Part shown: positions 1-64,000 of the stretch, piece after piece
How the letters are laid out: each line of letters opens with the position of its first letter
Position numbering within the stretch: position 1 is the first letter of the stretch
Source of the DNA: Sorex araneus
Lineage: Eukaryota > Chordata > Mammalia > Eulipotyphla > Soricidae
DNA: 64,000 nucleotides
Direction: 5' to 3'
NCBI RefSeq assembly: GCF_027595985.1
Contig: NC_073305.1
Span: forward strand, 24,332,028-24,396,027
Translations under genes and position numbers: made by a program
The notes under the pieces: model-generated
Told to the model about the DNA's origin: nothing
Seen by the model: the letters and a program-made list of their open reading frames with translations, nothing else
Databases searched by the model: none

Positions 1-320
1 AATGGTAATGTGGTTTTTGCTGAGAATTTTGTAATTTAAATCAACTGAAGATGATAAAACTGCTCAGTGGCCTCTCCTTTTTATCTCCTAACTTGTCCAA
101 AAATTATTAATTTTGTGCAAAATGCTTAAATGCAGGACTATATGCTTAAAATTGGAATGTCTATGGGCATATTTCTTTAAAATGCAAAATGAAGTTCTAG
201 ACTTTCAGATGAAGTCTAATTTGATTAATTGATCTGGCAGTGAGAACTGACTTTGCCAATCAACTTTGCAAGATGAATTTTTTTACATGAATTGTACACA
301 TGAAAGCTGTAATTTGCAGG

Positions 321-413
321 TATTACTGTATCACTGTATCATCCCGTTTTTCACCAATTTGCTCGCGCGGGCACCATCAATGTCTCCATTATGAGACTTG
401 TTACTTGTTGTTA
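321..413 (-). repeat. Type B SINE, 3' fragment
   Basis: Reverse-strand match to the last ~90 bp of the type B SINE, including the core GCTCG-GCGGGCACCA and the terminal run of ACAGTG-like units at its outer edge (positions 321-340). The tRNA-like head is missing. It abuts, and slightly overlaps, the left arm of the large palindrome at 410-660. Confidence 0.75.
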
Positions 414-660
414 CAAGTCATTGAATATTCATGTTAAACACCTTCACCAATATAAAAATCAATCAATAGTTTGCTCTTATCATATGTTCTGTTCTATATT
501 TTAATTAATACCTGCAAATTGTTAAAACTGTTAATTGTAGCAACAATAACAATTTTCAGGTATTAATTAAAATATAGAACATATGATAAGAGCAAAGTAT
601 TGGGTGAATTTTATATTGGTGAAGGTGTTTAAATGAATATTTAATGATTCCAACTTTGTT
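410..660. repeat. Long imperfect palindrome (inverted repeat)
   Basis: The left arm (about 410-528) is the reverse complement of the right arm (about 546-660), separated by only about 20 bp. Core identical blocks include AACACCTTCACCAATATAAA and CTCTTATCATATGTTCT on the left, read as complements at 611-632 and 577-594. Differences are few: a small indel near 433, a 5-bp duplication of GTTCT near 489-494, and a handful of substitutions near 458-470. A transcript would fold into a hairpin with roughly 110-bp arms. No coding content is seen. It could be a MITE-like element or a locally generated inverted duplication; the family was not recognised. Confidence 0.85.
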
Positions 661-788
661 ATAGTATCCAAAAGGATAAAAGTTGCAGTTAAGTCATGTG
701 ATATCTTAGAAGAACCATTTAAGAAACTGTCCAAGTTTATAGAAAAGTTTACTAAAATTCTCCATTTATATTAATAAAGTATGTCTCT

Positions 789-955
789 GGGACGGAGAAA
801 TATTACAGCAGGTAGGGCCATTGCCTTGCATGTGGCTGAGCCAGGATCAATCCTCAGTACCCCATATAGTCTCCAAGCACTGCCAGGAGTGATCCCTGAG
901 CTCAGAGCCAGGAGTAAGTCCTGAGCACCATTGGGTGTGGCCCCCAAACAAAATC
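789..955 (+). repeat. Type A SINE
   Basis: Diverged copy. The head is degraded (GGACGGAGAAATATTACAGCAGG). Box B has decayed to GGATCAATCC. The body shows CCCCATATAGTCTCCAAGC and AGAGCCAGGAGTAAG, and the tail is CCCCCAAACAAAA. Confidence 0.8.
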
Positions 956-1199
956 AACATCAGAAAAAAATACAACTAAAGTATTGATGTAATACAGTTT
1001 CTTCTCATGTTTAATAGCCATACAATTTTTTATATGTGGAGAACTAGTATAACAATAGTAATAATTCAATCCAGAAGAGTTTTTACTTATCATGGCAGAA
1101 CCAGTATTTTGGACCATAGGAAATCACATTCAAATGAACATTATAGTTCTTTTAGGATTTGTCCAGCAAGTTTTTTTAGTTGCTATAGGAAAACACAAC

Positions 1200-1905
1200 C
1201 CTGATCCCATCCAAATAATGCATTATGGATGAGAAGTAGGATGGATCCTAAGCACACAAATGCTACATTGAAATAAGCCTCGAGAGACATGAGCAGATTG
1301 CTGCAGAGATGCCTCCAGACCTTAAGCCAGCTGATCTCATAGGGGTGCCTCAGATGGGAGCAGGTGTCATCCCTCCACCTGCCCCCTAAGAATCTTGATG
1401 GCTGCCAACTTTCAGAACCCAATTAAGAGTGCAGGTACACGGGTTCAGTGATGGCAAACTCCAGGCCTCAAGCGCTAGGGGATGAGTCGGTCCTTCTCAT
1501 TTCCTCATCCCTAGGGGACCCTAGAGATCATGCCCACGAACTGCCTCTGACTGCTATTTAAGCTCCTTAATGGCCAGGGTCCAGAGACACACAAAAGAAT
1601 CTCACAACCGAGCAGCTCGCTGTAGAGATTTCTCTAGACCCTAATTATCTAAAATTTTAGAATTCCATGAACCATGTGACATCTTATGCTATTCATAACA
1701 AGCAATATAGAGGAGTGTATGGGGGAGATTCTCTGCCATATAGGCAGGGAGAGGGTTTGGTTGTGGGGGCAGGATATTGGGGACATTGGTGGTGGAAGAT
1801 GTGCACTGGTAGAGGGATGGGTGTTTGATCATTGTATGACTAAAACTCAAACATGAAAGCTTTGTAATTGTATCTCATGGTGTTCATTAAAAAAAGAAAA
1901 AGAAA
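1200..1905 (+). mobile_element. L1-tailed retroposon, old copy
   Basis: The last ~210 bp (about 1690-1905) match the 3' end of the intact L1 read in its sense direction: a purine-rich stretch, then TGTGCACTGGTAGAGGGATG, CATGAAAGCTTTGTAA, a decayed CTCACGGTGATT terminus and an A-rich tail. The upstream 480 bp show no similarity to L1 ORF2 or the L1 3'UTR in this window, and they contain an internal imperfect repeat (GAGCAGATTGCTGCAGAGAT at 1289 against GAGCAGCTCGCTGTAGAGAT at 1611). The 5' boundary is uncertain and no TSD was found. It may be a non-autonomous element mobilised through a shared L1 tail, or two adjacent insertions. Confidence 0.55.
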
Positions 1906-2375
1906 GAAAGATCTGTGTGATGTTGAGCATAGGAACACAATTACTCTGGCTCAGTGACAGACTTGTTTAAAATTCTCAGTACTTGGGACAAGCAATGCAC
2001 ACATAACAAATGCTCAGCTAACTTTGTATTTTTACTTCTTGTTTGCTGAAAATTCATCAGATGGTCTGAGAAAGAGAGGCTACTATGCTTTGTCTAAAAA
2101 TATAATATTAATCTCACAGGACCATTTGGACAATTAAATGGTGAAACATGTGTTAGCCAGAGCCACTAGAAAGCATACAACAAAATGAAATTACATGTGC
2201 AAGGGTGTATAAAAGGAAGCAAGGGAAACCAAGAGACTCAGATTGCAGTGATGAAATCTGACCCCAAACTGAGAAAGCCAGGCACTTTGGGCATGCATTC
2301 AGTCTAAGGAAGGCTAAGCAACTGAGGTCCTGCAAGCACAGGATGGACTTCACTCCCTATAGTGGAGATTTGTGC

Positions 2376-2623
2376 AGATTATGCGATAGCACATCGGGTA
2401 GGGCATTTGCCTTGCATGTGGTCAACCCAGGTTTGATTCCTCTGTCCCTCTCGGAGAGCCCAGCAAGCTACGGAGAGTACCCCGCCTGCACCGCAGAGTC
2501 TGGCAAGGTTCCCATAGCATATTCGGTATGCCAAAAACAGTAACAACAAGTCTCACAATGGAGACATTACTAGTGCCCGCTCGAGCAAATCGATGAACAA
2601 TGGGAGGACAGTGCCACAGTGCT
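2376..2623 (+). repeat. Type B SINE, near full length
   Basis: Complete layout: head GCGATAGCACATCGGG, box B GGTTTGATTCC, body with CTCTCGGAGAGCCCAGCAAG, the self-complementary GCATATTCGGTATGC, and the 3' end GGACAGTGCCACAGTGCT. There is no poly(A) tail. Confidence 0.92.
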
Positions 2624-2670
2624 ATTTTTTCACTGCCACACAGTGTATGAGATTTCTGGTATGTCTGCTT

Positions 2671-2673
<3 letters not shown>

Positions 2674-2705
<32 letters not shown>
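2674..2705. repeat. (AC)n microsatellite
   Basis: About 16 uninterrupted CA units, followed by a short GCATGCACACA extension. It lies about 50 bp past the 3' end of the type B SINE at 2376-2623. Confidence 0.97.
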
Positions 2706-2708
<3 letters not shown>

Positions 2709-2810
2709 TGCACACATTTGTGCTGCTTTTCAAGCTTTATAGAGATCTGGCTCCTCTTCCCCTGACTTGTTTATTAAGTTTCAGTTTTCTCCCATAAAAA
2801 TATTTTAATC

Positions 2811-2984
2811 GGGGCTGGAGCAATAGCATGGTGGGTAGGGAGTTTGCCTTGCTTGTGGCCCACTTGGGTTCGATTCCCAGCATCCCATATGGTCCCCCAA
2901 GCAGCGCCAGAAGTGATTCCTGAGTGCATGAGCCAGGAGTAACCTCTGTGCATTGCCGGGTGTGACCCAAAAAGGAAAAAGAAA
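2811..2984 (+). repeat. Type A SINE, full length
   Basis: Starts GGGGCTGGAGCAATAGCA, has an intact box B GGTTCGATTCC, body CAGCATCCCATATGGTCCCC, and ends GTGTGACCCAAAAAGG plus an A-rich tail. A short TTTAATC is present just before (2804-2810) and after (2985-2991) and is a plausible TSD. Confidence 0.95.
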
Positions 2985-3019
2985 TTTAATCAAGTATACA
3001 ATAGAGCTAAACCAGGAAA

Positions 3020-3092
3020 TGACAAGTTATATATTATATAACTATTATATAATTATATATTTGTATCTATAATATACCATTATATATTAGTA
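3020..3092. repeat. AT-rich low-complexity tract
   Basis: Runs of TATATAT/ATTATATA with no other recognisable content. Confidence 0.85.
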
Positions 3093-3499
3093 TCATAGAG
3101 AATCTAATGAAGAGTCATCTCTTTCTTACCCAGGGTCATTGGGGGATTCCTAATTTGGTAATTTCAAGATGTGATTAGATTGGTATGAAAAATGAATTTT
3201 CTAAAATACAACCTAGAATAACAATAACAAAAGCAATAATATATCTTCTTGTTGTTTTTATTAGCTTAAGGTTAAATCCAAACAAACTTTTAACTACATG
3301 GCAACTTCTCTGGTAACTTTATGTGTCTGACTCCATCTGTTGTCTCTATTCATCTTCTCCAGCATTAGTAGTGATGGGACTCAGCACCGATGAGGATACT
3401 TTTACCCTCAGAATCCTAATTTCTGGGAATGGCCAATGACATGTTTTGGTCAATGCAGAATTTAGGGATCTAACTGGAGTCAGGTCTATGGATAAGATT

Positions 3500-3669
3500 T
3501 CTTTTTTATTATTATTCTTTTTTATTTCAGCCACATCTGGTGATGTTCCTGGCTTTGTTGTCAGGAATTACTTCTGGGTTGCTAAGGCAACCATATGGGA
3601 TGCCAGGTTGGAACCCAGGTTCACTGCATGCAAGGTAAATGCTCTACCTGTTGTACTCTGGCTGCTAAG
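3500..3669 (-). repeat. Type A SINE, diverged
   Basis: Reverse-strand copy: T-rich head (complement of the A tail), ACCATATGGGATGCCAGG, GAACCCAGGTTCACTGCATG and a decayed head ending near 3669. Divergence is high enough that box A is not intact. Confidence 0.8.
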
Positions 3670-4712
3670 ATTGCACTTTTCTGAAAATAAAATTTTACCC
3701 CTATTTTATTTAAAATATTAAAATATTTTTTGTTGTGGCAAAAACTTAAATTATTTTGTGTTGTGCCCTGCTTTTCTCCTTTCCACCTGTAACATGGGCT
3801 TCATATCTAAAGAAACAGCAGTGATGCCAGCAGTGATGGCAGTAGTATCACATGGCACAATGATAAACAACAGACCTTACTAGAACTTGAATCCTGGAGA
3901 GCATCATCGAGCTGCTGTATGAGCCAAGGATGTCTCTTGTCAAAACTTCTTATGAATTTTGTTAACATCTTTTTATACCTTTTATTTAGGTTTGTTGTTT
4001 AAAAACACAATTTGACTATTCTATTGCAGTTCTTTTTCATTTACAAAAACAATTAAGACTATTCTTTTTATCATTAGTTACCCTCTATTTACTACAGAAA
4101 ACTGAGTTCCTTGTTGAATTTTTCCCATGTCAGGTTCAAATCCCATCTTTGGATATAGAATTGTGAGGCTTTGGTCATGCACAAAAAAATGTATTCATCT
4201 CAACAAAAAAATAGCCCCCAAATAATAAATCTTAAATTGGAATGAAGATTTAAGGTAGAAATGGAGGATATTATGAGTGCCGGGGTATGAAAATGCCCAG
4301 TAGAGAGTGGTGTTCAGGGTTAGATACAAAGACCTAGAAATCTGAGGGAACATGATATATTCAAAGAACTAAAAGAAGTTTGCATGTAGTTTATGGGTAG
4401 AGTAGAAAGAAAATAGTGGTAAGTATGAAGAGCAGGTAAAACAGGAGATTGGAATATGTGAAAAAGAGTTTAGGTCTCACTTTTGGTCTTTAATACATGT
4501 TGAATATTATTCAGAGAGGGTATGGAGGAGTGGGTATTGTGGCCATATCTATTCTTTTAGCAAGTTTTTTGTGCTTAGAAGTATTGTACAATGGAAAGGA
4601 GTCTAGTAGACATGTTTCTGTTAGATTCTAGGAAGAGATATCTGGATTTGGGGGACAAAGTTATGGCCCTCGGTTTGGAGAAGAATAAATGAGTCTTAAC
4701 AAATAGGTGATT
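3670..4712. other. Unique-looking noncoding block
   Basis: About 1 kb with no ORF of note and no SINE recognised. The right part (4240-4700) is purine-rich and fairly monotonous, and may be an unrecognised old repeat. Confidence 0.4.
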
Positions 4713-5033
4713 GATCTAAAGGTGAAGGCACAATAAAAATCCAGAATATATTTTCACTGCACTGTAGCACTGCCATCCATTATTCATTGATTTGCTCGAG
4801 CGGGAACCAGTAACGTCTTCATTGTGAGACTTGTTGTTACTGTTTTTGGCATATAGAATATGCCATGGGGAGCTTGCCAGGCTCTGCCGTGTGGGCAGGG
4901 TATTCTCAGTAGCCAAAAGGGATGAAGGAATCGGACCTGGGTCCACTATGTGCAAGGCAAATGCCATAAAATGTTTTATCAGATGGGCAAGTATCTAGAT
5001 CTAAAAGGTGAAGGCAGAATAAAACCCAGACTA
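4713..5033. repeat. 36-bp direct repeat flanking a SINE
   Basis: GATCTAAAGGTGAAGGCA with its downstream AATAAAAATCCAGA (4713-4747) recurs as GATCTAAAAGGTGAAGGCAG with AATAAAACCCAGA (4998-5033). The type B SINE at 4755-4965 lies between the copies. The repeat is longer and more diverged than an ordinary L1-type TSD, so a local duplication older than or linked to the insertion is likely. Confidence 0.75.
4755..4965 (-). repeat. Type B SINE
   Basis: Reverse-strand copy with TTGCTCGAGCGGGAACCAGT, GGCATATAGAATATGCC and the start of the tRNA-like region (GCAAGGCAAATGCC). It breaks off before box A, so the element is slightly 5'-truncated. Confidence 0.9.
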
Positions 5034-5154
5034 GAGTTTTAACTCAGACAAAAGTTCCCAATAAGATGACCAAATAGGAAGTACCATTAAAGGCATTATA
5101 CTTAAGATTAATTAGATCAAAACTACCCTAGTTATTTTTCCCTTTATAAATTTT

Positions 5155-5300
5155 ATGATCTTGGGAAATTTTAATTATCTAACATTTAAGATATTTTATC
5201 TACAATAGAATACCAATTATAAGTACCTCAGAGGATTGTGTTAAGAGGACTAAATGAGATCGTTTGAAGTTTTGATCATAAAGATTGTTATATTAATCAC
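5155..5300 (-). repeat. MIR-like SINE fossil
   Basis: Matches the reverse-complement reading of mammalian MIR: GATCTTGGGAAATTTTAATT, a TCTACAATAGAATA block, then ACCTCAGAGGATTGTGTTAAG and CTAAATGAGAT. Heavily diverged, as expected for an ancient mammal-wide SINE. Confidence 0.7.
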
Positions 5301-5452
5301 TGTTGGATCAGGTTATATGAAGGAAGAGAATGAGTCAGCTTTATATATTAAGTTTGAGATAATAGAAGCTCATCAAATATAATTATCCTTTCAGAGTATT
5401 TGGGACTAAGATAGTGGTGTAGAATTGACATTATTGTTTATGAATTAGCCAA

Positions 5453-5500
5453 AACTTATGGAGCACTTACTATGTCACAGTTGTTGTACTAGGCCTTAGT
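5453..5500 (+). repeat. MIR-like fragment
   Basis: Short match to the MIR core (GGAGCACTTACTATGTCACA). Too short for a firm call. Confidence 0.4.
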
Positions 5501-5514
5501 GGCCGGTGGTAGTA

Positions 5515-6680
5515 GAAGCCAAAGGAAAGGATCATGGACAGGTCTTAGAAGAACCAAGAACATTGAAAGCTAGCATTTTAGCTTCATAATTACTTGGAAA
5601 GGAGGACTTGCTAAAAAAAAAAAAGAAAGAAACCCATTTCCTTGACAATTGACTTGGTAGTCTGAAGTAGGGGCTGTCTCTGTGCATTTCAGTCACTTCA
5701 CTGACTGTTACTTACTACTGCTGCTCTTACAGGATCAGTACTACTGGACCCTATAGGAAAGGACAAGTGACCATAAGAAAACTCACGAAGAAGCATTAAA
5801 GGAAGAAGCTAGACAAAATTTTAAAAATATAGAATGGGTATATTATCTGTGAAATATCACTAAGACTGCTTAGAAGTCAGATTGAATTCATCAACATCAT
5901 CTCTTGGACTTAGAAAACCTGAAAAGTGAAAATGAACAGAATTTCTGATGAGAATAATTAGAGTATGAGTATGAGTATGACTAAGAGTCTGAGTATGAAT
6001 AGGAGTACTCCTTAAGCAGTATAGATTTGGGTGATGGATCCAGTTCATTTGCTTCAATTTACTTCTCTCCTAAATGCACAGGAGGCTTTAGATAATTTTC
6101 CCCAAAATGCTTGGGTGAGGGACATGAAAAATATTTGAAAATAAAGGTTCAGCAGGTAATACTGAAGAAAATCTAAACATATTTGTTTTTAGCAGCAGTT
6201 TTTGCAATTGTATGCTTGTCTTTCTATGAATTTTGTGTGCTCTCAAATGAAGATTATAGCCAACATTGTTCTTCATAATTGTTTTGATGGTGAAATATTT
6301 TTCTGTATCACTATTTTAGGAACACATAATCCAAGGAACATTGGAGAAAGATCTTTCTGCAACCCTAATCTGTCTGTGATTTTGGAGGGTGACTGAGGAG
6401 AGCGGTCTCCCATGTTGACCTCATAGAAAAGCTTCTGTTCTGATTGTATTTCTTTGCTGAGACTAGAACTATGACTAGGTACCAGGTATCTTATCTGTGC
6501 ATATTACAACTTTGGGAGAGATGGGGCATAAATTTGAGACAACTAATGATTCTTGTTCTAGTAATAAACTTTCAGAAGTTAGATTTTCATTAGCATAACA
6601 CTTGATTTAATGCATTTGCCCTTTATATTCTCTTTAAGTTTGTCCAAAGTTGAAAATAATATCTGTAATATAATAATTAT
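5515..6680. other. Unique-looking noncoding block
   Basis: No gene or SINE recognised. It contains a short degenerate hexamer array (GAGTAT-type, 5961-6010). Open frames here are under 70 codons. Confidence 0.4.
5961..6010. repeat. (GAGTAT)n short tandem array
   Basis: About eight degenerate 6-bp units reading GAGTAT with drift to CTAAGA and GAATAG. Confidence 0.8.
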
Positions 6681-6690
6681 ATTGTAGTAT

Positions 6691-6941
6691 TGGACTGGAG
6701 CAATAGCACAGCCAGTAGGGCGTTTGCCTTGCATGCAGCTGACCCAGGTTCCATTCCTCCCATCCCCCTTGAAGAGTCTGGCAAGCTACCAAGAGTATCC
6801 CACCCACAAGGCAGAGCCTGGAAAGTTCCCCATGGTGTATTTGATATGCCAAAAACAGTAACAACAAGTCTTACAACAAAGATGTTACTGGTGCCCACTG
6901 GAACAAATTGATGAACAACGGGATGACAATGCTACAGTGCT
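6691..6941 (+). repeat. Type B SINE, full length
   Basis: Head TGGACTGGAGCAATAGCACA, box B one mismatch from consensus (GGTTCCATTCC), then GGCAAGCTACCAAGAGTATC and the 3' end GGGATGACAATGCTACAGTG. No A tail. Confidence 0.93.
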
Positions 6942-7270
6942 CTTGTAGTGTTATACTTTTCCCCCTAGAGCCTACATTCTTTAAAATATGTGATGATAGA
7001 ATCCATCCTATAAGATCACCCTACATTGAAAGCCAATGCACATGTGGCTTCAATCATGGAAAATAATAAAATAAGAACTTTAATAATTCAGATCTTCTTG
7101 TTGATAAAACAAGTATACCCACATTGTAGTTCAACATAATGGGCAAAACTTAACTTCTTTGTTTGTAAATGCTTTTCTGAAGAATAGGAATGAGGTCAAA
7201 TGAAGGACTTTGGGAGGTCACATAAAATTACTCAGTCAAAATAAAGTGTTTTCTAGCTTTCACATTATTT

Positions 7271-7451
7271 GGTTTGTTTGTTTGGTTGGAGGGGACCATA
7301 CTCCACAATGCCCAGGGGTTACTCCTATCTCTTCACTCAGGGATCAAGCCTGGAAGTCCTTGGAGGCCCATGTATGGTGCTGGGGATCAAACTATTAACT
7401 GCTTCAATGCTTGCAAGTCAAGCCCTACCCACTGTATTATCTCTCTAGCCC
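7271..7451 (-). repeat. Type A SINE, diverged
   Basis: Begins with a GTTTGTTTGTTT run (complement of the tail), continues CCCAGGGGTTACTCCTATCT and TGGGGATCAAAC, and ends at the decayed head TTATCTCTCTAGCCC. Confidence 0.85.
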
Positions 7452-7834
7452 AAGTTTTCATATTGTTAAGAAGCAACCAATTCATATTGGTCTTTAGCTA
7501 ATGTGAAAGGCAATTCACATGTTACAAAGGATCTAGGGGGGAAAAAATGAAAATGTATTATGTTGACTTATAGTGAACCTCACTTGAAAAACTCCACCTT
7601 ACATTCTAGTTACATAAATTATCAATACTAATATATCTATTTGATTTCCTGTTGTTTAAATAAAACATATATTTCCTCCTAACTTCTGTGCCTGACCTAA
7701 ACTCTGCCTTCCTACAAACTTCAGCCCTCCATGTATAAAATCCCCTTTCATGGTCTAGTTGAATACTAATTTCAGTGAAGTATTTATTTTCTGAAGACAT
7801 CAATGGAAAAGCATGATATTAATAATATTTGTAA

Positions 7835-8035
7835 CTATCATTTATGTAATACATTAGATAAGTCATAAGTCATAGCATTAAAAATATTTCTTTTACTCTT
7901 CATAATAATCCCAGGAAGTAAGTTACTATTATGCTGATTTGTTTATGGAAGAGGAAATCAAACTTCTTAAAGGTTAAATGCAAGAAGCTCTTCTTGGGCC
8001 CAAGTCAAAATTTATGCCACAAATTTTATACTCTA
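7835..8035 (+). repeat. MIR SINE fossil
   Basis: Recognisable MIR core in the sense direction: CTTCATAATAATCCCAGGAAG, a CTATTATGCTGATTTG block, GAAGAGGAAATCAAACTTC and AAAGGTTAAATGC. Divergence is typical of a fossil older than the placental radiation. Confidence 0.75.
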
Positions 8036-8044
8036 TCCTCTACA

Positions 8045-9400
8045 AATTACATGACTTTTTCTTACTAGAAAGCTGACATCTATTTGTCTATTGATTTAAC
8101 AAATATTTACTGAGATGAGATTCATTTTTCTATAATGTAAATTAACATATGTACAATTAAGTAAATAGAGAACTGATATAAGTCAACATGGTAGTCATCT
8201 TGGTTTTTTCCCCCAGCCTATTAACATTTAAAATATTAAAAGTTCTCTAACAGAATTCAGCAAGATATGAGGGAATGAGGTGATATCCACTTTTGAGGTT
8301 ATATTTCCTGATTCATTGCAGCTGAGTTCTGACTTGAAATAATTTGCTATTTATTAGTATTTATTTTGCATTTTCACCTTGTTTCCAAGACCTGTTTTAA
8401 TGTTTATTAATTCTACTTTCATCAATCCACACACACACACATTTTCCTCTCATTAGTCCCTTTTTACACATGATTGCAAATGATTATATAAGGAGAGATT
8501 TATATTTACTAATTATATACAATATCTACTAATATATACAATATTTCTTAAGGATTCCTCATGTACTTAAATATGCTAATGTTTTTATTAGGACTGTCTC
8601 TTTTGATTTTACTCTGGATACAAATGGATAAGTTTGAATAGTCTGCCTTGACCGATTTTTACTGTCTTCCCTCTGAGTTTCATTGTGTAGTTATACAGAC
8701 ATAAAATGTTAAAAACATATTTATTGTATGTTTTAAAAATACTTATTTTTGCTGAGTACCTAGTACGTATATATGAAATGTGGTGGCACGTATGTATTTC
8801 AGCACAGAAAGTATCTAACTTCCATATATCTTTCTCTGAAATATTTTTAACAGAAGTAGAAGGAATGTTGGCTTTCAATTATTTTAACTGGAATTATGTA
8901 AAATATACAAGGTATTAGGCACTTTGTTATTTGATTGGCAAATGTAAATCTGGGTCTGTCTTTCTGGTCCCTTTTTTGGCAAAGGGTTTAAATCTAGGTT
9001 AGTTTGACTCTATAATCCTTCCCCCTTTCTAAAACTTCTTCATTTTGGTTTAATTTTCTTTAAGATAAATATTAAAATTTATATTTAAAGGCTATCCCAA
9101 CTAAGCCCAGAAATTGGAGAAGGCAGATGCCAGAAGAAAAAAAAAAGTCTCAGTATTTTGCATTTTAGCCATAAGTTCAAAGTCTTTCAAGTTAGTTTTA
9201 TATTTTAGTTCTTAGGAACAATTCCCCTAACATGAACGTCTAACTATCTTCTCCAATCCTCTAAATAAAATTCCTTAGCAGAAAATCATTCAAAATAAAT
9301 AAACACAAGAATAACTGCATGGCATGGATTGATAACGTATAAATTAGCCTGGCAGTTTCTAAGGACCCGTGCATATCTGGGCCTATAAAAGAGAGCTGTG
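8045..9400. other. Unique-looking AT-rich block
   Basis: No gene or named repeat recognised beyond a five-unit CA tract at 8430-8442 and A/T runs. The open frames (up to 89 codons at 8609-8878, minus) have no recognisable domain. Confidence 0.4.
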
Positions 9401-9419
9401 TTATGCTAGTTAAACCCAA

Positions 9420-9800
9420 GCCTCCTCAACTCTCAGATGCTTAATGCAGGACAGGTTTATCATTCACCTACTAGTGCAACTTGAGTGCTCCTGGATTGGC
9501 AGCTCTTCTTCTAGCAAAATCAGAGCCTCCATTTCCTTCCGCTTTGTACCTCTACAATTACAGTGGACAGTTCTGACTGCCCTGGGGGTCGTCTCCATTC
9601 CAGCCAACCAGAAGCAGAAAAAGCCATGCAGAGTTATGGGGAAGGATTTTATGTGGAGATCATAGAACGTTATACATCACTGCTGCTCCATTACACGCAG
9701 TCATGTGGCTACTTCTAAGCGAGAGGAATGTAGTCTGAGTGCCCAAAAGGAATAGGAACTGCATTTTTGTGAACAGCTAGCCAGTTTCTGCCACAGGCTT
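9420..9800. repeat. Candidate ancient interspersed repeat
   Basis: The stretch GTGAACAGCTAGCCAGTTTC with the preceding GGAATGTAGTCTGAGTGCCC and TCATGTGGCTACTTCT resembles a repeat I recall from many mammalian genomes, but I cannot assign the family. A 73-codon open frame (9444-9665) lies inside and has no recognisable domain. Confidence 0.45.
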
Positions 9801-10640
9801 GACATAAGTTCTTTAACAGCTCAAGTTTTACATTTAAACCTATTGCTTCCAGCAGAATAAATTTCTCTGCAGCAAGCTGTGATAAATGTTATGACTTTAT
9901 ATTTTATTTTATGGCACCTCTGCTCCATTCCTTCTAAATTGCCTTATTGCGTTTCATTATGGGCACTAATGATGAATTAAGTTGGACTGCTTAATAATTA
10001 AAAGTATCTCTAGGATAAAACCATATTTTCTCTTGGAAGAAATCTATTTGGCTTTGTTCACAGCTGCCATATTTAAGGAGAGAAAGAGGATTCTTTAGAA
10101 ATGAGTGAACAGAGCTCTCAGTGCTGACAAGGACAGGATTGATCTATTTGTTTTAGAGTAAAAAAGAATTTGCATATATCCTAAAGAAGAAGTTTTTGCT
10201 AAAATAATATAAAATGTGCCATAACCTTTTAATAATAACTGCAGCATGGAGATGCTACCCCTTGAATTAGCTAACATGTCAGAAAGAAAAATGTGGAACA
10301 ACCTCTCTGATCCAGTTGTGGGGGGAAATTGGAATGGAACTTGGCCCATACCTTGGGAACAAGGATAAAGGAGGAGTTTGAAAGTTTTTGTTTTTCATAT
10401 TATTATGCTATAAAGTAGTATCAGTCTAATAATGTAAGCATCCCAGTGAATTTGGGTCATATGGTTCTTTCATGGATGAACTCAGGGGATCTATGAATAT
10501 ATTAAATATGTGTCTAAATATGTTTCTTTGAGATGTACTTTCCTGGGAAGAGAATCCATAGCCTTCATTACATTGTCAAAGCATCCTGTGATATCTTTCT
10601 AAAAAAAACTTATGAACTACTTATTTAAGAAGTTGAATTT
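9800..10640. other. Unique-looking noncoding block
   Basis: No repeat or exon recognised. AT-rich with no long open frame. Confidence 0.4.
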
Positions 10641-10643
10641 TGG

Positions 10644-10692
10644 GGGGCTGGAATGATAGCACAACAGGTGGGGCGTTTTATATATATATATA
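10644..10692 (+). repeat. SINE head stub followed by (TA)n
   Basis: GGGGCTGGAATGATAGCACA through GGTGGGGCGTTT is a clean SINE head (first ~35 bp), but the element stops there and runs straight into TATATATATATA. The body and tail are absent, which is the opposite of the usual 5' truncation. Confidence 0.75.
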
Positions 10693-10856
10693 TTTCTTTT
10701 TATGAAATGAGGACTTATTTAGCCATTTATCTTTAATACTTATGAAGACAAAAGTAGCAATGCATGAAATATCCTTAATGTGGTACTCAATACGTAGTAA
10801 TTTAATACTTGGCATCGTAAGACATCTTATCTGTTAGGTGTACAGTGAATTACATT

Positions 10857-11028
10857 GGGTTGGAGTTAGTACAGTTAGTGAGTTTCTTGCCTTATATGTC
10901 ACTGACCTAGCTTTGGTCTTCAGCCCTGCTTATGGGCACCTGAGTACTTCTTGGAGTAATCCCTGAACACCGAGCTGGGATCAAGTCCTGAACACAGTTG
11001 GGCATTGTCCAAAAACAAACAGAAAAAT
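10857..11028 (+). repeat. Type A SINE, diverged
   Basis: TTGGAGTTAGTACAGTTAGT head, CTTGCCTTATATGTCACTGA, GAGTAATCCCTGAACACCGA and the tail TCCAAAAACAAACAGAAAAA. Both Pol III boxes are mutated. Confidence 0.8.
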
Positions 11029-11369
11029 GAATTTGGCTTATTATGATTGGCTGTTGGTGAGGCTGGAAACCAAAGTACAGAAGATATTTTCTAAATTGAC
11101 ACGAAGACTCTCAATAATATACAAATGGAAAAATTTGAGCAGAGCATAGGATAATGAACTCTATCACTGGACATATTCAAATAGAAGCTACTAGTGCTGT
11201 TCATGGAATTGAAAATCTTTCTACTTAAGTAAACTAATTTGCATCTAAAATTCCTTCTATAGTTAGAATTTCATGAATGCTTCTGATAAGATTAGTTAGG
11301 AAAAAATTGAATCTGGTGGTTTTATTGGTTGCACTCTTCCTTTGTTTCTCTCAGGAAAAAAGTTGTTTT

Positions 11370-11385
11370 TAAAGTTTAAATCTTT
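11370..11385. repeat. L1 target-site duplication, 3' side
   Basis: The 16-bp word TAAAGTTTAAATCTTT, repeated without mismatch at 18037-18052 on the other side of the LINE-1. Confidence 0.95.
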
Positions 11386-11898
11386 TTTTTTTTTTTTTTA
11401 TTTATTTTTTTTTTCAGTTTTTAAATTTTTTTTTTTTTAAATTTATTTATTTTTAATTAGAGAATCACCGTGAGGGTACAGTTACAGATTTATACACTTT
11501 TGTGCTTATATTTCCCTCATACAAAGTTCGGGAACCCATCCCTTCACCAGTGCCCATTTTCCACCACCCGTAAACCCAGTGTCCCTCCCACCCTCCCCAA
11601 TCCCATCTCCCCCCCACCCCACCCTGCCACTGTGGCAAGGCATTCCCTTCTGTTTTCTCTCTCTAATTAGCTGTTGTGGTTTGCAATAAAGGTGTTGAGT
11701 GGCCGCTGTGCTCAGTCTCTAGCCCTCATTCAGCCCGCAACTCCCTTCCCCCACATGGCCTTCGACTACAATGTAGTTGGTGATCGCTTCTCTGAGTTGA
11801 CCTTTCCCCGGAACGTGAGGCCAGCCTCGAAGCCATGGAGTCAACCTCCTGGTACTTATTTCTACAGTTCTTGGGTGTTAGTCTCCCACTCTGTTATT
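11386..11898 (-). other. L1 3'UTR and A-rich tail
   Basis: In sense orientation this runs from the TAG stop of ORF2 to the poly(A). It contains a strongly G-rich tract (about 11583-11631 on the plus strand as C-runs), which offers several runs of three or more G in the sense RNA, then GGGCACTGGTGAAGGGATGG and the terminal CACGGTGATTCTC block. An AATAAA hexamer lies at the start of the A-rich tail. The GCACTGGTG...CACGGTGATT end is shared with the elements at 1200-1905, 20518-21150, 42659-43083 and 58130-58510. Confidence 0.9.
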
Positions 11899-14800
11899 CT
11901 ATATACCATAGATGAGTGCAATCTTTCTATGTCTGTCTCTCTCTATCTGACTCATTTCACTCAGCATGAAACTTTTCATGCCCATCCACTTAACTACAAA
12001 ATTCTTGACCTCCTTTTTTCTAACAGCTGCATAGTATTCCATTGTATAGATGTACCAAAGTTTCCTCAACCAGTCATCCGTTCTGGGGCATTCGGGTTTT
12101 TTCCAGATTCTGGCTATTGTAAACAGTGCTGCGATAAACATACATGTGCAGATGTTGTTTCGATTGTACTTTTTTGCCTCTCTGGGATATATTCCCAGCA
12201 GTGGTATTGCTGGGTCAAATGGGAATTCAATATCTAATTTTTTGAGAGTCGTCCAAATTGTTTTCCAGAAGGGCTGAACCAGTCGGCATTCCCACCAGCA
12301 GTGAAGAAGGGTCCCTTTCTCCCCACATCCTCTCCAACAGCGGTTGCTTTTGTTCTTTTGGATGTGTGCTAGTCTCTGTGGTGTGAGGTGGTATCTCATG
12401 GTTGTTTTGATCTGCATCTCTCTGATGATTAGTGATGTAGAACACTTTTTCATGTGCCTTTTGGCCATTCGTATTTCTTCCTTGGTAAAGTTTCCGTTCA
12501 TTTCTTTGCCCCATTTTTTGATGGGGTTGGATGTTTTCTTCTTGTAGAGCTCAACCAGTGCTTTATATACCATTGATATCAACCCCTTATCTGATGGGTA
12601 TTGTGTAAATATCCTTTCCCATTCTGTGGATAGTCTTTGTATTCTGGTCACTGTATCTCTTGCGGTGCAGAAGCTTTTTAGTTTAATGTAGTCCCATTTG
12701 TTGATCTCTGTTTTTACTAGATTGCTTAGTTCCGTGTCACCTTTGAAGATACCCTTATCTTCAATATCGTGGAGGGTTTCGCCGACCTTGTCTTCAATGT
12801 ACCTTATGGTTTGTGGTCTAATGTTGAGGTCTTTAATCCATTTTGATCTGACTTTTGTGCATGGTGTCAGGTCAAGGTCTAAACCCATTTTTTTGCATGT
12901 GGTTGTCCAGTTGTGCCAGCACCATTTGTTAAAGAGGCTTTCCTTGCTCCACTTCACTTCTCTTGCTCCCTTATCAAAGATTAGATGGTCATACATTTGG
13001 GGTTGTGTGTAGGGATATTCCACCCTGTTCCATTGGTCTATGGCTCTGCCTTTGTTCCAGTACCATGCTGTTTTAATTGTTACTGCTTTGTAGTAAAGTT
13101 TGAGGTTGGGGATGGTGATGCCTCCCATCATCTTTTTCCCAAGAATTGTTTTAGCTATCCTTGGACGTTTGTTATTCCATATGAATTTTAGGATTGCTTG
13201 ATCCATTTCTTTGAAGAATGTCATGGGTATATTTATAGGGATCGCATTGAATCTGTATAATGCTTTAGGGAGTATTGCCATTTTGACAACATTGATTCTC
13301 CCTATCCACGAGCAGGGTATATGTTTCCATTTCCTCATGTCCTCTTTGAGTTCATGGAGTAGCGTTATGTAGTTTTCTTTGTAAAGGTCTTTTACTTCCT
13401 TGGTTAAGCTGATTCCGAGGTACCTGATTTTCTGGGGCACGATTGTGAATGGGATTGCTTTTTTCATGTCCCTTTCCTCTGCCTCATTGTTTGCATATAT
13501 GAAGGCCATGGATTTTTGGGTATTGATTTTGTAGCCTGCAACTTTACTGTATAAGTCTATTGTTTCTAAGAGTTTCTTAGTAGAGGTTTTAGGCTTCTCT
13601 AGATATAGTATCATGTCGTCTGCAAATAGTGAGAGTTTGATTTCTTCCCTTCCTATCTGGATGCCCTTAATCTCTTTTTCTTGTCTAATAGCTATCGCAA
13701 GTACTTCCAGTACTATATTGAAGAGGAGTGGTGAGAGTGGGCATCCTTGTCTTGTGCCTGATCTCAGAGGAAAGGCCCTTAGTTTTTCCCCGTTGAGGAT
13801 AATGCTTGCCGTAGGCTTGTGATAGATGGCTTCGACTATCTTGAGGAAAGTTCCTCCAAACCCCATTTTGGCGAGGGTTTTCATCATGAAAGGATGTTGG
13901 ATCTTGTCAAATGCTTTCTCTGCATCTATTGATATGATCATATGGTTTTTATCTTTCCTTTTGTTGATATGCTGGATTATGTTGATTGATTTCCGAATGT
14001 TAAACCATCCTTGCATCCCTGGGATGAATCCCACTTGGTCGTGGTGTATGATCTTTTTGATGAGTTGTTGGATCCTATTTGCTAGTATTTTGTTGAGGAT
14101 CTTCGCATCGGTGTTCATCAGGGAAATTGGTCTGTAATTTTCTTTCTTAGTGGTGTCTTTGTTTGCTTTTGGTATTAGGGAGATATGTGCTTCATAGAAA
14201 CTGTTTGGGAGAGTTCCTGTTTTTTCAATTTCCTGGAAAAGTTTGAGGAAAACAGGCAATAGGTCTTCTTTAAATGTTTGGAAGAATTCGCCAGTGAAAC
14301 CATCTGGGCCTGGGCTTTTGTTTTTGGGGAGGTTTTTGATTACCGTTTCAATTTCCTTAACATTGATGGGTCTATTCAGGTATTCCAGGTCTTCTTTCAT
14401 CAGTCTTGGGAGATTGTAGGAATCAAGGAATCCATCCATTTCTTTTAGGTTCTCCTTTTTTGTGGCGTAAAGACTTTCAAAGTAGTCTCTAATGATCTTT
14501 TGAATCTCACTGGTTTCTGTTATGATGTCCCCCTTTTCATTTCTGATTCGATTTATTAGAGTTTTCTCTCTTTCTTTCTTTGTGAGACTTGCTAGCGGTT
14601 TATCAATCTTATTTATTTTCTCAAAGAACCAACTCTTTGTTTCATTGATCTTTCGGATTGTTTTTTTGGTTTCGATGTCATTAATTTCTGCTCTAATTTT
14701 TATTATTTCTTTCCTTCGGTCTGGTTTGGGGTCCTTTTTCTGGTCCTTTTCTAGGGTCTTGAGTCGTAAAGTCAAGCTATCTATGTGGGTCCTTTCTTCC

Positions 14801-15717
14801 TTCCTGAGGAATGCTTGGAGAGCTATAAATTTTCCCCTTAACACGGCTTTCGCTGCGTCCCATAGGTTTTGGTAGCTCGTGTCTTCATTCTCATTTGTTT
14901 CTAAGTATCTTTTGATTTCTTCCTTGATTTCCTTCTTGACCCACTCATTGTTCAACATGGAATTGTTTAATTTCCAGGTGTTTGATTTGATTTTCCGTAT
15001 TTGTGGGTGGTTAGCTTCTATCTTCAGCGCATCGTGGTCTGAAAAGATGGTTGATACAATTTCTATTTTTCCGATTCGATTGAGGTATGTTCTGGGGCCC
15101 AGTACATGGTCTATTTTTGAAAATGTTCCATGTGCACTGGAAAAGAATGTGTATTCTTTCTTTTTGGGGTGTAAGGCCCTGTATAGGTCTATTAGGCCTC
15201 TCTCTTCAATTTCTTCATTCAGGGTCAGTGTTTCCTTGTTGAGTTTTGTTCTTGTGGATCTATCTAGAGGTGATAAGGCCGTATTGAAGTCTCCGACTAC
15301 AATTGTGCTGTTAGTGATGTCCTCTTTGAAGTCTGTTAGGAGTCGTTTTAAATATTTAGCCGGTCGTTCGTTAGGAGCATATACGTTTAAGAGTGTGATT
15401 TCTTCCTGTTGTACATATCCCTTGATAAACAGAAAATGACCTTCGCTGTCCCTTTTGATCTTTTTCATCCTGAAATCTATGTTGTCGGATACCAGGATGG
15501 CCACTCCAGCTTTTTTAAGGGGGTTGTTTGCTTGGAGGATTGTTTTCCATCCTTTGACTTTGAGTCTATGTTTACTCTGTTTGTTCAGGTGTGTTTCTTG
15601 CAGGCAACAGAATGTTGGGTTTAATTTCCGGATCCATTTAGCTACTCTGTGTCTCTTGATAGGTGCATTTAGGCCATTGACATTGAGAGAGATTATTGTG
15701 ATGTGGTTTTGTGTCAT
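11899..15717 (-). CDS. L1 ORF2: L1 ORF2 protein (endonuclease / reverse transcriptase)
   Basis: 1272 codons starting at ATG (15717-15715; A at -3) and ending in TAG. Human ORF2p, for comparison, is 1275 aa. It nicks target DNA and primes reverse transcription of L1 RNA, acting mainly on its own transcript but also on SINE and mRNA templates. The N-terminal apurinic-type endonuclease has its expected residues: N12 in SLNVNGLN, E41 in QETHL, Y113, D143 and N145 in GDFN, D203 and the SDHD motif with H228. The reverse transcriptase spans roughly residues 450-760, including [20 protein letters not shown] and the catalytic FADD near residue 700. The C-terminal zinc-knuckle-like motif CWRGC-x7-H-x4-C occupies about 1127-1144. 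No stop or frameshift is seen. Antisense open frames inside it are shadows. Confidence 0.97.
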
Positions 15718-15759
15718 CTTTCTGTGGGATTTGTTGTTCTTATGGGGCTCCTCCTTGCC
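15718..15759 (-). other. L1 inter-ORF spacer
   Basis: 42 bp between the TAA of ORF1 and the ATG of ORF2, without an intervening long upstream frame. This fits the unconventional downstream translation known for L1 ORF2. No IRES can be judged from sequence. Confidence 0.85.
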
Positions 15760-16722
15760 TTACAGTAGCCCCTTTAGACCTTCTTTCAAGATTGGTTTTG
15801 AGTCTATGAAGGACCTGAGCTGTTGTTTATCCGAGAAGTAGTGTATGTTTCCTTCGAGTTTGAGTGAGAGTTTAGCCGGATAAAGTATTCTTGGTGAGGC
15901 ATTCATTTCGTTGAGTTTTTTCACTATGTCCCACCATTGTCTTCGGGCTCGGAGGGTTTCTTCTGACAGATCGGCCGTAAATCTGAGGGGTGCTCCTTTG
16001 TATGTGATTTCCCTCTTTGACCTTGCTACTTGTAGAATTGTGTCTCTATCTACAGCATCCGCCATTCTGACTATGATATGCCTTGGAGTCTTTTTATTTG
16101 GGTCTCTTTTTGCTGGCACTCTTCGGACTTCTTGTATCTGGACGCCTGCCTTCTCCAGCTCTGGGAATTTCTTAGCGATGATGTCTTTGACTATGTTTTT
16201 TTCATTGGGGTTACTTCCCTGTGGTTCTGGTACTCCAATGATTCTTATGTTGTTCCTCTTGAAGTCATCCCCCAGGGCTCTGATTCGCTCTATAGCCATT
16301 TTGAGGTCTTTGGCCATGATTTGTTGCTGTCTGTAAGCTTTCTGCAGCTCATCCTCAAGCTCGCTGATTCTGTCTTCGGCTGTAGTCATTCTGCTGTTGA
16401 GGGCATCTAGTGAGATTTTTATTTCATCTACCGATTGCTTTATTTGTGAGACTTCGGTTCGAAGGTTTGAAATTTCTGCTCTCATTTCTGCTCTCATTTC
16501 TTCGTGTATTTTCTTGGTAGACCGTTCCAGCGCTTGATTCATCTCCTCCCTTAATTTATTGGATGTCTGTTCCATATTTGCTTGGAGTAGGTCGACTCTC
16601 CTCCATATTTCCTCTCTGAATTGTTTATCTGAGAGGTCGTAGATGTTGGGAGACTCTTTTGAGGTTTCTAGTATCTTTTGTTCTCCCTCTCTTGGTGGAG
16701 GGGATTTTCGCTGTTTCTTCAT
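15760..16722 (-). CDS. L1 ORF1: L1 ORF1 protein (RNA-binding trimer, chaperone)
   Basis: 320 codons from the ATG at 16722-16720 (A at -3) to TAA. The open frame extends nine codons further upstream only through a GTG at 16749, so the ATG giving MKKQRKSPPPREGEQ is the sensible start. The protein coats L1 RNA and is a nucleic-acid chaperone in the cytoplasmic RNP. Layout: basic N-terminus (1-20); long heptad-rich coiled coil (about 35-150), where EEMRAEMRAEIS shows a four-residue tandem duplication; RRM-like domain from about 157 (NNIRIIGVPE) to 240 with RHIIVRM; and C-terminal domain (about 245-310) with RQWWDIVKKL and YPAKLSLKLEG. Human ORF1p is 338 aa, so the length is normal. No disabling change is seen. 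Confidence 0.96.
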   Translation of the reverse strand: MKKQRKSPPPREGEQKILETSKESPNIYDLSDKQFREEIWRRVDLLQANMEQTSNKLREEMNQALERSTKKIHEEMRAEMRAEISNLRTEVSQIKQSVDEIKISLDALNSRMTTAEDRISELEDELQKAYRQQQIMAKDLKMAIERIRALGDDFKRNNIRIIGVPEPQGSNPNEKNIVKDIIAKKFPELEKAGVQIQEVRRVPAKRDPNKKTPRHIIVRMADAVDRDTILQVARSKREITYKGAPLRFTADLSEETLRARRQWWDIVKKLNEMNASPRILYPAKLSLKLEGNIHYFSDKQQLRSFIDSKPILKEGLKGLL

Positions 16723-17040
16723 ATTGTCACGGAAGTGCAGAGTTGGCACCTTGTAGTTCTTTATTCCTCTTCCTTTTTGTGGGAAGAAGGGGCTCCGATT
16801 GTGCTAAACTTCCCTTATTCACTGATAGCTTTTATAGTGTCAGCCTAAGCTAATGGCTGTTTTGCGTAAATGTTTGAGCTCGCAAAAGTGAGTTTTCAAA
16901 GGAATACACAGTACGGATTGGGCTGAGGTAGCAAAGAATAAGTGCGGCCGCGTTAGCGGCCGCCGCTCCGGAAAGAAGCCACGCCCACTTTTTAGGCCAC
17001 GCCCCCTAAGATGAGGACACGCCCCTAAGCAGCAGAGTGG
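16723..17040 (-). promoter_or_regulatory. L1 5'UTR tether (non-monomeric)
   Basis: Single-copy leader between the monomers and ORF1. Nearest the monomers it carries three CACGCCC boxes (about 16979-17022; in L1 sense GGGCGTGG), typical KLF/SP-type GC/GT boxes. Next is a CpG-dense perfect inverted repeat of two GCGGCCGC words separated by GTTA (16944-16963). Toward ORF1 the base composition returns to ordinary. Confidence 0.8.
16979..17022 (-). promoter_or_regulatory. Three GC/GT boxes (CACGCCC)
   Basis: CCACGCCCAC, CCACGCCCCC and ACACGCCCCT repeat at roughly 19-21-bp spacing. The sequence fits SP/KLF-family recognition; binding is inferred. Confidence 0.6.
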
Positions 17041-18036
17041 GGATTGGTCAGGATCCGACGGCGGCGGCGGACAGGTGCCAGGCAGGGGCTTCAGGAGAAG
17101 CCCCGAGCCGCGGCGGGCAGGGGGCGGGGAGGGGACTTCTCCGCGCTGAGGCAGGCTCTCCAAGGGATTGCCTGTTTACCTGCAGGATGGAGATTGGTCA
17201 GGATCCGACGGCGGCGGCGGACAGGTGCCAGGCAGGGGCTTCAGGAGAAGCCCCGAGCCGCGGCGGGCAGGGGGCGGGGAGGGGACTTCTCCGCGCTGAG
17301 GCAGGCTCTCCAAGGGATTGCCTGTTTACCTGCAGGATGGAGATTGGTCAGGATCCGACGGCGGCGGCGGACAGGTGCCAGGCAGGGGCTTCAGGAGAAG
17401 CCCCGAGCCGAGGCGGGCAGGGGGCGGGGAGGGGACTTCTCCGCGCTGAGGCAGGCTCTCCAAGGGATTGCCTGTTTACCTGCAGGATGGAGATTGGTCA
17501 GGATCCGACGGCGGCGGCGGACAGGTGCCAGGCAGGGGCTTCAGGAGAAGCCCCGAGCCGCGGCGGGCAGGGGGCGGGGAGGGGACTTCTCCGCGCTGAG
17601 GCAGGCTCTCCAAGGGATTGCCTGTTTACCTGCAGGATGGAGATTGGTCAGGATCCGACGGCGGCGGCGGACAGGTGCCAGGCAGGGGCTTCAGGAGAAG
17701 CCCCGAGCCGCGGCGGGCAGGGGGCGGGGAGGGGACTTCTCCGCGCTGAGGCAGGCTCTCCAAGGGATTGCCTGTTTACCTGCAGGATGGAGATTGGTCA
17801 GGATCCGACGGCGGCGGCGGACAGGTGCCAGGCAGGGGCTTCAGGAGAAGCCCCGAGCCGAGGCGGGCAGGGGGCGGGGAGGGGACTTCTCCGCGCTGAG
17901 GCAGGCTCTCCAAGGGATTGCCTGTTTACCTGCAGGATGGAGATTGGTCAGGATCCGACGGCGGCGGCGGACAGGTGCCAGGCAGGGGCTTCAGGAGAAG
18001 CCCCGAGCCGCGGCGGGCAGGGGGCGGGGAGGGGAC
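17041..18036 (-). promoter_or_regulatory. L1 promoter: ~6.6 tandem 150-bp monomers
   Basis: Units start at 17041, 17191, 17341, 17491, 17641, 17791 and 17941; the last is cut after 96 bp. Each holds ATTGGTCA (a CCAAT box in L1 sense), a GGCGGCGGCGG triplet, CAGGGGGCGGGGAGGGG (GC box) and a PstI-like CTGCAG. The units are essentially identical except for one C/A site in the CCGAGCCG(C/A)GGCGGG word, which reads C,C,A,C,C,A,C along the plus strand (A at 17411 and 17861). Because 150 is divisible by three, the array stays open in several frames (for example 17037-18131, plus), but these repeated polypeptides are not evidence of a gene. Tandem monomers of this kind act as internal Pol II promoters in rodent L1s. 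Confidence 0.93.
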
Positions 18037-18052
18037 TAAAGTTTAAATCTTT
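18037..18052. repeat. L1 target-site duplication, 5' side
   Basis: Exact copy of the 16 bp at 11370-11385. It marks the 5' junction of the LINE-1, which falls directly after a GGGGACT word of the outer monomer. Confidence 0.95.
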
Positions 18053-18255
18053 AAAATTCTCAACTTCAACAAGAGGTAAGGAGATTGTCAGGAAAATGAT
18101 CACATTCTGGTACTTTTTGAAGAAAGTTTGACTTTATGGGTATCTGAAATTACATGGATAGCTGAAATGACTATAGACATATAAGATCTTCAGTTACTGG
18201 AGCATTTTTAGGGGACTACAGCGGAACAGAAATCGCTTTGCCCAGAGTCAGTCCT

Positions 18256-18352
18256 GCTTTGATCACTGATACTGTATATGGTCCTTGGAGTAGAACCAGG
18301 AGTGATCTCTGAGCTTAGAACCAGACCAGGAATAACACCTGAGCAACTGGGT
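18256..18352 (+). repeat. Type A SINE, body fragment
   Basis: Lacks the head. GTATATGGTCCTTGGAGTAG, CCAGGAGTGATCTCTGAGC and CCTGAGCAACTGGGTGT match the second half of type A. Confidence 0.75.
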
Positions 18353-18478
18353 GTAATTTACACGCCTTTTTGTAGGGACACAGGAAGGAAATATTACTCT
18401 TTTAGTCAGATTGTTTATAATGGTGAATCCAAAAATACTTAATACATGTTTGAACACTACAGGACAGAGTGCAAAATA

Positions 18479-18729
18479 GCACTGTAGCACTGTCATCCCA
18501 TTGTTCATCAATATGCTCGAGCGGGCACCAGTAACATCTCCATTGTGAAAATTGTTGTTACTGTTTTTGGCATATTGAATATGCCATGGGAAGCTTGCCA
18601 GGCTCTGCTATGTGGACGGGCCACTGACGGTAGCTTGTGGGGCTCTCCAAGAGGGATGGAGGAATCGAACCTGGGTCGGCTGCATGCAAGACAAACACCC
18701 TACCTGCTGTGCTATCGCTCAGTCTGGGG
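18479..18729 (-). repeat. Type B SINE, full length
   Basis: Reverse-strand copy from TAGCACTGTAGCACTGTCAT to a nearly intact head (TGTGCTATCGCTCAGTCTGG), including CGAACCTGGGTCGGC over box B and GGCATATTGAATATGCC. Confidence 0.94.
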
Positions 18730-18805
18730 CAATAAACATCCTACAATAAATGTATATACAGGAAGTATCCTGGAATCTATGGGTACTCAACTTGGAGATA
18801 AAATG

Positions 18806-18908
18806 GGTTGGAATCGGGCCACACAGATAATATAGGAGGTAGGGCATATTTGCCTTGCATGCAGCCAAATAGACCTGACCCCAGTTCAAATTCTGTGAAA
18901 CCACATAT
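18806..18908 (+). repeat. SINE head fragment (A/B undetermined)
   Basis: TTGGAATCGGGCCACACAGA, GTAGGGCATATTTGCCTTGC and CCCAGTTCAAATTCTG keep the tRNA-like part, after which similarity is lost. Confidence 0.65.
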
Positions 18909-19203
18909 GCAAACTAAACTTTAATAATTTATGCATTAACTTTTTCCTGAAACATCAAATGATGAAATTAAAGGGTATATTAGAAAATACTATTTACAGA
19001 AAGTTGCTTCCTGTTTGTGTCTGTCACAATTAATGAAGAATCATATTCTTGGAATTTTTTACACCAAAATGAAATCACATGTTTTAAACAAAATGCACAA
19101 CCAGAGTCTTTTCAGCATCAGCCAACTAAGTCTGTTATGGACACTGAGCTTTATGGTCTTATCTTTTCAATATTTTTGGAGAAAGATATATAAAAACTAC
19201 ATT

Positions 19204-20085
19204 TTATTTATTTAATTTTTTAGTGAAGCAAGATCGTTTTTATTGCATGTAACTTAGAAATATATGTTTCTAAGGGCAAGATGAAAAGAAATTCTTGTTC
19301 AAGGGAGAACATGATCTTGAAAGAGCAAACAAGCAAAAAGATGTAGGAACAAGTAAGAAGGATATGTGTGTTTTCCCCTGAACATGAGCTTGAATAGCCT
19401 ATAAAGATGAATTTTAATGATCAGATCAGTAACTGTAAATGCATAAGTAATCCTAGTAGCAGCAGAAGAGAACATCAGATGTCCAATCTAAATAGTACTT
19501 CAGTACTACCCATGAATGTTCTGCTTATGCACTGTCTTAATAGTAGAATAACTTATTCTGCAAAGTAAGTCAGCTACGTAAATTTCTTTCAAAAGCTTCC
19601 TAGTCTGCTTCTATTTAATGGAAATATGCACAAGTTAACCAGATGTGAAAGGTCACTACAGATCCAGGTTGATGAAGGGTTGTCATCAAGACAGCACAAC
19701 TACACTGGAATCATGTAGTTCACGACACTAGCTACATAATATTAGGAACAGAAGGAATATGAAGTACCACAATTCTGAGTCATGTATGACTCTATTCTCT
19801 GAATGAGCCAACATGTAGCAGAGGCTGCTTGCATCTTTCTGGTACATTTAATGATACAAAAAAGGACCCTATGTGCACAGGTTTCTTGACTAATAACATT
19901 TTTCAGGACTTAACTGTAGCATATCAGTGATGAGGGGGTGTTGGATTCCAGGAATATCGACATCTTGTGACACTTTACAGCTTGAGAAGGTGTAATACTT
20001 TGCTACCCTATCACCAACAATCCTGTAACATCCTCACCTTCTCAAACTAGCCTCAAGCCCCATCAAGGAAAGAGGGAAGTAAATA
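19204..20085 (-). pseudogene. Candidate 3'UTR-derived retrocopy (or true 3'UTR)
   Basis: Read on the minus strand, this 0.9-kb block has the texture of a mammalian 3'UTR. It ends with GCAATAAAAACG (AATAAA signal, plus-strand 19239-19244), about 20 nt before an A-rich end (19200-19221). There is no SINE inside. No coding frame was identified upstream and no clear TSD was seen, so it may be a processed pseudogene carrying only UTR, the last exon of a real minus-strand gene, or chance. The gene of origin is not recognised. Confidence 0.3.
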
Positions 20086-20120
20086 ATATAAATTTGTGCA
20101 CATAATATTTTAGGCCAATT

Positions 20121-20368
20121 ATGGAGCGATAGCACAGTGGGTAGGGAGTTTGCTTTGCATGTGGCTGACCCAGGTTTGATTCCTCCATCCCTCTTGGACA
20201 GCCTGGTAAGCTACTGAGAGTATCTTGTCCGCACTGGCAGAGCCTGGCAAGCTACCCGTGGCATATTCGATATGCAAAGAACAGTAACTACAAGTCTCAC
20301 AATGGAGACGTTACTGGTGCCCACTCGAGCAAATCGATGAGATGACAGTGATACAGTGATACAGTGAT
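20121..20368 (+). repeat. Type B SINE, full length
   Basis: Head GGAGCGATAGCACAGTGGG, box B GGTTTGATTCC, GTGGCATATTCGATATGC, and a tail of ATACAGTG repeated three times (GTGATACAGTGATACAGTGA). Confidence 0.94.
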
Positions 20369-20379
20369 GTTTAAAACAC

Positions 20380-20517
20380 AATGGCCTATAGTTAGAGAGT
20401 TCATAAGGGACTGTTGTCTTGCATGCAGCTGACACTAATTTTATCCCCAAACACTATATATGGTCTATAAAGTTTCCAGAAATGACCCCTGAACACAGAG
20501 CTAAAAGAAAGCCCTGA
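20380..20517 (+). repeat. Type A SINE, 5' part (interrupted)
   Basis: Diverged head and body (CTTGCATGCAGCTGACACTA, CACTATATATGGTCTATAA) up to AAGCCCTGA. The remaining 3' part resumes at 21151 after the insertion at 20518-21150. Confidence 0.75.
20508..20517. repeat. Target-site duplication of nested retroposon
   Basis: AAAGCCCTGA occurs here and again at 21151-21160, bracketing 20518-21150. Joining the flanks restores a normal type A SINE order (CCCTGAGCAACATCAGTTGG). Confidence 0.8.
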
Positions 20518-21150
20518 CACCATCCATGTGGCGAGAGCCACCCCCTAAGACTCCCAACCCAGAGGTATGAGTTTTGCAGTGACGTTGCACATAGGTGATC
20601 ATGGGAGGGGGGAGGGGCGTTACCGGCACGCCCTCCGCCCAGATAAGATCTGGAGCTGCTGTGCTGGAAATAGACTCTCTGCTCCTAAAAACCATGATCC
20701 GAGAGGTCTTCTAACCCATTTTGGCACCCAGAGTGGCTTCCTACAGAAATGCATCTAGACTGTGAACTGAGCTAAAATATCAGAAATCCCAAACCTGTTG
20801 GATTTGCTCACTGTTGCGGCCGTGCGAGCTCATAGAGTCTTCATTCTCAGCAATGAAAGGAAATTATTAAATGATGCCTTTTCAGCAGGCCTGATTGTTG
20901 GGGGGATACTCCAGACAATAATAGTGAGTTCTCCATTGAAATATTGAATGTATTCAAAGTATAGAGAGGATAAAATGAAGATCATTAGCTACTTAGGTGG
21001 GGGATAGGTGGGAGGGGGATATATTGGGGTTCTAGGTGGTGGAACATGTGCACTGGTAAAGGGATGGGGGTTTAATCATTATATGACTGAGACTTAAACC
21101 TGAAATCTTTGTATTTTTTCACGGTGATTTAATAAAATAAAATTTTTTAA
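20518..21150 (+). mobile_element. Nested L1-tailed retroposon, complete (633 bp)
   Basis: Bounded by a 10-bp TSD inside a type A SINE, so both ends are defined. The first ~440 bp are unlike L1 ORF2 or the L1 3'UTR. They include the GC-rich GGCGTTACCGGCACGCCCTC near 20617, then GGAAATAGACTCTCTGCTCC and GTTGCGGCCGTGCGAGCTC. The last ~180 bp follow the L1 3' end: GTGGGAGGGGGATATATTGG, TGTGCACTGGTAAAGGGATG, CACGGTGATTTAATAAAAT. No open frame longer than about 64 codons. Best reading: a non-autonomous retroposon that parasitises L1 through a shared 3' end. A 5'-truncated copy of a different L1 subfamily with a divergent 3'UTR is the alternative. Confidence 0.7.
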
Positions 21151-21205
21151 AAAGCCCTGAGCAACATCAGTTGGGCTCAAATGCAAAATAAAATAAAAAT
21201 AAATA
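21151..21205 (+). repeat. Type A SINE, 3' part (interrupted)
   Basis: Continuation of the copy beginning at 20380: AGCCCTGAGCAACATCAGTT, then an A-rich tail with AAATAAAAT units. Confidence 0.75.
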
Positions 21206-21431
21206 CAATGACTTGGAGGATGTGGTAATCTCAGTACTAACAGAGATAGGGCTATCCTATCTTAATCATATGCATGTTACAAATGTACTTCGCAAAACTG
21301 TTTCTGTGACACAGTAGATTTATTTTCATGGTTATTTTAACAGATATATTCATTTTAATTTGCATAGGAGGAATAGGTACCACATATAGTGATACAGACG
21401 CCCATATAGCTTGTCTATAATAAGCTGATTT

Positions 21432-21588
21432 GTGGGACTGGAGACATAGTATAGCAGGCAGGGCATTTGCCTTACATGCAATCCCTGGCATACCATATGT
21501 TCCTGGATCCTGTGAGGAGTGAAATTTAAACTGAGAGCCAGCAGTAAGCCCTGATCCATTGATGTGACCTAAAGCCAAACAAAAAAGT
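21432..21588 (+). repeat. Type A SINE
   Basis: GTGGGACTGGAGACATAGTA, GGGCATTTGCCTTACATGCA, a deletion over box B, CATACCATATGTTCCTGGAT and the tail AAGCCAAACAAAAAAG. Confidence 0.85.
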
Positions 21589-21884
21589 TGCTGATTTGAA
21601 TGATAAAAGTAGCTATTTAAAATGAAGTAATTAATAAAGTCATATTTTTTCTTAATTTTCACTATAATTTAATCATAACACCATATAGTTGCATCAGATA
21701 GTTGCATTACTAATATGAGAATAACATCCCCCTTGTCCTTTTTATCTTTTATCACAGGTTTTGTCTCTGATCAGTCATTTCCTTTCCTTTCTGTCAAAAA
21801 CTAATTAGACTATAAGAGGTATTTCTAAAGCACTCGTTCTTTTTAGTTTATTTGTGTGCTTTTTAATTTTTGTTTTAGAATCCC

Positions 21885-22034
21885 ACCTGACAATACTCAG
21901 AGATTACTCCTGGTTCAGTATTCAGGAATCACTCCTGGCAGTACTCAGGGAACCATATGTAGTGTTGGGGATCAAACCTAGATTGCCACATACAAGGCCA
22001 GAGACTTACTCACTGAACTATCACTCTGGCTCCA
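21885..22034 (-). repeat. Type A SINE
   Basis: Reverse-strand copy: CTCAGAGATTACTCCTGGTT, CTCAGGGAACCATATGTAGT, GGGGATCAAACCTAGATTGC and the head ACTATCACTCTGGCTCC. It faces the plus-strand copy at 22159-22327. Confidence 0.88.
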
Positions 22035-22158
22035 GCAATTGTTCCCTGGGCCTTAGACTACAAAATGTTAAATTTGAAAGAAAGCAGTACATTTTTCTTT
22101 GAAAAAATAACTTTTAAAACTCTCTGTATTTATGCTGTTCAATGGAACTGTGATGCAA

Positions 22159-22327
22159 TGGGCCAGAGCAATAGTACAGAGAATAGGATGCTTACATTCC
22201 ATTCAGCCAACCTGGGTTTGATCCCCAGCATCCCATACAGTCCCCAGAGCGCTACCAAAACTAATTCCTGAGTTGCAGAGCCAAGAGCAACCTCTGAGCA
22301 TTGCCAGGTATACCCCAAAGACAAAGA
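22159..22327 (+). repeat. Type A SINE
   Basis: TGGGCCAGAGCAATAGTACA, box B GGTTTGATCCC, CAGCATCCCATACAGTCCCC, tail TACCCCAAAGACAAAG. It lies 124 bp from the inverted copy to its left. Confidence 0.9.
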
Positions 22328-22422
22328 TTTAAATGTGATGAAAGTAAAATGTATGACTAAAATTTATTCTGAGTCACACTGAGGAAGACTAAGTAAGGCA
22401 CAAGTGAAGTTAGGTTTAGTGA

Positions 22423-22468
22423 TTTTAATATTTTAACATCTAATAAATTAAATGTTAAAATATTAAAA
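22423..22468. repeat. Perfect 17-bp inverted repeat
   Basis: TTTTAATATTTTAACAT (22423-22439) and its exact complement (22452-22468) enclose a 12-nt AT-rich loop. No run of T follows at a position that would suggest function; it is probably a chance or slippage-derived AT palindrome. Confidence 0.85.
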
Positions 22469-22693
22469 ATATTTAATGTGAAATCCATGTTAAATATTTG
22501 GCATATTCTACTTTTCTCTACTCTTTGAAATTTAGTGTGTATTTTACACATATAGTGCCTATTTTCTAGAGAGCTACAATTGCATAACTCAGTAGCTATA
22601 TGTAACTTTTGGCTATTATAGTGCACCAATGAGCTCTAGGCAGTTTTCAAACTTTCAGAAATTATTCCTGAATGATTAATCTAAGACATAAAT

Positions 22694-23060
22694 TTCTTTT
22701 TCTTCTTCTTCTTCTTCTTCTTCTTCTTCTTCTTCTTCTTCTTCTTCTTCTTCTTCTTCTTCTTCTTCTTCTTCTTCTTCTTCTTCTTCTTCTTCTTCTT
22801 CTTCTTCTTCTTCTTCTTCTTCTTCTCCTTCTCCTCCTTCTTCTCCTCCTCCTCCTCCTCCTCCTCCTCCTCCTCCTCCTCCTCCTCCTCCTCCTCCTCC
22901 TCCTTCTCCTTCTCCTCCTTCTCCTTCTCCTTCTCCTTCTCCTTCTCCTTCTCCTTCTCCTTCTCCTTCTCCTTCTCCTTCTCCTTCTCCTTCTCCTTCT
23001 TCTCCTTCTCCTCCTCCTTCTCCTTCTCCTTCTCCTCCTCCTTCTCCTTCTCCTTCTCCT
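22694..23060. repeat. (TTC/CTC/CTTCTC)n polypyrimidine microsatellite
   Basis: Three zones: about 42 perfect TTC triplets (22701-22826), a CTC-rich zone (about 22843-22903), and a CTTCTC hexamer zone (about 22904-23060). The complement is pure GAA/GAG. The 130-residue poly-leucine frame on the plus strand and the Lys/Glu frame on the minus strand are products of the repeat and not genes. Confidence 0.98.
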
Positions 23061-23199
23061 TATGAGGTACTGGAGATGGAGTAAGAGTTGCCCATTTGCA
23101 AGGCAAGGGAACCTTGACCCCAGTGCTCTCTTTCTTTCTCTCTTTTGCCTTGAGATTAATTATCTTTAAGAAATTCTTAATTCTCACAAAAAATAAAAG

Positions 23200-24040
23200 T
23201 TTGGGTTTCTTTGTATTTTTTTACATACGACTGCAGTACAAGGTTGTCTTGTGTGGTATGTGACTCTGGATCTGCTCCAGTTGACATGAGATACCCACTT
23301 TATCAGTCATGCTTAGCTCAAGAAACAGTAATTTTGGGGAAATGTAATCAGCTAATCCTGATTCTGTATGGACACGGGTGAAGAGGTGGCACATTAAATG
23401 AAATGATCAATGTGGAGATAACACCTAGAAGAAACAATAGGATTTATGAAGCTGAGAAAGATAATGCTGATTAGCAAGCTGGGAAAGACTTTCCTGTTGT
23501 CTCAAGGGAGAGGTTGAAGCAGAAAGGAGCTCAGAGTCTGAGACAGAGGCAGCTCCCTGAAAGACCTGAGCAAAGTTTTACAGCCCTGGTAGAATGGAAA
23601 ACCTTTGGGATCTTTATGTGCTTGGTTTACTCTATTGGACACGAAGGATTAATAAACATCAGGGCTGTCAATATGAGCTTGCTTTTCCAAATTGAGCATG
23701 CAGCAGAATGCTTGTTTACATCTGATGGAGGTAAAGAAGTGGGAGAGAAAGAGACAGAGAGAGGGAGGGAGGGACAAAAAGAGGAGAGAGAAAAGAGAGA
23801 TGAGGGGAGAGAGAGAAAGAGAGAAAGAGAGAGAGAGCTAACTCTCGGGAGCAAAGTAAAGTAGAAGTAGAGACATCAATCATTGACATAGGGACACCAG
23901 ACCTGTTCTCTTCTATTGATGATTTCTCTTAGGTGTCCACAGAAAGACAACAGAACACCAAACCTAGCATAGTCTCTTGTTTCTTGATACTTACTTTTAT
24001 GCCAGTATTCATTCTGCTGAACCTTATGTCCACACGAGAG
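23200..24040. other. Unique-looking block with GA-rich tract
   Basis: No repeat recognised in 23200-23735. A GA-rich low-complexity tract covers about 23738-23838 (GAGAGAGAGAAAGAGAGAAA). The 116-codon frame at 23514-23864 ends inside that tract and has no recognisable domain. Confidence 0.5.
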
Positions 24041-24047
24041 TCCTCTG

Positions 24048-24222
24048 TGGAGAGAGATAGCTCAATGGATTGACTACATGCTTTGCATTTAAAACCCAGG
24101 TTTAATCCACATAACTGTATGGTAAGGGACCATGCACCACCAGAAGAGACCCATGGAAGAGTCATAAGTAGCCCCAACACACTGCAGGTGTGGCACCTAA
24201 AAGACAATACAAAAACAAAAGG
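24048..24222 (+). repeat. SINE-like copy, highly diverged
   Basis: GGAGAGAGATAGCTCAATGG and CCCAGGTTTAATCC preserve the positions of box A and box B. The body (CATGCACCACCAGAAGAG, CTGCAGGTGTGGCACC) is far from type A, and the tail is AATACAAAAACAAAAGG. Confidence 0.55.
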
Positions 24223-24384
24223 GGTACTTGAGGAAACAGCGGAAAGGTCTTGGTCTCTAGTTTGCAGAATAGTAACCTGGACTACCCTTATTCTCCAGAT
24301 ATATTGTGCAACAGGAGGAGACTATGAAACTAAGCTCCTGGAAGCACACAGCCGCATTTGCAGACGCGTGACATCTTATAGCAT

Positions 24385-24664
24385 AGTTATCCCTCTCAGA
24401 GAACCTGGCAAGCTACCAAGAGTTTTCTGCCCACACAGCAGAGCCTAGCAATCTCCCTGTGGCGTATTCATATGCCAAATACAGTAACAATGATGGGTCT
24501 CATTCCTGTGACCCTGAAAGAGCCTCTAATGTGGCACCATTGGGAAGAACAAGTAAAGAGAGGCTGCTAAAATCTCAGGGCTAGGATGGATAGAGATGTT
24601 ACTGGGCCTGCTCAAGCAAATCGATGATCAATGGGATGACAGTAATACAGTGATACAGTGATGA
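24385..24664 (+). repeat. Long-form type B element with extra module
   Basis: Left part is type B (CTCTCAGAGAACCTGGCAAG through GCGTATTCATATGCC). Then, after CAGTAACAATGATGGGTCTC, comes an ~85-bp segment absent from ordinary type B (ACCCTGAAAGAGCCTC, TTGGGAAGAACAAGTAAAG, GAGGCTGCTAAAATCTCAGG), before rejoining type B at GAGATGTTACTGG and ending in ATACAGTGATACAGTGATG. There is no tRNA head here. The 130 bp upstream (from about 24250) may belong to the same longer element. Confidence 0.75.
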
Positions 24665-24814
24665 AATGCTTTGAAAATATTATGAATGAATAAGTAATAC
24701 ATGTGAAAAGTAATTTAGTAAATATTGGTTATAAAATCAAAAAATTCTATAGGGATTCAGTGTACTTATTTTCAGTTGTCTATATTTTTTAAATTTCATA
24801 ACAAAATGGTGGGA

Positions 24815-24985
24815 GGGGCTGGAGAGATAGTATAAGGGATAAGGCAGTTGTCTTGCACACAGTCATCCTTGTTCAACCCCCAACACCACATCTGGTCCCT
24901 CAATAATCTTAGTAATCCCTAAGAAAAGTGCCAGGAGTAATCCACTACCACATCCAGGTATGGCCCAAACCTGATATGTACCCAA
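24815..24985 (+). repeat. Type A SINE
   Basis: GGGGCTGGAGAGATAGTATA, box B decayed to TGTTCAACCCC, ACCACATCTGGTCCCTCAA, GTGCCAGGAGTAATCC. Confidence 0.85.
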
Positions 24986-25096
24986 AAATCAGGGGGATGG
25001 AAATGAAATTAGTTGTCCACTTTAGTACTTTATTAGGAACAAATTACATTGTTACCCAATACCATATAGAGTAATCAATTAAAAATAAACAAACCT

Positions 25097-25150
25097 TGAG
25101 AATGAGAGTAAATCTCAGTTATATAGCACATGCCTTGCATGTATGAGGCG
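25097..25150 (+). repeat. Possible SINE head remnant
   Basis: AATGAGAGTAAATCTCAG...ATAGCACATGCCTTGCATGT resembles the head only; there is no body. Confidence 0.35.
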
Positions 25151-25688
25151 ACCATAAAAATTTCAGAAAATAAACAAATAAATAAACAAACTTTCAGAAA
25201 AAAACCTTCGGCTTTAGGGATTTTAGGTATGACAACGAAAGCTGTCATAGAAAAAGAATTGATAAATTGGCACAGAAATTTTTTAAGTTTATGTTTTAAA
25301 AACATTAAGAAGGTGAAAAGAATGGGAGAGAAGATATTTTTGTAAAAGATATCCATGCCCAGACTTTATAAGGCATCTTGTAAGTCAGCAATAGACAATT
25401 CCACTGAGTAGAGAAAACATAAAATTTCACATCACTGAAAAAAGTTCGTGAAATGATGCACAGTATCATTAATCTTTAGGGCAAAATACAACACACTTCA
25501 TATCCTCTAGAAGCTTATAATAAAAAATACAAAGAAAGTGGTGATGATAGACAGAATGCAGAGCACCCATACACTTATGCTGGGAATACCAAGTAGTGCA
25601 ACTACTTTAGAAAATAGCTCGACAGTTTTCTAAAACACGCAATGTAGCAAGTACCTATTTATGGTGTTCTTAAAAGAAAAATGAAAAT

Positions 25689-25856
25689 GTAGTTCTATGT
25701 AGCACTGTCACTGTAGCACTGTTGTCCCATTGTTCATCGAGTTGCTTGAGCGGGCACCAGTAACGTCTCCATTGTGAGACTTGTTACTGTTTTTGGCATA
25801 TCGAATATGCCACAGGTAGCTTGCCAGGCTCTGCCGTGCAAGAGTAGTTCTATGTA
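25689..25856. repeat. 13-bp TSD pair around truncated type B SINE
   Basis: GTAGTTCTATGTA at 25689-25701 is repeated exactly at 25844-25856, bracketing the SINE at 25702-25843. Confidence 0.9.
25702..25843 (-). repeat. Type B SINE, 5'-truncated
   Basis: Runs from GCACTGTCACTGTAGCACTG (complement of the ACAGTG tail) to CTCTGCCGTGCA and lacks the whole tRNA-like head. Because the TSD directly brackets the truncated body, the loss happened during insertion. No poly(A) is present at the 3' junction. Confidence 0.93.
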
Positions 25857-25997
25857 AGAACCTAAAAGGTAATGTTCAGAGCAGTATTACTAAAAATTGC
25901 AGAAACTGATACCAATCAAAATATTCAACTGATAAATGCTTAGACATAATGAAGTATATACATAGAAGAATGTATTTAGCAATTAAAGGGATAAACG

Positions 25998-26160
25998 GAT
26001 CAGAGTCAAAGTACAGCACGAAAGGCACTTGTGTGCCTGTTTAATCTCAGGCACCTCGTATGATCCTCTGAGCACCACTGGGAGTGATCCCGGAGTGCAG
26101 AGCTAGGAGTAAGCCCTGATTGCCTTCAGGCCCCGCAACCAATAAATAAATAAATAAAAG
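25998..26160 (+). repeat. Type A SINE, diverged
   Basis: Head mostly lost (CAAAGTACAGCACGAAAGGC). The body is good: GTATGATCCTCTGAGCACCA, GTGATCCCGGAGTGCAGAGC. The tail is a run of AAAT units. Confidence 0.8.
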
Positions 26161-26529
26161 ATAAAATAAAATATAGGAATAAACTAAAATATATTCTAAT
26201 GTTATTTGGTAGAGAGTTAAGAACATTTTTTTCTGAGTGAAGGAAGCCAGATACTAAAAGAAACCATTGCAGCATTCATTTGTAGACAAGGTTTTTAAAA
26301 GGATAACTCTATAAAGAAGTAGATAAAATTCACTTTGTACGACCAAGGTAGGTCTTTGGGATTTGATAAAAGTATTCTCAAGATAAACTATTCTGGTGTG
26401 ATATTTACACACTCCTATGAATTCAGTAAAATTTAGTGATTATAGGAACACTTAAAACTGGTTAGTTTTAGTAACATGGGAGTAAAAGACTTGGAAATCT
26501 AAGACTGGAGTCTCTACGGTGATAAAAAT

Positions 26530-26742
26530 AGTCTAATGCTCTGAGAATGGAATCTAGAGTGCTGTTTGCTTCATTCTCACTGTATGGCTCTAGAAGTTAC
26601 CCTCTCTGTGGCTTACTTTATTCCTATGTAAATATGAATAACAATAATATCTATCTCATACTAATGTTGAGAAAATTAAATTAACTAAACAGTACTTTCG
26701 CACAGCATTTAGCACATTGATAGCTTAATAAATGTCAAGTCT
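26530..26742 (-). repeat. MIR SINE fossil, nearly full
   Basis: Reverse-complement reading of MIR is clear: GAATGGAATCTAGAGTGCTG, AGAAGTTACCCTCTCTGTGG, GAATAACAATAATATCTATC, GAGAAAATTAAATTAACTAA, and TAGCACATTGATAGC with TAATAAATGTCAAG at the outer end. Confidence 0.82.
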
Positions 26743-26828
26743 TATTACCACGATAATGATGATGTAGAGAAATTGTCCATAATTTCAGTGTCTCTTTGGG
26801 CTCAAAGAACTTAACCTTGAATAAATGT

Positions 26829-27040
26829 GGTGGGTTGTTTTTTTTTTTTAAGATTGGTACTGAGTTTTGTGAATATCTTTCTCTAAACGATCTGGAGTGG
26901 CATGCTTTTCTAGTTCCTTAGCTGATTTCTAATTTTACTGTCTTAGTCTTAGTTCTTTTAATTTCTTCTCATCAGCCTTCTCCAAGTGATCTCCAGCAGC
27001 CTCATTTGCAACTTCCTGCAGTGCTGCTTAACTCTGATCA
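26829..27040 (-). pseudogene. Processed pseudogene of a coiled-coil protein
   Basis: On the minus strand a single frame (from about 27015 down to 26860) reads AALQEVANEAAGDHLEKADE, then KKLKELRLRQ, two close stops, then KSAKELEKHATPDRLEKD, with a further in-frame stop just upstream. Charged, heptad-like composition and preservation of frame across the stops suggest a decayed coding segment. The plus-strand T-run at 26838-26850 would be the complement of a poly(A) tail soon after the end of the frame. The parent gene is not recognised, and no TSD was found. A chance frame is the alternative. Confidence 0.45.
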
Positions 27041-27059
27041 GCATTGATACAATTATGTA

Positions 27060-28955
27060 TAAAAGTCATTCAGAGTGGCTCAATGAGAGTCTGAGATCAT
27101 TTTACAAAGTTAAATACCTATGCTCTGGTGCACTCATTTTGTCATGGCTTCCTTAAACACTTACACACTTGTTTTCTTGTAATATAGATGTCTGTTGGTG
27201 CCTGTTTAGAGAAAATCCTGTTTATAAGATACTTTTGCATTGTTCAACTTCCTTGGGGGGTGAGTGGGTGTGCAAAGAGAGTGAAAGTCAAATTTCTTTT
27301 TACAGAAGTTGGGAGATTGCCAGTCATACAAATTGAATAGACTAAATTTAAGATTATTTGAAAATAAAAAGCAATTGTGTAAGTCTTCTAGAACACTAAC
27401 AATGTGAACTAACTGTTAACCAAGTGTTTTCATGAAGTGGTCCTGCTGGGACTTCTTTTAATTTGGCAATTAGCAGCATCATTTACATACAAATAAAGAA
27501 TTTACTGGAGTCCTATAAAACAGTTCAACCCCAACCCCAATTAAGGTCAACATCCAAAAGAGATCTTGTTAATCCGACTTGTGGTGCAAATATTTCCTTA
27601 GTACTCAGTATAAAAAAATTGCCTTGCAATCAAATTTGAAAGGGAAATCAAGAACTAAAATTGAATTATTTGAGTTAACAAATCTTAAGAGTATAACAGA
27701 AATGGTTGACTACCACATATCATAGTTAGTTCCACTTTTCGAGGGTTGTTTTTATTTTTTTTTTAAGCATTTCACCCTAAGCTGGTTGTTTCATCAGGGC
27801 ATGGGAAGAAATTATATGAATCTATACCAAGTCCCTTATGTTTTACTTAAGAACTGAGAAGAGAGGTGAAAATACCTTCCCCAAGGTCACTCTCACTTGT
27901 TGGCAGATGCACTAAGCAGGAACTCTTCTTTTCTGACTCCCACTTACTTCCATTTGCTGTCTGATTTGTTGAGCTGAATTCTATTTTGGTTTTGCCAAAA
28001 CTCATTTCCTTTCTGTCTTGAGCTCCATGAGTCATACCTACGAGGGAGCAAACTCCCTATCCATGGCTCAGCTTTATCGGTTTCTCTAACTCACCTTTGT
28101 CAATCAGCGTTTTAACTGGCTGCTACATTTATAGCACATTCCCAACAGAAGCAGAGTGAGAAAATCAGGAAGAATTTTTCTAAGGTGGGGTGTTGTATGA
28201 TTCGAGTAGCAAATCAGAATTCCTTTCACTCATAATTAGCTCTTGTAAGTCTTTTTTCGTATTACTGTCCCTTCAGCAAGGCTAATTCCCGGTATTTCTG
28301 CCATGTCTTTAGGTAAGGACTGTTAGTAGTACAGATACCTACAAAATTCAAGCACCTAAGAAGAAGACAGATGGTATTTGCTTGTTTAGTACGAAGCAGG
28401 TGCTTCCGAGTGCCATCGAAGTGCTGTAGGGTTGTGAAATCACCTCATTTTTAAAAAATAAATTCTAAGTCTAAACTTCTGCCTAAAGCCTCCCAATTTA
28501 TAATGCTGGCTTACTATTATGATCTAAAAAGAATAGAGTCCCAGTAAAGGTAGCCTGTGTACCCCCCAGTTTGTGACTTCTTAAACTCATTAATGAGTTC
28601 ACTTCAAAATTTCACATCTATATAGGAGAACCTGTTGTATGTTGAGTACTGTGACACATAGTTTTATTCTGTACTCAATGAAAAGTCAATTTCAAAAGCT
28701 GATTTCCTTGGTATGCTGGACTTCCTAAAATTCCTCTACTCCCTGAAACTGCAGTTACTATAAAACTGTACTCCCTTTCCAATAGTTTCTTCTAACTTTT
28801 CATAAACTCAGCTCTGTTCAAGACATTTTCTCATGATTATATTTTTAAAAAATAAAGACTTGATGTGACTGGCATTTGGATGTGTTTACATCAATATAAC
28901 TCCCTCTGGTACTGCTGATATGCACCATGTGTATCTATAACTTTTCTACAATGCT
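27060..28955. other. Unique-looking noncoding block
   Basis: No SINE, L1 or coding exon recognised over 1.9 kb, unusual for this window. Stretches such as 27420-27510 (TTAATTTGGCAATTAGCAGC) look non-repetitive and are candidates for conserved noncoding sequence, which only alignment could show. Confidence 0.4.
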
Positions 28956-28959
28956 CTTC

Positions 28960-29220
28960 CAGCTCAATCTTGGTTTTTCTTCTTTTTCTCTTATTTCAGC
29001 CTTCAATACATGAGGAAATTTTGGCTGTTCCACTTGGTCTTGCAAATCCCTGGAACCTTCCACTCTCCTTGTTCATTTCTTCTGATATAGTCTACTATGC
29101 ATGGACTAAGTCATCTCATCAAAGTACCATTCTAGTTTTCTTTTCTTCAGTATTATCAACTACCTACCCACATCTTCACCCTGTTATTAACTACTCTGAT
29201 TTCAGATATGCTACCATAGC
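28960..29220 (+). repeat. Possible old L2-like fragment
   Basis: CTTGCAAATCCCTGGAACCTTCC and the surrounding C/T-rich text vaguely resemble the 3' region of mammalian L2. An 86-codon open frame (28970-29230) crosses it but has no recognisable domain. Weak. Confidence 0.25.
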
Positions 29221-29288
29221 TATTTTTTAAAAGAATTTGAGAGTGGAAATCCTGACTCAAGTTTTTTGTTAAATAACAATGCTTTCCT

Positions 29289-29467
29289 GGGCTGGAGTGA
29301 TATCACAGTGGGTAGGGCATTTACCTTGCACTCGGCCCACCCAGGTTTGATTCCCAGCATCCCATATGGTCCCCCTAGCATTGCCAGGAGTAATTCCTGA
29401 GCACAGAGCCAGGAGTAACCCCTGAGCATTGCTGGATGTGGCCCAAAGCAAAAAAAAAAAAAAACCC
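29289..29467 (+). repeat. Type A SINE, full length with TSD
   Basis: GGGCTGGAGTGATATCACAG, box B GGTTTGATTCC, CAGCATCCCATATGGTCCCC, tail of about 15 A. ATGCTTTCCT flanks both sides (29279-29288 and 29468-29477). Confidence 0.95.
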
Positions 29468-29481
29468 ATGCTTTCCTAATA

Positions 29482-29612
29482 CTGATTTTTAATTGAAATA
29501 TGACATACTTGTTTCAATGTACAACATAATGATTCAATATGTCTATATGTTGTGATGACCATAAGTCTAGTTAGCATTCATTAACACACAAGGTCAACAA
29601 TTTTTTCTAGTG
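29482..29612 (-). repeat. Old L1 (L1M-type) 3' fragment
   Basis: TGTACAACATAATGATTCAA, GTTGTGATGACCATAAGTCT and GTTAGCATTCATTAACACAC match text I recall from ancient mammalian L1 3' regions read on the reverse strand. Confidence 0.6.
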
Positions 29613-29700
29613 TTGGGAACCATGTTGGAGACAAGTGTTCCTAGTGTTGGGAACTAAGTATTGGGAACTAAAAATTTCTAGTGCTTCTAATGTTGGGAAC
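29613..29700. repeat. Degenerate GTGTTGGGAAC repeats
   Basis: The word (G)TGTTGGGAAC(T/C) recurs four times at uneven spacing, one of them as TATTGGGAACT; two copies are preceded by TTCTAGTG or TCCTAGTG. Confidence 0.7.
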
Positions 29701-29704
29701 TAAG

Positions 29705-30420
29705 ATCTATCCTCAGAAACTTGAAATATCTGTGACCCTAAACCAAAAAGTAAAATCTCAGGGAGAGAGTTAACTTGTACTGAGTAACTCTGCAATGACT
29801 GATCCATATAGTAATTTTCTAGAAGATGCAACAATTCTATGAAATGTAACATTTTAGATGCCTAATTTCTGATATTTATCCTTATTTTTGCTGAGTCAGA
29901 GATCTCAAATTAGATGTGCCCTTCTGTTACCTTTCCAACATTGCTTCTTTCCTCATATATCTTAGCAGACAGTCTGGTTATGGTATTTGTCTCTGGGTCA
30001 ACAGATACAGTTGAAACTTGAATTCTGCATATTGTGATCTAATGAACTAAGACAAGTTAATATTGGTAAGTTGCCATTTCCTCGGGTAACCTAAGGTACC
30101 ACTACCTTCCTTGTTACAGGAAAATCTTATGTAAATAACTCTTAGTGTTAAAGGTTATGATGCAACTTATTTCAAATCTTTGTTCTGCCATTGGGCATCT
30201 GTAAAAGTCTCTGGAATAAAGATGCATACACATGGTTTGATAAATCTTTTGCTCATTGCTTTCTGTAATATCTGGCACATAGAATACTGTATTAGGAAAA
30301 ATGAAGCTCGTAATTTTGGCAGTGTTGAGTTTTTGTATTGCAATGAATTCTTTATCTGCAAGGAACAACTAACAGTGAATGCTTAGGTACAGTGATTTTA
30401 GTCATAGTCACTTGTGACAA
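29705..30420. other. Unique-looking noncoding block
   Basis: Nothing recognised. Overlapping short frames near 30114-30386 on both strands have no domain. Confidence 0.4.
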
Positions 30421-30424
30421 GTTT

Positions 30425-30575
30425 TTTATCCTCACAGCTCACCTATGCAGTATTTATAAGAAACATGTACTATGTCCATTTCATGGAGGAGAAAACTTTC
30501 CCAGTCATATACTACTTGGAATATAGGATACACAGGTGTACACTTCTAAATCTGCTCTCTTAATCCTATCATATT
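30425..30575 (+). repeat. MIR-like SINE fossil
   Basis: ATCCTCACAGCTCACCTATG, CTATGTCCATTTCATGGAGG and AGAAAACTTTCCCAGTCATA follow the MIR order (oligo-purine 'GAGGAAACTGAGG' equivalent, then the GTCACAC equivalent). Confidence 0.55.
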
Positions 30576-30599
30576 AGATATCCAGAAATGCTAAAGAAA

Positions 30600-33120
30600 A
30601 AAAAAGATATCTATCTACATATAAGTACATATCAACATATATTTATACAGTGGGTCAATTTGATACAGCACCTTTTATTCCAGAGTAGAATTACTAAATG
30701 TGCCCTGCTACAGCTAGCTGAGTGCTTCTAGTTTTGCTAGGAATCTCCTGCTGGGAGATTGGGGAGGGTGTCCTGGGATAAAAAAGAAAAAATCTCAGTA
30801 ACTCTGCTGTCAACTTGGGAAGAGATTATCAAACCTTGGGCCACTGCAGATGACTAAATTTATCAGGAAAAATAATTGAGTTATTATAAATCAAAAGTGT
30901 AACTGGCTTACTATTTTTTTCTTTGTTCTTGGATTCTTTCCTTATATCCTGCTGACTTCCAAAATGATGACTTGCCACAGGTTACAACAAAAGACACACA
31001 AACAATGGAAATGTGCAGGCAAGGGTAAAAGGTCAAGAGACTGGGTATTTGAGCTATTCGTTTAGCACATTATTTTCCCAGCTGGGATATCTACTGCAAA
31101 ACTGAACGAAGATCAGAAGGGTGCTTCATAAATATATAGGTTAATTCTAGCAATATATTTGAAGTGCTTAGATAGCAAACCTCTCTGTATTTCACTATAA
31201 TGGCCTAGCTTAATTTGTCATCTTTTTTTCCCTTCCTCTTAAAGCATTGCAGAGACTTTAAGATACTCATTGTGAATTAATTTGGGATTTGGCATAATAA
31301 CATTAATCATGCTAAAAGAATTCATTTGACAGTAATGCAGTATAATTAGTGATGTACTAAATCCATTGAGATCTACCAATAATTATAGAATCGTTATTTT
31401 AAAACCTTATATAGGCATTCATTTTTTTTCTTTTTCTTTTCCCTTTCTATTTTGAATCTGAAGCATGTAAAGGCAAAGCCTCAGCTCTTGACAATTTTCT
31501 TTTGAAATATTGGGCAAAGGTATCATGAATAAATCCCAGGAGACTTATCACTAACCTTAGAGGCCCTTTGCTAAGGGTATGGTGTTAAAATTGCCTTTAA
31601 GAAGACTAATCCTGAAGACAGCTGGCCAAGTCACATGGAATTACTAGGAAAACTTCAGAAAATGGCCTGAATAGGCAGAGTTTGATACTCATGGGGCTTA
31701 AAGACTGGTAGAGCGTGATGAAATAACTAGAAAGTGTCTTTAATCTTTTTTAAAGTGCTAACGGTCAATTTGGAGTGGGAAGAAGTGAGGATTGATGGCT
31801 TTTGTGGTGGTAAGATTTTCTAAATCTTAACAGAGTGAAATCTTTAAAACCATCAGATCAAATTGTATAATTTTACATAGCAACAACTGTAGCACAATGG
31901 GCTATATGAGGCTAATTCAAGTGCAAAATCTGGTGACTCACCCAGGTCTAGATTCTGACTTGTCTAAGGAGATAACCTGTTTTCTAAGGAGACAATGTTT
32001 AATTTCATAGGATTTAAGAATAGTGCTTTTCAATATGTGTTTTCAGGCAGAAGTAAGCTCCGGTGTCCTAAGGCCCCCTTTTGCATCTGCAATGTATCAG
32101 GATTGAAAAATATTGTGAATATAGTCACTGAAATGCATTTGAATCAGTTGAGGCAAATTATTGAGAAAACCTTAGACTCCTAGCACGAGGCTAATGTGTT
32201 AGAATTTTTGATTTAAAATGTTATATATCTGTCTGAGACAATAGCTCTTGGCTATATATGGCTACTGAATACCAGAAATATAACACTGGAAAGAAAACTT
32301 TATTTAATGTAATTAAATTTGAGACACGTGACTGAAGTATACTGTATTAGATATCACTTTTGTAAATATTTTTCCTCAGTGGATATATAAAGCCACATAG
32401 TGATTGTATGTGGTCAAGTTCGTTACATTGTTGCATTTGAATGTCTGATAATAGCAAAGGTCTGAGTTTCAGTCCTATATCTTATAGTGCTTAACGGGAC
32501 AGGATGTGTAGAGCATCTTGGTTTCTAAAACGTAACTCTGACAGCTGGGTGTGGTGTAGGGAAGTGTTATCGTCTTGCAGCAGTGTAGTGCCCTTCCTGT
32601 GTACAGGAATGAAGTGAAGAGGAAGTGATGTGAAGATTTAATAGATAGGAAGTGCTTAGGACAATGTGAGGCACGTGCACAGCATTGATGGTGGTGAAAC
32701 GAGCTGTGAAAACACCATTCCTTGATTTCCATGACTGGGATATGGTTTTCTGAGTCTTTAAAAAAAAAAAAAGAAAGAAAGAAAGAAATCGTGGCATTTA
32801 ATTTCACAGACTAGTGATGTACCGAGGAGAGGGCAGTGGCAGCACTCAGCCCCAGTGACAAGGGTGTTTGGTCACTGAAGTTGTTTAGAATTGCTGAAGC
32901 ATGGAGATAATAAAGTGCAGACTTTTAGTCAGTGTGTTTTAATCATGTTAAAATTCTCTGCAAACAATCCAGGCCCTTACCACCTGTTCCTGGATTGAGT
33001 CCTAACCTGGTTGCTCACGACACGCACCTCAACCCTGATAGCTTACTGCCATAGATGACTTTGTGATAACGAAGGTCCAATCTTGCCATTTTTCACTTTC
33101 CCTACCTCAGTCCTCACTTA
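30600..33120. other. Unique-looking noncoding block
   Basis: No SINE or exon recognised over 2.5 kb. A simple A/AAAG tract occurs at 32760-32788. The 110-codon minus frame at 32475-32807 runs through that tract and looks incidental. Confidence 0.4.
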
Positions 33121-33130
33121 TTAATGACTG

Positions 33131-33348
33131 TCACTGCATTACTGTCATCCCGTTGTTCATTGATTTACTCGAGCAGGCACCAGTAATGTCTCCATTCGTC
33201 CCAGCCCTGAGCATTTAGCAGTCTCTCCTTACTCGTTTTTTTCCCAATGACTGGAGGCTATTTTCAGGGTCAGGGGAATGAGACCTGTTATTGTTACTGT
33301 ATTTGGCATTTGGAATACGCCATGGGGAGCTTGCCAGGCTCTTCTGTG
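33131..33348 (-). repeat. Long-form type B element with extra module
   Basis: Reverse-strand copy: CATCCCGTTGTTCATTGATT, then TCTCCATTCGTCCCAGCCCT, and a segment (GCAGTCTCTCCTTACTCG, CCAATGACTGGAGGC, AGGGTCAGGGGAATGAGACC) that is the complement of the module in 24485-24595, then TGTTACTGTATTTGGC and GGGGAGCTTGCCAGGCTCTT. Truncated before the head. Confidence 0.85.
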
Positions 33349-33388
33349 ATCTTCCCTAGTACTACCAGGAGTAATCCCTGAGCACCAT
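33349..33388 (+). repeat. Type A SINE, short body fragment
   Basis: CCAGGAGTAATCCCTGAGCA with flanking ATCTTCCCTAGTACTA. It directly abuts the truncated type B copy, followed by a short ATT run. Confidence 0.6.
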
Positions 33389-33525
33389 ATTATTATTATT
33401 AGTGACTAAAAAAAACCGAAAAACATACCCTGAACACTTACACTCTATCTAGCTAATAGCTAAGGCATTATAATGACCCAAGGCCTTAACATATTTACAA
33501 AATGCAAGACCTTATCATTCTCACC

Positions 33526-33616
33526 AACTCATTTTTTTTGGAGGAGGTCATACCCAGTGATGCTCAGGGCAACTCATTTTTTTTTGGAGGAGGTCATACC
33601 CAGTGATGCTCAGGGT
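33526..33616. repeat. 45-bp perfect tandem duplication
   Basis: AACTCATTTTTTTTGGAGGA...GATGCTCAGGG is present twice in a row (33526-33570 and 33571-33616, differing only by one T in the T-run). It contains the flank and the 3' end of the SINE at 33532-33710. Confidence 0.92.
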
Positions 33617-33710
33617 ACTCCTCAGTGTTCTCAGAGACCAGAGGGAAACTAGGGTCCAAACGCAGGTCAACCACAAGGGTCCTACCCAATGTACTATATC
33701 TCTGGCCTCT
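33532..33710 (-). repeat. Type A SINE, with duplicated 3' end
   Basis: After the duplicated segment: TACTCCTCAGTGTTCTCAGA, CCAAACGCAGGTCAACCAC, GTACTATATCTCTGGCC. The flanking word AACTCATTTTTTT recurs at about 33715, consistent with a TSD. Confidence 0.85.
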
Positions 33711-33719
33711 TACTAACTC

Positions 33720-34430
33720 ATTTTTTTAAAAATTTAATTTTCATTGTAAAGTATTTTAGCCATGTAAAAATGCAGGGAATGTAGCAAAATCCATTTACAC
33801 GTAACTCAGTTTATATTTTGTTAATACTGTGATACAGTTTAGACATTTCCTTCAAATGAAATCTCATAGTGCATGTGGTTTTGAAAACTCTTTTTTTTAG
33901 TCTTAAAATATAGATAGATAGCAGTAAAAAGTTATGTCTGGGCATTTTCATGTTTAAACCTTCAATAGTCTATCATAACTTATAAGATAATTTTCTGCTA
34001 AACCAGCACATTCAGATTAATCAAAAATCTCACTTCAGTTTTCTACTTTCAACTTCTTTTTTCTGTCTGCAGGCTGTCTCTTGAGCAGCTTTTTACATTA
34101 CTAGAATATAGCTGTTATTTTTGTTGTAAATGGATTTGTCTTTCAATGTTAATATCTGTCATCTTTTTCCACCTAAAACTAGGAGCATACTCAGTGATAC
34201 CTTTGAGTAAAACAGAGAGTTGTTATTGCCAAGTGAATTTATTGTTGGACAAAACTTTGGTATATAAAGTTACAATTTTAAGTGTATTTTTAAAATCTCA
34301 TTTGTGTTATCTTCACTGATTTGTAGTTGCTAAGAAATCTTACTGATGTTGTATCTTGTTGACAGAGTCGAAGGCAATAAAGCATTAGGATTAGGCAAAG
34401 GTTATTGGAACATTAGAAATTTGGAGAAAA
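33720..34430. other. Unique-looking noncoding block
   Basis: Nothing firmly recognised. 33955-34060 faintly resembles old L2 but is not called. Confidence 0.35.
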
Positions 34431-34436
34431 GGAACT

Positions 34437-34600
34437 AGAATGAGTTCAGAGGGTAAGGGATTTGCTTTGTATGTATCTGACAGAGGATAGAACTCAGCAC
34501 TCTGTATGGTCCCCTAAGCACTAGCAGAAGTGATCCCTGAGCCTGGAACCAGAAGCAAGCACCTTCTCTTGCCCTTCTACCCCCACCCTTTGCCAAGAAA
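34437..34600 (+). repeat. Type A SINE, diverged
   Basis: AGAATGAGTTCAGAGGGTAA, GATTTGCTTTGTATGTATCT, GTATGGTCCCCTAAGCACTA, AGTGATCCCTGAGCCTGGAA. Pol III boxes are lost. Confidence 0.75.
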
Positions 34601-34609
34601 ACAGAATAA

Positions 34610-35685
34610 GAGGTGAACAGTAACCTTGAATCAGATTGTAGTAGAGAGCAAATTAAATTGAAGCTGACTTTTAGTGTATAGTGTATACTGAGTACTGAGA
34701 AAGAAAGCAGTGCTTTAGAGAAACTAATTTATTCTCTGCCATTGCTAAATTCTGTGATGCTTTAATTATAAATGATTAAAGGTTTTCCCTTAAATGTAGG
34801 TTCAACTGAAAATATAAAATAAATACTGACCCACGAATATATTGGAATTGAGTAATTGAACACTCCTCTCTGGATGGTGTTAAAATATCACTGAAAATGT
34901 AAGCAAGTCACCAGTACTTAGTGGTTTGTGAAAGGGCCATTGAAGATGGATGAGTTAGTGATGGCTTTTAAGTATTTGAGCCTGTTAAGGAAATAGGGTC
35001 CCAAGGGAAGAGCAAGACTGAGCTTTGTTTGTGATTAGAATGAGGAGTTTGGTTTTGGATATATCAAGATGAAAGTGTCAACAGGACAACCATAAGTAAA
35101 TATGTAGTGTACTCTTGAAAACCAAGGCTCTTGGGTGTTATATTCTAGGCTGCTGTAAGAATAAATTATTTTGTTCAAGTAGATGTATCATGAGATCAGG
35201 ATAAGTGGGCCCAATGGGGCATTATATGAGAATGAAACTATTTTCCCAGTTGTACTTAAGAAATTAAACAAGAAGACCAGTGTTCATTTTATTTTTTTGG
35301 CCATAAATCAGTTGAACTTCCAAACAAGAGCTGCCAAGGGTTGATTTCCTCAATTTACAGAATGCATACAAGACTCTTAATGGAGAAGAATAGGATCCTG
35401 GGACCATCATCTCATTACTTCTCCATCAGGTACCATGATCTGGTATGTTGTAAGGATTACCTAATACTATACTTTGCTTGCGAAATTATTTTTGTCCTTA
35501 CAGAGTCGTCAAATCCAGTGTCTAATATTTAGCTATGTTGGATGTGTATAGAAACAAATAAAATTTCTGTGAAGAAACTTAATTATAATTATTCATGTTT
35601 ACCATTCATGCAGATTGTTCTGAATTCTTAAATTCTTAATTCCCAAATTAGTATGTATTTCATCAGTCCTAAAGGAATAATTTTT
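34610..35685. other. Unique-looking noncoding block
   Basis: No repeat or exon recognised; frames are short. Confidence 0.4.
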
Positions 35686-35691
35686 TAAAAT

Positions 35692-35764
35692 ATGCCATGG
35701 GGAGCTTGCCAGTTTCTTCCATGAAGGCAAGATACTCTAGGTAGTTTGCCGGGCTCTCCAAAAG
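35692..35764 (-). repeat. Type B SINE fragment
   Basis: AATATGCCATGGGGAGCTTG...TAGTTTGCCGGGCTCTCC only. It is followed directly by an AT/ATAC low-complexity run (35765-35820). Confidence 0.75.
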
Positions 35765-35837
35765 GCATATATATAAATATACATATCTATATGTATGTAC
35801 ATATATACATATATATTATATTTCCCTTTATGATGAT

Positions 35838-36022
35838 GTGTCTGCGGCCCAGGAATATGTTCGCTCATACACAAGGCTTGGCCTGAGGGTGTGGAAAGTG
35901 GCCGGGAGTGTGGCACTGGTGGGGTAGTGGAGCTCGGCTGCCCAGGCTGGGTCCCTTGGGGTGGGAGGGCTTCACCTGCCCCCCTCTGGGGCACCCCTGG
36001 TTCGGAGTTGTGTGCCATAGCC
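35838..36022. other. Isolated GC-rich segment
   Basis: About 185 bp with several CpGs (TCTGCGGCCC, GGCCGGGAGTG, AGCTCGGCTG, GGTTCGGAG) between AT-rich flanks. It does not match type A, type B or the L1. The 93-codon minus frame through it (35737-36018) is proline/glutamine-rich without a domain. It may be part of an unrecognised retroposon. Confidence 0.5.
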
Positions 36023-36164
36023 CCAAATATATTATTGTATTTAGAGAAGTATTTTTTTGAAGAAGTGCTTGTTAAGTAACCTCATAGGACTAAACTTGCC
36101 CTTCTCTATCATTTTCTTAGCACTTAGAATATATACTATAATTCCTCAGTTGAAAAAGAAAAAC

Positions 36165-36335
36165 ATTTTATGAACAACACTGGGGTGGTTCTGGTGGTAC
36201 CTCCTGTCTCAGAGTTGAGCAGCACTGCATCCTGGGGCCCTAGCAATGAACTACCAGCCCATGTGGCTGAGAAGGGCCAGCAAGGCTCCTGGGTCTCCTG
36301 AGCATCGCTTGAATGATTAGCCCCCACAGGAGTCC
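36165..36335. repeat. Possible old SINE-like fragment
   Basis: CTCAGAGTTGAGCAGCACTG and GGTCTCCTGAGCATCGCTTG resemble parts of the 52191-52445 unit. Weak. Confidence 0.3.
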
Positions 36336-36339
36336 AGAA

Positions 36340-39050
36340 ACAAATAAGGCAACTAAGAACTTGAAGTATTTCTTGAGCTGTAAAACTTCTAACACAACAA
36401 TATTTCTCATCAGAAATAAAACAAGAATAAAAATATCAAGGAGTTGAAAGGAGACTTAGATCTATTTAACTCCCTCAGACATAATAAATGGAAATTAGTT
36501 CATCTATGCTTTTGTTATAGTATGTCCTAACATGTATTTAAATCTTAACTGGGTGGGTGGGGAGGAGAGATATATATGTGCGTATATATAATTATTTATT
36601 TATACATACTTATATATAAATTATATATAATACACAATCATATATAATTATTTATATATTATATATAAATTAATTATTTATATATAAATTAATAAAAATT
36701 AAGGCATTCCTGCATCTCATATGTTTTATGCATAGCAATGGGTGCAATTGCCATTATATTGGTTTCTGGTTTGGAATACATAGTCTTTAAGTTCTATGTA
36801 ATATATGCTTATTAAATGATAAACACAAGTGTGTGAAATAGTTCTAATGAGAGCAAATGATGTATACTCTGAGTCTGGAAACATACAAAGGAAATTTTAA
36901 CATTCAAAACTTCTGTAGCTAAGAACCAGCTAAAACCAGAATACACCCTAAAAATACTGTTACTCACAATTAATCTGTGTGGTATAATGTAGACTCGCCA
37001 ATCTCTGTATTCCCCTGAGCATTTTAATCTTGGATACCATATACAAATATATTTCTGAAAAGTGTATCCCTTAAAGGGTTGATTTTGGTATACAATTCAT
37101 TGAGTCAGTAGTTTCAGATATTTTGCAGGTTTTTAAATACACTCCTAACACCAGCCTGCAGAGAATTACATATTCTATAGCAGAGTAACAAACCAAGTTT
37201 TCTGTATGTATATGTATTCCCAAACCAGATCGTCACCAACTTTGTACACAAATTAAGTATTATTGAATGTATTTTATACTATTGTTTTGAGCCAAAATTC
37301 ATTATTGATAAGATAAAATTTTTTTACCAAAGTAGAACGCATCTTAAGTGTGTGTGTGTGTGTGTTCCATTGGACAGCGATGAATTAAGGTGAATTCATG
37401 TGAGGTGTCTGTACTTTTATTGTCTGTTTTTCAGTAGTTTCATAAATAAAGAGGTTAGTTAACCCCTTATAAAATTATCCATCTTCTCAGTGGACAGGAT
37501 CTGAATAATGAAGATACTTTTTGTAACAAAATTATAACCCACCTTACACTCAGACGCCTACCAATGTATCACCCACCTATTAAGTAATTACACCTTTACA
37601 ACTTTCAGTGTGCCATCAAATATAAAAATGAAAAATATAAAAGCTACTGTATTTCATAAAATGTAAAATAAAAAAGAAAACTACACATTCATATCCTCAA
37701 GAATATATACACTTAAATCTTAACAAATTTCTAGCAAATAAAATCTAACAGTATTTAAAAAGAAAAGAATTAATTATGGTGTATCTTCATATAGCTAAAA
37801 ATACATGAAAAGATAAAACTCTTGAATGATCTTAACAGAAAAGAATTTTTCATTTTTGAAGAATAGATTTTTTAACCCAGTGATTGTTTTCTTCCTAAGC
37901 TCTTGTTTATAACTTAGACTCACTCTCTGAATGTTCTTGTTTTGTGGTTCTGGTTTTTAAGCACTTTTTTTTCAGTAAAAACTGATATGTTGCTCTCGAG
38001 TCATGCTTACATACCATCCACAAATATATATATATATACAGATATATATATATATATAGGTCGTTGATTCATGTGCTCTTTCCCCTAGTCCTTACTCACA
38101 TTTTCCCTGGATATAGAAACGTTTATATCCAATTTAAGCATTATTTTTGGTTTCTTAGACTATCTGTAGTGATTCTGAATAATCTGGTAGAACATGATCT
38201 CATTATTTTCTGTTAACACTTGTTAGAAATTGGGTTAGTTTTAAGAAATGAGTTATGTACACAGATACAGAAAATACTGAAACAAAAGAATCTAATCCTT
38301 TGCAAATTAACACAGTTACATACTGATAATTTTCTCTTAATCTTTATAATATACTCTGAAATGGCCATTTTATTTAGAAGAATGACTTGACAAGGCATGA
38401 TTTTAAAGCAATAACATGAATATTTTTCCTGATACTATTATGCAAATGTATAATATCCTTGAAAAGAAATTCAATTAGCAAACACATTTACAAATAGAAA
38501 GTATTTTTAAATGTTTCAAAGGAAAACAGGGTGAGGACAACAGGTTACTAATGGAGTCTGCTGAGATGAACCCATGTACTAGCCTTACTTTATATTTTAA
38601 TAAATGATTTGTAAGCTAGAGTGCATAGTGAAATCTCTGCGTTTGCACATTACACTAGCTATTCTTATGGATAAATTATAGGACTATCTCACCAGGCTCT
38701 GAGAGTAAGCAGAAAAGTGACCGATGATCTTCAATAAAAATGCATTTTAGGAGGGAAAATGTCCTGAGCTGTAGTTTATAATATGATGGTTACGAACTAT
38801 AACTTATAAGTGAGGAAAGAACAATTTTAGTTGTTATTTGAAAAATACGATTTTAAGCAGAAAAGCCAACAGTCACTTGTCATTATTCATTAATTGTACA
38901 AGAAGTTGTTGAATCCCTTTACGTAATTATAAACACCATGCTACATTCTGAAAATGTAGGGTTAAAAAAAATCCCATAGTAATTTATGCCTTTTTGGTAA
39001 CAGCTAGATTGCTAAACTCTTGCACCCCTCTTTCTCTCCTTTTAAATTTT
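36340..39050. other. AT-rich noncoding block
   Basis: No gene or SINE recognised. Low-complexity TATAT tracts at 36569-36693 and 38023-38058, and a GTGTGT tract near 37350-37364. Confidence 0.5.
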
Positions 39051-39055
39051 TTGAA

Positions 39056-39097
39056 GGCGGGGATGGTGGAGGGTGGGGTGGGGGTGGGGTGGGGGGC
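39056..39097 (+). repeat. G-run tract
   Basis: GGCGGGGATGGTGGAGGGTG, then three GGGG-type runs and a terminal GGGGGG. It has the spacing of a G-quadruplex-prone sequence on the plus strand. Confidence 0.85.
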
Positions 39098-39215
39098 TAT
39101 TCCCAGTGGTGCATGAGGGTTGTCAAATTACAGTGTTGCTGTGGGGTCATGTGGTATCCAGGCCCTCTCACATGACAGGCACTTACTTTTTCATTTAAGT
39201 CATTGCCCTACTCCT
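39098..39215 (-). repeat. Type A SINE-like, diverged
   Basis: CTATTCCCAGTGGTGCATGA, ATCCAGGCCCTCTCACATGA, AAGTCATTGCCCTACTCC follow type A order on the reverse strand, with poor identity. Confidence 0.45.
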
Positions 39216-39579
39216 TATGACCTCTATTGTCCCATCTCTAAAATGTGCTCCCTTGCATTTCACAAGCAAACAAGCTTCCAGTATCTTCCTGTTGCCATTA
39301 TCAATGATGTTAGTGTGGCCTGCTATAGTGTCTGGGCAGTGCTGCTGCATTGCCAATGTTGTTCCTTTATAGTGATTCCTTTATAAGTATATTCATACTC
39401 ATTGTGTTCCATAAGTAAGAAAAAACTCTGAAGACTGCTTCTTTCTAATTATGAATAACAATATATGGCTCATTCTGTTTCCTGTACTATTCATGAGTTT
39501 TTTCTTTTTTTACTGTAAATGACCATGTCATTTGTTATTTACAGTAACTATAGAGTTTGACCACTCAGTAACAGGTCTA

Positions 39580-39778
39580 AATATTAAATAAATTTTTTCC
39601 TTTTTTGGGGGGTCACACCCAGTGATGCTCAGGGGTTACTCCTGGCTTTGCACTCAGGAATTACTCCTGGCAGTGCTTGGGGGACCATATGGGATGGCGG
39701 GGATCAAACCCGGGTCGGCCGCGTGCAAGGCAAACGCCCTACCCGCTGTGCTATTGCTCTGGCTCCAATATTAAATAA
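39580..39778. repeat. 12-bp TSD pair
   Basis: AATATTAAATAA at 39580-39591 and 39767-39778 around the SINE at 39592-39766. Confidence 0.92.
39592..39766 (-). repeat. Type A SINE, young full-length copy
   Basis: Reverse strand: GGTCACACCCAGTGATGCTC, GGGGGACCATATGGGATG, CGGGGATCAAACCCGGGTCG (box B region) and CGTGCAAGGCAAACGCCC retain CpGs lost in most other copies. The perfect TSD supports recent insertion. Confidence 0.96.
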
Positions 39779-39829
39779 TTTTTAAAATATTCTAGTTTAG
39801 GCAACATGGCTACAATATTTTCATTTTTA

Positions 39830-39955
39830 TGGTTTTCATATAGAAAAATTGATGCACCTTCATCGTTCAGTACCCTCCACCGCCATCCTTATGCCACTTC
39901 TATTTCAATCTCCCCCAGTCCCCCCCTCCTTCCACAAACATACACACTGCTTGGT
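39830..39955 (-). repeat. Possible old L1 3'UTR fragment
   Basis: CACCTTCATCGTTCAGTACC and the C-rich CAATCTCCCCCAGTCCCCCC have the composition of the C-rich tract of the intact L1 (11583-11631) in the same orientation. Weak. Confidence 0.3.
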
Positions 39956-40524
39956 AATATTAGTTTTTAAATAGGAATATTGACAGCATTATGGAATCTA
40001 TTTTGTGTGGATTATTTTAATTTGGATAGAAGAATAACAGTGATAGTTTTTATTGGTCATGCTGTCAAATAACATGCTGACACAAAAAAAGTCTGTTGAA
40101 GCAGATTTAATGACTAGGAATTATAAAGTAAAATTTCAGTGAGTCAGCTTCTGAATTTAGGCAGAGTGCAGAGCTCTCTTTTGAGGGGTTTTTGCTCTTT
40201 GATTCTGAGTTAATAGAGAGTGGGGTAAGAAACGGGATGCAGCTAAAATGGAAACTTTTCTGTAATTGACTTTGCATCTATGGGTTCTGCTAAAATTTCA
40301 CAAACTATGATTATATGCAGGATGTTAAATTCTTAATAAATTCCCTAAACCAAAATAACTTTAATCAGTCATTTAAGAATACCACGGAGGCTATTTTCTT
40401 TTGAGAATTGGGTTTTGCTTTTCTTTAATCCCATCAGAGTAGTTGTCTTCTTATTTGTTGTCTTTATCTTTATACCCAAATACATGGTACGTGATATTCT
40501 AGGTAATGTTTCCTTATCTGTCAA

Positions 40525-40715
40525 AAATTGCCTACTATGTGCTAGATTGTTTTAAATGCTTTCCAAATATTAACTTATTAAGCTTTATAGCAATAATGTG
40601 AGTTTTTCCTCCCTTTAAGGATGAATAAATATCTCAAAGTTAAGTCGTTTGTTCAAGATCATACCAATTGGTAACTAATTGACCTTGAATTCAAATCCAA
40701 GTAGTTTGTCTATGC
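40525..40715 (+). repeat. MIR SINE fossil
   Basis: CCTACTATGTGCTAGATTGT, ACTTATTAAGCTTTATAGCA, CCTTTAAGGATGAATAAA and CTTGAATTCAAATCCAAGTA track the MIR consensus from its core to near its 3' end. Confidence 0.72.
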
Positions 40716-41138
40716 TTTAAAATATTTTGGCCATTTCCAGTGAATTTCATTTAAAACTTGGAGAGTAAGTGATTTATATTAAGTAATGTCTGCTGTTGTC
40801 TGTGCATTTTTTTTAGCAGACACAAAATCATATCTATCTTCTTCCTGAAAATATCACTGTCATCCAGGCCCCTATTCTAACATAAAAAGGAAGTTCTTTG
40901 ATGCCATTTAAGAGTTTCCCTTCTTTGATCTCACCTACTTTCCACATTTGCATGTAGAACTGACGGCCATATTTACAATTCCCATTGCCAGGTTCCTCAA
41001 GGCTTCATCTGTGTTCTTGAAGGCATCTTCAAACATAACATCACACACAACTATGACACTCCCACAATCTATGCAGTGACTGGGGCTCTTGATTTGGGCA
41101 GCTCAGACTGGCATAAAAGTATAGTGAAGTTCTGCCAT

Positions 41139-41294
41139 AAAAGAATAAGGGTCCACCGGGTTCGATTCCCAGCATCCCATATGGTCCCCTGAGCACCGCC
41201 AGGGATGGTTCCTGAGTGCAGAGCCAGGAGTAACCCCTGTGCAGAGCCAGGTGTGACCCAAAAAGCAAAAAAAAAAAAAAAGAATAAGGGTCCA
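41139..41294. repeat. 17-bp TSD pair
   Basis: AAAAGAATAAGGGTCCA at 41139-41155 recurs at about 41278-41294 (the leading A residues merge with the SINE tail). Confidence 0.9.
41156..41277 (+). repeat. Type A SINE, 5'-truncated
   Basis: Starts exactly at CCGGGTTCGATTCCCAGCAT, so box B is present but box A and the head are missing, then a pristine body and poly(A). The TSD at the truncation point shows the loss occurred at insertion. Confidence 0.94.
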
Positions 41295-41723
41295 GTAAAT
41301 TTTTGTGCAATAAGAGTTAAGCATTTATTGACTCACACAGGCTAGAGGGCATTTGGTCTGGCTCAATTTAGATGTGTGCAGAATTTGAACTTTGCAGTTT
41401 CTGAATTTAAAGTCTCCTTACTTGGTTGAAAAACGGAAATGGCAATCCCCAGCAGTGTCCAGTTATATCTCTCAGTATCTTTGACTTTTATAAAAAAAAA
41501 TCAGGTATCTGCCAACTTTTGAAACCTATATGGTTTAAACTATTTACCTAGTCTAAACACAATATGCTCTGATGAAAAAAGAACCAGAAGGCACAGAGTT
41601 TTCACTTTCTTGATTGCCATGAGAAGAAAACAAATGAAAAAGAAGATAGTAACTCCCAACAGTGTCTTCTTTAAACACACACACACAAGAATGAGGAACA
41701 TAGAGGCCTAGGATTTACCTCAA

Positions 41724-41815
41724 ATAAGTGAGCACAAGCGTAGCATGTATAAGGCGTTCAGTTTGATTCCAAGAATCCCATGGTCTCCTGAGCACCACTG
41801 GGTATGATCCCTATT
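41724..41815 (+). repeat. Type A SINE, diverged fragment
   Basis: AAGTGAGCACAAGCGTAGCA, GGCGTTCAGTTTGATTCCAA, CCATGGTCTCCTGAGCACCA. Confidence 0.6.
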
Positions 41816-42658
41816 AAAGTATGTTACGTGAAGGTGGCATGGAAGGATTTCACACTGATAAGTCAAATGGCTGTTATTTGTTTAGTGACTTATAGGTACT
41901 ATTCTTTGGACTTGCTAATATATGTTATATTCTTATTTCAATTAACATGAAATTCATATTCAGTAGAACTCAAAAGAACTCACTAAAGTGTATATTCTAA
42001 TGTGTATATGTATACATATATGCATATACTTTTATAGATACACATATTACAACATATTTAACATTTCTGTTGCATTTTTTTCAGTGACTTCAGTATTCTG
42101 TGTTTATCATGGGCTATTTATTATCATTTTGGTTTAATTTATTTAGTAACTAAAATTATGTGAGGATAAATGGAAGTATATTCAATAATTTTTGCGATAT
42201 TATTAATAGAGGTTTTAATGTGTGGCTAGGAAAATATTTGTTAATTAAGCAACAACATTCAGTAGGATTAAATCATAATTAAGTGTGCCTTCAGTTGAGA
42301 AAACTACCACTGGCTGACAGAATTCATGAAGGTGCTAATCTCTCTTTCATTTGAATTTCACTTCCAGGCCCAGAGAAAGTAATTAGCCATTATGGGGGAA
42401 AAGAAGTTTATATATTTTGTTTCCCAATAAAATATTCTTAAATGAGGGAACAAGTGAATTCCTATAAGTAGGCAGAAGAAATTTATCTTTCAAAAAATGT
42501 TATCGAATGTGATTCAGATTCGTAATATTTCAGTGTGTAGCTGTAATCATAAATAAGAAAAAGTCGTTTTCTTAGAAGAAGGGAGATGCATGGTTGAACA
42601 GAGAAGCAATTTATATTTACGTCCCTGAATATGCATCCATTTAGAAAATGGTTAAGAT

Positions 42659-43083
42659 TTTTGGGTGTCATAGTTTGCAATAGAAGTATTGAATGGCCAT
42701 CATGTTTGGTCTGTAGTCTACTGAGGAGGATGGGCACTGGTGGAGGGATGGATAAACAATCACTGTACAACTGAAATGCAAACACGAAAGTTCATCAGTT
42801 TTTTTTGTTTGTTTGTTTTGCTTTTGCTTTTTGGATCACACCTGGCAATGCACAGGGGTTACTCCTAGCTCTGCACTCAGGAATTACTCCTGGTGGTACT
42901 CAGGGGACCATATGGGATGCTGGGATTCAAACCCGGGTTGTCCACCTGCAAAGCAAATGCCCTCCCCGCTGTGCTATCACTCCAGCCCCAGAAAGTTCAT
43001 CAGTTTGTAAACTGTACCTCACTGTGATTCACCAATAGAAAATTAAAAAAAACAACAACACTATCAATTAGCCCAAAAAAAAA
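42659..43083 (+). mobile_element. L1 3' fragment with 5' inversion (twin priming)
   Basis: The first segment (42659-about 42723) is on the reverse strand. Its complement (AGACCAAACATGATGGCC, CTATTGCAAACTATGACACC) matches the L1 3'UTR (sense GGCCACTCAACACC...TTGCAAACCACAAC in the intact copy) and the plus-strand text at 58225-58290. The second segment (from GATGGGCACTGGTGGAGGGA) is on the plus strand and runs to CACTGTGATTCACC and an A-rich tail. Inverted 5' piece plus direct 3' piece within one TSD is the classic outcome of twin-primed L1 insertion. A SINE later inserted at 42800. Confidence 0.85.
42800..42990 (-). repeat. Type A SINE nested in L1 fragment
   Basis: Reverse strand: GTTTGTTTGTTTTGC tail complement, GGATCACACCTGGCAATGCA, ACCATATGGGATGCTGGG, CTGTGCTATCACTCCAGCCC. 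It is flanked by GAAAGTTCATCAGTTT (42786-42801 and 42991-43006), a 16-bp TSD inside the L1 tail. Confidence 0.96.
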
Positions 43084-43099
43084 AGAAAATGGTTAAGAT

Positions 43100-46000
43100 A
43101 AACAAATGTTACAAAATATTTTTCAAATATTTTTCTGCATCTTTTATATTTCTTAAGGAAGATTTGTTGACTTTTGTTATTGGCCTTTCCTATCAAATAT
43201 ACATTATTTTGATACTAACTTTAAAATAGTTTCATAAAAATGATGTTTGAAATACAAATGCATCAAGAAAAAATACTCCTTATCCTTCTTCATCCTTATA
43301 AGTCTAGTTAAACTTTTTTCCTAAACATAGTTTTGAATACTGATAAGGAATTTTTCCAGAAAGCTTCCTCAAATAGAATTGAATTTTACAACTTGTTTGT
43401 TATGTTAGGTCTTTGTTCAGTCTTCCAATCAGGAAAGGAATCTGATAATCTGATGGATAGAGAAAAGATAGGGTGTATATTTAGAATATATAGTCAAGGT
43501 AGTACTAGATCAAAAGTAGGGATGATTAGTACACTAAGGGTAATCAATAAGTGCTTTAGAAATAAAACCAAATAAACAAAAAAATTTAATTCACATTAAC
43601 AATAAAGACAATTTTATTAAATAGCTTATATTTAAATTTTAACAAAATGGAAAATAATTTACTGGAAATTATGGAAAAATAATGAGTGTTTTTTTATAGT
43701 CACCATTGCCACAATCCCCTAATCTTTATACTGTAGTATGGGATAAGATGTAATGTAGCAAGATAGCATCAAATATTGAAATATGTATTTGCAATATAAA
43801 CACAAGCACACATAAATTACAGTAAATTTTTCTAATAAAGTCATAGGCTGCATACATGTTAAAAAAAAAGAGAGAGAATGAAAACCTTTCTTAATGTCCT
43901 TGGAAACTTTAGAGAACAACCTTTCTGTTTTGTTTTGTTTTGTTAAGCAGGCAATCCAGCTTCTCAATGAAGTTCCCTTTGAAGAGCCTAATGATAAATA
44001 ATGGAGCTATTTCAATTGTTATTTTGCCAAAAGGTATTGTCTGAGTTTTTGTGTTCATCATGACTTGGAAAATTCAGCTGTGTCCTTGGTCCTTGCTAGT
44101 CAGAGGAGGGAAAAGGAAAAAGCCATGCCATTGTAGCTTTCTCTAGAATGAAAAATCAAATGCCATGCTTTAAAATGGTTGTTAGTCTAATGACTGCTTG
44201 CCTACCATTCTGGGTGAGGGGTGGAAAAGTTTGAGACACTTCTCAGTCTGAATCAGTGTAACCTAGAGATTATCTGGCAGATCTTTGTGGTAAGAACAAT
44301 TCTTTCTTAATGTATTGTTTGGATGACTTTGAACATTTTAAGTTGCCTTTGTTTTTCTTAGTTACCCATCTGCTGTAATCATACCATATGCTATGAATTT
44401 CTTACTTTTATTGAGCTAAGTCTAGTTTTAGTCTAAAAATTGTATATGTGTTAACTCAAATTCCCCATTACTAGAAACTTCTGTCCTTGGTAGTTTAATA
44501 AGTAAACTTAATAATTTCAAACCTCTTGTGCTACTGATATCTTTGTTTCAGTAAGTGTTTGTGTTGCTTTTATAATCAAATGGTGAATAATTTCCCTGCC
44601 ATAATATATTCATTTTTATGTCACCAAAGAAACTGCTGGCTATATTCCTATTATATTATGACTAAATATCATTTCATTTCCAAGTTTTTTATTGAGGAAT
44701 TTGCAGCACTGGAAAAAAAGTTTTTTGAGTGAGTTATCATAAGGCATAAAATGAATTTAGAGTCTGTGAATGACAAATAAGATTTATCAAGCAGCAAAAA
44801 GCAAATTGGTACATTTAAAAGTTAATGGTATTTTAGAGTACCAAATTACAGTGGGGATATGACAGAAATATTTTGCAATTCTGAAAAGCACCCTTAAGAC
44901 TTGAAGTGTTTAACGAACCATATCATGTGGTATTATAATATTGGTTTACATTCCTCTTGGACTATGATTGCATTAACTTATGTTTTCCAGAGGTGGGTAT
45001 TTTTGAAAGGCGGCTGTTTATTAATGTTTTGTCATTTTTTTCATAAGGCTCAGTAATGGGCTGTAGCTGACTAATTTAATCCATAAGGCACTTTCATACT
45101 CTGTTGCAGGTTTTAAACAGAAGTAAAATTGCTTTGTTACATTTAGGTATAGAACAAAGGCATTATGTCATTCTATATATATTCAGCCCACTGAGTGACA
45201 ATAGGTTAAAAAATAAAAGGAAAACAGTACTTATTCCTTTTCCCTTCCAGTAAGCACCCTCCAAAGCAAACAAACAAAAATTATCATGCCTTTAAGAAAA
45301 CAGTAAATGAAAACTATAACAGTATATGAAATACCGATAACCTATCTCATTCAAATGCTTTCTTTCTCAGCTGCCCCCATTTTAAAATCATTTTGTATTG
45401 GTAGATTTCTGACAGATATAATAGTTTGCTAAGATTTAAAAAACTAAATTTAATTTTAAAATTATGATAATAGTATGAAACATTCACACCTCTAATTCTA
45501 TAGGCTGATACTGGAAAACTAGACTTATGCTGATTTTTCATAATTGTCAGAATGTGGAATATTCCACCATATGTTAGGGAAAGACAACTCATGATGGTAG
45601 AGTGTTTGCAAGCAGGTTTGGCAAGATGGGGGAATCTTGTTGAGATTCAAAAATTGGATTGTTTGTTTTCACTTTCTTACATGATTACTCTAATATGGCA
45701 TAATCATAACTAAATTGCAAAAACATGACAGTCTGTAGGCTTGTTTTTATTGCAGGCCTGTTGGCAGGAAAGCTCTCTCTGATTGTTCATTGTTTCTATT
45801 AGTTTTTAATCTTTTCTTGATTTTGCCTCTGATGAATTGACACAAAGTAGGTAAATTTTATGTTATGATATTGTAGGTAAATACATAACTTGATTTGAAT
45901 GTATTCTGCAACTCTATTGCTAAAGAACCAAAGATTTTTTTCTAATTCTTTGGTCTTTAAAATTATTTTCTAGAGGCACTCTAAATTTGTTTAATTTAGA

Positions 46001-47485
46001 TCATTTCATCCTGTTTGTATGGAATATGGCACTGTGCAAATACTTTCTAGACAGCATCAATATTTTTGAGAAGTGATGTGGATGGGGAGTGAAGAATTAT
46101 TCCTTATGCTCTATTTGTATATAGTAGATTGGTATATAGTAGACTGAGGCAAGACATTTTCTGAATTCTTTATTAGGTCCTTATATCACACAATAAAATA
46201 AGAAAACCCCAAGCCATAATCTATATCAATATTATACCTTATCAGAATACCTAACTTTAGTTAATATGAGTTTAAAAACTCAGAGTATAGAGAGAACATT
46301 GAAATCCAGAAAGATTTTTTTCATATCAGTTTAACCAAGAGTCTTAACCAAGGCAGCTAACAATCAGCCCAAATGACTAATTTGATTTTCTACTTCTCTT
46401 CCTTTCCTTAATCAGAATTCTGATAGAGGGATTAATTAGCAATAAAGCAACATGAGAAAGAGGGAAAGAAAATGAGGGCATAGATAATCCGCAAACTATA
46501 TATAATCATCTCCGTGTAATCAAAAGTTAACTGTCATTAACATGACATTTGCTTTTAAAGCCAAGCAGAAAATTATGATTTTTTGGCACTAACCTAATCT
46601 TTAATTATAGAACAGTACCATTCTTTCCTTGTGTTAGTTCAGATAGCTATAAATTATATTAGTCTAGGGCTTTTGTGTCATTTCCTTTCCTTTTCTATGA
46701 TTTATATACTCAGAATACTGACCTATAATTAAGTGTACTTGAGAATGGTCTCTGGTTAATTAAATGCTGTGGAGTGTGGAGGGTGTGCTTTGCCAAAATT
46801 CCGAAGAAAAAGGCCATGCTTGGGTTAAGTATCTCTGAGAGGCGGCTGGGTAAGTGTTCAGGGCTGTCGAAGCTGCAGCACTATTGAAGCTGTCATGAGA
46901 AACAAAAATGAATCTATCTTGACTATTGTCTATAAATGAATGTACAATTTATCTTTTTGTATCATTGAAGGATATCTCTTGAAAAAGTGATTGTCTCATT
47001 TGAGACATGCCTAGGTTTTTAATAACTGGTAAAATAGATATATAGAAACAAATATCAAACTCTCGTCTTCCTTCTCTTTATTTTCGCCCTTTTCTCTTTC
47101 CCCATAACATTCTCCAGTCTCTGACAAAAGTCATTAGTCGCCACTCACTTTGTTTCTATATAGGTTTGAGAATTCACTCCTCTAAGTAGTGTAGTGTGCT
47201 GACAAGAGGCCATCAGCATAGGCAATGATTTCTGTGAGAATTTTACCTGTGTTGATCCAGTCTGTTCTTCACTTTATCCATTTTCTGTCCTTCCTACTCC
47301 TTTCTTGCAGTGCTATTCCATTCAAAGGCACATGTGTACCAGATGATGTGGAATTTATTTCCATACTGAGATCAGAGTCAAATACTTGTATTTGTACCAA
47401 CTAAAGAGGGCCGGAAAGGACAAGAGGAAGGTTTATCGTGCAGGGTAGACAAGACTCATTTCTCTACATTTTGGTCTAGCAAAGA
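43100..47485. other. Long repeat-poor noncoding block
   Basis: About 4.4 kb without a recognised SINE, L1 or exon, the longest such stretch here. It is AT-rich with TAATTA-type words (44000-45100). Lack of insertions could reflect constraint or chance. Confidence 0.4.
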
Positions 47486-47495
47486 AACTCTAGGA

Positions 47496-47667
47496 GGGCT
47501 GGAGCGATAGTGCAGTGGGTAGGGCGTTTGCCTTGCTAGTGGAAAACCCAGGTTTGATTCCCAGCATCAATCCCTCGAGCACCGCCAGGAGTAATTCCTA
47601 AGTGCAAAGCCAGGAATAAGGCCTGTACATTGCCAGGTATGACGACCCCCCACCCCAAAATAAAAAG
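47496..47667 (+). repeat. Type A SINE with TSD
   Basis: GGGCTGGAGCGATAGTGCAG, GGTTTGATTCCCAGCATCA (a short deletion removes CCCATATGGTC), CCGCCAGGAGTAATTCC, tail CCCCAAAATAAAAAG. AACTCTAGGA flanks (47486-47495 and 47668-47677). Confidence 0.93.
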
Positions 47668-48110
47668 AACTCTAGGAAATTGTGTAGGAGCTACATCAAA
47701 ACAATAATTATTCAGACTCATGCATTTCAGTTGGGTCTTCCATGAATAGCAGAGGGTCACACTCACAGTTGGATGGATGGTATGTGTGAGGGTGGATCAC
47801 AGATGTTTTATTTGGTTTGTGTGGTGTTCTATAGAAATTGAGGCAACATTTTAAAGATTAAGAGATTTCCAGTTCAGTCCAGATTTCTGACTTCTTTTAA
47901 AAAAATCAGAATATTGACATGCATGCATCTGTATTTTCTAAACTAAATCAGAGCAGATGACAAGACAGCCATATTTGCTATATGCTAATCTGATTGGTAT
48001 ATTAACCTACTGGGCCCCTGTAAACTAGAGTTTGCACCTTCTCCACTCCCTAGCCCATATATTTTATATCATTATTTTTAACATAATAATTTACACACTG
48101 ATAATGTGAT

Positions 48111-48362
48111 GGACAGGAGCGATAGCACAGCAGGTAGGTTGTTTGCCTTGTATGTGGCTGACCCGGGTTCAATTCCTCTGTCCCTCTCAGAGAGCCCTGG
48201 CAAGCTACTGAGAGTATCCCACCCGCAGGGCAGAGCCTGGCAAGCAAACCGTGGGGAATTTGATATGCCAAAAACAGTAACAAATCTCACAGTGGAAACA
48301 TTACTTACTGGTGCCTGCTTGAGCAAATAGATGAACAACAGGACGACACTGCTACAGTCCTA
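48111..48362 (+). repeat. Type B SINE, full length with TSD
   Basis: GGACAGGAGCGATAGCACAG, box B GGTTCAATTCC, CTCTCAGAGAGCCCTGGCAA, GATATGCCAAAAACAGTAAC, 3' end CGACACTGCTACAGTCC. TGATAATGTGAT at 48099-48110 and 48363-48374 is the TSD. The copy has no poly(A). Confidence 0.94.
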
Positions 48363-48375
48363 TGATAATGTGATA

Positions 48376-48452
48376 TTGTCACTGTCATCCCACTGCTCAT
48401 CAATTTGCTTGAAGGGGCACGAGTAATTCTCTATTGTGAGACCTGTGTGTTA
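48376..48452 (-). repeat. Type B SINE, 3' fragment
   Basis: TGTCACTGTCATCCCACTGC...TGCTTGAAGGGGCACGAGTA and CTCTATTGTGAGACC. It faces the complete copy on its left, forming an inverted pair. Confidence 0.8.
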
Positions 48453-48742
48453 CTCGTGAAATTTCACCAAGACTTGTGAAATTTAGTAATTCTAGAATAA
48501 CTAATACCTGTACTTTGGGAGTCTCCCAAGTAGGGCTCAGGGAGCCTGGGGACACTCCTGGTGATACTGATCCAATATGGCAGTGGTAGTTCCATGCTTG
48601 GGCCCAAGGAAGTGGTTCTTACTTTGGCTTTGGAGTGCTGGGGGCCACTAGGGTGATTAGAAGCTTTCCAAGCTACAACTGGCAATGCTTAATGCTGCTT
48701 CTTCGGGTTTAAATGAGCTAATACACAAAATTTTTAGTTTTA

Positions 48743-48797
48743 TGTATGTTTGTATGTGTATGTGTGTGTGTGTGCGCGTGCATGCACATGCACGTAC
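48743..48797. repeat. (TG)n / GCGCGTGCATGCAC tract
   Basis: Alternating purine-pyrimidine run: GTATGTGTGTGTGTGTG then CGCGTGCATGCACATGCACG. Confidence 0.9.
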
Positions 48798-48799
48798 CT

Positions 48800-49290
48800 T
48801 AAGATTAACATTTTAGTCATTTTTACATGTTCAATTAAGGTTAAAGTGTTTTCACAATATTGTACAACCATTGCCATTACCTATTTCTAGAACTATTCTA
48901 CTGCAAGCAAAATCCATATCCAATAAATAATAACTCCCTATTCTCCCATGCTTTAGCCTTAGTAACTTCCACTAGACTTTCTTTCTTTTAATTTTCTTAT
49001 CCTAGGAGCTTTTGCAAGTGGAATAATAAAATATTTGTCTTTTTATGCCTGGCCTCTTTGAATGAGGTTTTCAAAACCTATACATGTCATACCATGTATC
49101 CAAATTTTATTTTTTTCTTGGGAGAATAATATTTTGATATATGTATAGAATACATTTTGATTTAAAAACATCTAATTTATCTGTTGATGGACATTTAAAT
49201 AGTCTAAATTCTTTTTGTTCTTATTTGTTTTGCTAGTTATAAACAATCCCACAGTGATCACTTATATAACAAAGATCTGCTTGAATTTTG
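48800..49290 (-). repeat. Old L1 fragment (ORF2/3' region)
   Basis: ATTGTACAACCATTGCCATT, AGCTTTTGCAAGTGGAATAA, ATGCCTGGCCTCTTTGAATG, TCTGTTGATGGACATTTAAA and TTATAAACAATCCCACAGTG match the antisense reading of mammalian L1 text such as 12000-12140, at high divergence and with no open frame. Confidence 0.7.
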
Positions 49291-49299
49291 CTTTAGATT

Positions 49300-51265
49300 C
49301 TTTTCAGACTATTGCAGAATTTTACAGAGGTGATGAGTACCAACTTCATTAAATGGTACTTTTAAGTCTGGACCTTATACCTTTTAATAAGACCTTGGAC
49401 TTGTCTTTGTTTTTCAATAACAATATCTATTTAATTAGAAAGCTGCAAACTTTTTCTAGAAATTTGAATCAAAAGAGGTTTCAGCAGGGTTAAATTTTGG
49501 TCAATACTAATGGTTTACATTTTTCAAGCCCACATACAGAAATATTTTTGGTCAAATTGACTAATTTGATAATGCTTTACATCTAAATTTTTCTGTGAAA
49601 AAACTATCATAGCCATTCTTTACAAAACTAATAGTAACTAGTAGTTACTAATAGACTCTCTTTCTTCTAGAACTGCAATTAATTTGATAGTATAAAGTGA
49701 CACAAAATCACCAGATGAATTCCTATTTGTAACAAACAGGAACACATGTTTATATTCCTACATGAATGTGATATTTATGTTTTCACACAGTGTATATATA
49801 GCCATTATATAATCTCTAAGTGTCTTGCTTTTCCTAATAAGCAGAGATCAACATTTTCTATAAAATTTATAATTCATCACTTTTTTTCTCATTTAAACAA
49901 ACTTAAATGATGTGAATGAGCTCTGAGATTATCTATGTAGAGTTAAAGTGAACTCTGAAACCATTTATCGTTTATTTTAATAGAAAACAAATGTCATTTC
50001 AGCAATCTTGACACGTCTCCTTTAAATAGTGGCGGTAGTGTGTGTGTCTACAATCAAAGGTGTGGTGTGCTGTTTCATCTTTTCACAGTACAAAAGGGGT
50101 TTCGTTTGACAATTTCATACCAAACAGTCCTTTCTACTCAGCCATAGAAATAATGGGAGAAGCTCAGTGGGTGGGAATTTCTTTACTGCTCAAAAAAAAA
50201 AAAATCTCAGGACTATGATACAGGTCTGTGATGTTAGTGTGGAGAAGAGATTCAATGTAGAAGAGGAGGAACTATGTCTTTTGTTTAAAGATCTAAATTA
50301 ATTCCATTTCCTCTTACTTTTTATAATAGGATAAGGGGAGAGGAAGGATTTCACACCATTTTAGTTTTTAAAAAATTATTCAAGTGAACAGACTAGCTAA
50401 TTTACAACTCAGATTTCCTTTTCATCTAATTCCTCCTTCTCTTTTTACCTTGTCTTGTTTCTCTATGACAGTATCCCACAAGGCACCCTCCGTTAGCTGA
50501 ACCAAATTGAAATATTGTCCATGTGTAGGCCCAGAGAATTCAGGTAATTTAGTATTATTGTATACTGGGGGGAAAGCATGGGCATAGAATTATTACGAAT
50601 TGTTGAACATTGGTGGGACATGGAAAGAAGCACCTAGAGAGATGATCTGAATTTTAGGTCTGATTCTGTTGTTAACTGCATGCTATCGTTACCTCAAAAT
50701 CAACTAGATTTTTGGAGTGTAAGTTAGTTTTTTGTAATAAATACAGGGATTGAAAGAAAGAGTAAAGACAGACTCAGGGACTCAAGCTTTTTCAGAGTTG
50801 GAGATGGAGATGGAGTTGCCAACGGACATTTAGAACAAATGCAGGCACCATTAAATTTTAATTTGTTTATAATTCTGTGCTAAAATAAACTTCTTATTCT
50901 GTTATGCTTTATAGGAAAAACATTTTACTCCAATATATTTTAATGGGCAGCTCTACTTTTGGACTAATATAGCCTGCAGATAAAGCAGAATAGGTGAAGA
51001 GTATATAAGGTTGAGAAAAGTTACCAATAATAAAAATGAAGTAGGTGATTATTAGAGGAAACGGAACTTTTCTGAATTTTCAAAGACATATTGGATTGAT
51101 GTTGGAATGGATTACCAACATTTATTGTGCCAAATAATATCTTCAGAATAAATAATTCATTCTTAAATGATATTTTAATGTAAAAATATGGGGAGTAATA
51201 ATAGAATAACATTCTTTTAACTGAACAAATGTAGCTTTATGAAAATTGCTCCATATTAATGCAAT
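49300..51265. other. Unique-looking noncoding block
   Basis: Nothing recognised. A T-rich/A-rich mix without long frames. Confidence 0.4.
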
Positions 51266-51272
51266 TTATTAA

Positions 51273-51531
51273 GGGGCTGAAGCGATAGCACAGCAGGTAG
51301 GGCATTTGCCTTGCACGTGACCAACCCGGGTTCGATTATTCCGACTCTCTCAGAGAGCCCGGCAAGCTTCCGAGAGTATCTCGCTCACATGGTAGATTCT
51401 GGCAAGCTACCCATGGCATATTCGATATGCCAAAAACAGTAACAACAAAGTCTCACAATGGAGATGTTACTGGTGCCCACTTGAGCAAATCGATGAACAA
51501 TGGGATGACAATGACAGTGATGGTGGCAGTG
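51273..51531 (+). repeat. Type B SINE, full length
   Basis: GGGGCTGAAGCGATAGCACA, box B GGTTCGATTAT, CTCTCAGAGAGCCCGGCAAG, GGCATATTCGATATGCC, tail GGATGACAATGACAGTGATG. Confidence 0.95.
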
Positions 51532-51534
51532 CCT

Positions 51535-52188
51535 ATTTTCCTGTGAACTAGTGAATATCTTAGAAAACCAGCACTTGAGAATTTTTTTAATCTAAATCCC
51601 AACTTTTTTTAAAGACACTATTTATTTTATGAAATAATTTACCCATGCTCAATTTACTTTGCTAGGAAAACCCCAATCTAGGAGTAAATTTCAGCTTTGG
51701 AATTTTCAGCTATCTTTGTGCCTCATCAAAATTATCTAAGAGAGGAAATTGTGATTAATGAAAAAGTTCAGATTTAAGAAGCTAAAAATCGGTCCTGAGT
51801 GCAAGTAAAGGTTCCCAGTACACGAATTTGACTATAATACTGTAGATGTTTTCTTACATATGTTTTCATCCTAGCTCCTCCCTTTATAGATGTTTACATT
51901 CAGGTTAAGAAGATTTAAGAGATTTTTTTTAAATTCAGACCTCATTTATAGTAAAAACATGATTCTGAGTAAACCTGGTTTTCACAGTCCATAGTTCCTC
52001 TAATTGCCCATACATACCATCATATGCACTGAGACATAGTAATTGATGGAATAGTTCTAGAACTAAGTTTATTATTGTTGAACAGAGAAGATCTCACCCA
52101 AAAAGCAATAATTAGATATACTACACCTAAAATTTAGCATAAGCCTTAGGATTTATTTACTATAATTCACATTTAAGATAATGAGATT
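51535..52188. other. Unique-looking noncoding block
   Basis: No repeat, exon or long frame recognised. Confidence 0.4.
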
Positions 52189-52190
52189 CT

Positions 52191-52445
52191 GGGGCCAGAA
52201 TTAACCATGATCAGACAGTGGTTAAGTGCCTGATGTGGGTTCAGTATCTAGCACAAAATGATCCCCCATGGCATCACACAGACTGCCTTGGAGGCCCCTG
52301 AACATTACTAAGGTGGTCCCAGTAATCCCCAGCACCATTGAGCCTGAGAAGCAGCACTTTCTTGGGCTTTACACTGAACCACTTCCAGTTGCCCTGAAAT
52401 ACCTGTAGCACCCCAGACCTGTGCGTTGCTCAGGACCTAATGAGC
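52191..52445 (+). repeat. Third SINE-like unit, diverged
   Basis: The start GGGGCCAGAATTAACCATGA and GTGGGTTCAGTATCTAGC sit where head and box B would be. The body is distinct from types A and B: TGATCCCCCATGGCATCAC, GGCCCCTGAACATTACTAAG, CCCCAGCACCATTGAGCCTG. It is old and lacks a clear tail. Confidence 0.5.
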
Positions 52446-52768
52446 CCACTCTATTAAAAAGGATAATGGGATCCTAATGAGGTAGCTTGGAATCACTTGG
52501 GATATTGCATGAGATTGCTTGGAGCAGACAGATCGTTGTAACTTTAGTAGTAAGACTTCATTAGACTTTGATAATGAGCCATCAAGACTAAGAAACAGTG
52601 AAGAGTCAAAATACATAAATGATTAAGAATTGGGAAAGGGGCATAGTAGTTTAAAGAACAGGGTTAGGAGTTCTTCCTTTACAGCTTGAGGAGATATGCC
52701 AAATAACGTGACTTCACTTTGTTTGAGACTTCAGGATAGTTTAATTTCATTTATTTACTCTTTATTTG

Positions 52769-52924
52769 TTTGGGGACCACTCTCAGAAGTGCTTAGGGTT
52801 TATTTCTGGTGCTTCTCTCACATATCACTACTGGCAGGGTTTTGAGCATCACACATGGTACCTGGGATCAAGGTTGAGAGCATGCAAGGCAAACACCCTA
52901 CTGCTATGCTACCACTATGGCCCC
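52769..52924 (-). repeat. Type A SINE, diverged
   Basis: TTGGGGACCACTCTCAGAAG, TTTGAGCATCACACATGGTA, TGCAAGGCAAACACCC, TACCACTATGGCCCC. Confidence 0.8.
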
Positions 52925-52929
52925 AAGGT

Positions 52930-54650
52930 AGTTTTTAATCTTACATGCTTTGTGGTCATTAAATGATATGATGTTTCTTAAATATGCATTGCATTGCCAA
53001 GAGCATGGTGAAAACATACTATAACTAGCAAGAACATTGGTGGTATGAATATATGAAGGGAAAATTAAGTATATTGGTTTGGAGAAACTGTATCTTAAAT
53101 TACTTATGGATTTAATGTTTCTTTTTGTAGGGTGCTCTGGATTTAGCCTTAGGCCTTTCACATTAAAGTGTGTAGTTAACCACTATGACACATTGCTAGC
53201 CTCTGGATTCTATTTTTTTTATTTATGGAGCTTATAGAACATGATTCCATCAATTAGCCATTCTGTTTCTTAAGCAGTCTATCTCATTTTTTAAAATTAC
53301 TGATATCTGAGTGAGAGTAGATCGGTGTTGCCAAATTTTGGAACAACCAATATTTGGAAAAAGGATTCAATGAAAAATTAATAGATATCTTCTATTGCAT
53401 TCTGTAAAAAGAGGATATACTCACATTCCAGTGCTTTCTATGAATTCTTAGTGAATTATGTCAAGAGAATTTCTTCAGTGCTTAAATCAGGCTACATAAG
53501 AGAGAATTCTGTTGGGATAATGGTAACACTAGTTTGTAAAATACTTCTGAGTTTAGAGGGAGAAATAGTAACTAAATGTATCACATAAAATAAACTTCTA
53601 TTTCCTTTTATTGCACTTGGTGAAGGTTATTAAGAATGTAATTCTTTCTGCTTGCTATGTGATTAGCAACTAAACCTTTTGGGGGTAAATTTCCATTGCT
53701 GTGCTCTTGTTACCGCAAATGGAATTTGCATACCTAATTCTCTTCCCTCCATATTGAATCCATACTCCTTTAGGTCTAACGGCATGCTAAAAATGATTCC
53801 AAGTCTCCAATGTTGATTGTGGGCCATATGTTAGAACTAATTATATAAATGAGACTTGGTGAAAATGTGACATGCTAAGCATTCTGAGCTTAAGGAATTA
53901 TCTAAATGAATTCTAGCTTGAGTTAGTGCTAGCAGAGGCAAGGAAATGAGGGAGCAGGTTTTGAGCAGATGTTAACAGGTCTGCATGGCTCTTCATTGTC
54001 TTTATTTGTCTAACGATAAGGACTGTTGATAGAACATTGTGTCATAATATTTTAAGGTGCCATTTTCCTGAAAATTGCATTTCTACCTACAGATGGATCC
54101 ATTTTCTGAATAAGCAGAGTGAAATGACAGAAGAGCAAAGACTAGAATAATATATAGTTTTTCTGTAAATTTGAAAATTATCATTTCTTGGGGTCAATTT
54201 CCTTGATTATTATTACATGAATGTTGAGACTTCCACAAAGACATTTTATTTTAAAGCATGCCTGAGTTTTAAGCTGAAGAATAATGGGGGACAGGTGGAT
54301 AATAGTTTTGGTTCAAAGAAATAAAAATGAACAGCAGTATTACAAAATGTAATGTTTTCTCCATATTTATAAAAATTAAGGAAGATAGTGTCATAGTATA
54401 TATTAATTTAAGTGGATAACAGAGTTGTAGCATCTTAATTTTTGCCATAATGAAACTTTAGATCACTTCCTTTTCCTGGAAATCAGACACTCTTGAACAT
54501 GTCAGTGGTTTCTCCATGTCTGTGGTCATCCATGCTTCTCACATTTAGATTTCCTGACATTCAAGCCAATTGTTTAAAAGTGGCAAGAATCTAGTTTAGC
54601 AGCCAATCCCCTTTCAGAATCATATTTTGAACTACTTTTATGTTTGTTTG
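52930..54650. other. Unique-looking noncoding block
   Basis: No gene recognised. 53160-53205 may be a worn SINE head but is not called. Confidence 0.4.
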
Positions 54651-54657
54651 TTTCTTT

Positions 54658-54826
54658 GTTTTCTTTGGGGGCCATACCCAATAGTGCTCAGGACTTTCTC
54701 CTGGATCTTCGCTCAGGAATCACTTGCAGTGGGGCTCAGGAGATTATATGGGATGGCAAGAACCAATGCCAAGTCAGCCGCATGCAAGGCACGTGGCGTA
54801 TCCACTGTACCGTTGCTCTGGTCCCT
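54658..54826 (-). repeat. Type A SINE
   Basis: GGGGGCCATACCCAATAGTG, GGAGATTATATGGGATGGCA, AAGTCAGCCGCATGCAAGGC, CCGTTGCTCTGGTCCC. Confidence 0.87.
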
Positions 54827-54985
54827 GAGCTTCTTTCTAATATGGTGCTCATATTCCTCTTTCTTCTGTGAATTTCCTGCAGATTTGGATCCCCTTGAGA
54901 ACTCAAGTATTGGGTCCCTGGCACAAAGTATAGTTCTTAGCACAAAAATATTTGCTGATAAATATTGCTAAAATTTCATAGATGA

Positions 54986-55158
54986 GGGGCTGGAGAGATA
55001 GCACAGCGGGTAGGGCATTTGCCTTGCACGCGGCCGACCCGGGTTCAAATCCCAGCATCCCATATGGTCCCCTGAGCACGGCCGAGGGTAATTCCTGAGT
55101 GCAGAGCCAGGAGTAAGCCCTGTGCATCGCCAGGTGTGACCCAAAAAGAAAAAAAAAA
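54986..55158 (+). repeat. Type A SINE, young full-length copy with TSD
   Basis: GGGGCTGGAGAGATAGCACA, GCACGCGGCCGACCCGGG, CAGCATCCCATATGGTCCCC, CATCGCCAGGTGTGACCC, A tail. TTCATAGATGA flanks (54975-54985 and 55159-55169). CpGs are largely retained. Confidence 0.96.
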
Positions 55159-55250
55159 TTCATAGATGATATTTTAGTTTTATTACGGATTAAATATTTG
55201 ACAAGCATTACCTTATTGTAATCCATGCTAATGTGTGCTTTTCATCTCGT

Positions 55251-55408
55251 GTTTTTTTTTTTTTTCTGAGGAGTGGGGGCATCACACTTAGTGGTGCTCA
55301 GGATCACTTCTCACTGGATTCAAAGGGAACCATTTGGGATGCTGGGAATAGATTGCAGTTTGACCATGTGCAAGCCAAGCACCCTACCTGCTGTACTATT
55401 GCTCCAGT
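55251..55408 (-). repeat. Type A SINE, diverged
   Basis: T-run, GGCATCACACTTAGTGGTGC, ACCATTTGGGATGCTGGG, TGTACTATTGCTCCAG. It faces the copy at 54986-55158 across 92 bp. Confidence 0.85.
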
Positions 55409-55414
55409 ATGTCT

Positions 55415-56325
55415 ATATGTTACTGAATGGGTGTCGTTCTTGTGATTTTACAGAAAAGAAACTAGAGGCTTAAAAAAATAAATAAAAATTTAAAAAATAC
55501 AAATAAATAAGAAAAAGAAACGAGAGGCTTAGGGAGAATATATCACTTACCAAAAATAACTCAAATATAAATAATAGATATGGAAGTTTAACCTAGAAAC
55601 AGCTCACTTTGTGTCTGTTATTCAGCCTTGTATGTTCTGGATTCTATATTTTTTAAATATGTCTGAACTAAGTTGATCATTCTCAAATCCATGTATACTT
55701 AGCTTATATGATTTTGAAGGTTGGTTAATTTGGGAGATAGGAGTTTTTCTGAATTCTGTTTGTTTTTATTGGCCTGGTAATCTAAGTAGAATGGATATTA
55801 GTCTATTCTTGATCATCTGGATGACCATATTGTGATGGTGTTTACAATCATGTTAGTGCCAACTAGTATTACTTTAATTGTAAAACATTATTCAGGGAGG
55901 ACCAGAGGCAAATAAATATGGAGATAATAATGTGTTTGTGCCAATCATGCTTCAGTAATGTTAAGGGTTTCGAAGTGGTTTTAATAAAGATCTGGAGTGG
56001 ATAATTTAATTTTCGCAGAATACAAAGAATCATGATGTGAAGCATAGAAACTGTGCAATTTCAGTTTGGTCCTAGTCAAATGGGGAATTGTGATGTAATT
56101 TCAATCAAACTGCTTTTGGTTTTATAGCTGGAAAGCACTTCAAACACAAGGAATTTGTAGTTTTTGCATATTTATGCAATAATGAAATATACGAAGGTTA
56201 GAGGGGGATTCTTTTTCTTTCTTTCAAAAGGGATTTGTATGCTCTATGATAGGTAAGTACTTACATCAGTCTTTGGGTACCATATGACTCTAGGGATTGA
56301 AGTGAAACTATGTAAATCTAATGGT

Positions 56326-56363
<38 letters not shown>

Positions 56364-58125
56364 CGCAAGTATACAAACACCTACTAATATCTGTGAAGCT
56401 TTGAATGGTAGCCTGGATCTATTTATTGGTGAGATGGTGGCGTGGGGGACAAGTAGGAGGGGCTTTCAAATCCTCTGGGACAAACCTATTTTAGATCTTG
56501 CTATGAGCAACTGTTTCCAAAGGAGCTTTACCTTCCTGTATGGTTCTTTGAGGTCCTCTGAGTATCTACTTTTTTTTTTTCAATTCCTGTTGTACCAAAG
56601 AAAAACTCTTTCAACCAGTATAATTCCATGATCCTTTTTTCCAGTAATTCTCCTTTGCTAAGAATTCAAAGGAGATTACCTTATTACCCTTGTCCATCAC
56701 AGTATCTTTTTATGCTAACTTCCAATCATTAGACCAGAGATTTGAGTCAAGCTTGTTCTTCTTGACACTTATTCAATTCCCCGTGGCATTAGTTCTTCTT
56801 GAAGTCACTGAAACATCTGTAGGGTTTAGGTATGAACAACTAGACTAGCTCACAGTTATTAAATTCTGCTTTTTCTGCTTTTAAGAAAACATTAATTTCA
56901 CCCTTAGAAGTTTATGTGCCAATGTTCTTTGTGGAACTCACAGACTTTAATGTCTGAAGCCATCTTGAGAAACCCATATTATTACTTAAGCATGGTTATA
57001 ATTCAAGTGGTCGTATTGCTTACATGACAGTATTTGTTTCAGCTTTGAATATTATTTTCACTTATTCAATTTAGAGTCATAATTGTGTAGTCAAATCTAT
57101 TGCCTTAAGCACTGATTGGGACTGGTAAATTAGAGAGTCTACATAGTGAAGACTGCAATGCTTTCTTTGTGTAACATTGTTAGAAATAACATTGCTAAGC
57201 TGATTCTAATGTAGATGTTTCTGCTAGAATATATTGTCTACAACCCTGAGAAGACCTGGAATTCTGAAAAATGACACTTGAATAATAACAATGTTCATGA
57301 GAAAATAGTGGTCGAACAGACCATGAAGAAAGTATGCAACTTTGGGATCTCAGAATGCGTGAACGTAATTAAAATTTACTAGTGCCATTGAAAAGACAAG
57401 CCAAATTCCCCATTAAAAAAGTGTTTTATAAAAATTGAATTTGCCTTTAGAAAAAGTGAAAGTAACTTGATGGTAGGGTTAACACTGCTGAGTTATAGAG
57501 CTAAGATTAAATGGAAGAACCATATGGTTATTTTTCCAAGACAAGGCTGGGACCAGATTGAGTACGAGGGACTAGGATAAATAATCAACTTTCTATATTA
57601 TGATATCTTGTGTTAAACTGCTATTATTCACTAAAAATATTAATATACTGGGAAAAGTCATACACAAGCCTATATATAACTCCTTCCTTAAAAAGACATC
57701 ATTCTTCCATTTACCAATCCCATGGTACCAATATGTGTCACAGATGTACATTTTGTAGCAAAATAGGCTTTATGTTTTTCAAGCTATTGAAAGGATAATT
57801 CACCTGATTGAATCTTGGACATCTTATATTTGAAGAGAAGGGTTGCTTTATTTTGAGAAAAATCATGTATAAATCATGAAGTCAAGCAAAGGGAGCCTGA
57901 GGCTATGAACCGACATCTCCCCTGTTCCATGGAAATGCATGTATCTTTATTTACAGTTTTTTTATGTCTACAAGTAAGGCTTCCATATATGGATAACCTT
58001 CTTCAATTTTAGTTTGTAGCAAAAATTCTCTATTTAGATAGCAGGGTTAGAGTAACATAGTTTTATCACCCTCATAAAGTATGAACTTAATCATAATCAT
58101 ACAAATACATATTTTTAAATATATG
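55415..58125. other. Unique-looking noncoding block
   Basis: No exon or SINE recognised. It contains an A-rich stretch (55470-55515) and an (AT)n microsatellite at 56328-56361. The 115-codon plus frame at 56284-56631 begins in that microsatellite and has no domain. Confidence 0.4.
56328..56361. repeat. (AT)n microsatellite
   Basis: About 16 uninterrupted TA units. Confidence 0.97.
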
Positions 58126-58129
58126 GGGG

Positions 58130-58510
58130 CTAATAGCTGGAAGACTGCTTCATGAGTGGACAGGAGAAGGCAGATGGAATAGAGAAGGGATCACTAAGAA
58201 AATGATGACTGGAGGAAGCAGTTGAGATGGGAGATGCATGCCGAAAGTAGATAATAGAACAAACATGATGATTTCTCAGTGTCTGTGTTGCAAGCCATAA
58301 TGCCCAAAAGGAGAGAGAGAGTATAGGGAATATTGTCTGCCATGGAGGTAGGGGTAGGGTGGGAAAGGAGGCGTATAACCAGGATATTGGTGGTGGGGAT
58401 TGTGCATTGGTGGAGGGATGGGTGTTTGATCATTGTGAGATTGTAACCCAAACATGAAAGCTTGTAACTATCTTACGGTGATTCAATAAAATTAAATTTT
58501 TTTTAAAAAA
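58130..58510 (+). mobile_element. L1 3'UTR fragment, older subfamily
   Basis: Sense-orientation text parallel to the intact L1 3'UTR: AGATGGGAGATGCATGCCGA, AACAAACATGATGATTTCTC, TGTTGCAAGCCATAATGCCC, a G-rich stretch GGTAGGGGTAGGGTGGGAAA, GATTGTGCATTGGTGGAGGG, ACATGAAAGCTTGTAACTAT and TTACGGTGATTCAATAAAAT. This copy provides the plus-strand reference that exposes the inversion at 42659-42723. Confidence 0.8.
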
Positions 58511-58549
58511 TTTAAAAAATACAGAAAAATAAAAATAAATAAATAAACA

Positions 58550-58683
58550 GGGGCTAAAGAGGGTGTACAGTGGGTGGGGTGCTTCCCATGCATGCAGATA
58601 ACTGGTTTCAATCCCCTTAAGTTGATAGGAAGAAGTAAATCCTGAGTACTGCCAGGTGTGGCCCCAAAATAAAACAAAATAAT
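58550..58683 (+). repeat. Type A SINE, diverged
   Basis: GGGGCTAAAGAGGGTGTACA, GCTTCCCATGCATGCAGATA, GGTTTCAATCCCC, then a deletion and GAGTACTGCCAGGTGTGGCC plus an AAAT-rich tail. Confidence 0.8.
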
Positions 58684-58899
58684 GTCTATATATCTTGCAT
58701 TTAGGATTCTCTAGAACTGCTTTTTCTCTTTCTAGATAAGAAGTACTCCCCTTATATTTACTTTATTTAAGTAAAATTCATGTGCCTATTTCAAGTCTAG
58801 ACTTAAGGCTCAGACCTTAAGTCACCTGATCCTACGAGTTATTCCAAACTGTTGAAAATGTAAATTTTTTAAAATTAATTTGTTACTAGAGCTTTTTTA

Positions 58900-59410
58900 T
58901 GATAGTTTTAACATTAATGGTTTTTATGTGCATAATTGCCTCACCTCACAACCCATCAAAGTGCCCTAGACACTCCACCCATGTTTGCATGTTATTTCCA
59001 TTCCACATAATCATACCCCTCTTTTAACTTTACACTCTTCTTGATATTTTCTGTTCTTTAATTCAGAGCCAAGGGTTTGTCATTTGATATTGTCTAGTTG
59101 CTTGTTTTGTATTTCTGTATACAAGAGTTGAGTAAGATCATCTAGTATTTATCCTTTTCTCTCTGACTCAACTTGATACTTTCCATGTGTATCCAAGTTG
59201 CAGTAAATGGCTTGACTTTATCTTTACTTTATCTATTTACTTTATATTTACTTATATGGATGCATAGTATTTCATTGTGCATATCTGCCATTGGACATTT
59301 GCTTGTTTGTTTTCAAATCCTGACATTTATACTAAACACTGCAGTGAACATAGGCTTGCATGTGTATTGTAAAGGAGTTTTCAGGAAGAAATCCTCAAGA
59401 TTCTGGAACG
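58900..59410 (-). repeat. Old L1 fragment (end of ORF2)
   Basis: CCATGTGTATCCAAGTTGCA, TATATGGATGCATAGTATTT, CTGCCATTGGACATTTGC, ACACTGCAGTGAACATAGG parallel the antisense text of the intact L1 at 12000-12140. The frame is destroyed. Confidence 0.72.
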
Positions 59411-59419
59411 TTCATTGCA

Positions 59420-60770
59420 TCCACTGAAGTAGCACCAATTATATACCTTTGCACAGTGATAGAAAGTACAGGCAGAAGGAAGTCAGAGAGATATGGAGAG
59501 AGCACAGCACAAATTAAACCAAAATTGTCAATTAAAATTATAGTTCTCTTTATACCTAGATGACAATGATTTCCCATCCTCAGATGTAGTAAAGTGAACA
59601 ACAAAGAGTGTAGAGAAATATAAGATGAAAAGATTTCTATGCCTATTTTGGTAATAGGGTCTTTTATCCTAGACCAGGAAATCTTTTAGAGTGTCTTCTC
59701 TATAAGGTTAATCAAGATTCAAATAACTTTGAGATAAAAATACTTCCCTGCTAGGACCATTTTATTTGATGCAACCCCTTTTATATACAACCCCCTTGGT
59801 AGGAAGTAGGAAGAAACTAACTAACCCAGGTTGGCATAGGTGTAAGAATCTGCTATAATATCCTAGTTCGCTGTATTTTTATAGCTTTGGAAAGATCCCA
59901 ACATCAGAGGGAAGAGGGCAGGGGCAGATTGCAGCAGTTGCAACAGTGTGTAACAAAAATATTGTGCCATTGAAATGCTAATGTGGGTGAGCATCATGTT
60001 GTAAAATTCACATTGTTAGAAGGCAAGCCTAACCACTTGAATCACATAGACTGATTTTTATGGAGACCTCTTATTTCATTCTTTGGGCTTTTCATTTTCA
60101 TCCTGTGTTTTCTTTGGAATTAATAGAGCCTCTTAAAAAGTGCTGTCTATAAATTTTCTCTCCTACATATGTCTCGAAACAGTTTCATTTCTTCATTTAA
60201 CACATTACAGCCATTTCAAAATGCCCTATTTTGTATTTAATTTCACCATCTCATATAAAATACATGTACTTCACATAATTATGTAAAAATGGGTTTGCAA
60301 ATGCCCTAGAGATCCATATGATGGGCACATTATAGGATTGTAAGTAATAATAATCTCCTGTTTACATGAGACCTGATTTTCATGCCAGTTTTTACAGTTT
60401 AATGTATCCAGAACACAGCTTTGCTCAGATATGCCAGTTCATTCTGGTTTCATGAAATGTATTTGAAATATCACAGATTATTTTGCCTGGCAGAATGTAC
60501 AGCTACATCTGATATATTAATGGGGAACATAATGAAGGCAGAGATAGCAACCATTGTTTGCTATGAAGAGAGCTAAACAAAGCCCGGCAGGCTAACACTG
60601 AAGGACCTAAGGAAGCCATAAGCAAAAGAAAAGTGGAAGAAAAATGCAAAAAAAAAAAAAAGTGTTCAGAAGTAGGTGATTAGGCAAGAGGAAGAGAAAA
60701 GAAAAAGGACTGTATTATTATAAGCGAGATCTTGAGCACACCACAGGCAGTTAATACAAAGAACGCATAG
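59420..60770. other. Repeat-free block, candidate conserved sequence
   Basis: No repeat or exon recognised. 60110-60560 in particular has balanced composition and no low complexity (GGAATTAATAGAGCCTC, ATATGCCAGTTCATTCTGG, CAACCATTGTTTGC), the look of a conserved noncoding element. No alignment was possible. Confidence 0.35.
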
Positions 60771-60776
60771 AGTTGA

Positions 60777-60958
60777 GAAGTGGTTTTCAAGTGTTCTGAA
60801 CTGGCAGCATCTTTATCACCTGGGAACTTGTTAGAAATGCAAATGTTCAAACTCTCTTCTCGCACACTGAATCAAAAATATGGGGATGGAGTCCAAGAAT
60901 CCACATACAAACTAGTTTGCCCGGGTGATTCTGATGTGCACCGAAGTTTGAATTCAAC
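60777..60958. mobile_element. MER5-like (hAT-Charlie) DNA transposon fossil
   Basis: One end reads GAAGTGGTTTTCAAGTGTTC and the other CCGAAGTTTGAATTCAACAG, which are decayed versions of the terminal inverted repeats of MER5-type elements (AGTGGTTCTCAAAC). Between them are CACCTGGGAACTTGTTAGAA and the roughly mirrored CCCGGGTGATTCTGATGTGC. Non-autonomous, with no transposase. Confidence 0.75.
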
Positions 60959-60959
60959 A

Positions 60960-62035
60960 GCTTCAAGATTGTGCCTGAAATGTTAGGTATGGGTATAAGA
61001 GGGAATCCAAGTCTGGTTATAGGACAGAGAGAATCAAAGGCATGAAGATGAAGAGTAAAGGGATAGCAAACAAGCTAAGCAAGATACATGGGAGTAGTTC
61101 TTCCTTCTGGAGAATGACTTCTAAAGCACCAGATCAATCTGGCACCCCTGTGTAAACTGCAGAGACAATCTTATGCGGAGGTGGAGTTCTTGTCTCATTT
61201 TACCACTCATCAGGACGATTTCCATCTCCTGATGTGTCATTGATTGGTAGGAGGGTGAGCAGAAAAGAGAACCCAAGAAGAGGCATCATACCTGCATAGA
61301 AGGAGGAACGTACTCTGGGGAACTAGTTGTGAATCATTGTATTAGGAGCTTAGAGGGGCAAAGGAGACATGGGCAAAGACAATGCTGTGCCTTTTAAGAG
61401 TCTGGTGAATTTTAAGAGTCATTACAGAAGCTAAGGTAAAGGATGATATCATTTTGATCTTGTTAGTAAAACAAACAGCTTGCAGAGACATTTTCTCAAC
61501 TTTCTGTTCCTAGTGACAAAAGTGTTTAGGACCCACATGGCATGTGGGATGGATAATTTCTTACAAACCTAATAGGCACATAGTATGGAATTTTGGAACC
61601 CCTTTCCAGTAACTCTTAGGAACACCTCACTTTGGACTGATCCAGAAGGAGTTGCCAATGGAACTTAAAGAGTACGGATATATTTAGTCAGTGGGAATCA
61701 TTATGTGCGCACTCACAACACCCCAGAACATGGAAGAGGGGACATACAGGTTCATAGAGTATACTCGCCTCTTAGTGTCTTTCATTTATATCTTTAGGAT
61801 CCGCAGTCTATCAATTAGTATCACAGGTCAATCAAAGACATTTGACTCCTGTGTGCTTTCTGGCAGAGTACAAGAGTACCTACAAATTTGGAGAATGGAA
61901 CAGCAATGCACTTTAGACTATGCAGTGGTTTGCTGTTAACCCTGCATGTAGAGGGTTTATCAACATATTTCCCTTATGTTTAGTAAGTCAGAAAGTGATT
62001 TCATCCTTGCATGTAACTTGTCTTTTTAAAAATAT
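60960..62035. other. Unique-looking noncoding block
   Basis: No repeat or exon recognised. The 82-codon frame at 61691-61939 has no domain. Confidence 0.4.
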
Positions 62036-62044
62036 TTGCTTTCC

Positions 62045-62224
62045 TGGGGGCTGGAGCGATAGCACAGCAGGTAGGGGGTTTGCCTTGCACGCGGCCAACC
62101 TGGATTCGATTCCTAGCATCCCATATGGTCCCCTGAGCACCACCAGGAGTAATTCCTGAGTGCAGAGCCAGGAGTAAACCCTGGACATTGCCAGGTGTGA
62201 CCCAAAAAGCAAAAAAAAAAAAAA
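62045..62224 (+). repeat. Type A SINE, full length
   Basis: GGGGGCTGGAGCGATAGCAC, box B GGATTCGATTCC, CATCCCATATGGTCCCCTGA, GTGTGACCCAAAAAGC and about 14 A. Near-repeat TTGCTTTCC / TTGCTTTTCC flanks. Confidence 0.95.
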
Positions 62225-62393
62225 TTGCTTTTCCTTTTTAGTGGTTAACTTTGCAACACTGACAAGAAGATGTACCGTAAATAATATTTTCATGTTGTGT
62301 CTGTTGAATGGGTATTTCTCATACAGAATTGAATGGATACACGTTTCCTGAGATGACATCTTGTTTTGTATCCTCTCTAGGGTCTGTGCCTTT

Positions 62394-62558
62394 GTTTTCT
62401 AGTAGATCACATCAAGTGGTGTTCAGGGCTTACTCCTGGTTCTGAGCTCAGAGAGACCACACCTGGAAGAGCCAGGAGAACCATACATGGTGTCAGGAAT
62501 GAACCCAGATTGGTCATGTGCAAGGCAACTGCCCTACCATCTGTACTATCCTCAGGTC
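62394..62558 (-). repeat. Type A SINE, diverged
   Basis: AGATCACATCAAGTGGTGTT, GAGAACCATACATGGTGTCA, CAAGGCAACTGCCCTACC. Confidence 0.85.
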
Positions 62559-62561
62559 TAG

Positions 62562-64000
62562 ATGTTCCTTAGTATTCTTTTCCTAAACTACAACCTTCAC
62601 CACCTGAGTCCAAAAGTGAGTTCAAATGGCCTCCCTTTTCTGTCTCAGAAAGACAATGGTCTCTTCCGAAGTCTCAGCCGCTCTTGCGTAGTGCCTGCCT
62701 CACCAGGTACTCAAACATTCATGAAACCAATTCATCTTTACTGAAGACTGCTCCTGGCTGTTTTTGAAGCTGTTCTCTCTTTGCCCATTAGCTCCTCTTT
62801 CTTTTCTGTTCCTCCCCTCCCCCACCCCACTCCCTGATGGCATCATTACAAAGGCATTAAACCCTTTCTCAATTTCTCTCAATTGTTTATGCAACTCATT
62901 GAATTACGTTAAAAAGGTAACAAAGCTCCACAGTGAAACTGTTCCCCCCAGCCCCCCCAGTCAGGAGCCTTGTAATTGAGGGACGCAACAAAGCTCACAA
63001 CACACATTAAATTATGAAAGAAATATTGTACATCCTGTTGAAACTATTCGTTGTGGCAAAGAAAAAAACGTGGTTTTGATTGTTTAAAGCCAAATGCACT
63101 CCATTGAGTGTAGTCCCTTCCAGGGAAAGGCTAATAGAAAGCAAACTGGAGTTTAGGGCGTTTAGATGCATGTAGATAAAAGAGTTCATGGGTAGGGTTT
63201 CCTGAAATTTAAATGTGAAGTGGTATTATGCATCTCTTTCATTTAAATAACCTAAAATGAGTAATTCACTCCCTAGAACATTTGATAAAAATCCTTGGAA
63301 GCTTGCCAGCATGCATGGTGGGAGGAAGAAATGCATATTCAAAAGGAGATGAGAAAAAAAAAGAGAGGGAGAGAAAGAAAATTAGGAGGCAAAAGCTGGA
63401 AAAAGCAATCGACACTTAATTTATTTTCTAAAATAAATGGAAACAACTTGGTTACAATTACTTTAAAGGGCCAACCTCTAAGCAATGCAGGCTTCTGAAA
63501 ACAATAGCTCTTCGACCAGTGCACTTAAGAAAGGACCCAAGAACCTGTTCTTTGCTTTGTGTTCACCTCAGACAGTCCCATGAACTGGAAGCTTGGTTCT
63601 GGAGTGTCAAAACACCTACATGCAGTGGTGATTGTTGCCATAGAGATAACTGGATGATAGATAGCTGGATGATAGATAGACACTGAATAGATAGTAGATA
63701 AATGATCTCATATGTCAGAAGAGCCCTTTGTGCCTAGGAAATTACAGATTTTTTTTTCAAAAACAATTCTTCTGTCAGAATCAAAAATAGAATTCTCTTT
63801 GCTGCACTCCCACTCTATCTGCATTCCCCTACTCTTCCGAAGCTTTTTTCTTATTATCACATTTATGGTGTTACGCCCATTCAGTTCCTACTTAACTTCC
63901 CTTAAGTGATTAAGTTTCTTCAGTGTTGAATGTGCTACTACAACTGCACGAGGCAAGAGCGCAGATAGCTGACCACTAAGGTTTGCTTATTTTGTAATAA
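62562..64000. other. Repeat-poor block with GATA tract
   Basis: No exon recognised. A purine-rich tract lies near 63345-63390 and a degenerate GATA/TAGA array at 63645-63706. The segment 62965-63260 (AACGTGGTTTTGATTGTTT, CATTTAAATAACC) is non-repetitive and a candidate conserved element. Confidence 0.4.

Follow-up and report, generated by a model that had tools for sequence, protein, structure and literature searches.

A full-length, intact LINE-1 from a young multi-copy family in the shrew Sorex araneus

The LINE-1 (L1) element on the minus strand at positions 11386 to 18036 of a 64,000-nucleotide stretch of Sorex araneus DNA (the window; NC_073305.1, positions 24,332,028 to 24,396,027) very probably inserted recently, as a full-length member of a young LINE-1 family that has many copies in this shrew. 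The basis for this assignment is its full structure, intact ORFs, perfect target site duplication (TSD), near-identical copies elsewhere in the genome, few private changes, and purifying selection on ORF2. Together the data support an element that is intact, full length, and young. Many nearly identical copies accompany it in the genome, so the element marks a LINE-1 family that has been busy, and not a source element that happens to survive.

Structure, insertion site, and coding capacity

An earlier, sequence-only reading of the window had proposed a full-length L1 bracketed by a perfect 16-bp TSD, and both the boundaries and the duplication proved exact (Table 1). The TSD is the only string of at least 10 bp shared between the compared flank ends. 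The empty site on the plus strand, read from the junctions as the TSD plus the flank beyond the other TSD copy, is 5'-ATCTTT/AAAATT-3'. L1 endonuclease prefers TTTT/AA, and the site is near this preference. A TSD, an A-tail, and an endonuclease-type target site are all present.

Table 1. Features of the element and its junctions (window coordinates)
Feature	Position	Strand	Remark
TSD copy at the 3' end of the L1	11370..11385	.	TAAAGTTTAAATCTTT
A-rich 3' tail	11386..11455	-	AATAAATAAA and several A-runs
Tail insert	11415..11425	-	TTTAAAAACTG, between two A-runs; short 3' transduction or filler
3' UTR	11456..11898	-	
G-rich polypurine stretch in 3' UTR	11583..11624	-	potential G-quadruplex
ORF2	11899..15717	-	1272 aa
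Private silent change, ORF2 F1194	12136	-	
Private change, ORF2 R1075G	12495	-	R in human ORF2p and in the other copies read
Private change, ORF2 K440M	14399	-	N in human ORF2p
Inter-ORF spacer	15718..15759	-	42 nt
ORF1	15760..16722	-	320 aa; L1 RBD-like and dsRBD-like domains
Tether	16723..17037	-	non-repeated 5' UTR; holds the private changes at 16942 and 16859
Private changes in tether	16942, 16859	-	compared in the copies read
Promoter array	17038..18036	-	150-bp monomers, six complete and the seventh partial
TSD copy at the 5' end of the L1	18037..18052	.	

Both ORFs are open, as the sequence-only reading had stated, with the length of ORF1 counted from the ATG at 16722 (the listed ORF opens at an upstream GTG). 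The ORF2 product comprises an endonuclease (approximately residues 9 to 228), a reverse transcriptase (approximately residues 515 to 770), and a C-terminal Cys/His motif of the form C-x3-C-x7-H-x4-C (residues 1127 to 1144). The N-terminal endonuclease is of the APE type (Pfam Exo_endo_phos, E 9.2e-18; 302 bits against structure 1vyb), and the reverse transcriptase matched RVT_1 (E 1.8e-43), with FADD present. The endonuclease residues, FADD, and Cys motif recognized in the earlier reading were borne out: in an alignment to human ORF2p, 10 of 10 endonuclease residues and 4 of 4 reverse transcriptase residues (D598, F603, D700, and D701), checked at what we take to be their human positions, agreed by position, and the Cys/His motif was the same.

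Human LINE-1 (L1HS; ORF2p structures 8uw3, 9k6g, and 8sxt) shares with the element two ORFs, an A-tail, and a TSD. The two ORF2 proteins are colinear over residues 3 to 1271 (1859 bits), whereas R2 reached at most 100 bits, which places L1 closer than R2 as judged by bit scores against solved structures. ORF1p matched PF02994 and PF17490, both over their cut-offs, and its C-terminal half matched the human LINE-1 structure 2ykp, starting at residue 107; in a check for the coiled coil, matches to Filament and CCDC22_CC fell under the curated cut-offs.

These features suggest how the element would have arisen by target-primed reverse transcription: (i) RNA polymerase II would have started inside the most 5' monomer, presumably within monomer positions 45 to 84; (ii) ORF1p and ORF2p would have bound their own RNA; (iii) ORF2p would have nicked the target between ATCTTT and AAAATT and primed on the poly(A) tail; and (iv) reverse transcription would have run back to the 5' end of the RNA. 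The resulting copy may itself be competent.

Sibling copies, age, and selection on ORF2

Near-identical copies, for which the sequence-only reading had advised a search, are many in the genome (counts are lower bounds). The first 20 other copies fetched, selected by a perfect monomer match, which favors young copies, were all full length and 99.0 to 99.8% identical to the element, and a TSD of 12 to 19 bp was found for 16 of them. Both ORFs were intact in 18 of 23 copies read. The intact state, which had been called unusual, is therefore nothing out of the ordinary among the copies read. Decayed copies elsewhere in the window, offered earlier as the contrast, were recovered as five weak nhmmer matches, which span 76 to 306 nt with E values no higher than 0.01 and include four to the 3' UTR; tblastn with ORF2 across the rest of the window gave no match at E up to 1. 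Individual siblings included one with a 38-bp tether deletion (L046), one with a 1-bp ORF2 deletion (L047, the same locus as L040), and a 5'-truncated copy (L041) that differs from the element over 1131 bp only at two sites private to the element.

ORF2 was compared across 21 copies, a check also proposed in the earlier reading. The 61 nonsynonymous and 47 synonymous changes seen depart from neutrality, under which the nonsynonymous fraction would be 0.76 (p 7.5e-6). ORF2 is under purifying selection in this family, and the lineage was therefore replicating with a working ORF2.

Private changes, competence, and the search for offspring

Open ORFs, catalytic residues, and a full-length 5' UTR are the features of retrotransposition competence seen in the element, and the earlier suggestion that it may still be active is plausible for an intact, young copy of a family with selection on ORF2. 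Competence is placed no higher than this because private R1075G alters a residue common to the siblings read and human ORF2p. The sequence-only reading had named a fixed, old insertion with many private mutations, or key ORF residues that differ from those of active copies, as evidence that would count against its proposal. Only 5 private changes were present in 5582 bp, but one of them, R1075G, departs from the siblings, at a site outside the catalytic residues checked.

The element had also been put forward as a good candidate source, with a search for 3' offspring as the check. Neither the copies read, a minority of the family, nor a search with the tail tag revealed any offspring. The change at 12136 was lacking in all 31 other loci read over the site (22 + 3 + 6), that at 14399 in all 23, and that at 12495 in all 25 (22 + 3), which carry the other base. 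Among the best 40 of 635 candidates for the 3' UTR, three other places reached the top score, and none had the changes of the element at 12495 and 12136; a further 36 places scored slightly lower, and from these 11 distinct loci were read (L032 to L040, L023, and L046). Over positions 14250 to 14550, the element was the sole top-scoring match among the best 40 of 754 candidates, in a search where a carrier of the 14399 change with one further difference there is indistinguishable from a noncarrier.

A pattern that fixed the tail start picked up the tail tag (the TTTAAAAACTG insert) at a single place in the assembly for the spacing tested, and a parent copy carrying the insert was not found at that spacing. 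The insert may represent a short 3' transduction; because TTTAAAAAC is found in the right flank as well, it could also be target-templated filler. Among the candidates scored or read, neither the private changes, the 3' UTR, nor the tail tag supported the element as a source.

A hot source that has seeded other copies in the genome would fit the intact ORFs, the seven-monomer promoter, and the very young age of the element. The loci without its private changes, the top-scoring 3' UTR places, the lone top match in ORF2, and the single tail tag all speak against such a role, which we regard as improbable. A young, intact-looking copy that is nonetheless defective or weak through R1075G, with K440M possibly adding to the effect, is a possibility to be taken seriously without being the favored one. 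The retention of the other base at 12495 in every other copy read over that site and the Arg in human ORF2p point toward it; the residue, which lies early in the C-terminal region of ORF2, is not one of the catalytic or Cys/His residues checked, which points away from it.

The mosaic variant patterns of the family might be read as a sign that the element arose not by retrotransposition but by gene conversion or segmental duplication: of 1128 pairs of informative sites outside CpG, 279 failed the four-gamete test. However, mosaicism could precede insertion, through recombination between L1 templates, and the perfect TSD, the A-tail, and a left flank with a single occurrence in the assembly make such an origin barely credible. 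A recent full-length retrotransposed copy is the preferred reading.

The promoter array and its growth

The 5' UTR of human L1 is single and non-repeated. The element instead carries 150-bp monomers arrayed in tandem, plus a tether. Its partial seventh monomer is approximately 99 nt long, a C-to-A variant (plus strand) is present in monomers 3 and 6, numbered from the tether, and CpG retention is high (80 in 1000 bp), in keeping with a recent copy. The 27 arrays read ranged from 3 to 31 monomers, partials included, and their 5' ends shared one monomer phase in 22 cases. Since the 5' end of the element falls in this common phase, the earlier description of its array as complete is fair. Tandem monomers, a tether, and phased 5' ends, the marks of a monomer-type promoter, were all found in the family.

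Two sources (PMC6454616, PMC9022269) describe mouse L1Md A, T, and G elements that resemble the shrew family in having tandem monomers with a tether, arrays of variable length, phased 5' ends, and recombination between elements. The phase at which the mouse 5' ends gather is taken there as the start site of the parent, and in one case the array can hold as many as 50 monomers (PMC6454616). Compared by description rather than alignment, the shrew monomer is shorter (150 bp versus about 200 to 214 bp in mouse). Neither the monomer nor the tether of the element contains the YY1 motif of mouse, GCCATCTT, and monomers are almost identical within each shrew array. Horse L1 families are a further non-rodent case of tandem 5' UTR repeats; type 1 has 2 to 3 repeats (PMC5872511), compared with the 3 to 31 monomers of shrew arrays, partials included. 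A literature search, with most subscription journals outside its coverage, listed no title on L1 promoter monomers in shrews among its matches.

Eleven arrays were informative on growth; 5 of them have variants that repeat at three-monomer intervals, which suggests growth by 450-bp blocks. We tentatively propose, as a model that is rather unlikely to hold, that shrew L1 promoters grow within single elements by repeated duplication of a 450-bp (three-monomer) block, until arrays reach as many as 31 near-identical monomers. Length-limited slippage or strand transfer would then set the block size, rather than one-by-one monomer addition or free unequal crossing-over. In mouse, the extension of monomer arrays is an open question, for which second-strand priming and unequal crossing-over are named, with signs of both, in PMC6454616.

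Taken alone, the element is a LINE-1 of an ordinary kind in a good state of preservation, and the surrounding family, with its many recent full-length copies, is the more useful object. Single-base variants in its near-identical monomers are natural markers of promoter array growth, and recent arrays of 3 to 31 monomers outside the rodents allow an independent test of how L1 monomer arrays are extended.

Element structure, coding capacity, and selection

The window (C4:24332028-24396027 of an assembly of 2.41 Gb in 65 contigs) carries a complete LINE-1 on its minus strand, with both copies of the target site duplication (TSD), the promoter array, the tether (the non-repeated 5' UTR between the array and ORF1), both ORFs, the 3' UTR, and the tail. 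SINE sequences that we take to be of shrew type point to a shrew host, probably Sorex. The sequence-only reading had placed this element at 11386 to 18036 with a 16-bp TSD, and the junctions bore this out: the two TSD copies match perfectly over 16 bp, and no other string of 10 bp or more is shared where the flank ends were compared. Reading across the junctions gave the empty site 5'-ATCTTT/AAAATT-3' on the primer strand, close to what we take to be the endonuclease preference, TTTT/AA.

Features of the window LINE-1, listed in element direction
Feature	Position	Length	Strand or reading
TSD, 5' side	18052-18037		read in element direction
Promoter array of 150-bp monomers	18036-17038		minus
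Tether		315 bp	minus
ORF1		320 codons	minus
Spacer, ORF1/ORF2		42 bp	minus
ORF2		1272 codons	minus
3' UTR		443 bp	minus
A-rich tail, 3' of the 3' UTR			minus
TSD, second copy	11385-11370		read in element direction

ORF2p is colinear with human ORF2p, to which it aligned end to end (residues 3 to 1271, 1859 bits). Through this alignment, and with the human residue numbers that we assumed, the expected residues were found at ten endonuclease and four reverse transcriptase (RT) positions; the Cys/His motif is intact. Pfam identified endonuclease and RT domains in ORF2 and both L1 domains in ORF1, and ORF1p residues 107 to 318 matched human ORF1p structures. Elsewhere in the window, a 368-bp TTC-rich microsatellite (22694-23061) is overlain by spurious long ORFs on both strands.

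With each variant counted once regardless of tree position, 21 copies held 61 nonsynonymous and 47 synonymous ORF2 variants, where neutrality would make the nonsynonymous fraction 0.759 (omega-like ratio 0.41, p = 7.5e-6); with CpG sites removed, 44 and 35 variants remained (0.37, p = 2e-5). ORF1 in these copies did not depart significantly from neutral (25 versus 13, p = 0.13), nor did it without CpG sites (20 versus 7, p = 0.45). ORF2 function has therefore been kept up in the lineage, a result that says little about any single copy.

Relatives, age, and source status

A 301-bp monomer query returned at least 164 matches in the assembly, and at least 39 array loci, the window copy included, were counted by eye among the matches listed. 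Bodies were taken for 20 of the other 38 array loci; because loci were picked through a perfect monomer match, the sample is skewed to young copies. The search for near-identical copies that had been proposed found many: all 20 were full length and 99.0 to 99.8% identical to the window copy over 5582 bp. Both ORFs were full length in 18 of 23 copies (the window copy, these 20, and the further copies L046 and L047) and broken in L022, L023, L024, L025, and L047, so that in this young-skewed sample an intact element is not the rarity it had been taken for. The best 40 of 635 candidates for the 3' UTR were all 100% identical after rounding, with the top score shared by four places, the window copy included. 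For a 301-bp ORF2 stretch the window copy itself scored 544 bits, and contig C1 by itself supplied 39 further loci at 539 bits (best 40 of 754). There are also 5'-truncated relatives (L041 and L042) and L043 (C5:215834550-215841250), a 98.6% identical copy found via the 3' UTR, with ORF2 broken. The L043 tether is longer by ~300 bp and contains a pair of related ~90-nt blocks, and the monomer sequence of L043 amounts to 77 nt only. At locus L028, a second 3' L1 fragment (positions 1573-2392; 820 bp, 98.3% identical) adjoins the full-length copy. The window element is a young, intact, and ordinary LINE-1, one of many.

Five changes were private to the window copy among 21 copies (range over copies, 3 to 15), and all five remained private after two further copies were added. 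At substitution rates of 2.2e-9 to 5e-9 per site and year, which are not shrew-specific, its age would be at most about 0.2 to 0.4 million years, an upper bound because some private changes may come from an unread parent. The monomers have retained their CpGs, with 80 in 1000 bp (observed/expected, 0.71 versus 0.16 to 0.19 in the remaining window). A maximum-likelihood tree grouped the window copy with L010, L023, and L015 (100/99, bootstrap not settled). Because 279 of 1128 site pairs were incompatible, any such tree is blurred, through either recombination or repeated mutation. Body sites 381 and 623 in the alignment of 23 copies show all four allele combinations among six close copies (the window copy, L010, L015, L023, L046, and L047), which points to exchange among L1 copies by recombination or gene conversion.

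The element had also been put forward as a good candidate source. The marks expected of offspring are the 3' UTR and private changes of this copy, perhaps with the tail insert as well; no offspring was found among the candidates scored or read, a minority of all candidates. The three other top-scoring 3' UTR places (best 40 of 635) carry neither 3' private change. Over 1131 bp, the 5'-truncated L041 differs from the window copy at just the two 3' private sites and is a sibling. The change at 12136 was absent from 31 of 31 other loci read over that site (the truncated L038 and L039 end before it), that at 12495 from 25 of 25, and that at 14399 from 23 of 23. For the stretch around 14399, the window copy was the sole top-scoring match among the best 40 of 754 candidates, a search in which a carrier with another difference in the stretch would look the same as a non-carrier. 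At the spacing tested, the assembly has a single instance of the tail tag. By eye, 8 of 33 tails have a short insert between two A-runs (the window copy, at 11415-11425, L010, L012, L016, L017, L029, L036, and L039), with L046 a possible ninth; the L036 insert is presumably the head of a shrew SINE. Either short 3' transductions or filler at the target would account for these inserts.

Many private mutations or an altered key residue had been named as signs against an active element. Of the five private changes, ORF2 R1075G is a possible case of the latter: the human protein has R at this position, which lies outside the catalytic residues checked. The left flank was found once in the assembly, which represents one haplotype of the site. 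The window copy is not a demonstrated source; retrotransposition competence is likely for the LINE-1 family and plausible for this copy.

Promoter arrays and their growth

The 27 arrays read (window copy, L009 to L028, and L044 to L049) contain 3 to 31 monomers, with a median of 7, the 5' partial monomer included. L044, L045, L048, and L049 were chosen for length; among the remaining 23, only L027 exceeds 10 monomers. Long arrays are already known, one of 50 monomers being described in mouse (PMC6454616). In 22 of 27 arrays the 5' end lies between monomer phases 44 and 83 (Rayleigh R, 0.68, a value reached by 0 of 100,000 random sets). Mouse L1 has similarly clustered 5' ends, taken as the parent RNA start site (PMC6454616). 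In contrast, the YY1 motif of mouse L1, GCCATCTT, was not found in the shrew monomer or tether. The monomer has a GTAAACA core at position 9, which we take to be forkhead-like, and a CCAAT motif, which we take to be a CCAAT box, starting at position 141. The 5' ends at 45-84 lie 54 to 93 nt downstream of this box, a distance common for CCAAT boxes.

T147C is present in the tether-adjoining monomer of 26 of 27 arrays; in the exception, L015, that monomer ends at position 137. Eleven arrays carry some other substitution in at least two monomers, and every repeated substitution is confined to one array. Such substitutions recur in monomers 3 and 6 of the window copy (17038-18036), 1 and 4 of L026, and 2, 3, 5, and 6 of L028. 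L048 has one in 3, 6, and 9, another in 6 and 9, and an irregular third (5, 8, 12, and 14), and the 31-monomer L044 (C2:304239600-304245600) shows a two-on, one-off pattern through much of its array. Pooling the 11 arrays gave 33 spacing-3 pairs where permutation averaged 23.9 (0/5000), and leaving out L027, L049, and L044 gave 8 where it averaged 3.8 (63/5000); no such excess was seen at other spacings from 1 to 7.

Variants at every third monomer in L044, L048, L026, L028, and the window copy suggest growth by 450-bp blocks. Against this, spacing 1 predominates in five arrays (L014, L016, L027, L046, and L049) and spacing 2 in one (L025); spacing 3, moreover, was seen in the window copy before being tested, and linked L048 variants were counted separately. 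Two models of array growth, second-strand priming and unequal crossing-over, are given for mouse (PMC6454616). Repeated blocks within single elements fit block duplication better than 5' addition of single monomers, and this pattern of array growth is the part worth following.
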